64,000 bases of DNA from positions 14,233,501-14,297,500 of the forward strand of contig NC_058501.1 in assembly GCF_020382885.2 (NCBI RefSeq). The letters are read 5' to 3'. The DNA comes from Scatophagus argus. Lineage: Eukaryota; Chordata; Actinopteri; Scatophagidae. Below the pieces are notes generated by a model. The model was not told where the DNA came from and did no database searches. It worked only from the letters and a program-made list of their open reading frames with translations. This document shows positions 1 to 64,000 of this stretch, one piece after another. The position numbers and the translations under genes are program-made. Numbering within the stretch: the stretch's first letter is position 1; every line of letters begins with the position of its first letter.

Positions 1-2135
1 TCACATTTGGTCAGATACTGAATTGGTGACATCAATCTTCGGTGTCCACATTGAAACTGCGCTGATTGTATAGGTCTTCTTCATGCAAGTCAATACTGTA
101 ATAACTTCCATTTCTCCACATACTACTCTTATTATCTTTTAATAAATTCCTTCACTTTAATAAAGTCTTCACTACAGATCTTAAGTCTGGACAGATATGG
201 ATGTAAACTCCAACTTGACTGATGTGTGGTAATTCTAGATCTTTTCATTTTTGTATACTACAAAAATCAGTGCACACAAAACTCTCCCTTTTTGAAAGTC
301 AAAGTCACTTTGTCATTGCTTAGAATGAAATGCAGGTCACACAGCTCAAACATAACACTTTTTTTAATATTCCAGCCAAAATCCAGTAATGCAAACAAAA
401 CATTTCATACATGTCTCAGGATCTACTGTGTATCCTGCACCAGACATTTGTCACTTTGAACTGAAACAACAGAGATAGCATTACATTGTGTATCACTAAT
501 GTTTTTGTAGTGGATTTTATTTAACTTCATTTTTGCATAAACCAAAATTCAGTCACAACAAAAACAATGGCACCTCTTTTCTTTTGCTTGGATTATGTAA
601 ATCAGAAATACTGTGATAGACTCCAGCAGGTTTTAGTTTCCTAAACAAAGGTAGTGCCAGCATTGTCATAAAATGTATATAAATTCATTATTAATACATG
701 TAGAAGAGAGCTGAAAATATGGAAATTCAGCAGTGCTAGTCAACACCATTTTTTGCATGTGGCTGCAAGTTCTGATCCGATCACACCTGGGGAAGAATCA
801 TTTTGCATGGGTGATCCCTATCTGGCAATCTTCTGCAGGTAGATCCAGACATCCAGCATTCATTACATCCAGGACAAGACATCTGATCATGTGGATGGTG
901 GTCATAAACTTTTCAGCTACATGAGGAAAATAATTCCTCTTTTAGGTGGAAGACCCACTATTTCTCTCTGTGTCTGGCTGGAGAAGAACTCATTTCACTG
1001 TTTTGTCTTTTTAACATATAAACATGGCCTGAAATTGAAAAGCATGATCACTTTAGTAGGTTCTCTGGTTGGTCTTTTTTATTTTGCATGTTAACAGGAT
1101 ATAGCAAAAAAAAGTCTAATTCGTAGTAGATTCATGCTATTTTTAATGGCTTTACAGTACTATGTAGACATATGCAGAGTTTTGTATAAAAAAAAAAAAA
1201 ACAAGCCATGGATTTTGAAAGATGTGTTCAGTGAATGCATTTTGTTGGAATCCCAAACCTTTCAAATCATTGCACAGCTCCTGTATTGCAGAATCATCGG
1301 CTTCTTACATTTTATTAATGGTGACCAAATGTGTGTTGGGATAAGATCAAGGGAATCTTCTTGGTCATTTCATTTTTATTTTTCAATCTAATTAACAGAT
1401 TCACTCTTCCTTATCCAGGCAGTCATTTAATCTTCATCTTCCCAAATATATCAGTGGTAGAGTGACTTTGGTCAGTTCTCAATAAGACATAGCCGCCCTG
1501 ACTTATTATCTTATTATCACTTGGTGAAAATGAAACCATCTGAGAAGTCCTGAAGTTTAATAAAGTCTGATGTATAATTTGCTGGATGTCAAAACCTTTG
1601 ACACTAATACTGATTCATATCATTTAGGTAGAGGTAACACATTATATAATGGTTCCTGAGTATTTATCCACTGTATGCTACTTTGTTATTTCATTGTCAG
1701 TTGTTTGATTTATATTAATCAAACAATCAAGCAAGCAAACAGTAAAACTGTAACTCCTTCTGCAGAGGACTTTTATTATTAGGGGAAGCTGCTCTATGCT
1801 CAGGCATTTGGCCTCTAAGCGTTACAACAAGTGGCTTTTCAGAGACTCCACTGGGTATTGTGTTTGTCGATGTGTGAGTATGTCTGTGTGCATGCGTGCT
1901 GTGATGTTGGAGTAAATGTGTGTTTGTGTGCACATGTGTGCTTGTCTGTTTATCATAATCTCTAATCTATCTACAATTAATCATTGTCACTGTTCTAGAA
2001 TCTGGGCTTTTTTTGCCTCATAAATGTGAATACCTACTCTACAATCTCTCTCTCTCTCTCATTCTGTCTTCCCTTTTTTCCCATGGGAAGTGTCTATTTT
2101 AGGAACCTGATGTTCTCTGACAGCTTTCACACATT

Positions 2136-2164
2136 GCCTCCTCGGCATTAATGCCGAGAGAGGC
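2136..2164. repeat. Near-perfect palindrome
   Basis: An 18-bp perfect palindrome, CTCGGCATTAATGCCGAG, occupies 2141-2158. It extends to 29 bp (GCCTC...GAGGC arms) with a single asymmetry. It lies outside any recognised gene or transposon and is followed by a CA-rich tract. Confidence 0.85.
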
Positions 2165-2337
2165 ACACAGACAAACACACACGCACACCATAAGGGAAAA
2201 AGCATGAACATGCACATAAAGCAATATTGAGTCTCTCTAATGTTAACATTTACAGACAGTCCTGAGGACCTGTCAACTGCACTCGTGTAAATTGGCCCTC
2301 AGGAAAGACACAATGAAATACAACACAATACAAAACG

Positions 2338-2442
2338 ATCTTTCTAAAAGGCACAGTGCATCACCACACACAATGCAAAAACATTAGCATACAATACAAC
2401 TCTACTCAATGCAAAAACATCACCATACATTACAATAAGATA
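2338..2442. repeat. Short imperfect tandem repeat
   Basis: The phrase CAATGCAAAAACAT followed by A/C-rich CATACA sequence occurs twice, about 45 bp apart (near 2370 and 2408). It looks like a decayed minisatellite of two units. No coding or regulatory role is visible. Confidence 0.5.
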
Positions 2443-3835
2443 CACTGCATAATGTAAATTCCTCATCCATTTAGCATTGAGTGCAGTCAGGCTGTCTCTG
2501 TTAGGGGTCTGCCAGCCATGATGATATAATATCATGTCACATTGTGTCAAGTAAGATTACGGGCAGATTCAGACAAGACATAGATACGGGGGGGTCACAT
2601 CCTGAGGCTTTTGTACAGTGTGCGTGTGTGTGTTTACAGTACTGAGTTCTGGCACAAACATAACACATACACATTTGTGCAGTGACACACACACACACAC
2701 CAAAACATAGAGGAGTGTGAATCATACTTAAATGTCAATCTGTAGCTCAGGAAGTCAGAGACTAATTATACTCTTCTGCTGACACAAAAACGTTCCGTTG
2801 GCTTTTTCTTTGAATCTCCATGGCTACCTGACAGGATACGTGACCTGGACAAACCCAGAGGGATTAGTTTCTGCAGTAACATACACACACACACACACAC
2901 ACAGATATACACTTTTACTCATGGAGAACCACATGTTGCAGGAGAAAAATGTTTGCTTAATGTGATCACAAAGACGCATGTACGCATTTACACATAAAGT
3001 TTGTTTTCACTTTGTGCTATATGTTGTCATCTCGTCCACTAGAAAGCACTGTAGTGTGTATGAACACTCCATATGGTCATTTGACGTTTGGAGCCTTAGC
3101 TATTCTCAGAGCATTTTTAATTTTTTTTATTCAAAAGTCAGTCTCTGGACAAAAAAAAAAAAGAAAAGATCAACCGTGAATATACCAATTAATTTAGTAC
3201 AAAACATTGCCATGTTGTCAAAACTGAGAAACACTCGAATGAGTTCCTGGCAGCACAGTGTGTGTTTGTGCCTGTGTCAATACATGTGCTGCTTGAATGT
3301 GTTCCGCTGAATATGAAGGTCATCAGCAAGGTTAGTCAGAGTAATTATACATTTTCTCTTCTGCAAGCCAGTCAGAAATAGCTTGCTCAACCCTTGACAT
3401 GTCAGAGTTCAGCACTATCAGCATGGTCACGCAGCAATTAACCCACACACACTGTACAAACCGTCTCTCCTCCTCACTCTTGGTCTGTTCCTCTCTCTCT
3501 CTTTCTCTCCCTCACACACACACACAGACATGCACACACTCATGCACACATGCATGAGCTGCAACTGATGCAAATTTTAACTGCATGGCTCCCTCTTCGC
3601 TCCTTTTCCATCTGTGCCCTTCTAAACGGGGTTAGTTTTATCAAACTGAATATTTTAGCAGAGTCATTTGGGCACTGAAGTGTACAGATTTGGAGGAAAT
3701 AGAAACTGAAGTACAGCAAGTTTCATGTCAACAGTTGTCAGATGTATTTCCTGCGTGATGTAAAGTCTCTCTCTCTCTGTTATTCTCACAATCTCTCTTA
3801 CATGTGACACACACACACACACACACACTCAGAGA

Positions 3836-4092
3836 GGAAAGATGTGTCGGACCCGTAACCGGTGGATCGCTGGTTCGAGTCCCCGTACCGGTGTCCATGG
3901 CTGAGGTACCCTTGAGCAAGGTACCTAACCCCCACTGCTCCCCGGGCGCTGCACGCGGTCGCCCACTGCCCCGGGTTTGCTGTGTGTGTGTGCACGTCAC
4001 TTGGGTGGGTTAAATGCAGAGAACAAATTTCGTTGGAGTGAGTTCCCTCCAATGACAAAATATGTCACTTTAATCTTAATCTTTTTAATCTT
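3836..4092 (+). mobile_element. tRNA-derived SINE
   Basis: The 5' part resembles a tRNA gene, with a clear RNA polymerase III B-box (GGTTCGAGTCC, 3872-3882). It is followed by a GC-rich body (CTTGAGCAAGGTACCTAACC and CACTGCTCCCCGGGCGCTGC type phrases, familiar from teleost SINEs) and a tail of TTAATC-like repeats near 4066-4092. A CA microsatellite sits directly upstream. The family is not assigned; the body recalls the tRNA-headed teleost SINEs that share a LINE-type 3' end. Confidence 0.75.
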
Positions 4093-4206
4093 AATCATCC
4101 TGTATGATTTTCACCTCTTCTTGCCGACACCTGCCATTTCAGGTTTGCAAGCACTGCATTTTTCAACCAGCTTCTGAGCAAGGACACTGACTCATGACAT
4201 ACAAAT

Positions 4207-4237
<31 letters not shown>

Positions 4238-4620
4238 TTTCTTCACACATCATTCATGCTTGAATTCTCTAATATGTGACTGCCGCAAGTCATTAATTAT
4301 TGGTGCACATACACTAGCATATTGACTCCCTCTTTTTGTGTCGCGATCTCACACTTGAAGACCTACACAGGTACATGCAGCTGTTCCGTATCACATCTGA
4401 CCAATAGTAAGTCTCTTTACTAACTTTGCAAAAAAATGTTAAATATGATATGGTAGAATGTTAGATATCCCTAGACAAGACATTGTGTCACAACTCATTT
4501 CCATTTCAAAGGGAGGCAAGCAGTATGTACTAATTCACACATTCGATACAAATTATTAAGACACAATTTCCATTAGAATGCGATGTGCTGAAGCAAAATG
4601 TATGTACTGCAGGTGAAATG

Positions 4621-4693
4621 CTCTCTCTCTCTCTCTCTCGGTCACTCTCTCTCTCTCTCATGTGCACAGAGAGGGAGGGAGAGAGAGAGAGAA
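4621..4693. repeat. CT tract followed by GA tract (inverted)
   Basis: Pure CT runs (4621-4638 and 4645-4659) are followed, after the small palindromic spacer TGTGCACA, by GAGAGG/GAGAGA runs to 4692. The two arms are complementary, so the tract could fold as a long hairpin. Confidence 0.8.
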
Positions 4694-6989
4694 ACAGAGC
4701 GAACAAAACACAGTTGTGTTTTTTTTATAGCCACTTGGCAGTATATGAATATTACATCTTCCACCCAATCATCATTTTTATTTATTCATTTATCTGCTAA
4801 ATGTCTGTTTCTTATCGCTGCTAGCAAGCCATCTGCTATTTGGGAACACAATGTTGAATGAAAGCACAGGAATGTTCAGCACAATAGAACATAATAGAAT
4901 CACACAGAATGGCAAACGGCAGAACGGTTTTGCAGACCTAACAGATTAGTGTACTGTAGAAGACAATGAATAATTCTCTCTCTCTTTTAAAAATCTACAT
5001 GATACAGCAGAATGCATGAGAAACTGACGTGTCTTATCAGCACCAACAGCATGTATGGTTGTATTTTCTCCAGGGTAGCAAAAGACATGTAAACGCTATT
5101 TTTTTTTCCTTTCTATTTTTGCAATTACAGAAACATTTAAGTAACAACACTCTTAGTTTAACATCACAATGTCCTTCAATTCAAAGCAAATCCCTGGAAA
5201 TCATATTTTTTCTCTGAATTACCACATCCACTTGCGACGTAGAGATAGACCTGAGGCCAGTCGTGCAGACAAACAGACAGATAAACATGCAGGTAGAGAG
5301 ACAGCCAACGATGACACACGCTATCAAACTGTTAACCAAATACATTTTCACATAGAACATGACTTGAGAGGTTTATTTAAATTCAGTGTGATTTACTGTG
5401 TTTGTTTGTTTTGTATTCAAACTGGGGTGTCAACAAATACACCACAAAAAGAAAATTCAGGTCGCCACCATCTCTGCAGCTTACTTTACTGCGGTTTGTT
5501 CGACATCACCACAACACATAGTTTTATGGGTGTAAGGAGAAAGACATCTGCGCTGATTTTAGCAACACCAAACTGCCAGTTACACATATAAAATGACCCA
5601 CAATCCGAACTGATCATCCATATTTTTTAAATATTATGTTGGGATCTCATGCCATGTGCTGAGATTTAAACAATAGAGAGGCCTGCATGCATCCCAGAAG
5701 CCTGAACAACAGTTTTACAACTTTTTGTTTAAACAAGCACCAAAACCACACTCACTGCACCTAAATGTGATGCTTGGTTTAAACTCAAACTCTGGCCTCT
5801 CACCGGACGACACACAACACACTGAAACGCCGCCCCAGATGACGTCATGCAGGTAATAAAAACATTGCCGCTGTGCTCCTCCAACCTTTTTGCCTGTGCA
5901 CAACAGTGCATGAGAGGTACTCCAGGCTTTCCTTGGAGTCTTGGTCACCAAAAGGGAGCACCTCAAATCAAGTTTGGTTATTTTCAGCTTCTTTCATTTT
6001 AAGACTTAAACCACACATCCTCAACTTGCTGGACGAGCAACAAGACTGTTTATTGGATCCAAGGAGATAGCCGTGCCGAAACAGCTGATCTCACCCGTCA
6101 GCAGTGGTAAGACGAACGACTTTTGACGACCAATTGAGTTGAGTCTGTTGTCTTTCCTTGCTGCTCGCTGAGGAATTCAGCGCACCGTTACTGTAATGCA
6201 CAGTTACAGGTTTATGTCTGAGCAGAGACTTAGTTGAGCCAGCTGAACGACAGTTTGCCTGCCTTGTCACTAGGTGGTAAAATAGCCCAGTCTATTGTTC
6301 CACAGTGATAATTAGATAGTTAGATCCTCCCTGCTCTATCTGCTTCTTCTTCTTCTCTTCTCTTTCCTTTACCAAACCACCTACATATAACTCAGACATC
6401 CACAACCATCTGAATGTAGGGATCGCATGGTAGCATAACTGAGGTTTGCTCCATCTCTTTGTAGGACACATGTTAGATCATATCATTCCCCCTCTGTTCC
6501 CCACTCTCTTTGTTCAAACCCTCATGGTTGATCCCGCCATATTGAACCCGGTGAGGCACTTCACTCATGTGACCTTGTCAGCTATCTTTGCTCTCTCTTC
6601 TGTTACCGTTATAATGTCTGGTTGACGTGACACCTGTGGTTGCCATAGTTAAGATCATGTGCAGTTTAATCCTATAGTGAATGATCCTTGAGCAGCAACA
6701 AGACAAGAGCAAGTGATGCTTCTGTTTACAGCACAGCCAAAGAAATTTATGTTTTGCTAATAAAGCATTCGGTCAGTAATAACTGTAACCACAAACTGAT
6801 TTCATGCTGCAGCACAAGTAGTTTTCTTCACAACAGCAGGAGGTGTGTAGCCTGTCATCCACAGCTCTACATCTTGAAGCACACTGTGGCTACTCCTTCC
6901 TTTGTATTACTTGCTGCAATGCTTAACATTCATCTACTGTCAAAAAACAACAAAAATGAATGTTGTCTTGTTTTGTAGACACAAGCTTG

Positions 6990-7476
6990 TGGTCAGCACA
7001 GTTGTACAATATATAGACAAAAGTACTGACCATTACATCAACAGGTTCTAAATATATAGACAGCTGTGCAACTATAATAGCTTTCACTCTTCTAGGAAGG
7101 CTTTCCACATAGTTCTGGAGTGTTTTTGTGGGAACTTTTGCCCATTCACGCAGTAGAGCATTTGTGAGGTCAGGCACTAGTGTTGGATGAAAAGCCCTGA
7201 CTCGCAATCTCAGGTCTCTGTGTGGACCTCTGTGTTGAGGTCAGGTCTCTGTGTGGGCCAGTCAAGATCTTCCACACAAAGCTCATCCAGCCATGTCTTT
7301 ATGGAGCTTTGCTTTGTGCACCGAAGCACAGTCATGCTGGAATAGAAAAGGGCCTCCCCCAGACTACTGCCACAAAGTTGGAAGCATAGAATTGTGCAAG
7401 ATGTCTTGGTATGCTGAAGCTTTAAGATTTCCCTTCACTTGAAGTAAGAGGCCTACCTCAAATTCTGAAAAACAGC
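6990..7476 (-). mobile_element. Tc1-type transposon remnant
   Basis: Minus-strand sequence encodes the C-terminal end of a Tc1-like transposase. The frame at 6923-7207 includes the VPDLTNALL, EWAKVPTKTL and VESLPRRVKAI motifs characteristic of the family. Sequence to about 7476 matches the middle of the same transposase (the stretch corresponding to HDCAPVHKA, then the YQDIL-type region), but frames are broken and a short duplication (GGTCTCTGTGTG, near 7213-7255) interrupts it. The right end begins near 7004 with an ATATATAGACAAAAGTACTG-type terminus. It is an inactive, truncated copy; a second fragment of the same family lies at 36510-36742. Confidence 0.8.
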
Positions 7477-8465
7477 TCCATCTCACACCAGAATTCAATA
7501 ATAAAAATACATACAGTGTATTTCCTCTGGCTGCTTCACTATAAAAGGCAGCGACCGTTCCGTTTGAACTTTTTTAATGCGAACCATCAGTAGTAGGATT
7601 TTCTGATTGCATTAGCAGTGTTTTAATACAGAACTAATATGGTTTAAAAAGAGTGAATAGTCAGGCTGTTATGACAGGATTATACGCTGCATAATTTTCT
7701 ATGACTGTGTGTTTGTAAGAAGGCGATTTATATCCAGTGGGGCATTGGCGGACTCCGCCTGTAAAAACTAAAGTACTATACAGAGATGTAATTACTGAAT
7801 GCAGATACATTGAATGGGTATTGCTGAAGAAATCAGAATCTGCCAGGTGTTCTCTCATATCTTCATTTCATCCTTGTCTTGTGGTACCCTCACCTGTCTG
7901 TCATTTTGGTCTGTTCTGAGCTGGGTGTGTTTTCTCTGATCTCCTTTTCCCACTCTGCACCTGCACACCTGCCGATCACTACCTGTAATCAACTCCACCC
8001 TGTTGACTTCTGCATTAAGGACCGGTTCACTCACTCCAGCTTTGGCAGATTGCTGTGACTCCGTCTGTGGTATCAACGCTTCATGCTCTCTATCTTTTTG
8101 GTGAGTTTTGCTTCTCAGTAACCTTTTTTCTCCTTCTGCCTCAGGTCCATTGCCTCCACGCTCTGCTCTCTCCCTAGTTCTTCATCTTTCCAGTTTCTCT
8201 GCTCAGTCCCATTTTTGGATTTTTGTGATTTTTTTTTCTTTTTTTACCCCCCTGACCACTTTTCACCCGCCTCTCTAGTTTTTTTAAAAACTTTTTTGAT
8301 AACTTCTCCTTTGGATCTGATCATTTTGTGTGCTGAGTTTTTTGAAGAGGGTTGTCTGTAAATCTGTTAAATCTGTTTCCGTGTGTCTGCGTGTGGTGTT
8401 CAGCTTGGTGAATTCTCAGTTTTTTTGTGCTGAACGTAACATAAATAGAGAAGCATTAAAATCCC

Positions 8466-8792
8466 TTTTCTATACTACTGATTCATGCAGGGTCATGGAG
8501 AGGTGGGAGCCTATCCCAGCTGACAGGAGGGGCATAGTCTAGACGGCTCGCCAGTCAATCACACAGCTGACACAGAAAGACAATCACACACACTCACACC
8601 TGGGGGCAATGTAGAGTAGCCAATTAACCTAATGTGCATGTTTTGTTGCTGCGGGAAGAAGCTGGAGAAAGTACCCATAGGAAACCCATGAAGGCACAGT
8701 GAAAGCATGCAAACTCCACACGGAAGGGCCCAGACTCAATCCTGGAGCCCTCTCGCTGTGAGGTGACAGTGCTAACCACCACACCCCTGTGT
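8466..8792 (-). mobile_element. LINE 3'-tail fragment (common teleost repeat)
   Basis: Recognised from its characteristic phrases: GGGAGCCTATCCCAGCTGACAGG, CAATTAACCTAATGTGCATG, GGAAACCCATGAAGGCAC, GCAAACTCCACACGGAAGG and CTCTCGCTGTGAGGTGACAGTGCTAACCACC. Read on the minus strand this is the 3' part of a widespread fish non-LTR retroelement whose terminus is a short ATGG repeat. It is degenerate and non-coding. Related fragments lie at 26990-27100 and 27355-27465, 31094-31163 and 32062-32092. Confidence 0.75.
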
Positions 8793-11700
8793 CAACCTTA
8801 GAGAAGAAGTCATTTTTAAATATATATATATAATTACCGTTTTTAAAATTAATAAACCAGCATCAGTTTGATATTTCTTCAGTAAACACACACACAAAAC
8901 ATGATTCATGAAAATGTAAAGAAAAGTTATTTTAAGCTATCTTAAATACAAGCCCTTCAGCTAGATGCAAGACGAGACAGGCTGACAGACTAGCTAGAAA
9001 TGGCATGAGAGACAAGACCTCAATTAAACTTAGTTACCATGCTACTGATCTAACAAGCCAGCGGCAGGCTTGTAATTATTTTTCACCAATCATGGGTCTA
9101 TATGAATAGCCTCATTTGGACATTGTATCCCACAAGGCAGTTTGAAGGGGAATGTGAACAAATGGCGTCCTTGCTTGTTAGAGGAATTCTCCCCCTTGTT
9201 AACCAGAGATTTGGTATAAAAATGTACATAGAACAACAAATATGTGACTAATTACCATTAATCACCATATTGCTCATTAAATGTGTGCGCACTGCCAGGC
9301 CCCCTGTCTTCTTCCTTTACCTTTCTGCTGTAAAAATACAGAGCAGGGAAATTGCACCTCTAATGAGTATGAGGTTTTCATCCTTATAGAATTAGACTTC
9401 TGCGTCAGCTTTTTGCTACCTTGTCAGCTTTTTCACAAGACTGGAGGTAAGGCTGAGGAGATGAGGCGAAAAATTCTTTAGGCCTATTTCAGCCTTATAA
9501 TGGGCTGCCAATTTCCTTGCAGCCACCAAGGAGGAGCTGTGTGGATGCATGCTATTTGCAGACCACAGCTGTTTGTCAAAGATACGATTATATAGAATGA
9601 CAGAGATAAATCAGAGATTTCAATCTCAACTCTCACAGCATGGCAACCAAAATGGCTCTGTTCGGTTTCATTTATCTCAGATCATACAAAGAGTGATGTG
9701 GGGTGGAAGGGGGAAGGAAAAAGTTGCAAAAAAGATTATCAAAGCTTGCTTTCCAAGAAGAGGATAAGACGATCCCATGCAAGCATTGTCTTTGTCGAGA
9801 TATTTTCAAAGCATCACAGTCCCCTCTGTTGTTAAAATGGCTGAATTCTGAATTAAGCAAGGCCATATAATTCAGCAGTGATGTGTGTCGGACGAGAAAG
9901 GAAAATCTCTAAATCTGCAGTTTCATGCAGCTCCTCCCCGCCTCTGATTTCTGCCGCTTGGCTTGCCAGATAAGATTCTGAACTTCAAACATGCAGTCTG
10001 TGCTCATCCTGTTAAAGCAGAGATCGAGGATGAGCCTCCCTGAGTTTGGAACTGTTTCTATATGGTATACAGACCTGCTGTGGTGATGGTGATAATGTTA
10101 CACCAAGCATACACAATGACAAACACAGAAAGGCACACAAACCGTGTGTACATACAAAACATAAGCATATGAACTATTCATTTATATCATCAGTCCTGAA
10201 ATAGCATTTTCATCAAAGGCACACATCTTCAGAAATAGGTTACACTTTCATCCAAAGTGTTTCTGATTCTCCTTAAACCTATTCTAAGTGTTTCATAATG
10301 AACATCCCAGATGTGTCTGTTTGGAAAGCTGGTAATGGAATATTTATAGAATATTTCTGGGAATACTTGTGGGAAACTCTGGTTATAACAAATGTCTTTG
10401 TTCTACTGAGGCACGATTTCTGCTTTCCTAAGTTGCATCTCTTCTTTTGTCTCCTTGTCTGTGTCCCACTCTCTCTGCTGTTCTCTGTTTCTGTCTGTGT
10501 CTCGATGTATATACAGTCTGTTTCTCTGTGCCTTCCTACTTTTATGTCTGTCTAGCATTTCAACAGCCTCAAAACCTGAACTCAGTCAGAACCTCAATCT
10601 GAACCTCATACCAAATGCATTAAAGTAGTAGCCATCATATAACAGAAATCCCTCTGAACCCATCTATCCTGCAGGCTATTCTGTGTCCATTGTAGCAGCA
10701 TCTAACTACATACAATATGGCACACTGTATCACAAACCGTTTTTAACAACTATTCCTCATCTCATTCTGTGTGTCCGCTGACAGCTGGAAACTCCCAATT
10801 CCTTCCCCGCAGGACGTGGAAATTAGCAACAGAGCGGTACACTCTTGCTTGCAGTACATGCAGGGCAGTGTTGTCAGTGAGAGCTGTAAATTCTTCATTT
10901 GTAAATGTTTAATGTTCATTATTGCGTGCAAATTTCTTTGTTTTTTTCCCCCCCGTTTTGTTTTGTTTTGCTTTGGGTTTTTTTTTTCTTTTCAGTAATG
11001 CACTGTAGCCTGAGACAACACAGCAATGACAAAATTTGGGCTTCATTTCTCACGTGAGCAACTCTGCCCTGGCATTTAGAAAATGGCAGTTCAGCGTGTG
11101 TTTGATGTAAACACGTCCCAGAGAGCATCACTGCTAAATGTCGCAAGATGTTTTCAGATAAGCACAAAATACTCACAAGGTTTCAAATCCTCTCTGGACC
11201 TGCAGGGAAACCTTTAAGGACTCAAATCTTGAACCCATCAGAGAGTCGTGGTTAACTGTGACTTTGCTCCTTTGGATTCAGATGTTTTTTAAACAAAATT
11301 TACAAAACAAAACCCTTATAAGTGGGACATTTGGACAGGGTGAGAGATGACGGGGCTGCACCAGCAGCTGGAAGATCAGGTAGTTTTTCTACTCTGGCAC
11401 TCAGACCACATGATCCTGTCACGCTGTACTTTCTCCCTCATCTTTCTCACAACCAATCGGTATGCACACTGTTGCACATTTTTGACCCAGAGACCCCTAT
11501 TTAAAACCATGAGGTCCCAGAACACAGAGAGACTGCTGTTCTGGTGGGTCAGGGGGAGAGAAAAAGTAACAGAAAGCATGAAAAATCCCATAGTGCCTGG
11601 AGGCACCGTACAACAATAAGGCGGTTTTAAAACTAAATAAAACTAAACAAAACTGGCATCACAAACAAAGCATATTACGTTCATTAATTACAGCATTCCC

Positions 11701-13440
11701 AATAATCACTCAAAACCAGAAGGGAACCTGAAGGAAACAGCTGCTTACCGTTTGGAGCTCTTTCTCTCTCAATCCTGTCACTTCCCTGTCGTTCCCTTCT
11801 GTTCAATGCAGTTGTTTTAACCGTCGTCGTAGCTGTTGGTTAGCCATGAACCAACATGAACAATGTTTTTCAGTTGCTAGCTAGCAGGCTAATGACTTAA
11901 GTCACTTCAGCCTCTTCATATGTTTTCACAGATTGAAAAAAATCCATGAAAATAAAATAATAAAACATCTTTGAAAGATCGTCACCAGAATTCTTTCTCA
12001 CTTGCCTCTCAGGGCTTCTGCTGTTTCCTTCCCTTCACTAAATGGAACAAAAGTGAATGACTAGCTGTTGAACACTGTGAAACATTTAACTATAAGAACA
12101 TTTAGATACTCCCTTGGCTATTAATGGAGGGCAAAACAGATTTAAAGAGAGTGAATATTAGACTTTAAGTCACTTGGTGGATATAAACACTATTTCAAAT
12201 TAATAATGAGGTCACTTCGTGCCCCCTCAATGTGGAATAAGGTCAATATTTCCAAATACGTTTGCAATAACTTCATATGATAAAATTCACTTTTTAAAAT
12301 ATCATATCATTTTGATACCATTTGTGGCTGTTATTTTTTTTTTCAGCACTACAGATTTAATGTTCTGCTTTCTGTAAAGCTTTCATCTTATTTTATTCAA
12401 ACAATATGATTACATGAATCCTCTCAGCCCACAATTTGATTTGGTGCACTACAAACAAATGCACAAGTTGCTCTTCTTCTGTGGTATTCCTGGCATATTA
12501 GCCACACAAAGCATGTTTGCTGCCCTCAGTGGGTGGCATGTATCATTTCATGCCATCTAGCAAAATTGTATTGTTAAAACTCTTTCGCTGATACAACCTG
12601 TGACTACACATGTCACCACATAGGCTGAGCTGGAGCAATCTTCCAGGAAGAAACCACTCTCCTTGAAAGAGTTCAACCAGTTTAGTGTGTTTATAGATGT
12701 AAGAGATGATAAAGTTATCATGGTTGATAACCTTTAGAGCAGGGTGGGTGTTCTGTTAAACAGATAGACAGAAGACATTGCCTTTGATGGCATCATTAAA
12801 TCTAGCTTTGCTTGGAATTTAATCAGTGAATTCAATAAATGTTAATTCAGAGATTGCACAAGCGAAGTATGAGAGCACTAGGGACAGGGTGCTATACTAC
12901 AGAGACCAAAAGAAAGAAATACAGAATGTAAGAGAGATATGCAGCAGGAGAACGGTGATGTGAAGAGAGAGTGAATGTTTTAGGAAGAGGGAGAAGGCAG
13001 AGGAGAAGAAAAGAGAGATTTCCCGGAGGCAGAGCTAGTAAATGAGTCATCGGAGTGGATCTGCTATCAGGTCTATTCTAACAGTGCTACAAGTGAATGG
13101 ATGCCTTAAAGGTTAGGCATAAAATGATTTCTCATTTTGCTGCGATATCCCCCGCGGTAGACATTAATGCTTTAGTTATGGACTTGACTGTAAAAGCTCC
13201 TGAGGTAACACACTGCTTGTCTGCCATAAATATCACTGGCTATGTACATGCACATTGTGATTTCAATGAGGCTGCTTTTATGGTGAAGAGCGTATTTTTT
13301 GTGCAAATAGTCAGTAAAGTTGATGTGATGCTATGTGTCATTTCTACAGCCAGGTAGTCACCCTGTCTGCGGAGCCTAATCCCAAGGTGCTGCACATCAC
13401 AGCTGAGACTCTGTTCAACTCTGATCATCCTGACCCATTT

Positions 13441-13463
13441 CAGCACACACACACACACACACG
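13441..13463 (+). repeat. CA microsatellite
   Basis: A perfect CA run of about ten units. Similar short CA/GT runs occur at 2691-2700, 2883-2901, 3809-3827 and 4222-4236. Confidence 0.95.
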
Positions 13464-14322
13464 CTAACACACAAACAAGCATGGGCACACAGACATACAC
13501 CAACAAACACTTGCGAGTGAAACCATGCATTCATACAAAGTAAAACAGCCACACACAAAACACTTACATATGTGCCAGACTCCATTTCTGCTTTGTTGAG
13601 TCTGCTCGTGTCACAACTTTGCAGATGTTTTAGCCATGGGGACATGAGCACTAAATTTGCACAAATTCTCTTGCCAGTCGTTTGAGTGGAACAGTGGGTT
13701 TTGAAATGATAATGAACCTGTGGGCCCAGATCTCCCACATGGTACCATGTCTAGTGTGGAAACAGAGGAAATAGAATAAGGCAGCTCTGGAAAGCAGCAG
13801 AATAAGATCATTTTTTTCTGTGAAATGTGAAAGTCAAATTCTGGCTGAACTAGATATTGCCTTTAAAACAGTCTGTGTTTCTAAGTAGTGGTAAAACGTT
13901 TTGAAAAAAACAAACAAACAAAAAACATGTGAACATGAAAAACATGAATCATAGGCTTGTGTTGCATCCACATGGCACAGATGGTTCCCCATATGACTGA
14001 TTTACAGGTCAAAGTCCTGCAATCAGTCTCTGGAAAGCACCAGCAGTGTTTAAAAGATATTAATGAGAGATTGTTTCTTTATAACTCATGCTGACACATA
14101 TAACTTGGATGCTTGATACACTCATGATCATATCAGGTGATTTATCAAGTGTTGATCACAGGTGTAATAATATACCTCCAACTACACGCACGCACATACA
14201 CATACTAATATACAGTGGGCAGAAATGGGTTAAAAATCAAAGAGGGAGGGACGGTGTTCAGGTCATATTCCACAGCAATATAACTACACAGCAGGGATAC
14301 TTTAACCATCAAAACTGTGAAC

Positions 14323-17300
14323 ATGACAGCGAGTGAGATGAAGCCAGAGAGTGTGACGATGCATCCCCTGGGCACAGCAGCTGCCCCTGTGCCAGAGCTG
14401 CTGTGTATCTTCGGGACGGGGGACATTGGACGCTCACTGGGCATGCGTCTGCTCCAGTCTGGCTACAGGGTGGTGTACGGCAGCCGCAACCCAGACAGCT
14501 GTGGCCCCTTGCCTCAGGGAGCTCAGGTACAACACATGGCATGACGTAACACTCAGAGTTTGTCAGTATGTGCTAAAAGATGCAAGTATTTTGTTCATGT
14601 CCATGTTTTTATGTCTTCAATGTGTGTTTTATCCAGGTGATGAGCCATGCAGCAGCTGCTCAGGCAGCACATCTGATCTTCATATGTGTTCACAGAGAAC
14701 ACTATGAATTCCTGGAGCGACTTGCACCTCAACTTGAAGGAAAGGTAACTGTAGAATCTGTAATCAAAGCCCTTTGTAGTTTCCAGGCAACAAATCAGAA
14801 AGTAAAAGCAATTTTTAAACAGCTACTAACCGTATTTCTTAAAGCTGATTCAGTGAATGTGGTATGAATTGAGGACTGAGCTCACAAATTTAGCTCATTA
14901 CATTGACACTCAACACACTGATCCCAGTGCTAAACTCTTAAGTTAATAAGTGGCTGAACAATGATTAACCAGCTCTGCATTATAATGCACATATCAGCTA
15001 CTACTTTTATGGCCACTTTGTGTACTGTACTTGTAAATGTAAGCAGATAACATAATAATAATACTTTCTAAGTACAACTCACAATGACAGACTATTTCAT
15101 TTGAAGGGGCACACAAATATTAAATAATAAGACCACAGTATAATAAAAAAGCTGTGATGAACTTTTGGTTCCTTTCCTGATGTAACTTTCAATTATATAC
15201 AAATTATACAAATTTTCAACCAAATTAGTGAAAGAGTTCCAGTATCCAGTTTTCTACTGGGTGCAGGCAATGACCCTTATGTTGCATAGTAAAAGTGTGT
15301 TTTGTCTTGAAATCATCTCAATTCCCCTCAAGATTACCTTTTGATCCCTTGGACGGCTTACAAAGCACAAATTGAGCACCACTGAAATAACTCACCAGTA
15401 TGCAGACTGGTATGAACTAACTCTTTATCAAACAGTTTGCTCTCAGTAACTATTCATTAGCCATAATATAATTCAAACTTAATAATTAATCTTCAACAGT
15501 TATTCATTACAACCCCTTCATGACTGTTGTGAATTTTGTGGATTGTGTTGTAACATACAGTATTACACTGGAGTGTAAGCAGCAGATTTTACAGTGGCAC
15601 AAGCTTTTCCGTTGCTTTTGTGGTTGTATCATGCACTGTAATGTAATATGTACTGTAATAAGCTCATTTCAATTAATTTATTTTAATAAAGCTAAATTTG
15701 TACATTTGCACAGTCAATTTCAAGACACAAAGGCAAAGCACCTCTAAGGGAAATGGGAAAATCTAGAGAAAACATTTCAGCAAAACAAAAAATTAGGAAA
15801 TTAAAACAAGAGAAGCAAAATTAACTAAAAGTCAACAAATTGCAAAATAATACAGATACGATATATCTGAGCTGTTAAAAAGAAGCAATACAAAACAAAA
15901 AATAATAACCTTTTAGAAAATAAAAGTCAGATCAAAATCACACTCATCCCAGAAATGACCATATTTATAATTACTGACACTAGAACAGTATGTACTCCAA
16001 TTTACTCTATTTTTAGTAATGTTATCATGTAATGCCTCAGTTTGTAAAAAAAAAAAGCTACCCCTGACACTGCATAACGTCGGCTCCTAATATCTTAAAA
16101 TTAATATGTACTAGATAAGAGTTAACTGAACAAATTTAACCATCTTATCTTTTGCCTCCCCTCATCTGTCGATGCTGATTGGTGACTACAAGGTGCTGGT
16201 GGACCTCAGTAACAACCTGAAGAAAGGCATGTACCCAGAGGCCAACGCTGTCTACTTGCAGGGGTAAGTGAAGAGTGAAGAAGAAATGAAGGTTGTCTTA
16301 TTCACAAAGACACGGTGCATATATCCTCATAAATGAAATGTATTCATTTTATAATCTCAAAACCTGTGCAAACTTTTCTCCAGTCAAATCTTCATTTGAT
16401 GTAAGCATTTTTTTTATTTTTTCGACAGTAGGTGCCACTTTTTTACTTTTTTTCTGAATGTTGAATAGAAAAGTGCTCCTTACAGTAAACGCCAGAGGTT
16501 GAGACACCAAAACTCTCAACTGAACCCAAAAGAACTGAAAAACTTGCAGGTTTGCACTCCCTTGGCAGAACAACCAGCTGTGTGTCAATTCTGTTAGTGG
16601 GAACACTGATTCTCAAAATTTTGAGACCATTTTTCCCCTCCATTTCTGTAATTGTAGATAGAAACACTAGCAACTGAAGTCCTTGTTGTGTGTTCTTCAG
16701 ACTGGTCCCTGGGGCTGATGTGGTGAAAGGCCTTAACACGCTGTCTGCCTGGGCCCTGCAGAATGGACTTCTGGCAGGAAAACAGGTGAGAGAGGAAGTG
16801 GAAATAAGCAATCTGTTAAAAGATGTCAGTGGGATCAAGGCAAAACAGAGCCAGAAAGCTTCTGAGCCTTAAGGAAGGCTTTCGTTAACTAGAGCAAAGA
16901 TACGAAGACAGCGCAGTAACAGGAGGGGAGATTACCAGCTTGATCTCTTCATGATGAGACATGTTTAACTTCAAGCCAGAGCAACAATAACTGCTTTCAT
17001 CATTTCCTGGACTACAATGGGATAAGAAGCTCTCAGACTTGTTAGTAATAGGAGATGAATGCTTCACAAAATTTGGGAAGTGATTTCATTTGCGTTGCTG
17101 CAGATGATTGATTTCCCCATCTTTCCATAACAATGCAAGAGAAAATGAGGACAGTGTTTGTCTAAACACACAAACAAACAAATATACTTTATGATGTTAC
17201 AAAGTAGAAAGACCAGTGTTTATTTCAGCTTCCGTTCCACAGCTACAAAGAGCAACACAAACATGTTGAAACCTCTGGAGACCGAACCTGAATCTGCCTC

Positions 17301-20300
17301 GAATCCTCTTCAACACAAACAACCCCCCAAACATACAAACGGGTACCGCTGCAGTGCTCTATTTTCTTTGAAAACAGGTAGCTGTGAGAACATGAGTAGT
17401 GTGTTTGAACGTGTGTGTCTTCACCAGTGCATATGTAGGTAGGCCTACAGTATATATCCACACGCACATGCTTGTTAAGTGTGTGTGCTATTCCCCGGCC
17501 AGCAATTTGATTAGATCCACAGCAGGGCAGTGCCTCTGTCACATTTACATTCAGATGGAGATTTAGTCTGTTGGCCGTCCCCTGCTGTTCCTGGTGCAGT
17601 AATGTAGGGAGACATGGCTGGCTGCCTGGTCCACTTATACATACACCTGAGGGAGAACTGCTCAATCCTACTGACTCCACTACACGCCTGTCAAATTGCT
17701 CTCTCACACACTCTCTCCCTTTGTATGATTCTGTTTTCATTCCTTTTACAAGCAACCTAATCGTCTTATCACAGAGCTGTGAGTATGGTAATAACTTTCA
17801 GCATGTTGAGATCTAGAAATGGGATAACATACTGAGCAGCATATGTATATAGAGTATGCATGTGTCTTTAGATAGTCATACACTTCTAGGGGCTTCATCT
17901 CAAGCTGTGGAGATCAAGGGTAAATCTGTAGACAGACACTGTAGGTGCATGCAGTGCAATCATGTGCTACAGATTCCAGAACAGGGTTGGTGAGTTATCT
18001 AACAATATTCTTAGACTAATTATTAGCAGCTGAAAAAGAAAAGCTGTTCAGAATGCAGCATGAGGAAAATATTTCTATTTTTCTTGCTATTCTGAGGCAT
18101 TTTTTTTAAGAAACGATGCACTTGGCTTTTTAAATTACTGGCTAATAGACTATATAATCACAGATATAATGATGAAGCTGAGTAGAATTTATAAATGTGT
18201 TTCCAAGGTGAAATACCATTAAAAAAACTACAATGGGCTTATTCCAATAACAATTATTGTCTGTGCAGCCAGAGCCTGAGATAGCTTATTCTTCTTTAAC
18301 ATAGACCTCCCAACTATTAAAAGCACACTAGCGAGCCATGCTGTTGGACTGGGTCCTTCATTGTGATGAATATGGGCACTACTGCTTATTTTGAGCCAGT
18401 CCCACATACACCATTCAGCTGTTGTAATTACTCACTAATGCACTAAATCTGTGGCTGAAAATAATTCTGCACAGACTGTTTACTCTTGTATGAAAACGTT
18501 GGTGAATTACTACAGTGCCTACATAGTTTTTATGGACATTATTTATTTAAATTACATATTGGTGACTTGGGGCTGAGTGGGAAAGACAGTTTAAAGAAGT
18601 TGGAAAGCAATGAGAGCCCAAGATGGACTAGCTCTTTGTTGGTATTGGTCATGTGATGGTATTTGATCCTTTAAAATGAAACAAATCACGACTCTACTGC
18701 AGCCTGTTAAATAAAAACAAGTAAACCAAAAAAAAAAAAGCCAAAACATATATCTCCATGTTCCAGGTGTACCTGTGTGGGAACAGTGCAGAAGCAAAGC
18801 ATGCAGTCGCAGAAATAGCCACTAAGCTGGGCCTCACTGTTCTGGATAAAGGGACTCTGTCTGCAGCCAGAGAGTTGGAGGACTTCCCTCTAAGGCTGTT
18901 CCCAGAGTGGAGACTGCCGCTGTGCTTGGCCTTTGGCCTCATCGCCTTCTTCTTCTTCTATCTACTCATCAGAGATATCATCTACGCTTATGTTGAACAG
19001 GGCAAAAACACCTCCTACAGAATCATGATATCCCTAGCCAACAAGGTAAAGACCCCCGTGCCCAATTCTGGTTTAGAGTCCTGTAGATGGCATTTTGTGT
19101 TACACATTAAAGGATGTCCTCTATGTTTATCCCCCATCTTTCAGGTGTTTCCAATTGTGTCTCTGATCATGCTGGCTCTGTGTTACCTACCTGGTGTTAT
19201 AGCTGCCTTCCTTCAGCTCTACAGAGGGACCAAGTACAGGTCAGACTTCAAACTAGGATAAAATGTTCTCTACCTGTGCAATTAGTTGTAAAAGGTGTAT
19301 CATATTTGGAGCAGAAAATGCCTAGCTCACCCTTCAATGTTCCAGGCGTTTCCCTGATTGGCTGGACCGCTGGATGCTGTGCAGGAAGCAGATTGGTCTG
19401 CTTGGACTGGGCTTAGCTTTACTTCATGCCATCTATACAGTCATCATTCCTATTCGCTATGCTGCCAGACACAAATTCATCTCACGTGTGGTGGATGAGG
19501 TAGAGAAGGCTGGTGTAAACCTTGCAGTGTTTCTATAATCCTTTACATTAACTGTCATTATATAATCGTATAATTGGACATCATTGGATTAATTTTCTTA
19601 CAATGCTGTCGCTGTGTTTCTGTTTCTCTTAGATACAGAACAATAAAACCACCCCATTTTACTTTGACAATACACAAGCATGGGCCACAGACTCCTTCTA
19701 TGTGGTGGGAATCTTGGGCCTCTTTCTTTATGTCGTACTAGGACTAACATCTCTGCCCTCTGTGGGAGGCACTCTCAGCTGGAGAGAGTTCAACTTTATT
19801 CAGGTCAGAATGCAATTGGAAATGCACAGTCCTTTTTAGTGTGTGTGTGTGTGTTCACCTTTAAGTCTGTAGAAGTTATCAGTCATGTCTTTACTATCAG
19901 TGAAAAACATATTTTAGGGCGTTTATGATAATCTATAGTTGGAGTGTCCAAGTTTTCATCAGAGTTATTAAAGTGTTGTAAAAGCAATATCAGTCACTGG
20001 CACTCATCTCCCCGGAGCCTAGTTAACTAACTGCCTGACAGAGGCACACAGAGTGAAAGCCTGGCTGAATTTAGCGGCATGGATTTTAAATGTTAAGTTA
20101 TTCATTAAATAGAATTATGGTACCTGGTATAATCCTCTGGGAGAAGGTTGTTAATACAGGTCACAGGTCCATTTGTGTAAAGGTCAGGTCCCTAAGCAGA
20201 CCCCAGATATCGAGGAGACTCAGAGATAGAGGTCTAGGTCAGGATAATCCTTATGATGTGTGAAAAGAATACAATAATATTGATTTACATACTTTTGCCA

Positions 20301-21646
20301 TTGTTGTTGTGATCAGATTGATCAACAGAGAAATGACAATTCTTTTTATCATATATTGTCCACATCAGAAGCATTGTGCATTGCTGTTCTAAATCGGTTA
20401 TTTGGAGCGTCCAAGTTTCCGTCAGAGTTATTAAAGTGTTGTAAAAACAAGCCTAACATCCCTGATTCTCATTATAGAGGCACAGTTCATTACTGCACCA
20501 CATTAATACGAATGTTTCCTTATTGTGCTATTTATTGTAACTCGCACCTATTGTAAGTCACTGTGGATCAACAGCAAAATGCTAAACATGTGAATTAAAA
20601 CACATTATTCAAGTAATTAACAATAACCAATCCTCAAAGGCCACTGGTGCTACAAAAGCAATTACTCTGGAAGGGCTGTTAGACAATTTGCATGTTTAGT
20701 TCATTGTAACTCGAGGATACCGCAGGAACAGAAAATAGTCTGACATTCTTGTTTATTAGAAAAACTGCGAGTTAATTTTAGTATGTGACATTTCTTTAGC
20801 AAAAGTCAATAGTAGCTTTAATTTAACCAAAACACACTTTGTCTATTGGTTAAAAAATGCTGAATATATTAACATATTACTAAAACAGCATGTGAATAAA
20901 CATCTCACCCACTTGGCTTCTGTTACCATCAGTCGTCGCTAACGTAGAAAGAGCTGTTTGTTATGCAATATCTGAATGAATGACTGAAAAAAGGAGAAAA
21001 TATCAAAGTTATCTTTGTCCATAGGTAACAAAATCTTTTGTCTGTAGGTAACAAAATCTGCCTACCAGCACATGCAGGCCTCATTTGTTAACATGTTATA
21101 AAACAAATTCAAAAACCCTGGCTGAAAAACCACACATGGTGGTTTTATGGGGGATTACAGGGTGTGCCTCACAATTTCTTGGGTGTGTTAACCTCCTGTG
21201 ATATAATTAGTGAGATTCAGTAGTGCTGATAGGCAGATTTTTTTAATCTTTGGACTGAGATGTGATAGCTGTTCTCATGTTTCCTTATTCATTTAACTCT
21301 CAGCAAGAAAATGAATAAACAGATCTCCTAAAATATATCACACCAGTATTACAACATGTAATATACTGTGCTTTTTCCTCAGTCTAAGCTGGGCTACCTG
21401 ACGCTGTTCATATGTACGGCACATGGCTACATTTACGCCTGGAACAAATTTCTTCGTTTGTCTACCTACAAATGGTACACTCCTCCGGGCTCCATGCTCG
21501 TTCTGATTGTGCCTTCTGTGGTGCTGGTGCTCAAGGTGGTGCTCCTTTTGCCCTGTGTTGACCGTACCCTAACTCGCATTCGACAAGGCTGGGAGAGGAC
21601 ACAGACCAGAGAAGAGATGGGCATGAATAGGGCCACCAACTTTTGA
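14323..21646 (+). CDS. steap4: STEAP4-like metalloreductase, copy A (9 exons, 476 aa)
   Basis: Exons: 14323-14526, 14637-14744, 16193-16263, 16701-16785, 18767-19045, 19145-19239, 19346-19499, 19633-19803, 21383-21646. All have GT/AG borders and consistent phases. The product should be a six-helix membrane oxidoreductase that passes electrons from NADPH through FAD and one haem to Fe3+ or Cu2+. A Rossmann motif (G31-T-G-D-I-G36) and the GSRNP phosphate-binding segment lie in the N-terminal cytosolic domain. FPEWRLP (201-207) leads into the first helix. Haem ligands are His308 (LLHAIYT) and His403 (CTAHGY). The C-terminal [10 protein letters not shown] resembles STEAP4 more than STEAP2 or STEAP3. 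The ATG at 14323 has A at -3; an upstream in-frame GTG is not a credible start. It converges on a paralogue at 40525-46005; in exon 5, 73 of 93 residues agree. Exon 8 is two codons longer than in copy B. The subfamily call is firm, orthology less so. Confidence 0.92.
19938..20470 (+). repeat. Imperfect direct repeat in last intron of steap4 copy A
   Basis: A segment of about 50 bp (GGAGTGTCCAAG...CAGAGTTATTAAAGTGTTGTAAAA) at about 19938-19990 recurs with few changes at about 20401-20450, roughly 460 bp apart. The sequence between is not recognised. It could be a decayed tandem duplication or the ends of an old insertion. Confidence 0.7.
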
Positions 21647-21828
21647 ACCTCTGAAGTCATTTAGGCTGCTGATTATTGAGGGTTTTATTCTCAGGAGGAA
21701 TTATTATTTTCAGGGGGAAAGATAGCATAAAATTGCACACAGTTATACCTTATAAATACAAATAATAACATATAAATACAAATGATCCTAACAAGAAAAA
21801 TATTTGTAATGTGTAAATATGATTTTAA

Positions 21829-21834
21829 AATAAA
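21829..21834 (+). terminator. Poly(A) signal candidate for steap4 copy A
   Basis: The first canonical AATAAA downstream of the stop codon, 183 bp after it. This would give a short 3' UTR. Alternative downstream sites were not excluded. Confidence 0.5.
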
Positions 21835-24800
21835 TCTCTTATGCTGGTTGCTGTGCAAAATAAGTAATTCTTCAGAAAATAACATATCCAAACATAATTT
21901 TGCCCATGCTCTTTCATCAGTCAGCACTACTTACTCTCAACTGTGCAATAGCCAAACAAAACAACAAAAAGTGTAGTTTATTGCAGCCAAATGGACATGT
22001 CTCCATGGATATAAATGTTTTTAATGTCTATTTCCATCGAGCTTTAAAAAAACAGATTCATGTTTGTGCTTCATCTGTTCACAGAATGCGGTGAAAAATA
22101 GATTGATATCCCCCTGCTGAAACCCATTGTTTTGATAAACATAGGGAACAGCTTCCATTTTCCTCTCTCTTCAAGTGGTGCAATTGTATCCCTGAGGTTG
22201 CTCTCTTTTCAGGATGTTATTGATCTGCCTGTTTACTAACACAAATACCTTCCTGCCCAAACCTTCGTGCCTCTCATGGGCATGCAGTTGTGCACACTCA
22301 CACACCTCTTTTACATATTCACATGCACAATGTAAAGAAGAGTAAGGTTAAGCTAATTATATTACCACATGCAGAGTCAGTACACTCAGATGTACAAATA
22401 CAAGTGCCAACAAAAGAAAGTAATAGTGGATCACAGATAGCCAAAAGCAGACTCAGAAAGGCAAAACAAATGTGATTAAAAAAAGCAGTTTTTACTAGAT
22501 CTACTAGATCTAAAACAGGGTTACATTATGCATGAAATTCAGAGGGCTAAACAGACTGGCTGTATATGGAAGCCAGCATCGACAGTTTGGCAAAGAAAGC
22601 TGCCCTCAATACACACTGAGAACAGACAAGGAGCAGCTGGTGATTTGATCAGGTGATGAACAGAGGTGGGAAAGTCAATAGTGACTGCTTGTGGGCAGGT
22701 GGAGAATGGCAGGTGTGAAACAGGAAGATATGTTAGCATGTACAGCACTAATCAGACGATGGAGATGCAGAGGAGGGAAGAGAGGAGGATGGAGCAGCTG
22801 TCGTTATGACAGAGTCTGGTGCTGTAAGAGGAATATGCAGCGCCTTTCATGCCCCAAGCAGAACATTTAGTCAGAGGCATCCTGTTATCTAGCATCTAAC
22901 GATATTATCTGCACACACAATCTGCAAGCCCTTACATCCTCTAGCTTTGTATTATTCTCCTATTACCAAAGAACTGCTGTTGATTTTATCCGATTTCCTG
23001 CCATTGGGGTGTGATGGGCTGTGTGCGTAGAATGTATCGTATGAATAGATAAGAGATAGCAATAGGGTATTCCAATATTGTCCTAGGACAAAAAAAAGGA
23101 CAACATGTAGCAACAGACTGAAACGCTGTAAAACAAGCTAGCTTACATTCATCATTTCCTCTCGCCTTTAACTTCATACACTCAGGCTACTCTGAAAGCC
23201 ATAATAAGATTATGTGTGTCCAGCCATGAAGACTCACTTCCGTATGTGTGTGAAATAAACAGCTGAAATCGTGAGTAAAGACACAGATCATGCACCGGAT
23301 TTAATAAAGGTTCCACTGCAGGATTCATCTGTGAAATGTACACTTGGATGTTGAATGTTGTTGATTGTAAATAATAAACGACAGTCGTCTGAATGGTGGT
23401 CGCAAATCGCATTCTGTACCGTGCTATGCCAAAATTTGGACATAGCTTGAGATTTTTGGCCAGTGTGCTTTGTAACAAAGTGATTTTAACACTAAATTAC
23501 TTGGAAGTTCTTGTGCTGTAAAGGTGAAAGATAATATTTATTTTTTGCTATTTTTTGCTATTTTTTTTTAATTTTCTAACCTGTGAAGTTAGAAAATGTG
23601 ACACAGCATATGGACATTTTATTTTTATCAATTGTTTTGGTTTTTGTTTGTTTATTTTTTAATTTCTAACACTGGTAATTACACCACATTGTTTTTAATA
23701 CTGATTTTTCTGATCTTAATTTTGTCTTGGCACTTTTTCTGAACATGGTTTCATTCAGAGAAATGGTACACAGGCTGTGCAGACATTGAGCATTCACAAA
23801 AGAAAAGTTAAGTGTAAAAAAACCTAAACACACTCTTTTGTTTTGATGTTTTCACTCTGATAAAAGACTGATCTCAAAAACCATTTAATCTATTGTTAAA
23901 TGATCTTTTTCTCAAATATTGACTCTCTTTTTTTTAACATACTGTTTTTTCATACAGTTCAGAAAGTCAAACTGTATAACAACCCAGGATTGCAGTTAAG
24001 GCAGTATAACTCAGCACAGCATGGGGCACATGCACCATGGCCCAGGAATTCAAGGGGGCAAATGGCATCCTCTGTGACCCAAATTTTCTTCATTGTCTGG
24101 TGCTTAGACTTTTATAATGTGCCCAAACTCTCAATCTCTGAGTCTGTTGAGGTAAAAGTTGCCCTCCATTACATCAGGAAGCAGCTAGCGTACCACAAAG
24201 GGCTTTTCCTGAGTTCCCACATAGCATATAATGCTTAATTGATTCAGCAGGAATGTCAAAAGAGAGGTGGTTAAGGTGAGTGGTATTACTGCTACAGCTT
24301 CTAATTTAATGTGGAAGTCTCTGGAGGATTACAAGTGGCTCCAATGTTACCTTTTTTTCAGATAAGAAAACTTTGTCAAACTCTGGTAGGCTCACTTGGA
24401 TATTGCTGATGAATTGAATAGTCAGTGAGAGACTATCCTCTAACTTCCTAAATGACGTTACATTCTCTAAATCCACGAGAGAAATGTTCAGTCGTTCTTA
24501 CACATTTTCAATATATAGGTCTTTCAAAGAATTTAATGTTGTTGTACTTAATATTTCTGATATGTTTTTTACATTTTTTTGTGTTCTTTACTGACCTTTG
24601 CTAAGTATGGAATTCATTCAGCACACGAGTTATTCAGATTTTCGGTGTTGCTTGTCTAAAGTACAAGATGTAATGAGCATCCATAATAAAGAAGAAGAGA
24701 CGGAGGAGAAAGAACTAAAATAAGGTAGAGTCATAAAGTAGAATGAAAAGCCATAAACTGAATAGTCACAAGCGGAAACTCCAAAGACACAGGCATTAAA

Positions 24801-25738
24801 CTTCAAAAGTTGCTTCTGTTATCCACTATAGGGATATCCAGATTATATTATTTCTTTTAAAAACTATTATGATCGTCCAGTAGTGAGAAGTCTATTCTGA
24901 TATATGACATTTGCAGCATTTTGTTTAGCAAGTATCAGCTTTATCAGTATCACTTTTTACACAACATTTCTGCGTGCCTGTTATGAGTCTCTTCTGCCAG
25001 ATGTTTTATTTTTTAATGAATGTGTTCAGACATTAATTTTGTAATATGACAAAATTTTCATGTGTAGTTTTGAGCCTATGTTCTAATAAAATCATTCCAG
25101 TCAGTTTTTAACAGTCAACAGACATTATATTGTGCCACTAGTGAACATTTTGAAATAGTTTCAGCACATATATTATGCTCTTTTTGCTGAAAAATGAGTT
25201 GTATAAATTCAGGTCACTGAGTCAATAAATAGCAAAAAGAATTTCAAGGCTTGTAATATTCACAAGAAGTTAAGTTGATGAAAGGTGATAATATATGGAT
25301 TATTATGGATTTACAATCAGCTATAATGAGGCAATTGTTTTAGACTGGGAAACAGATTTAATTAACATGAAAACAAACTCAACTTGAGAGATAAGTCAGA
25401 ATGGAGCACATTAGACTGCATTAAAGTGCAAAATATGCCATTTTTAATGAACTGTCAAATAAAGAGAGAGAGAGATTTGTTGGGTCTCTCTAAAAATCAA
25501 ATTAAAGAGTTTGGGCAGAGACTTGCTCTAATTGGAAATTGTCATGAGACAACTGTTGTGTGACCAAACTGTGATTTGGTACTATATAAATAAATTGAAT
25601 TGAACTGATTAAAGCCACTGCCCGTACAAAAGGCTAAGCCACAAACTTTTTAAAGCCAACGTTTAAGTGAACAGGGTGTGAGCGTTTCATATTCTGTGGA
25701 GGACCATGTGTGGAATATTATTTGAAGTCTTGTTTGAC
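21835..25738. other. Intergenic stretch with a block shared with 32.84-33.01 kb
   Basis: No gene is seen. The segment 24150-24330 (CATTACATCAGGAAGC..., GGAATGTCAAAAGAGAGGTGG...) is clearly related to 32830-33010 (CATTACATCAGGAATC..., GGAATATCAAAAGAGAGGTG...). Each copy lies 1.6-2.0 kb beyond the 3' end of a pentraxin locus, so they mark two arms of an old duplication. A short hairpin (TTTTCTAAC ... GTTAGAAAA) sits at about 23571-23597. The fragment 25555-25606 (GTGATTTGGTACTATATAAATAAATTG) is the tail of a common teleost repeat; a reverse-orientation copy is at 45518-45570. Confidence 0.6.
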
Positions 25739-25739
25739 C

Positions 25740-26200
25740 TTCATGACAGATCAGTTGGTTGTTTTCTATCAGCATTCTTCAGTGATCTGGAACTGCAGTG
25801 CCCTCCAGTTGAGCACATTCCCTGGAGTGAACTTTTGGTCATTCGCATGGTGCTGGATCTCACAGGGTGAAATATGTAGTCCCACATATCGACATCATAC
25901 AGCAGGCAAACAAAAGACTGATTCATTTTAAACCTTCCACTACAGGAATTCTGTTCCTGTAGAGATCGTAAAGAGTTTAGATTAAAAAAATAATAATAAT
26001 AATAAGAAAATCTCAAATGAAACTTACCTGATCCTTCAAAGAATTTCTTAATTAAAAAGTTTCCATCAAACCACAGCTGTACTAGACCAGATGCAGAGTC
26101 CCAACAGTGTGCAGTGTGCAGTTTTCTTGCACTCCAAATTCTCCCTTTTTGTTCCAAATATAAAGCTCAATACCATCTCGTGCAGCACACTCCAAAAAAC
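25740..26200 (-). pseudogene. Pentraxin pseudogene (CRP/SAP-like), exons 3-4
   Basis: Two exon remnants match the intact pentraxin at 34814-36034. Exon 3 remnant (ending 26028 with a GTAAG donor) encodes GIELYIWNKKGE, then CWDSASGLVQLWFDG, but these lie in different frames, so there is a frameshift just before the pentraxin signature. It also ends early, lacking the segment before ILGQ. Exon 4 (from 25956, after an AG acceptor) encodes MNQSFVCLLYDVDMWDY. A single-base loss after this changes frame ahead of SPCEI, and another loss near the end creates an early stop. The calcium-binding EQD is EQN here. A retained intron between the exons shows it arose by DNA duplication, not retroposition. 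Exons 1 and 2 were not found. Confidence 0.85.
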
Positions 26201-26800
26201 ATACCTGGGACAGACACTCACAGCGCTGACATCCTCTTCTGAAGTTGTCAGGCTCATATTAAGTATAAGTAAATTGGTTTTCACTGTACAATTACTTGTA
26301 GTAAGTTGAAATACCACATGGTTTGCTGTCAAGTCTGTGGATAAAACAACTGAATATATTGAGTGTTGAATATAATGCTTAGCATTTCAGTGACAAAGAT
26401 AACAAATGTACTCAATACACGTTGTTATACATTTGACTTGTTTTTTCACAGTTGCAGTTAATTTAGGAACTCTTAAGGTAACAAACCGCATACATGTACA
26501 CATAACTTTAATGTGAATTTTTAAATTATTTATTTATTTTAACCTTGCGTAGGTGCAGCACATGCACCATCACCAGGAGAAGCAAAAGACAAATAAAAAG
26601 GCACAGGAGAAAATATTCACTTTAAATGCTGCTGTTGTGTTGCTATTAACACGAACACACTAATAACTAGTACTAATAAGTACGTCAAATTAATTTACAG
26701 TTGAATTTTTCTAAAGAGTAGAAGAACCTACATGGCAGTAATTTTTTTGTTTGTTTATTTGTTTTTGTTGGTTTATTTGTTTGGTTTTTTTTTTTTTTCT

Positions 26801-27180
26801 TGTCCTTGTTGGGGTTTTTAAAAATTTGGTTGTTGTTGTTGTTGTTATTTTTTTTTTTATTTTTTTTTTTTTTAAGCTTGACATCTAGGCAACTTCCTGC
26901 TCTACTGGTCTCTGCCTCTCAGCAGAGGCCAGTCGAGGAGAAAGTGGCTTGGACATCTCAGCAATCTCCTGCTCTGGCCTCTGCTGAGTAACAGAGACCA
27001 GTTGAACCAACAAGCTTTTGGGGGTAATTTAGAGTCCCCATTGCTTTGTGGTTTGGAGAAGAGTGGGAAAAACCAGAGCACCTGGAGTAAACCCATATGA
27101 GAAAAATGTGATAAGGCTGGGGAAGAAGTCAGGACAATGTTAGAAATTTAAAATTTCATTAAAAGACATCACACCTATTT
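26801..27180. repeat. Tandem duplication unit 1 (hairpin-bearing 3' flank)
   Basis: This 380-bp unit is almost identical to the next unit (27181-27545); the length difference is mainly a longer T run. It ends with a copy of the last six codons and stop of the minus-strand gene at 27524-29362, so it duplicates that gene's 3' end. It contains a long inverted repeat: 26904-26932 pairs with 26974-27002, 26 of 29 positions complementary. The part at about 26990-27100 resembles, on the minus strand, the GGTTTCCTCCGGGTGCTCCGG region of the LINE tail seen at 8466-8792. Confidence 0.9.
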
Positions 27181-27545
27181 GTCCTTGTTGGGGTTTTTAA
27201 AAATTTGGTTGTCGTTGTTGTTATTTTTTTTTTTTTTTAAGCTTGACATCTAGGCAACTTCCTGCTCTACTGGTCTCTGCCACTCAACAGAGGCCAGTCG
27301 AGGAGAAAGTGGCTTGGACATCTCAGCAATCTCCTGCTCTGGCCTCTGCTGAGTAACAGAGACCAGTTGAACCAACAAGCTTTTGGGGGTAATTTAGAGT
27401 CCCCATTGCTTTGTGGTTTGGAGAAGAGTGGGAAAAACCAGAGCACCTGGAGTAAACCCATATGAGAAAAATGTGACAAGGCTGGGGAAGAAGTCAGGAC
27501 AATGTTAGAAATTTAAAATTTCATTAAAAGACATCACACCTATTT
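27181..27545. repeat. Tandem duplication unit 2 (3' end and 3' UTR of the 612-aa gene)
   Basis: Second copy, contiguous with the coding sequence at 27524. Its inverted repeat arms are 27269-27297 and 27339-27367, again 26 of 29 paired, although the arm sequence differs from unit 1 at two positions. Short shared sequence (TTGTCC) lies at the junctions. In the minus-strand transcript both hairpins would lie in the 3' UTR, since the nearest AATAAA-type signals (TTTATT on the plus strand, about 26755 and 26773) are beyond unit 1. Confidence 0.9.
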
Positions 27546-29362
27546 GTACGCCTGAAGGGCTTGGAGATGAGTTTGCCCAAAGAGGAGAAGAACCTGCTGA
27601 TAGCACAAGCTGTTTTTGGTGGTATCATCAAATGACGTTCGAGGGCGCAGGCAATATATTCTTCAATCTCTGTATCCTTTAAAATCATTGAAATCAGCAC
27701 GACATCTGCACTGCCCCAATGCTTACAGAGGTCCTTGAATATGGTCTTGTGGAGGTTCTTGAAAGTTGCCTGGGTGACGTATATGTCTGTACCATCCAAT
27801 TTAGCCCATGTCTTATCAAATAAATATGCAATGATGTCATCTTTGTCTACAGGTACTAGCTTTAGTTTGTGGAATACTTGCCAAACTATCTGCTCGATCA
27901 GTATCCTGACAAACACTTTCTTTTTTTCTGTCTGTAGTGTCGCATCCTCCTCGGCACTTGTCTTCTCACACTTCTCCTCTGCATCAGTTTCCCGTGTTAC
28001 AATGTCCATTAAATTATCCATCATCTTTTTACTGTGGCCACCAGCCTGAGTATTCAGCCACCAGCTCATTAGTACCATGAAAATCCATACTTTGCTCCGT
28101 ATATCAGCATACATTTTAGTATGTGACTCAGGAATAAACCTTCTCACCCGAACTAATTTCCTTGAATCTGGGATAGCATCGGGCATCCCCTCATCTGTGA
28201 GGTGACTGTAGAGGAGATCACTAAGTTCTTGTGTGAATATCAAGACTTTACCATCGGAAATGTCTTTGAACCACACCAGCGCAAAATCCTCACTTCCAGT
28301 CTTTGTTACTTCACAAATGCATCTCTGAAACAGAGCCTCCGCTGACTCCCTCCTTTCAACTTTGATGTCCTGGTGAAATTTGCTCTTCAGCTGTGCCAGC
28401 ATGCGATGTATCCACACTTTGGCAAAACACTTTGTGATGAAGTTTTTTACCTTGCTCTTCATTTCTTTCAAAGGCGGTTTGCTTTTCTTTTGGCATGTTG
28501 GACTTGGATCTGCAACGTCTGTCTTTTCTAAGTTCTTAGCCTTTTCAGTAAGTGCTTTAGCAATGCCATCTGAAACATTTTCAATCTCCAGAGAGGTTTC
28601 AGATTGCAGGTTCATAAACTCAAAGTCCGGCACGTCATCTAAAAGAGGATACATGATTTTGTTTAGATCCTCACGAATAATTTCCTGGACATTTGTACAT
28701 GTTGTTTTCAATTGCTTGTCCTCCGGTGAAATCTTCTCTGGGTTGTCTGGTTTCACTGTTCTGACTGGTGACTCCATTTCTTCATCAATGTGTGCCGACT
28801 CCAGATCTACCAGATGTAAATCCTTGTTCCTCCTTCTTCTTGGTTGAGTGGGGCAGAAAATTTTCATCTTGCCCGCAAATTCCTTCAGCATTTTGCAGGT
28901 CTGACTAACTATAGCATTAAGTCTGCGCGGGGGAGTGACACGGCGATTTATGAACAGCTCTTGAGTTTTTAAAGAAGGTGAGGCAGAGCTGACATTTTCT
29001 GAAATCTCTTTATCAAACAAGTTTGACAAGCTTTTGAAGCTGGCCAACTCGATTTGGTCCGCAACACCCAGAGCTTGACCAAAATTCTCGATGATTTTGT
29101 CACCAAGATTGTTCGGTATATGCTTAGACAAATTTATGTCTAAGCCCTTGAGAGATGTCAACAAGTTTCTTGAAACAGTTGTTACTATATTCAAAAGCAG
29201 TTCTGCCAACATGATTTTTGTGGCATCATCTGCAGCACCTGTTTTTAACAATACCCACTGTTCTTCTGTCATCCCTTTAAAAAAGGATTCAATCAGCTGA
29301 CGAACAGTAGCTTCACTTTCTCCCAACTTCCCCTCTGTCGTTGGTGTATCTGTTCTCTCCAT
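27524..29362 (-). CDS. Unrecognised intronless protein, 612 aa
   Basis: This is the longest open frame in the window and is uninterrupted over 613 codons. I do not recognise the family and assign no function. The ATG at 29362 sits in a near-ideal Kozak context (ACCACCATGG); the frame upstream contains only a GTG (29422). No signal peptide is apparent; one short hydrophobic patch (WIFMVLMSWWL, 426-436) is the only membrane-like stretch. The protein looks largely helical, with leucine/isoleucine-rich segments at about 15-115, 300-350 and 480-580, separated by a charged, probably disordered linker (about 172-300). Basic clusters are PRRRRNK (174-180) and KPFRR (601-605). Cysteines are scattered without a zinc-finger pattern. 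It lies between pentraxin loci, flanked by a TATA promoter and a duplicated 3' end. Being intronless it may be a retrogene or belong to an intronless fish family; intactness suggests selection. It is not a transposase, reverse transcriptase or capsid that I can identify. Confidence 0.75.
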   Translation of the reverse strand: MERTDTPTTEGKLGESEATVRQLIESFFKGMTEEQWVLLKTGAADDATKIMLAELLLNIVTTVSRNLLTSLKGLDINLSKHIPNNLGDKIIENFGQALGVADQIELASFKSLSNLFDKEISENVSSASPSLKTQELFINRRVTPPRRLNAIVSQTCKMLKEFAGKMKIFCPTQPRRRRNKDLHLVDLESAHIDEEMESPVRTVKPDNPEKISPEDKQLKTTCTNVQEIIREDLNKIMYPLLDDVPDFEFMNLQSETSLEIENVSDGIAKALTEKAKNLEKTDVADPSPTCQKKSKPPLKEMKSKVKNFITKCFAKVWIHRMLAQLKSKFHQDIKVERRESAEALFQRCICEVTKTGSEDFALVWFKDISDGKVLIFTQELSDLLYSHLTDEGMPDAIPDSRKLVRVRRFIPESHTKMYADIRSKVWIFMVLMSWWLNTQAGGHSKKMMDNLMDIVTRETDAEEKCEKTSAEEDATLQTEKKKVFVRILIEQIVWQVFHKLKLVPVDKDDIIAYLFDKTWAKLDGTDIYVTQATFKNLHKTIFKDLCKHWGSADVVLISMILKDTEIEEYIACALERHLMIPPKTACAISRFFSSLGKLISKPFRRTNRCDVF

Positions 29363-29460
29363 GGTGGTAGTTGCTGTTTGATTGATCTTCGTGTTTTGTA
29401 AATTCCTTGGCTTCGTTTTCACGCACTGCTCAGAATTGGAATGTGTAGGATGGATCCAGT

Positions 29461-29580
29461 CTATTTATATACTCAGCCATCAAAGGCAATCTAGAATCTT
29501 ACATCACAGATCAAAGGACATTTCTCTAAGCTCCTCCCCTTCAAAGCCATTCAAAAATCTTAGGTCATCGATCAAAACAA
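29461..29580 (-). promoter_or_regulatory. TATA promoter with two direct repeats, 612-aa gene
   Basis: On the minus strand a TATATAAATAG box covers about 29461-29471, roughly 100 bp before the ATG at 29362, which predicts a transcription start near 29435. Upstream are two related segments of about 37 bp (29478-29518 and 29540-29580). Read on the minus strand they share the order GATC, then an AAGATT core, then CTTTGA. CTTTGAT/CTTTGATC resembles TCF/LEF binding sites. A GC-rich AGGGGAGGAGC stretch lies between them, near 29530. Factor identity is inference from the motifs. Confidence 0.55.
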
Positions 29581-30355
29581 AACAGCAACTGCAGCATAGC
29601 AACCGTTGTCATGTAAAATAGAAGCGTTTTTCTCATGACAGCCAGCCAACATTTACAATAATACAACAATAATTAACATAGAAAAGTTAATGGATCTGTC
29701 TTTCTAGATTTTTGTCTGATTATACATATCGCATTTCAAACAGAGGGAAAAAAAAGTGAAAGGTGTATCAGTTTTTAATAATATGTAATACTGTACCAAA
29801 ACAGAGAAATGTCAGTAAAGCCGATGGAGTTAGGATCAGAGCAACTGACGGACTTCCCTTTTTGGCTTTCTTCTGTTTTGACACCAACTGCCCAGTTCAT
29901 GTAAATGCAGTTTTAATCACACTGTGTTGAAAATGAATTCTCTGAATAAATTTATTCATGGATTAGAAGTTCATTCCAGTTTAATTATATGTTATTATAC
30001 TTTACAAATCCAGTCTGTTCAAGTGGATTTCAAATATTATCAGTATGAGATCAATACCAAGAGGGACATTTCAGTACTACTTTGTGTTATGTCACTGTAT
30101 GTTATTATATACAAATATAAATATATATTATTTCATCCATTATATGTATTTTGTCACTGCTTCAGATGGACATTTAGTACTACAGAAGTACAAGAATAAT
30201 GTTACTTCAAATAGAAATACTGTTGTAAAGTACAAGTACCTTGATTTCATACTTGTGAACCCTTTTCATACTATTACTTTGGAATTACTTGGATTTTTGC
30301 ATAAATTGGTCATAAAATATGTTCTGATCTTCATCTAAGTCACATCACATTGGAT

Positions 30356-31440
30356 TTAATAACTGGTTGACCCTCCTTTGGCAGCAATAACCTCAATAAA
30401 ACGTTTCCTGTAGTTGCAGATCAGGCCTGCACAACGCTCAGGAGGAATTTTGGACCATTCCTCTGTACAAAACTGTTTCAGTTCAGCAATATTCTTGGGA
30501 TGTCTGGTGCGAATTGCTCTCTCGAGGTCATGTCACAGCATCTCAATTGGGTTGAGGTCAGGACTCTGACTGGGCCACTCCAGAAGGCGTATTTTCTTCT
30601 GTTGAAGCCATTCTGTTGTTGATTTACTTCTGTGCTTTGGGTCGTTGTCCTGTTGCATCACCCATCCTCTGTTGAGCTTCAGTTGGCGGACAGACGATCT
30701 TAAGTTTTCCTGCAAAATGTCTTGATAAACTTGGGAATTCATTTTTCTGTCGATGACAGTAATCCATCCAGGCCTTGAGGCAGCAAAGCAGCCCCAAACC
30801 ATGATGGCCCCTCCACCATATTTCACAGTTGGGATGAGGTTTTGATGTTGGTGTGCTTTGCTTTTTTTCTCCACACATAGCGTTGTGTGTTCCTTCCAAA
30901 CAACTAAATTTTGGTTTCATCTGTCTACAGAATATTTTGCCAGTTGTGCTGTGGAACATCCAGGTGCTCTTTCGCAAACTTCAAACATGCAGCAATGTGT
31001 TTTTTGGACAGCAATGGCTGTGTCCTCCTATGAACTCCATTCTTGTTTAATGTTTTACTTGTTGTAGATTTTTCAACAATAATGTTAGCATGTCCATCCA
31101 TCCATCCATTTTCTATACCGCTTATCCGTCAGGGTCGCGGGGGAGCTGGAGCCTATCCCAGCTTAATGTTAGCATGTGCCAAAGATTTCTGTAAGTCTTT
31201 AGCTGACACTCTAGGATTCTTCTTCACCTCACTGAGCATTCTGCGCTTACGGGATGACCATACCTAGGGAGAGTAGCAACAGTGCTGAACTTTCTCCATT
31301 TGTAGACAATCTGTCTTACTGTGGACACATGGACATCAAGGCTTTTAGAGATACTTTTGTAACCCTTTCCAGCTTCATGCAAGTCAACAATTCTTGATCA
31401 TAGATCTTCTGAGAGCTCTATTGTGCGAGGCGTGGTTCAC
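30356..31440 (-). pseudogene. Tc1-like transposase pseudogene
   Basis: The N-terminal helix-turn-helix part ([15 protein letters not shown] type, near 31330-31390), the TDET motif near 30925, QDNDPKH (near 30640) and SPDLNPIE (near 30550) are all recognisable, giving the DDE catalytic triad in order. The frame ends with AAKGGSTSY and a stop at 30356-30358. Breaks are a stop just before TDET, a TGG-to-TGA change directly after NPIEML (30533), frameshifts upstream, and the 70-bp insertion. No function is expected. The family moves by cut-and-paste at TA sites. Confidence 0.88.
31080..31177 (-). mobile_element. 70-bp LINE-tail insertion with 14-bp target duplication
   Basis: The insert (31094-31163) is the extreme 3' tail of the teleost LINE-type repeat: read on the minus strand it runs from AGCTGGGATAGGCTCCAGC through GATAAGCGGTATAGAAAATGG to a few ATGG units. 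It is bordered by the exact 14-bp duplication TAATGTTAGCATGT (31080-31093 and 31164-31177). This shows a severely 5'-truncated retrotransposition into the older Tc1 element. Confidence 0.9.
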
Positions 31441-32061
31441 ATCAGGCAATGCCTCTTGAGAGGAGCAAACTCAAAACTGGTGTGTGTTTTTTATAGGGCA
31501 GGGCAGCTTTAACCAACACATCCAATCTCATCACATTGATTGGACTCCCGGTTGACTGACTCCTGGCTCCAATTTGCTCTTGGACAAGTCATTAGATAGG
31601 GGTTCACATACTTTTTCGACCCCGTGCTGTGAATGTTTACATGTTGTGTTCAACAAAAACATGAGAACTTATAATTTTTGTGCGGTATTAGTTTAAGCAG
31701 ACTGTGTTTGCCTAGTGATGTGACTTAGATGAAGACCAGAACATATTTTATGACCTATTTATGCAGAAATCCAAGTAATTCCAAAGGGTTCACATATAAT
31801 TCTTCTCTATAATTATATTCTTCTTTTACATTTACTTTTACACTGTGGGACTTTTTCAAAAGAAATTAACTTCTGTTAACGTGCAAGCTCTAGTCAAACA
31901 AGTTCACACAATACATTCTTCTCGTCTTTTTGCTTATTTGTTTGCTTTTTTTTCAGTTTTTAATTTGAGTCAGTGGTGACTTTCCTGGTCGCGACACATC
32001 GGTGGCGACAGTGATTAACAGAGGAGCTGCTGAAACTCTGCTGAAGCGGTCGATTAGAACA

Positions 32062-32092
32062 GTGCTAACCACTGCACCATCGTGCTGCCCCA
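32062..32092. repeat. Fragment of teleost LINE tail
   Basis: The phrase AGTGCTAACCACTGCACCATCGTGCTGCC matches the outer part of the repeat seen at 8466-8792. Only about 30 bp are recognisable. Confidence 0.6.
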
Positions 32093-32534
32093 TTAAAAAC
32101 ACATATATGAATCAAATCTCATGAAGAATTCACTTCTCTGTGAAAGGTACAGTTGGATATACAATGGTGCCATTGAGTTAAACCGGAGATGAGACAGTTA
32201 TATTGTAAAGTGGTATCATTTTTCTAATATATATCCTGGCAACAAATCAGAAAGTAGCAATATGTAGCAACCAAGGAATAGTTTGACATTTGGGGTATTA
32301 CAGTTATTTGCTCTTTTTCCAAAACGTGACTGTCTTAAATACATAACTGTAAAGGGCAGTCCAGTAGCTTGGCTTAGCATAAAACAAATACTGGGGACAG
32401 AAGGAAACAGACAGCCTGACTCTGTCCAAAGATACTATTTGACCGCAATTTAATTTATTTTCTTGACAGATGCCTTTTTCCAAAGCAAGAGATAAATGAC
32501 TGTATGACTGTTTATATTCAAAGTTAACAATAAA

Positions 32535-32538
<4 letters not shown>

Positions 32539-32566
<28 letters not shown>

Positions 32567-32568
32567 CG
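32539..32568 (+). repeat. Poly(A) tract
   Basis: An uninterrupted run of about 28 A followed by further A-rich sequence to 32585. It may be a retroposon tail, but no recognisable body was found upstream. The sequence AACAAATCAGAAAGTA near 32239 recurs in steap4 copy A intron 2 (about 14790), suggesting a small dispersed repeat. Confidence 0.7.
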
Positions 32569-32829
32569 AATAAGAAAAAAAAAAACCCAAAAAACAACAG
32601 TTCACTGTTTTATGGGGAGTTATGCATTACTATTTCTTAGCCAGGAGTAGCTGGCAGGAAATCAGTACATATTTGCAGTACAGACAAAAGAGAGGGATTG
32701 ATCTCCTCCTCTAGTGTGTTTAAATAATGGATACGGGAAAAGGTTTATAAAAAGATGTTTTGAGAAGAGATAAATATATATTTAATAGTCACGCTGAAGA
32801 GGAATTAGCTAATAGTTAATTACAAATTC

Positions 32830-33010
32830 ATGTTGCTCTGCATTACATCAGGAATCTGCTAGGTTAACACAAGAGAGTCCTTTCAATTCTCACATAGCAC
32901 GTAGTGTGTAATGGATTTGACAGGAATATCAAAAGAGAGGTGTTTATGGTGAATGGTGTTGTTGCTACAACTGCACCCTAGTTTATTGGCGAAAGTCCCT
33001 GCAGGTTTTC
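32830..33010. repeat. Duplicated 3' flank of the pentraxin locus
   Basis: Related over about 180 bp to 24150-24330, with scattered substitutions and small indels. It lies about 1.8 kb beyond the 3' end of the intact pentraxin, as its partner does for the pseudogene at 25740. Confidence 0.75.
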
Positions 33011-33059
33011 GGATTTCCTGCAGCCTCATCAGTGCCAAAGTCCTCCAGACTTCAGAGAA

Positions 33060-33132
33060 GCTTGACACAAGTGCTTGTTGCTGTAATTTTCCAGCCTGGG
33101 CAAAATAAAGTATATCTATCTATCTATCTATT
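33060..33132 (+). repeat. Retroelement tail with ATCT repeats
   Basis: CCAGCCTGGGCAAAATAAAGTAT followed by ATCT units (33113-33131) resembles the 3' end of a fish non-LTR element. No body was recognised. Confidence 0.5.
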
Positions 33133-34813
33133 ACAGTTCGGGTTTTGCTAAGGATTTCCAACAGAAGGGCCAGACTCTCCATGGGGCAGTGTCTTCTCAT
33201 GAACTTCTACCAGTGAGCATTAAGGTTGAACTGTTGGAGCTTCATGTGCTGGTATCTTCTTCAGAGATAAAGGTAATCTATACAGTACATGTTCACGACA
33301 CCCATGGCTTTGCATAGACCTTCTCATTATGAGGTGTGGCTCAGTTTTACTGATTGAGAAACTGGCAGCATCTGTCAGCACAGAATGACTGGCTTGAACA
33401 ATTTAAAAATCTATGTGGGAGTGTGAATGATTTATTATCAAAGAACTGGGAGAAGTGATGAAACATGGAGAAACGTAAGTCCGCTGCCAATACTTTAAGC
33501 ATAGTCCCATTCACATGTTAGGAGTAACAGTGAGGGAAGTAGTGCTGTCCCACTGAAACAAAGAGATTGTTTATTGCAGTGTTTATGTATACATGCTGTC
33601 TATTGAGAGATCAGCTGCTCTCATCAGCTGGTCACATGTATCCAGCAGCACAGCGGCACACCGACATTGTTAGCCTATCCTATCTTCTGATCATGCTGCT
33701 GCTGTACCCCCACCTCCCTGTCAGATTTACCAGCTTCATCATTTCATCAGCCTCATCAACCACCATCACTTATGTGTGGGCTCCATGGGGGATTAATCTT
33801 GCGGCTGCTCAGGGCAGATGCCCCCCTGATCACAAAATCTGCCTGTAGAGTCTAAGTGCCCAAGACTTTCTGACTAGGCTTAATTTTCACTAATCATGTG
33901 CTATAATAAACAATTATTGTAACTTCACTCATCTCTTCTGTGTGAAATAGAATAAGCTCAGTATGTATACTCTGCATAATGTAAATAAATAAATCACAGA
34001 GGGGGGAAACACCCATATTAAAACTAGCTATTTACACATGCACAAGGCCTATCTGGATAGAGACGCAGAGTGATAATTGTCTGTTGGCTAATCACAGCAA
34101 GCGACTCTTTTCTTGCAGTCATTTGATTCTCTGTTTGTATTTTTCTCCTGATCATGAATTTTTAGTTTGAAAAGCTATGAAATCAAAGCAGATCGAGAAA
34201 TAATAATGACTGTACTCAACTGCACACACACACATTGCAGAACACAACATGTATCTCTCTGTATGTTGTAACATGTTGCTGTATGTGACATGCACAACTG
34301 CTCTCAGTTCCCTCCTCAGCTCTACATTATATACATAGATTGCATCAGTGTTGATCTGTGGCTGAGCGTTTTTGTGTTCAGCAACACAGTAAAATGAACA
34401 TTTACTCTATTTTTACTGCATGCTGTGCATTTGGATCAACACATTTTAAATTTTAGCCACTACAACTTAATGTTGTACATTGGGAGAGGTAGACGTCTCT
34501 CCACACTGACTGTGAAATGACACCTTCATAGAACGACTTTATTGAACAAGATTTTGTCAAATCCCGATTGTTTTGTGTAACACAGGACTACTGCAGCCTT
34601 ACTGTAGCTTCATCAAAACTTTGTATGGAGCAATAAAATAAGCAGAACGACTGAGATTAAAACAATAACATTGTTTGAAGATAAATGAGACCCTTCATAA
34701 ACTGTGATTGAACATAAAATGCTGACATTGGTAACTTACATTTACATTGGACATTAAGGCACAGTGCGTGCAATTTTGACTTTGCAAGACATTAACAGTT
34801 TTGTTTCAAAAGT

Positions 34814-36034
34814 TTAGTGACAGGTCATCAGTGTGTCTTCTATCAGCACTCTGTCAGTGATCTGGAACTCCAGCGCCCTCCAGTTGAGCACATTCCCTGG
34901 GGTGAAGCTGAGATCATCCATGTAGTTATGGATTTCACAGGGTGAAAGGACGTAGTCCCACATGTAGACATCAGACATCATGCCAACAAAAGACTGCTTA
35001 AGGTCAAATCCCCCACCATGAGAATCTTGCTCCTGTAGAGAGTGTAGAATTTTAGCATACAGTAAATAAAAGCTAAATTGTCTAAATTATCTATGGAAAT
35101 CTTTAAACTAGAGACACACAGTAAGTCAAACATTAGCATACAGCAAAATCATGCTGTTTATTATTACAACTGTACCTGTCCTAATATAATTATGTTGGAA
35201 CCTCTGATGTTTGATCCTGTGCTGGAAAATTTCTTAATCAAAGGTTGTCCATCAAACCACATCTGTACCAGTCCAGTTGTAGAGTCCCATGTGGTACAAA
35301 TAGAGTGCCACATGTTCGGTTTGTAGTCCAGTCCTCGATATTCTAACTTTTTATCCCTGATATGGGGCTCCAACTCCTTATTTGTTTCGTCCCAGAAAAT
35401 CAGAAAGCTATTGGAATTAGAGGGTGTGGACATTGAGAAAAGGATGTGGTCCCTCTTGAGGTCTGTAAAGGACCTGTAGGCATTACAAGAATGTTAGCAT
35501 GCATGATACTTTTCATGGTCAGAGATACTTCGGATTATTCATTTTGCACATTCAGTTCTACCTGTGACAGACGGTTGCAGAGGTAAAATCTTGTCCTGAT
35601 GCATTCAGCGTCACACGAGCTGTGTTGGTCTCTTGAGGGAAGGTAAACATTTTACCTGACAGATCTGAAAAGAGAGATGAAGAAAAAATGTATCTATTCT
35701 TCCTCTTGTAAATTTTACATTAGAAACATTTTTGAAAATTAGACAAAAATATGCAAAAAAAAATTTCCATGTTTAAAAGTCTGTCACTAAAACAAACTGT
35801 TTTTATTTTATTAAACAGTTTTATCCTTATACATTGGGCAAAAAGATTTTACATATACAGAAAATGAATACTGGATTAAAGGAGTGTAAGAAAAGTAAAT
35901 TCATAGTTAAACGGCAACAGACTTGCATCTTTACATTTCCTTTCGGTGTTCTCTCTGTTAATCAGTTTATTTTTTTTACCTTGAGGACTTGCAGCACATA
36001 CTGTCAGCATCACCAACGCTAGCAAAAATTTCAT
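34814..36034 (-). CDS. Pentraxin, CRP/serum amyloid P-like (4 coding exons, 224 aa)
   Basis: Exons (minus): 36034-35980, 35664-35562, 35473-35176, 35032-34814, all with GT/AG borders and consistent phases. The product is a secreted short pentraxin, expected to form a ring oligomer that binds ligands in a calcium-dependent way as an innate-immune pattern receptor. A hydrophobic signal peptide (MKFLLALVMLTVCAAS) starts the protein. The pentraxin signature HxCxTWxS is His109 to Ser117, and Cys51 and Cys112 should form the conserved disulphide. Calcium ligands EQD (153-155), Asp162 and Gln165 are present, with Asp in place of the Glu found in human CRP. Length equals that of human CRP. A leader exon with a GTAAG donor probably ends at 36253, and the ATG falls directly after the acceptor. 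Two decayed copies flank it. CRP and SAP types cannot be separated from sequence alone. Confidence 0.93.
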
Positions 36035-36252
36035 CTAAAACAAAGATAAAGACACAGCATCGAGACCATTCTTTGTGTTTTTGATCCAATGAATCCAACT
36101 CTATTGAAATGCCACAAATACTTTGTACCAAAATCTACAAATGAATTCTTCAGTGTCATTACTACAATAAACAACACAGACAGAAAGGGTAACAAAAAAA
36201 ACCTTAAATCACGTTAAATTCCTGTTTACGATTGCCCATGTATAGATCTTAC

Positions 36253-36300
36253 CTTGAAATCTGTGTTTGGATGTGGAGTGCAGCAGTGAATAAAATCATG
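36253..36300 (-). other. Probable 5' UTR exon of the pentraxin
   Basis: On the minus strand ACAGATTTCAAG is followed by a strong donor (GTAAGATC) at 36252. Splicing from here to the AG at 36036-36035 would join the leader directly to the ATG. The 5' limit is not defined; no clear TATA box was seen. Confidence 0.45.
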
Positions 36301-36509
36301 GGTTTTGTACTCTTACTGCTTCCCCATTTCTGTCTGTGTGCATCCTTCCTTCATCTGCTTCCTGCCATGTGAAAAGGCGTTGTTCTATACGCGCTGCTTT
36401 CTGCTGAATCAACATAGTTTACGCTGAAAAGTCATGCTGAAGGTCATGCATTGCAAATGAACATGGCTAACTGCAGGCTCTCAACATTCTTATGAGGTAC
36501 TCCATATAC

Positions 36510-36742
36510 ATTGTATAGACAAATATGTTGGGACACACCTCTTAATTACTGAATTCGGGAGTGTTATGGGGCTGTTTTTCAGCAGTTGGGCTTGGCCCCT
36601 TACTTCCAGTGAGGGGAAATGTTTCGGCATACCAAGACATTTTGGACAAAGCTATGCTTCCAACAGTTTGATTCCAGCATGACTGTACTCCAGTGCACAA
36701 AGCAAGATTCATAAAGACATGGTGGGATGAGTCTGGTTGGTA
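36510..36742 (+). mobile_element. Tc1-type fragment (same family as 6990-7476)
   Basis: It starts with a terminal-type sequence (TATAGACAAATATGTTGGGACA) and then jumps to the middle of a Tc1 transposase, plus strand: GGGGCTGTTTTTCAGCAGTTGG, CATACCAAGACATTTTGGAC, CATGACTGTACTCCAGTGCACAAAGC. Frames are broken and the right end is missing. It lies between the intact pentraxin and the third, decayed copy. Confidence 0.8.
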
Positions 36743-36780
36743 TATAGGATTACAGAAAAATTATTTTTTTGACTTTGCAA

Positions 36781-37248
36781 GACAAGTCATTGGCTTATCT
36801 TTTGTCAGCAATCTGTCTATAATGTGGAAACCCCCTGTTATGCACATTTCCTGAAGTTAAGTTTAGATCAACCATATAGTGATGGATCTCACCAAGATAA
36901 AGGATGTCAGACATCAGACATCATGGCAACAAAAAACTGCATCACCAAGCATGAGAATCTTGCTCCTGCAGAGATTACAGTTGGACAGCATTAATATTGG
37001 CAGTATTTGGTACTTCTGATCTACACCACAGAGACATGCAGGGCATCAAAATAGTAACCTGTAGGCGCTGAAAAGTAGTCACCACGCAGACTGCACTTTC
37101 ACGCTTGGAGGTACTGTGGATTCTTTCACTCATATTAAAAATTTACCCGACCTGAGACAAAAGATAGAGCACTGAAATCCTGCTGTGATGTAATCAGTTT
37201 CACTCAAGCTGTGTTGGTTTGTTATGAAATGGTACACCAGACAGATTT
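36781..37248 (-). pseudogene. Pentraxin pseudogene, third copy (strongly decayed)
   Basis: Two exon remnants align to the intact gene in the same order and orientation. Exon 4 remnant at 36781-36972 keeps TGTCAGACATCAGACATCATGGCAAC and ATGAGAATCTTGCTCCTG but has many indels. Exon 2 remnant at about 37147-37248 keeps CAAGCTGTGTTGGTTTGTTATG and the CAGACAGATTTGA splice-acceptor region. Only the start of exon 3 (ACCTGTAGGC, about 37058) is recognisable between them. No open frame survives. Confidence 0.75.
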
Positions 37249-37249
37249 G

Positions 37250-38614
37250 AAAATAAGACACCAAATGTTTGTGTACGTTTTAGAATGATTTAATACACCC
37301 AAAAAAACAAAAACAAACCCAAAACAAAATAATCTGTGGATACAATGGTTCAAAAATATACGTATTACTTTAAGATATTTTTTAGAGTGAAATAAAATAG
37401 GTTTGTTCTTTAGCACAGATTCAAATTTTTCTCCATAGACTGGAGATAAAATCAACAGTAATAACAGTTCGTGGTGAAAATCCTTGTACATAATTTTGGG
37501 ACCATTCAGCAAAATATGAACAACTGATTCTTGCAGTCTGGATGGCATACATGTAAGGACTGCTCCCCATGTGGGCAACTCATTATTCATGATTTATGAA
37601 AAAGAGACTTTGAAGCTTTGAGGAAGCTTACTAAAAACCAGACAATCACAGTCTGCATCAAAGTCTTGCACAAAGAAAGCGAATTGTAAACAAAATCCTG
37701 TTTGATATGCTGCTTATCTTTTTAATTTACTGATTGTTTTATCCACTGCTTTTTTGTTTTGCACAAGTTCATGCAAAAATCACTTTCTTCTGCAAGCAAC
37801 TGCTGATTAAAAAAAAGGAAAGAGCATCAGTTTTGTCTCGAGTCAAGCAAATGCAGACATGACCTGAAACAAAATGAATTCAGCTATGCAATAAAGTTTG
37901 TTATTAATGTTTTAAAACAAAATTATTTTTAACTTGTTAAACCTGCTGCCCATACCCTTGCATAAAGGCAAAGACAAAAGGCAACACAAGCTGATGGTGT
38001 TTCCTTTTTCAAATAATGATTACTGTTAGGATAAGGTATTTGTCTGTATATCCTGTACGTTTCTCCCTCTCTTCCCCTCCCTTATCCTGTGTGTGTGCAG
38101 GTGTGTTCTCACTTGAGCCAATCTGGGGCAGAGCTAGGCATCCTTTGTGTTCCTGCACTAACCTTCTCTCCTGCACACCTGTTCCTCATCTTGGCCGATC
38201 AACCCAATCAACACTGTGACTATTTAAGGAACTGTCCTCTCACTCCACCTTCACTGGATTATGGTGTCTCTTTTGTGGTCTGCTGCCCAGTCTGTGCCCC
38301 TCCTGTGATCCTTTTTTTTTTTTTTTTACTGGAAGCCTGGAAGTTTTTGTCAGAATGTCTGAATTTCATGTACTTACCCGTTGCTAGACCACATGCACTG
38401 ACCACTGAGTTCTGCCTTGTTGGAAAAGAACTCTGACTTAATTCCCTTGTACACAGTGTATATAGTTTTGCGCAAAGTAAAGACTGAATTAAACCATTCA
38501 CTGTCATTGTTGGTGTCTGCTTTTCAGGGTACTAGTTTTTCTGATAATCTTAACAGATTTCATTTTGTGCCTTGAGCACATGCTCTCAGCATCCCAAGGG
38601 GAGCCAGAACCTTC
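37250..38614. other. Intergenic, no gene seen
   Basis: Open frames here are short and do not resemble known proteins. A T-run at about 38313-38328 and the phrase TGCCAGTCTGTG-type sequences give no further clue. Confidence 0.5.
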
Positions 38615-38622
38615 ATCTAATA

Positions 38623-38821
38623 CAGACCTGGGCATTTTACGGCCCGCGGGCTACATGCCCTTTAGGCATTCCTGTCCGGCCCGCGGTATGTCAGTCATAA
38701 ACACAAATGAACAAGTATTTATGCTGTGCTTGCAATACAACTGTGTTGCTTTTATTCTGAAAAGCCTGGCATTTTTATTATTTACGTATGGACGCACATA
38801 GAAATTAATTGCCCATCCCTG
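38623..38821. mobile_element. hAT-type MITE, 199 bp
   Basis: Ends CAGACCTGGGCA and TGCCCATCCCTG form imperfect terminal inverted repeats. The left end carries CGGCCCGCGGGC and a second CGGCCCGCGG, a hallmark of hAT/Charlie-like termini. Flanks ATCTAATA (38615-38622) and ATTTAATA (38822-38829) are an 8-bp target duplication with one change, as expected for hAT. It is too short to encode a transposase. Confidence 0.82.
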
Positions 38822-38984
38822 ATTTAATATAAAGAAAAAATGCCAGCATTGATTTTATCCAGTACATTTAAGATATCTGTTGCAATACCAGTGTCTAAGT
38901 GATTATGAATTAATGTACTGTCATTTACCTTGGCCTGCTAAGATACGCCATACAGACAGAGAATGTAAAAAGGTTTGCAAATAA

Positions 38985-39068
38985 CACAGTCAATTTCAGT
39001 GTGCACCTCATGAAAGGAAGAATTTCCCTTTGGGGATAAAAAAAGGAATTCTGATGATTCTGATTCAT
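38985..39068 (+). repeat. Retroposon 3' tail
   Basis: GAATTTCCCTTTGGGGATAAA followed by a short TTCTGATGATTCTGATTC repeat matches the usual 3' end of fish LINE/SINE copies. The body upstream is not identifiable. Confidence 0.6.
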
Positions 39069-40103
39069 AATCCTAGTTTTTGTGTGAAATCAGAAATGAG
39101 ATTAAAAGTTTTATACATACCTGTTGCTTCATCTGTTCATGATGTCTTTTGTAACCGCTACTGTGCCGTTTTTGAGTTGTGAAAAGCCATAATTTCTGTT
39201 AATTCAACTGAATTCAGTTTGAGTGATGTTATGTAGTATCACGTTCTATGATGTTTTCCAAACGATCTAAAACAAAGTATCAAATAACTGGTCGTTGTCA
39301 TTCCTGATTATGCATTCTCACCATTGCACTCCAGGTATCTTCCAGTTGTAGCACATGAATGCATACCCATGCTCCCCACGTGTGGTATCATTTCTGATCC
39401 TCTAGTCTCTTTCTACTACCTGCCAAATTAAAAGACATGTCTTAACACTGCGCAGCACTACGCATAGAGAATATTTATTTATCTGTGACCAAAAGTATAT
39501 GATAAATAGCTGTGTTTCACTGTAAAACTCATTTTCTCTTTCCCCTCTTTGTCTTCCTGTGCTGCAGTTGTGTGTTTGTGTATGTGTGTCCTCTGTTTTA
39601 AATGCATTCATGCATGTGACAACATACTGCATTTGTGCATGTCTGCTTGTCAGTGTTTATAGATTAATGCTTGATCATGTGTCACTAACAACTTTCATTT
39701 ATGTGAGTTCTACGCTTTCTTCACTCGCTTCACGATAAACTAAAATGACTTGCTGCACAACATCAAGGGCCTATCTGTTCTGTCACAACCAAATATTATA
39801 TCCTCTCTGCAGAGGACTTCAGTGACAGAGTCTGTATGCTGTTCTCTCCACTGATGTGATGAGATCCTGTAGTGACTGGGGAGAAGCCTGAATCTCAGAG
39901 TGAATGTTTCCTGGAGAACGGCATCAGATCAGCCAGAGGGATGAACCCTGGAGAGGGATCAGACTGAGACGACTAGACAGAGAACACTCAGCTCAGCAGG
40001 GGGACAAACTCTCTAAGTTTGACTGAGCTTCCAGAGAGGATGATATATATATATATGAGCGGGGGAAAGGGAGACAAGACAGTGCTGTTCAGTCACACTT
40101 AAG

Positions 40104-40109
40104 TTTATT
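40104..40109 (-). terminator. Poly(A) signal candidate for steap4 copy B
   Basis: AATAAA on the minus strand, about 415 bp after the stop codon at 40525. A TATATATATA stretch lies just beyond it. Confidence 0.5.
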
Positions 40110-40524
40110 TTGAAGAGCACTTCATAGTGGTTATACAGTCTACCAGCCCTAATGAGAGGAAACAAAGGAAAAGCAGTGAGACCCACATACAAAAATATTA
40201 ATTTACAGAGAAAGATATAAAAATAAATCGAATAAACATAAGTAAGCTCATATTGTAGATTAAGACTGATGAGTAACATAAAGAATCTGTACACACTGGA
40301 GTGTACATGAGTACATGTAATGTATGTGTCTGTGTTCATTTATATAGGGCCAAGTTCTAACTGAGAAAAAATACACAATGCAGTTGTACTACATGAAGTA
40401 TTCACAAAATGTGACAATTGCAACACAATCCGTCAAAGATTTGCCAGATAATCTGATCTCATCCAGAAAGTCAAGTCACTTTTCCATGCACACCATTGCT
40501 TTTGAGTCTGTAACTGCAGTAGTT

Positions 40525-46005
<5,481 letters not shown>

Positions 46006-47588
46006 GCTGTTCAGTCTGTCAACTGACGTGGCTTCAGTCTGAGACAAACAGTGAAGATATCTCCTGTGAACAAAACACTCAAAGGTTTCCTGTCAGAGCC
46101 AAACAGCTGCACTGAAAGATGACTGACTGATGTGTCCTGATTTAAGGCAGACGTGACAAAATAATAGTCGTCAAAGTAACAGCTCTTCTGGAAAAAGTGT
46201 CAGCAAATCGACTGTCTGCCCCTCAAACCAGCATGTCCTTCTAACTCATTTGCAACCAAAACTGACGGATATTTCAGTCTTGAATCCCTTTTTGTATTGG
46301 CCCTCCCCCTCCCATGGCTCAAACTGGGAAACTCCACAGCAAAAGGTGGGTTGGATTAGTGTGAGTGAGCTTATGTTTTCTTTGCACAAACCCTGCGTGA
46401 ATTTGTGTTTGTGTTAAGTTTGGAAATACTATGGCAAAATTTCAAGTGTGATCTTGGAAACCGAGTTATGCAACGCTGGAAACAAGTCACTCTGCCAAAT
46501 ATCTGGTTTTACCAAACCACTGCTATGACTGCACACATTAACAAACACACAGAGGAAGAGATAAAGTGAAAGTGCCAGTTATTTCTGAGGACATAGAAGA
46601 AAACACTTTTAGAAACCAGTCTGTCTTCACTAGCACAGTGAGGACAGACTTTTTAATCGTACATCATCAAATGTCAGTTTCTCAAAGACAAGATCATTGT
46701 AACAGATTAAAGGCTTAATAGGCAGAATATGTTGGTAAACACACCATTTAGTAATTCTGGAGAAAGAGCCATGAACCCAAAATGTCAACATATTTGACAA
46801 CTTAACAATGAGATTCAACAGTCTTTCATCAGACTCACTGAGGCCCAGAAACGCCACACACTATTTGTGGTATCGTAAGTGATGACTGAGAAGAGTTATT
46901 CTTGTATGAATTTATACATTTTAAAGAGATTGGTTTGACATTCACTGCAGGGTTAAACATTGTCAGTTCAGAGAAGAATTGGATCAGCTGACAGTTTACT
47001 CATTAAACTGTGAAACAGCGGCACCGGACTCTGCAAACAAACTATCTGGACCAAGTCTGGGGTCACCATATGCAAACATTCTGTGCTGCCAATGCTCCCA
47101 ACCCCCTACACTCTTCCCCTGCATAATCAACATATATATCATAACATTCACACGCCTTACTCACTGCATAATTACTCTGACATGTGTGCAAAACACAGAC
47201 TTAGCAGCAGCTCATTTGTCCTGCACTTGGACTGAAAGAACCAAACCCTTATACTCAGTCACTGATATGGTGGTCAGTAAAGGCACTCACTGAGTCATGC
47301 AAGCAGGCAAACACACCAATTACAGTCTAATCTGCACTGTTGTGTTGTCCCTGTGAGTTCTTAGCTCTTAGTTGGCCTCTGAGTGCAGTCCTTCTTATTT
47401 TCCTAGAGGTTCAGAATAGATCCAGTGTTCAGGGTTGAGGTGAACCACAGGCCTAGTGACCTGTCCCACACTGTAATTACTCCCTCTGCTCTGATGCCCC
47501 ACTAACTGCGTGTGTTTGTGTAAGGGTACCTGTGTGTATGTGTGTGTGTGTGTCTACATGTGACTTAAATGTTATGGTATTTCACAAG

Positions 47589-47590
<2 letters not shown>

Positions 47591-47667
<77 letters not shown>
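47591..47667 (+). repeat. Compound CT/CA microsatellite
   Basis: About 14 CT units followed directly by about 24 CA units, the longest compound microsatellite in the window. It should be length-polymorphic. Confidence 0.97.
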
Positions 47668-47671
<4 letters not shown>

Positions 47672-50382
47672 AGATAATGTAATGAAATCTGATTTCCAGG
47701 GCAGCAATTAGTCTGAGACCTTAACCATTAACAGCGATTGCTCCTCACTAGAAAAAGGCGACGTGCGTATGGTGGCAGAGAGAGTTCAACGCACTGCAGC
47801 TGAAGGAAACACACGCAAAACAGATGAAACACAAACACAATGAAAACATCTTCAACACTTTGACAACATATGTTCTGGAAATACACACAACGCATCCAAA
47901 CAGACAGACTTCCTGCAAATACTCACAGTATGTACACAAATGAGCTGCATGTAGCACAGACGACCACAGACGCAGATCTGTTTTATGAGCATTTGAGGCT
48001 CACTGGAGACTCTTAAGTTGGCCACTTGTCAGTACTGTTGGAAAATGGGCTAAAACTGTGATGTAAATAAGCCAATCTTATTGCAGATATTTCCTTTTAA
48101 TCTGGCCTCAGTTTTTTGCTTCTTATTAGCCTTGTTAGTTTTCTTCAAGACGTTTTCTTAATTTGCATGTGCTTTGTAAGGTTGCAGTGTGCTGAGAAAG
48201 CAGCTTCTCATCATCTTTGCAAGTGGCGTCTTCTAGTTGCTGTGGTAATTACAACGGGAGCAAAGGAGGAAGTTAGGTAACGTATTCCACATAGGGAGAA
48301 GGTCGGGGTGGAAGGATGGGTCAAACACACCCAGAGTTTCGCCCAGGAGACTGCTGTTCTTGTCCTGTGTTCACTTATTATAATATGTAGAAAACAGTAC
48401 ATAATGCAACTTAAGTTACACATTAATTACACAATTAAAGTACTTATTTTCAACTCAACCATGATCTTTTCTAAAACATAATTTTTGATTGTTGAAGCGA
48501 TGTATTGCAACATTGAGAAAAGTCTGAAATGATGAAGATCTCGTATACTTATATAAGGACGTGTTAATTAATCTGCTGTTTGGTAAACAGTTAGTTGCTT
48601 ACTCTTCCTCTCACAATATCCTAAAGCCTTAAGTTAAGTCAAGAAATGTCTTGGTCAGGGTCAATACACAGATGAGTTGAGATGAGGTGGGTTTTTAAGA
48701 CAGTAGATAAGAATAAAAACAATCATAAAAAGCTCATTGAAATGTTTAAGTTTTGAGTAATCCTAGCAGGTCAGTGTCATTCATGATCTGTGAGGTGGTT
48801 TTATTTTTTTCCATGTCAAGCGGTCAGTGATAACCAACCCACAGTTCTTTGGCCCCTGAAGCCAAATTCAAAGATCAAACAGTAACAACCCAGGCAGTGA
48901 ATCCTAGAGACCTCAGCGAGGAAAAGAGTTGCAGTCAAGCCCTCGTGAGCTACAAACAATACAATCAAGCATCAAACAGCGTGGGAGGTTTTCTGATGAT
49001 CCAAAACTAAACTCAAAGGAAGCCGCAATCACATATCAAATGTCAAGTCTGGAAAAAAAAGCACTCTCAGGCAAAGGTGATGATTGGACCGTCCGCAATT
49101 CCCAGGCTGCAGCCATTACCATGATTGGCTTTACACTGTGCAATATTTGATTGTCTAAGCAAAATGCAGGGTGCATTAGAGCCACAAGTCTATGCTAATG
49201 AATTCTGGTGCATGAAATGAGGTTCTCTGATACAGTAACATCCTGCTTTCTAGATCATTGTACTATATAATGAAAATGATTTTTGAATGCATTATGTCGT
49301 CTTTGGTAGGATTCTGTGTTGGATTCTGTCCCATTTTTAAATCTCTAATAAATGTATAATTATGACCGTGGTGAAAATTTAGATCGCAGAAAGCTGAGGA
49401 AGGAAAAAGAGAGGTAGGTTTTTAACAGTGATGGAGTTATCGGAGCAGATGCTCCCCAGGTGATGGATGCTAAGATACATGAATAACTGCAGCAATTATT
49501 CAGTGGAAAGCATGGTCAGGGGGGATGCATTATTAATAATCTACAGTGGAAGAATTTGTTGCAGAGTGTGATTTGGTGTCAAAAAGAAAGAGGAAGATGG
49601 TACAGAGAGGAGGTGGCTGTGTCAGAAGTCCTGTTAGATAATGGCTGCACAGTACTGCAGGGGTTTGCTGGGTAGAGGTTTGGATCTGAGGTGTGACCAA
49701 GCCGAGAAGCTACTGTGCCGCAGGGCAAAAACAGGAGTGCAAGAAACATCCTGGTCAGAGACTGATGTTGGCTACAGTGACTTTTCCCTCTTCTCGCTTC
49801 GCTTCCTCTACACGACACATCTGATGTTTGCATTTTACTTGAGGCTCAGAGTGTCCTCATATAAATCCCCTTAGCTATCTTTTTGAGGTTATGTTTTGGG
49901 TTCACAGGCCATGTCCTGACACATCCGGAAAGGCCACATCTAAAAACAGCTTTTCTTAAGGCAGAAATATGAAGGGGCCCGACTGAGACAACAACCCACA
50001 TACACTCTCTTAATTTGCCCAGAAAATGCCTAAGTTGTCAAAGGCCTTTTTGTAGAGCTTTTAAATGAGTAACAGAAGAAAATAAAGTCCATCTGGCTGG
50101 TTGGCAGCAGATGATGTACTTAGTGAAACTTATCTTGGCTTTGGACAGAGTCAGGATCAGTGTTGCAAGCTGCGCATTTCTCTCTCTCTCTCCCTCTCTC
50201 CATCATTGTCATCGTTTTAGAGATTTACAGCAAAGTCTCCCTACTGACCCCTGCTGCACTGGCGCTCAATGAGCGGCCTGTAAAGTTAATGGGTCAGATC
50301 CAATCTTTCCTTGTAACACACTTCACTCCATGCACACATACTTACGTGCACAACCTCGCTTTCGCTCTTCCTCAGACCGACA

Positions 50383-50405
50383 CACACACACACACACACA
50401 CACAC
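50383..50405 (+). repeat. CA microsatellite
   Basis: About eleven CA units, with scattered shorter CA runs nearby. Confidence 0.93.
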
Positions 50406-52615
50406 GCATACATCTCCCTGTCTCTTTCCGTCTCTTGCAATTCAGATCAGCGTCGGGACATAGTCTCAGCTTTATAGGGACTCTAATCACAGTGGTTATA
50501 AAATCTGACTGAATGAGCGAGCAGCAGTTCTGTGGTAACATTGATGGACAGTATGCAATATTGCACTGACCCTGAAGACTTGAGACTCTAGATACTGGGT
50601 CCACCTCTCTGTACACAGTTGACCCTGTCTATTCTGTCCTCAAAAACTAAAACTAAAGTAATGTGTGAAAAAAATGGTCAACGCACCAGGCTCCCAGATT
50701 ACATTGTATCTGTATTTCTCTCTTTTTTTCCCCTGTGGTAATAAGTGGGTGGGGCTCAGTCAACATTTTGCAACAGAATCTGATGGCAGCTGTTGGTTTG
50801 TTAGGTCACAGTCGATTAAATCAAATCAAAACACACACACAGACACGTGGCACAGATGAACCAGACTAGATGAGTTTTTAAGTGTTTAACTCTTAATAAA
50901 TATTGACTAAAGATGTTTTTAATTTTAATTTTTAAATGGTGGAATAATATGTTTTAAGACATTTGCAGGGGTTTTAAAGCTTACAGTTTAAATAATTGGA
51001 CACAGAACCAGATCATCAGCCACAGTATATTTTGTGTGGTATCCCTTGTTTGTCACCAACCATGTGTTTGTTACACTACTAGATGCGTCAAAGCTTGTGA
51101 GAGGAACATCTGCCTTGTGAAACCTTCTGTGTGTGGGTCTGCCAATAGTTGTTGATGTAATGCAGGAGCTGTGGCAGCACTAGTTGCAAACTGAGATGTA
51201 AAGCAGCACTGGCAAACCAGGGTTTTTGACAGCCTAAATACACAATCTGATTACAGCAAAGTCACTGGATATTGAAGAGACTGGAGAGTGTGTGACAGCT
51301 AATTGTCTGCTTGAATTCGCTTTACAGGCCTTGCTGCGTATAGGCTGTTTCTGATGTACTCTGTATGTTCGATAATGCCCGCTGACCACAGTTACAACAG
51401 ACGTATTTTGAAATGTCATGGGCATTGTAATTATTTGTATAAAAAAAACAAGAACTGAAACTAAAGAAACTGGAATCAGCATGCTGTGCTCAGCACTTTC
51501 CTACAAAGGATGTGCGCGAATCATAACGTCTCAGTGAGTCATGTGTCGCCATCGAATGAGCAGAAAGTACATATGAACTAAAACTGTTGAGCGTCCTCTG
51601 AAAACTGAAATCTAAATTAAACATTTGTGAACAAAATATGTGTTAGAAAAATCACAGTCTCCTGGCTGTAAGTCAGCAGTGCCTAGCATACATCTCCTAT
51701 GCACCTGACGACAGACTTCACTAAGCTGTAGAAGCAAACTTCACTTCCTCTGTGTCTAATCTAATCTGCCCTTCCTTCTCATCTTTAATCACTCCTTTCA
51801 CTCCATTTTGTGTTTTCTCCCCGTTTTACTCCGAATCCCACTACCCCTCATCCCATACAACATCAAATCCCACTCTGAAACAGAAGTCCTGATGGCTGAA
51901 TATATAATTCATCCCCATGACCACACATTGCTGAATATTTCAGTCTGACAGTCATGTATAATTACAGTTGACTTTGTGTCAAACTGTCACTCCGGTGCTC
52001 TGTTTCTGGTAGGTTTTCCACGGAAGTCTTCAGACCTTAAAAAAAAAAATGTTTCCGTGGCAGTGTGGGCTGCTTTGTCGTCTTTCGGTGGCAGCGGATT
52101 GCTCAATTACTGTCAATCGTTGACTGGCAAACCACCATTCACACCTGGCCCCACCTCCAATGAAAGGCATAACGACTTGCAATTACTGACTGAAATTGTC
52201 TTGCACCAAACAGATATCCAGGAAATGCATAGCATGGTGTTTAGGAAATGAGATAAAGCAAGCGGTAACGATCCTCACGAGGGTGGTAATGATACTTAAT
52301 GGGAGTTAATGGGGTTACAGTGATCACGAGTGCAGAGAGACCCCAGGTTAATACAGCTACTAACAGGACAGAGACTGAGTGGGGGGGAGGAGGTGGGTGG
52401 GAGAGTGGATGGTATATACACAGAAGCACATGCATGCACACACAGACAATATAAAAGCCTGCCTCAGTGCTCATGCAATAGTCTCAAATCATTAGATTGT
52501 TATAACTATCCTCAGTTTAAGAATTATACATGAGCCTTCTGGAAGGTTCCTGTCTTTGATTCTCTTGTCCTGTGCTGCTGTTAGGGTTATACAAGCAGTG
52601 TGTGTCTTGTGTCCA

Positions 52616-52662
52616 TGTGTGTGTGTGTTGTGTGAGAGAATGTGTGTGTGTGTGTGTGTGTA
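52616..52662 (+). repeat. GT microsatellite cluster
   Basis: Two GT runs (52616-52630 and 52642-52661); further GT runs follow at 52839-52850 and 52859-52875. They generate spurious open frames on both strands. Confidence 0.93.
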
Positions 52663-55600
52663 CGCGCATGTTTGAGACAGTGTGTTCTTTCAAGTCGTCT
52701 GTGCTTAGCAGCAGTTAATGAGATCAGGGTGAGTGTTACCTGCGAGGAGACCTTTGATGAAATATGTTCAGAAAGAGAGGGGGTCGTACAGAATGAGATG
52801 GGAGGAGAGAGCCAGCAGGAGCGGTGAGGGAAGAAAGTGTGTGTGTGTGTGCCTGCATGTGTGTGTGTATGTGTGGGGAGAGGGGGTGATATATAGAGAT
52901 GGCTTGAAGAAAATAGAGAGGATATAGAGGGGATAACGGTGAAAAAGAGAGGGAGCAGGAGCAGCAAAAGCGACAGAAGTGACAGAGAGCAGAACGGGGG
53001 ACATTCATTTTTAATCGAGAGGAAAAGTCGGCTTCACGGCAAAGAGAAAGGCAGATAGTCTCGCCTTCATCCACACCTATGAAGATCATGCTTAAGCAAA
53101 CAAACACACACTCCTTCACTGCTACAAACATTTCGGGCAAATAATGTTTGTTCCGTTTACTTTTGTACTGGAGTGGATTGCAGTGAAATTTTATAAAAAC
53201 CCATGAGGGAGTATTTGGATTATAGTTTTTCCTTCATCATAATCAGACTCAAATCCTTCTTTTTAACTCTAATACTTTAATTCTAATTACTCCACACAGG
53301 CTTCAGTGAGCTGGAGACTGTGAGGGTCTTTATCCCTCGGGAGAAAAAGAGAGGGAGACTGTATGAGACAAAAGCTGACAGTCAGAGCCAGAAAGAGAAG
53401 AAAAGAACGAAACAGAGAGTTGAAAGTGAAAGGAGGGAGGTGGAGCTAAACAAATAAACAACTGCTCAACACTATTTCACTGATGGCAACCTTTAAAATG
53501 ATTAGTTTTCTAAATGACAGAGGCAGAGAAGCATAAGGCCGACCAACACGCACACTCTATTTCATAAGGTACATGGCAGCAAAATTACGGACATACCACT
53601 TAAAAACCAGCAAGACGTGTTACATTTTAATGTAACCTGTTGACAGAGCACTGCAAATCTGCATTTATATGTATTAAAATATGCGGAACAAATTGATCTC
53701 TCATTCATTCTCGAAGCAGTGCCTAAAGCCAGTTTTTGCTATTACTTCTGCAGGGTTTTTGTAAGTTTTTTGTCATTTTTAGCTGCTCTGTTAAAGTCTT
53801 TTGCTCTGCCATGTTGATGGCATTTCTGATATGTATGCCCCAAGAGGGCATATTCTGTCGGACTGAAATAATTTAACATAACAGTTAGTTTTGGTCCGCA
53901 AAGGTGGGAGGTAGAAGAGAAACTGAGACATAAAACTGAACAGAATAAAATCTCTATTCAATAGTCATTTTAAGAAATAACAGTGGGCAGATTTACATTT
54001 ATGTGGAATCGCCACTTTTTCAAGATTCTCCCACACTATTTAGTTTTTTTCTTTTCCTTTTTCTTCTCAAAGAGGCCATTCAAATTGACCCAGACTTGTC
54101 CTACTGGTGCACAGAAATGGGAAAACACTAAACTCCTAATGCCCAACACATTCACAGTATGTGTATGTCTTTGTTACCTGTTGCCGCAACAACATTTAAA
54201 TGATTACCCCAAGGTATTTCCAACCTGTACAAAACACAAACACATGCTCTGTGGGATCTGATAACACTTTACTGACCACTGGCCCAATGGGATTCCAGTT
54301 CAAACCGGATCTGAACATTAAAACGAAACAGGGAGGATGTTTCATTTGTCCCAGAGGGCCTTCTTTCTCTTTCTCTCTTTCTCATTCCCTGGTGTTATCT
54401 CTATCTTTCTCCACACTGGCCATTTTCATTCCATTCCCAGAGTTGAGGAGATACAGAAGACACAAAAACACACAGAAGTTAAAAAACACACAGAGAAAAG
54501 GAGGAAGCACACACACAGACACACACACACACACAAAGAGGTGTATATATACAGACACAGTGGGCCCTATTTCAGGCTGCTGTCAGCAGGGGGACAGAGG
54601 CTAGTGGAAACACAGGATGAATTCTCCTCTGCCTCATTCCATCACACTGCCATGACACTCCTATTTACCTCCCCCATCTATCTCCACACTGACTGTCTAC
54701 CACCTTGTCTGCTCTGTGTGTGCATCTGTTATTGTGTGTGTGCATGCATAAAGGTGCATGTGCATTGTGGATATGTCTGTGCATGTGTGAGCCTAAGTGT
54801 ATCAGCACATTCGCGATGATGGAGTGAGGTGGACACTGTATATTGTGCTCCACAATGTTAGGACATGGTGTGCTGCCCATCAGCTTTTAACACAATCCCT
54901 GTGTTGTGCCTAGATGGGTGAAACACTGGCACTCAGTCCCATAGGAGATTCTCAGGAAGTTTCTTCATTACACTGTATGGTGGTGCCAGTACCGACGTTT
55001 CCCAAGCAATCTCTGCAACTGATTCCTCCTTAACTCGGTTTCAATTTTATTTTCCTTGTCATCTCTTCAGGCTCGCGAGCATTCCTCTCCCTCTGTTGTC
55101 ACCTGATGGCTTTGCTTCACACCCCATGTGTCCGCCTGCGAATATGAAGAGAGCCACTTTCATTGGGGGGAACAAAAATGTTCTATCCAATTCCCCGACC
55201 TCATTTTGGCTCTGAGAGAAATGGTCCCTTTCTTTATGTCTCACACACATGTACACACACACACACATACACACAAAAATGGTCCCCACCGTGCTGTCCT
55301 TCTATTCCTCAAGGCTGAGGTCATGCATTTTTGCTTCATATTAAATTTTTTGTTTGCTCTTTCTGGCTTTCTATGATCCATGAGCACGAGGAGGGAGAGA
55401 ATACACAGTGAGAGCAAATAAAATGGATATTAGCTGTACAGACGTGCAGTATTGAACCATCCACTGGCTTTGTCCCACACTGAAATACTTGCGAGCACTT
55501 ATCAAGACAAACAAATAGACAAAGAAGACAAAGATTTTATCTCTGCTCTTTTGTATCGTGTCCTTGTAGATATGCATGTTTGTGCTTTCATTCTAACGCA

Positions 55601-56339
55601 GAATAGCACTGTTTGGGCTGAATAATTCAGAAAATAAAGTGAAAACTGTACATTTATGTACACCTCACCATTACACCAACAGGGACTTTAATTTATTGCA
55701 GCTCTAATTGCAGAGGGCCATGCCAACATGGAGGTACGTGAAGCCCTGGGAATGAGACTGGACTCCCACCCACTGAGTGCAACAGCTTGATCTGGGGTGT
55801 TGTGGTTGAGGGAGATCTCAACAACTTTATTAATTCACTTTCTACTTAATTTCTCTTCTGTGCTATGAGTTGGCTGTCACATCACAGTGTTCAACAGAGT
55901 GAAGCATAGACAGAAAATCATCACTTTCTCCCAGTTAACATGGTGGGATATTACATTAAATGTGCAGTGATGCACATTTGCTCAGAGGTTACTATTTTCA
56001 TCATTAAATATTCATTAACATGTGATATTCAAATACCTCAAGGACATATGTATGAATTTCCAAAAGTGCTTACTTGCTGTTATGTGGTTTAAGATGAATT
56101 CCTGCTGGGTTTGCAGCGAATGATCTGATTAAATTCAATGCACAGGGCCAGTTCATCAAATTCATACTGTGCTCAACCATCTCGACAACTTAAACTCTTC
56201 AGGGTTACAAATTGTTGCTTATATGACAAAGCTTAAATGAGGATATATTTATGTGCTTAGTGTGTTCTTGAACAGACTACACCAGTGGCAAAAAACCAAC
56301 TCCGTCTCTGTATTAGTACCTGATGGCTATATTTTATTC

Positions 56340-56340
<1 letters not shown>

Positions 56341-56381
<41 letters not shown>
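56341..56381 (+). repeat. GT/GA compound microsatellite
   Basis: About nine GT units followed by about twelve GA units. Confidence 0.95.
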
Positions 56382-57278
56382 TATGTGTGATTGACAATCT
56401 GCTGATGGGCTAACATGTTTTTTCCAGACAGCCTATCCTCCTGTATCGTCTCGCCAGAGCTATGGAGTCCTCCTCAGCATGGTAAACAATGCACACCTAG
56501 ACAAAGGCTCACACATACACACACACACTCACACACACAACGTCCAGTATTCGCAAGCACAATCATGCATACAATTCATATTTAACAAATAGCTTTGTTA
56601 TATTTTGGCCTGAAGCAGCAGCTTAGCGTTCCCAAGGCAAGGTCAGGAAATATTACTTATCAATACAAACACAACAGCAAGCTAAGCCAAAGAGGCAACA
56701 TTCAGAAATACTAAATTAGCTTGCTGCCCAGTCTAGCCACGAAGTCTGTGATGCCGAGGAAACTGCCATCAGGGGCCCATGCATATTGCTCAAGGGTGGT
56801 TAGTTATTTTCAGAAGAAATAATTAGTGCCCATAGTGTCAAGATTTTTCCTCCGCTCTGCAAATAACAATTTGTGTGACAACTATTAAACAGCATTAAAT
56901 CTGCTTGAAGAGCTTATTAATTATACTACTTGGACATAGCTATTTTAGTTTGACTGCAGTGAGAAGGGGAAGAACAGCAAAAGAAAAGGCATCAGGGTCC
57001 AATGTTAGTCATGATTACAGGGCCTCTTCACACAGTGCTAGCGAAGAAAGAAATGGACATTATGTATAACTATGTGGGAGTGCTCAAGGACTTTCTGAAA
57101 TACTTTAATTTCTCAAACGAGATTGAAAGATTTCTGAAAATAATTACATTATTTACTCAAAATTAAGGGGAAAACAGAAACAAAGTTCTGAAGTTGAGTG
57201 ATGGGGATTTGCTTGTTTTGCTTTTAATCCCAAAGTAAATATAACTTCATTGTTTATTTATTTATTATGAACATGCAG

Positions 57279-57280
<2 letters not shown>

Positions 57281-57346
<66 letters not shown>
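57281..57346 (+). repeat. ATCT tetranucleotide microsatellite
   Basis: About 16 perfect ATCT units, the purest long repeat in the window. No retroelement body is evident upstream, so it is probably a simple microsatellite. Confidence 0.97.
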
Positions 57347-60300
57347 ATACATACTGAATTGATTGACTGAATCTAGATGCCAGCTGAACACTTTCTCTGT
57401 TCTCTCTATAATTAGTACAAAATTACTCGTTCCTATCTACGAACCTTTATATATCTGTTCTATTCTAGGAAAACTATAGGACACTACAAGATAAACTGTT
57501 ACAGAAAAATCCTCATAATGAGACGGCGAGACGACTGGAAGTGAGAGCATTGCTCGTTTGTCTTCAAATGTATGGATGGAAAGCAACAGTTTGTTAGGAG
57601 ACTATAACAGCCATCAAAACATAACACGTCAATCAATGTCAAGGTCAACAATTGCCGCACTGTTAGCAGCACTGAGATCTCATACCATAAATCTTTTACA
57701 TTCACTTTTGTTCTTGTTTTGTCTTCTCGCTGGATTCGGTTCAACACATGGTTTATGTGAACATGCCTAAATGCATGCTTGCACAAGATTGTGTATATGT
57801 GTGTGTGTAGTAGTAGTAGTAGTAGAATGAGGATGTGAGGATAATTTAATTATGGACCAGATAGAGTGGGTTACTGAGGTTAATATCCTGCATGCACTCT
57901 GCTCCTCTCCGGACACAGTAATTGCTTTAAGCACATTAGGAACTTTATTGACTGCGATGGCCTTTTAAGACATTACATTTCTGCTGCTTAGTGTCAGACA
58001 GGAGTCGTACTGCTCTGCTTACTGTCTCTGTCTTCCGCTCTCTGTCGTTCTTCCTTTCCTACCCTCCCAGCTTGCCCTCTGCTTGCCCAGTCACTCCCTC
58101 CTTTCTGCATGTCTCCTCGCCTGTATCTGCTTAATTGAAGGCTCCATAAATATGATGAGATTTGTCTAGCGCCTCATCCACAGAGGCGGCTTGATGAGGT
58201 TTGATTGGCAGGTGATTAACTCCTCTTAACCCGCAGAATCATTTGTTCTTGGTGGAACAGTTAGACTAATGACACTATAAAAGGCTTCTTGATGTGTCAA
58301 ATTCTCACGCAGAGCTCTGGAGAGAGAGCTTCTAACAACTCCTTCTAAAAAGTACAGGCCCCTCACTTCTCTTCTCTCAGCTGAGATCAATCCTCTCAAC
58401 ACCTCCTCAGTAGATCTTTCCACTTTCAGTCAGCTAGACCTCTTAATGAGGATGGAGGTGAAAGGAAGGAGTTATTAAAAAGTCCTCACCTTCCTCTTGG
58501 GATCGCTGAAGAGGAATTATATGCAACTAAGTGCACTTATAGCCCCAATAAGAGTTATTTCACATTTCTGTTGCCATAAATCCATATTCACTTCAGTCAT
58601 GACAGGAGTGGATAATTATTTCTGGCCAAGAAAGATTTTGGTGGTCCTTTCTTATTTATGAGGGATCTGCCGGAAGATTTTCATTGAGGCGTTTCAGGTG
58701 ATGAAGAAATGAAAATTACTGATTGGAGTGAAGGAGGGAGGGTATGAAAGACAGAGGGAAAGTGTTGGGGAGGAGAAGATAAGTGAAGGAACGATGTTGC
58801 AGCTGGCAGGGAGGGGAGCCAAGCAATAAGTACAGCACATATAGCCAATGTGCAGAGATAAATGATGTAATATCTGCATGGATCGATGTCTGCACTGTCC
58901 CTCTAAAAGAGGCTCTCTCTATAAATTATATCACCATCCGTCCTACTTCACGTGCACACCCGTGCACTCAAATACACACATTAGCACTGCACACAAATAC
59001 ACACACTCCAGAGACTTTTCAATTAGTATGAATTAAGATGTATGACAGTAAAGTCTCTGCGTCTCGAGACCACTATGTAAAAGTCTTCCTCCAGCTGTCC
59101 GGTCCTATCACTATGCAGATGGTAGCAGGCAAGGAGGAAATCAATTTGTTAAGATAGCACTATCCAGCTAATGAGAAATCAAGTGGCTTGACTTTTCACA
59201 TGAATCCCATCATGTCCACTCATATTATGAAACTAAGATGTCATTAGTTGCACTTAGCGTGACTAATAATCCAGCCATGTCCTCGTGCAGTGTCTTTGAT
59301 GACAGTCCCACCTTGTGGAAAATTAAGTAATTACACTTCAAAGGTTTACAAGCAGCTGGATGGACAAAGTGACTGAGACACCTCGTCATGCAAAAAACAG
59401 CAGCTGTCCTGCTTTACAAATCATGTTTGAAGTGAAAGGGATGAGTGGGTGTACTTGTACACAATAAAGCCGTATTCCCATTGTATCTAATTTTATACCT
59501 TTAAATGGTGCTTTTTGAAAAAGACTCAGTGAAGTATCAACAAGACCTTTCCCTTTAGATCTGACAGCTGCCATAAAAAATAAGATAGACGATAGATGCT
59601 CCTTTTTTAGTCATTAATTACTGCAGTAATGTACATAGAAAATGGTACTGATATATTTACAACATGTATGAATACTTTATCTAAAGAGATGTATGCATAA
59701 ATGAAGTTGATTTACATGTCTCAGGGTGCCTGGGTACATTTGAGCTGCCTACCAATAAGATACACGATTAATTAAATTGAGATATAATTAAAATTTGATC
59801 ACACACACATATACACACAAAACATGATGAATATCTACTTATGATCACATATGAGCTTTCCTCCTTCAGGGTTTTTCAGATTTTCCTCCTTGCTACCATG
59901 TGGTGTTTCCAATGATGCATCAGCAGTTCAGGCAGTGATTATCTGGCTTTTTTGTGGGGGTTTTAAATTGATGTCCACATGAAGGCTTAAAAAGTCACAT
60001 GAAAATGTCTGTCAGACCTCTTTTAAAGCTGACACATATAAACTGGCACTGAGCTTAATATTTATAAAGCTGTCCTTGAAATTATGATTTATTGTAGTCA
60101 CAGCATGAATTGCTGCATCAGTATTTAATACAGTGAAATTATGTGGAAAGAGCAAAAGACTGACTGAGAGTTTACAGCTGCGTGAGGCTACACAGTAATG
60201 CTTTTAGCTAATACATCAGCATACAAGGCACCATGCACACGATGACAGCATGCTGGTGTGTTTAGTCGGACTGATGAGGAGTGATTTATTTTAGTTAAAT

Positions 60301-61703
60301 GCATTAACATGCTAATACTTGTTAATTAGCACTAAACACAAAGTACAGCTGTAGATGATGATGAAATTCCGATGATGGTGCTGGAGGAAAAGTCAAGGGG
60401 TTCATCCCCTGGCGACCACGAATATAAAATTCCATGACAATCTGCAGCCACTGAAATTAACACAGTAAATGCATTATGTGTTTACTGACTTGTACAAGCC
60501 TAACAAAGTGCGGATAAAATTACAGATTAAGTCACAACTGTGACACAAGTAATCAAGCTTCAGTACTCTGCTGTTTCAAATCAAGCAGCTTCATCAGAAC
60601 ACTATTTTGAAGGTGTAAGAAAAAGGGCATTTTTCTGAATTATTCATTCTTTATACAGGCTGGGGCCTGTTCAAGAAATGGAGAGACAATTGCAAAAGCT
60701 GAGTTGAGAGTTGTGACATGCACAGTATGAGGTAATCCATTTTGAGGATCTGTTCTGCCTTTGTTAAAAATGCTGTTTGTTTTTTGTTCAAATGATAAAT
60801 ACTCCGGATTCTGAAATACCTCTGAAACACAGAGGGTAGCATCCCTCATGCAGACAAAACAAATGGTAGAAACCTCTTCTGCAGCATGATTACTGCTGAT
60901 TCTACCTCTCTGTGTGTCAACTGCGGTAGGCAAGTGTTCAAACATTCTTTTTTTTCATGATAAAGGTACCACTCGCTTACAACTGGTCATATCGGAGGTC
61001 GCTTACTGATCAGTATAAGTGAAAACGAAGAAATTGTTTTGAAAAGTGAGCTGTGTCGGTTCAGATAACAGAGACTGGAGACAACAGTTTCAAATGTATA
61101 ACACACAGTGTGCACTTTGTGGCCTCTTTCGGAGTCTGCTTTTGTCTCCAGCAGTACATTAGCTATAGCAAAAGGCTGTGTCATGACAGCGAGTACTGTG
61201 AGGAAAGCCACTGTCAGGGTTACAGTTTCTAGGACTAATACTGACTAGCAAGTTGCAGAATACAAGAGTCTCAGAGCCATATATGGTCATGTGTCTCACA
61301 GAGATGATGTCACCAACGACTGCTGGGGCTCCCCTTTCATTTGTAGGAATCTAAAGTCACAGAGTGGGTGTGTGCTTCTCTGAGCCATTAGAATAGGACA
61401 GGGCATGTAGGCAGTAGAGGTGAAACAAAAGTTGAGGAAGCAGCATGTGATGTAGTTATCAGTCCAGATAAATAGCTAAAGGGGAACCTTTTACAACTGC
61501 TGTAAGTGAGTTCAAAGGCATTAGCAGCTGTTTCAAAGCGTCAGCGCAAGACAGACAGCACTTAAGTAAGAAGCAAGGGGAAAAAGACCAAGCAGCAGAC
61601 AAAGAGGCAGAGCAAAAGAGAGCAGGAACAGAAAACAAGACAGAGGAGAAGCTGCCTTCGTTCAGTGCTGTGTGTGCTACTGAAGGCTTCCTGTGTCAGC
61701 ACC

Positions 61704-61809
61704 ATGGGAAAGTCAGGTAAGTGGAAACTGTGCCCTGGGGATTTTAACTTTGATTGTAGCAATTTGGTCTGAATTAGAACTTTGTCTCTGTGAAAGGGTA
61801 GGTGTGGAC

Positions 61810-61845
<36 letters not shown>

Positions 61846-63938
61846 ACTTATTTACTGCACGTATTTATTAGCTTCTTTGAGAAACAGGAATGAGGCCTAA
61901 ACTAAATTTGTTTTCCTCTTTAATGGCACCTCCAGTGAGAGTTTAAAACTTATACTGATCCTTAGTTAGGATTCATCTTGCAGGATGCCAAGTAGATGCT
62001 GGCTGTTAGGCAGCATCTGTTTTGTTTGTGTGCGGTCGTTTCAATGTGCCTATTGTGTGGGCACTGGAGTGACTGTGAGACTTATGAAAAGGCTAGTGAG
62101 TGATCGGCACCAGGCAGATGAGGGTGATGTGGATGACGTTTTCTAATCCATCATCTGCCAAGTATTCACTGTCTGAGGTCAGTCAGTGTTCAGGTAGTGA
62201 GCCTCTCACTCACATTTCAGCTTGAGCCTGCATTCTGCAGTCATGCATGCGTCTTCATGTTGCATCTTCGCACTCCCCTTGTCAGATTTTCATCTCTGGC
62301 TGCCTAACCTTTCCTGCATTTGTCCTCTTTGTCCCTCAGCCTCAAAGCAGTTTGCTGAGGAGGTGCTTCAGTGCCATAATGAGTACAGGAGGAAGCACCA
62401 GGCTCCTCCACTGAAGCTGAGCAGCAAGCTGAGCAGAGAGGCTGCCCGGTGGGTTAATGCACACACAAATCAAATTAGAAAGCTAATTAGCAAGGACTTT
62501 GCATGCCAGTCATTGTCAAACTGCTTGGGATAGCAATGACAGTTCCAGCCCAGCCTGTCAAATGAAATAACTACAACATATATATTGAGGATCTGGGTTT
62601 GTTTCCATTGTGATTACATGTTATGTTGACAATTTGTTTCCACTAATTGCAGCTATATTTAATTTTCGTATCATTATTACTTTGTTGAGTAAATGCAAAC
62701 TTAATCGGCGCTGTCAGGAAGGACAGAGACAGCTGCCTTGGCTAATAGACTTTCAGCCCATTTCCTTGAACGTGTTTGATGGTGTAATAACAGCAGTAAC
62801 ACTGGGCAAGTAAACAACCTTCAATTTTTGATACCTGAGCCTGATTCCAACAAAGTTTGGACGCAGTGCAAAACATTAATTAAACAGAATGCGATAACTT
62901 GCATATCTTTTTTTTTAACATATACTCAATTGAAAACAATGTATGTAATGTAAATGTATGCAACACAAGTCTGGGAAAGTTGTGTACTGCTCAAAGCACA
63001 CCAGGTGGAATATTTCACAGGTAAACAGGTTCACTGGTAGCAGATCACAGTATCGTGATTGGGTATGAAAAGTGCATCCTGGAAAGTTTGAGTTGTTCAT
63101 AAGCAAGGATGAGATGAGGGTCACCACTTTGTTAAAAACCTGCATGGACAAAAAGTGATGAGGGACACTCCTGGCATTTAACATCTCTGGTTTTTAAAAA
63201 AGAGACAAGCATTACAAGGTCAAGATGTTGAACCTCGTCCCATTATCAAATAAAATAATAATAAAGCATTTTACTGCTGTAGCCAACCTGCTGTAGCCAG
63301 ATTGTTTTAGGTTGAGGGTTTTCTAAGAAGTTTATTTAGCTCATAAACTACAACATTTTTGCAAACCATAAGCTTAATCCTTCAATTTTCGCTGAACAGG
63401 AAAGGTATGAAAAGTAACAAATAACTTAAGCTGTGAGACAAATGTAGAGGAGTGAAAAGTACAGTGTACAGTAGAGTACAGTAGTGTTTTGCTTAGTAGA
63501 AATATAAAGCTGTATAAGAAAGGAATACTCAAAAATAAATTTATACTTAAGTACATCACTTGTAAATGGTAAATGTACGTACAGTCCACCTGTGAGATTA
63601 GCATACACTATTTTGTCATTGTAGAGACTGAATTTTACAACATCTCATTAGCCCATGAAAAAAATCATATACTGTAAGCTCCAGATGGTCTCCCAACCAG
63701 TCATAAGATCAACCCAATTAGCCTGCATTGCTAAATTAAAGCCTCTGAGGTAGGAATTTTTCACTGTTTATCTTTTGTAGCAGAAGTCAATCTTAGCAAT
63801 TCCATTCAAAAAAATTATTTGTCCCTGTCCACAGTTATGCTGAAAGTCTGGCTAGCACACGGATCCTGAAACACAGCGTGGAGTCCAGTAGAGGGAGCTG
63901 TGGAGAGAACCTGGCATGGGCCTCCTACGACCAATCAG
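61704..63938 (+). CDS. glipr2: GLIPR2 / GAPR-1, CAP family (5' part, first three coding exons)
   Basis: Exons: 61704-61716, 62340-62448, 63835-63938, with GT/AG borders; 226 coding bases (75 codons plus one base), then the gene leaves the window. GLIPR2 is a small CAP-domain protein without a signal peptide that binds membranes on the cytosolic face of the Golgi and has been linked to restraint of autophagy through Beclin 1. The start MGKS fits N-myristoylation at Gly2, as in the mammalian protein. Next come the helix containing [15 protein letters not shown], the [14 protein letters not shown] segment and the conserved [14 protein letters not shown] block that precedes the missing catalytic-like half of the domain. 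The ATG is in a strong context (CAGCACCATGG). Identity is near certain because these blocks match vertebrate GLIPR2; orthologue versus a fish-specific duplicate cannot be decided from this part. Confidence 0.93.
61810..61834 (+). repeat. GT microsatellite in glipr2 intron 1
   Basis: About twelve GT units, 94 bp after the first coding exon's donor site. Confidence 0.93.
62838..63190 (+). mobile_element. Degenerate teleost DNA-transposon-like repeat in glipr2 intron 2
   Basis: Phrases such as CTGATTCCAACAAAGTTTGGAC, AACAGAATGCGATAACTTGCA, ATTGGGTATGAAAAGTGCATCC and GTTCATAAGCAAGGATGAG match, with decay, a repeat common in fish genomes that starts GATTCCAAAAAAGTTGGGAC. The family name is not certain, and no intact ends or transposase frame were found. 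Confidence 0.55.
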
Positions 63939-64000
63939 GTACATAATGTATAAATACTTAACATACTATTCAGAAGTCACATGACTGATTTTGTGTATAT

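Follow-up and report, generated by a model that had tools for sequence, protein, structure and literature searches.

A 612-codon gene without introns in the fish Scatophagus argus is very probably one diverged copy in a large, fast-evolving family

Here we describe a gene of 612 codons that occupies positions 27524-29362, on the minus strand, of the window, by which we mean the whole stretch of 64,000 nucleotides of Scatophagus argus DNA that was analysed (C9:14233501-14297500). This open reading frame is very probably a working protein gene and a diverged member of a large, fast-evolving intronless family in the genome of this fish. The family is without a name in the resources that we searched, and its kind, expanded and of restricted distribution, is already familiar. 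An earlier note, made from the letters of the window, had treated the gene as a lone candidate for something undescribed; a search of the genome showed instead that it is one of dozens.

Results

The frame opens with an ATG at 29362 and closes with a stop ending at 27524, giving a single exon of 612 codons and one terminal stop, and its coding nature is indicated by the open translation, by comparison with shuffled sequence and by paralogues at 46% and 40% identity. The earlier note's claim of an intact, intronless 612-codon gene is borne out, with the only stop at the end and on a strand, the minus strand, that the note had left unstated; the plus strand over the same interval is closed by many stops. 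When the whole window was shuffled 60 times with dinucleotides preserved, the longest ATG-initiated frame reached 191 codons (mean 136), and the runner-up frames of the window itself, with ATG, GTG or TTG allowed as starts, have 170 and 167 codons. A 167-codon frame on the plus strand at 18758-19261 has no Pfam match at E<=0.01; we take it to resemble part of a STEAP metalloreductase.

The start context of the 612-codon gene is AACTACCACCATGG, and a TATA box, TATATAAATA, begins 109 nt 5' of the ATG, which agrees with the distance of about 100 bp given before. The basic cluster PRRRRNK, also pointed out in the earlier note, is found at residues 174-180, and the same alignment position is basic in relatives from the window's own clade. 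Signals of the AATAAA or ATTAAA type lie 665 nt or more past the last sense codon. A tandem duplication of roughly 365 nt, absent from the earlier note, joins 26800-27182 to 27179-27547 (95% alike, spacing 365, no strand assigned) and takes in the 3' flank of the gene together with its final 8 codons.

Pentraxin-like coding pieces flank the gene on both sides and on the same minus strand, at 25852-26127 and 34841-35478, so that its description as lying inside a pentraxin cluster is fair. The neighbouring frame at 25744-26157 matches PF00354 (Pentaxin domain) with an E of 2.8e-12; the 612-residue protein has no PF00354 match at E<=10 and is not a recognisable pentraxin. About 0.9 kb upstream of the gene, at 30277-31786, there is a decayed element with 72-nt inverted ends that are 96% alike and with transposase pieces broken by stops, presumably a DNA transposon of the Tc1-like kind.

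Relatives were sought in the 571-Mb, 48-contig genome of the same fish, and the copies are named here by contig. With the window protein as query, the search gave 43 rows at E<=0.001, its own locus included, after all 62 first-look candidates had been scored; the C2 copy gave at least 72 rows (62 of 125 candidates scored) and the C14 copy at least 54 (70 of 85 scored), counts in which one gene can give several rows. The C23 copy is 46% identical to the window protein over residues 8-600, with one stop near its end, and is closed at 594 codons; the C13 copy is 40% identical over residues 18-604, and the many remaining matches are weaker. This collinear homology over most of the protein, with copies that are themselves single exons, places the gene in an intronless multigene family. 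In a tree of 25 rows the window gene grouped with C23 (support 97/94) and with C13 (100/99), on branches of the window, C23 and C13 rows that the tree tool flagged as long.

By a hand tally over three tables, at least 25 places, the window included, carry a single frame that is at least 545 and at most 1,201 codons long and has no stop inside it. They sit on C2, C4, C6, C9, C11, C13, C14, C17 and C19, and the C23 copy makes a twenty-sixth; besides the window, therefore, there are at least 25 long intronless relatives on nine other contigs, 24 of them free of internal stops. The tally leaves out shorter open copies, such as one of 461 codons on C11 and one of 455 on C20. Every intact relative that was inspected is a single open frame, and the family as a whole is dispersed over ten contigs, partly as tandem arrays. 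Decayed relatives are also present, for instance at C4:10.59 Mb (7 stops) and C7:12.3 Mb. The C14 search revealed in addition a short form of about 190 codons that consists of the C-terminal domain only; it has 26 near-full-length places including the query, 25 of them without internal stops. Two frames, of 1,201 codons at C2:1504711-1508259 (L018/L019) and 1,059 codons at C6:12711655-12714795 (L037), look like in-frame tandem fusions of parts of family members. Seven matches at C10:24283811-24437024 cover only residues 3-54 or 3-75 of the C2 copy, and these may be a shared upstream repeat rather than members of the family.

The earlier statement that the protein belongs to no recognised family is upheld by the profile searches. 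The window protein had one match in Pfam-A, at an E of 0.21 and under the curated cut-off, and nine further members had none above it, so that none of ten members reaches a Pfam cut-off. Sequence searches of PHROGs and PDB with the window protein returned nothing beyond cut-off or chance. In IMG/VR, neither the window protein nor three subfamily alignments found a confirmed relative, the 127, 229 and 165 pattern matches of the alignments all failing tblastn, and in GTDB genomes none of the 230 pattern matches of one alignment was confirmed. The VIA-align and BFVD lists held scattered matches only, and absence of the family from those two is no evidence against it. At the thresholds applied, IMG/VR, PHROGs and BFVD gave no viral relative, a kind of match that the note had said would tell against the gene. 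All Rfam matches around the gene fell under their gathering scores. Among open-licence papers we found no description of this intronless family, which has no name to search by.

Substitution patterns suggest how firmly the gene is held. Compared with the C23 copy, dS is 0.63 and dN 0.40, giving a dN/dS of 0.64 (bootstrap CI 0.51-0.78), and compared with the C13 copy the ratio is 0.68 (CI 0.55-0.85) at a dS of 0.73; against the C17 copy the silent sites are saturated (pS 0.77). The earlier note had named a ratio near 1, combined with a lack of transcripts in every tissue, as a sign against the gene, and with these nearest paralogues the ratio lies below 1. The coding sequence is under weak purifying selection; we infer that the gene is kept, but loosely, because an unconstrained frame of 612 codons would not stay open over such a distance. 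A ratio of 0.6-0.7 is high, and several relatives have decayed, both points against the reading favoured below. Over the family as a whole, 22 paralogue pairs were tested and a ratio was obtained for 21, of which 17 lie in the range 0.5-1.11; the three below 0.5 (0.24, 0.36 and 0.42) all belong to near-identical copies. The most extreme of the 22 is the pair C14y/C14z, with a dN/dS of 2.58 (CI 1.43-6.27) from 73 replacement and 8 silent changes, an excess with a binomial P of 0.004, uncorrected for the 22 pairs. Two other C14 pairs are near 1 (1.05 and 1.11).

The long genes share an upstream block of GTTGCTA, GC box, CTTTGAT and TATA, with not all of these in every copy. Ahead of the window gene, and all on the minus strand, we find GTTGCTA at 29597-29603 (in 10 of 15 long-form upstreams, shuffle mean 0.5), a third and weaker site, CTTTGAA, at 29540-29546, a GC-rich box, GGGGAGGAGC, at 29530-29539 (GC-box pattern in 8 of 15), two CTTTGAT sites at 29510-29516 and 29479-29485 (motif in 14 of 15), and the TATA box at 29462-29471, roughly 100-110 nt from the ATG (TATA match in 10 of 15). 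The CTTTGAA site and the farther CTTTGAT were assigned from the comparison of upstreams. We take CTTTGAT to be a TCF/LEF-like site and GTTGCTA to be half of an X-box/RFX-like site. CTTTGAT, read on either strand, was counted 25 times in the 15 upstreams (14 of 300 nt and one of 66 nt), against a mean of 1.1 and a maximum of 5 in 300 shuffles, a comparison that overstates independence in that the 15 are related sequences. These sites remain between distant clades though the silent sites of the coding sequence are saturated. The TATA box is missing from 5 of the 15 and the GC box from 7, the 66-nt upstream being among the sequences counted.

An unguided k-mer count over 12 upstreams ranked CTTTGAT first, with all 12 containing it; TATAAA occurs in 10 of them and GTTGCTA in 8. 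These 12 were hand-chosen, one per clade, omitting C4, C2t, C14x, C14y and the first copy at C17:3.76 Mb as near-duplicates or too short; the two short-form upstreams in the set were picked after the CTTTGAW counts in short forms, so the fair long-form figures are 10 of 10 and 14 of 15. Among 11 short-form upstreams a CTTTGAW site occurs in 6 and TATAAA in 3. Strict ISRE and strict GAS sites were found in 0 of 12 upstreams and a kappaB site in 1 of 12. Absence of ISRE and GAS speaks against an ordinary interferon-induced gene and is no proof of embryonic use.

A second conserved motif lies behind the stop. This 30-nt element of the 3' flank is present twice on the minus strand, at 27428-27459, which is 67 nt past the last sense codon, and at 27063-27094, the latter a product of the tandem duplication. 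Of 18 family 3' flanks searched with a 32-nt query from the 3' flank of the window gene, 9 have a same-strand match of 23-32 of 32 positions at a distance of 67-414 nt from the last sense codon, the window's own match being trivial; a tenth family copy, C2:27.7 Mb, has the match where its truncated frame ends. The element was not seen in six 3' flanks shorter than 350 nt. Where at least 350 nt of 3' flank could be compared, which was so for 12 copies, 10 have it (9 of 11 without the window), and C17:3.76 Mb and the short C14 form do not; the C2 and C14 copies are near-identical, and the independent count is thus 9 of 11. For comparison, the best score in eighteen 5' flanks, some of them short, was 19 of 32 with both strands considered, and the best in 55 stretches of 1.2 kb taken at random from the window was 20 of 32. 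The surroundings of the element cannot be aligned between clades. We presume that it resembles the core of a common fish SINE, and the C11 copy seems to have a more complete SINE farther downstream.

AlphaFold2 gave a poor model for the window protein (mean pLDDT 55.7) and a mean pLDDT of 67.2 for a better-sampled relative. The proteins are predicted to be almost all-helical, with helical regions at the N- and C-terminus and low-confidence linkers between them. The C-terminus of the long form is a basic amphipathic stretch, most often FFxxLxKxxxKPF, whose best helical moment is 0.69-0.88 in all of 7 tails, chosen one per clade, against 0.61 for the 95th percentile of shuffled 30-mers; KPF or KPY with a cysteine further on occurs in 6 of the 7, the C2 tail being without it. 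In one short form the last 19 residues are hydrophobic (hydropathy 2.57), and similar tails occur in most sequences of an alignment of seven. The helical modules look alike by eye; we make no claim of internal repeats, as the best E among five essentially non-overlapping pairs was 0.0095 (profile comparison, 7 of 21 comparisons).

Discussion

The reading that we favour, and regard as rather probable, is that of a birth-and-death family of intronless genes whose helical proteins have membrane-binding tails and are used, perhaps, in the early embryo or germ line. The amphipathic and the hydrophobic tail would both dock the protein on membranes, a proposal drawn from tail composition to which we give an even chance. 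Because both tails could serve docking, the membrane-bound protein may act as a helical adaptor or effector, whose partners would change fast. A TATA promoter, TCF/LEF-like sites and the lack of introns would together serve fast transcription. By analogy, we tentatively suggest use in the early embryo or germ line, although the odds are against it. In the available part of PMC4654234, the genes that fast-cycling embryos transcribe first are short and often lack introns, and zebrafish genes of the early zygotic class tend to be young. Such genes of fish and flies are likewise intron-free and fast-evolving, with a TATA promoter suited to fast expression; they form a functional class rather than a homologous family. 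Against the favoured reading stand the patchy motifs, with CTTTGAW in only 6 and TATAAA in only 3 of 11 short-form upstreams, TATA and GC box lacking in a third or more of the long-form upstreams and the 3' element lacking in 2 of 12 testable copies, as well as the poor model of the window protein.

A further-reaching version, which we think unlikely, would make dozens of conflict-driven, membrane-docking proteins a co-regulated set. Both gene ends would be cis-regulatory and kept across silent-site saturation, with TCF/LEF-like sites and TATA in front and, behind the stop, the 30-nt element as an exaptation of a SINE core. The genes would come on jointly, either when the zygotic genome is activated or in the germ line.

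One described fish-only gene invites comparison with a role in the egg or embryo: the oogenesis-related gene org, of 221 residues, is abundant in ovary and early embryo (available part of PMC9369028). It has six exons and a reported 84.88% homology with other teleosts, whereas the present family is intronless and diverges fast. By description, not by sequence, org is a different gene from one with a single 612-codon frame.

The proteins could instead be host effectors of immunity or of defence against transposons, helical and membrane-bound proteins in an evolutionary contest with viruses or mobile elements, comparable to other defence families that have expanded in fish; we consider this possible and on balance doubtful. 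Birth-and-death arrays and the replacement excess of the C14y/C14z pair fit it, and there is a parallel in the gig1-like antiviral genes of fish, which in the available part of PMC12247413 are likewise fish-specific and present in several copies, with the coding sequence in one exon. In salmon these proteins have 222-240 residues, near the size of the present short form when compared by description. However, gig1-like genes are interferon-induced and have an extra small first exon, and strict ISRE sites are absent from all 12 upstreams here, as are strict GAS sites, with kappaB in a single one. The dN/dS of the window clade is moreover below 1 overall, and the two other C14 pairs are near 1. 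A subset of fish TRIM genes, expanded and positively selected in the available part of PMC2657112, is like the present family in its duplication and fast evolution and differs in being a named family, the ten proteins searched here falling below the Pfam cut-off.

The manner of copying bears on whether the frame is coding sequence left behind by a mobile element or endogenous virus that spread it, for example a captured transposon gene or a LINE-tailed unit. The copies on C2, C14 and C19 (L031 1883-5714, L032 970-5744 and L033) are 98-99% alike over 3.3-3.8 kb, non-coding flanks included, and have the same sharp upstream end on three chromosomes, just past a repeat with a microsatellite tail; the C14 copy has GTAC on both sides, beyond which lie fragments of a short element that has inverted ends. 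A piece within the shared 3.3-3.8 kb reads, as we take it, like a LINE. The sharp shared end may mark a mobile unit for this one subfamily, and the window copy has no close relative of that kind. The arrangement of adjacent copies on C11, C14, C17 and C19 is consistent with ordinary tandem duplication. An origin as such a relic is improbable in our judgement: absence of introns, dispersal, copy number, the common end and flanking GTAC, and the presumed SINE likeness of the 3' element favour it, but the inverted repeats beside the window gene belong to the separate decayed Tc1-like element (unit ends were examined for the C2, C14 and C19 copies), the viral resources named above hold no relative at the thresholds used, and copies with saturated silent sites have nevertheless kept their promoter sites and reading frame.

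The earlier suggestion of a retrogene whose spliced parent lies elsewhere is disfavoured and, in our estimate, very improbable: the lack of introns agrees with it, but the relatives inspected are also single frames, paralogues on different chromosomes have the promoter in common, including its conserved part upstream of the TATA box, and an exon-by-exon search of the genome recognised no spliced parent in 43 rows, in a search that did not check introns row by row and that short exons can escape. The copies were probably duplicated as DNA together with their promoters, because the shared block lies upstream of the TATA box and a retrocopy would lose it. On the favoured reading of a birth-and-death family, then, the genes would have spread by duplication at the DNA level, carrying the promoter along.

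The family is of interest mainly because it is large, evolves fast and has conserved regulatory motifs. Intronless, fast-evolving families without a recognised domain are easily missed by annotation, and some of them may serve the embryo, the gametes or defence. Since the short regulatory motifs at both ends of these genes are better kept than the protein, they offer a direct handle: reporter assays of the CTTTGAT/TATA block and of the 3' element are possible whatever the function of the protein. If the family is general in fish, it would explain a set of unnamed expanded genes.
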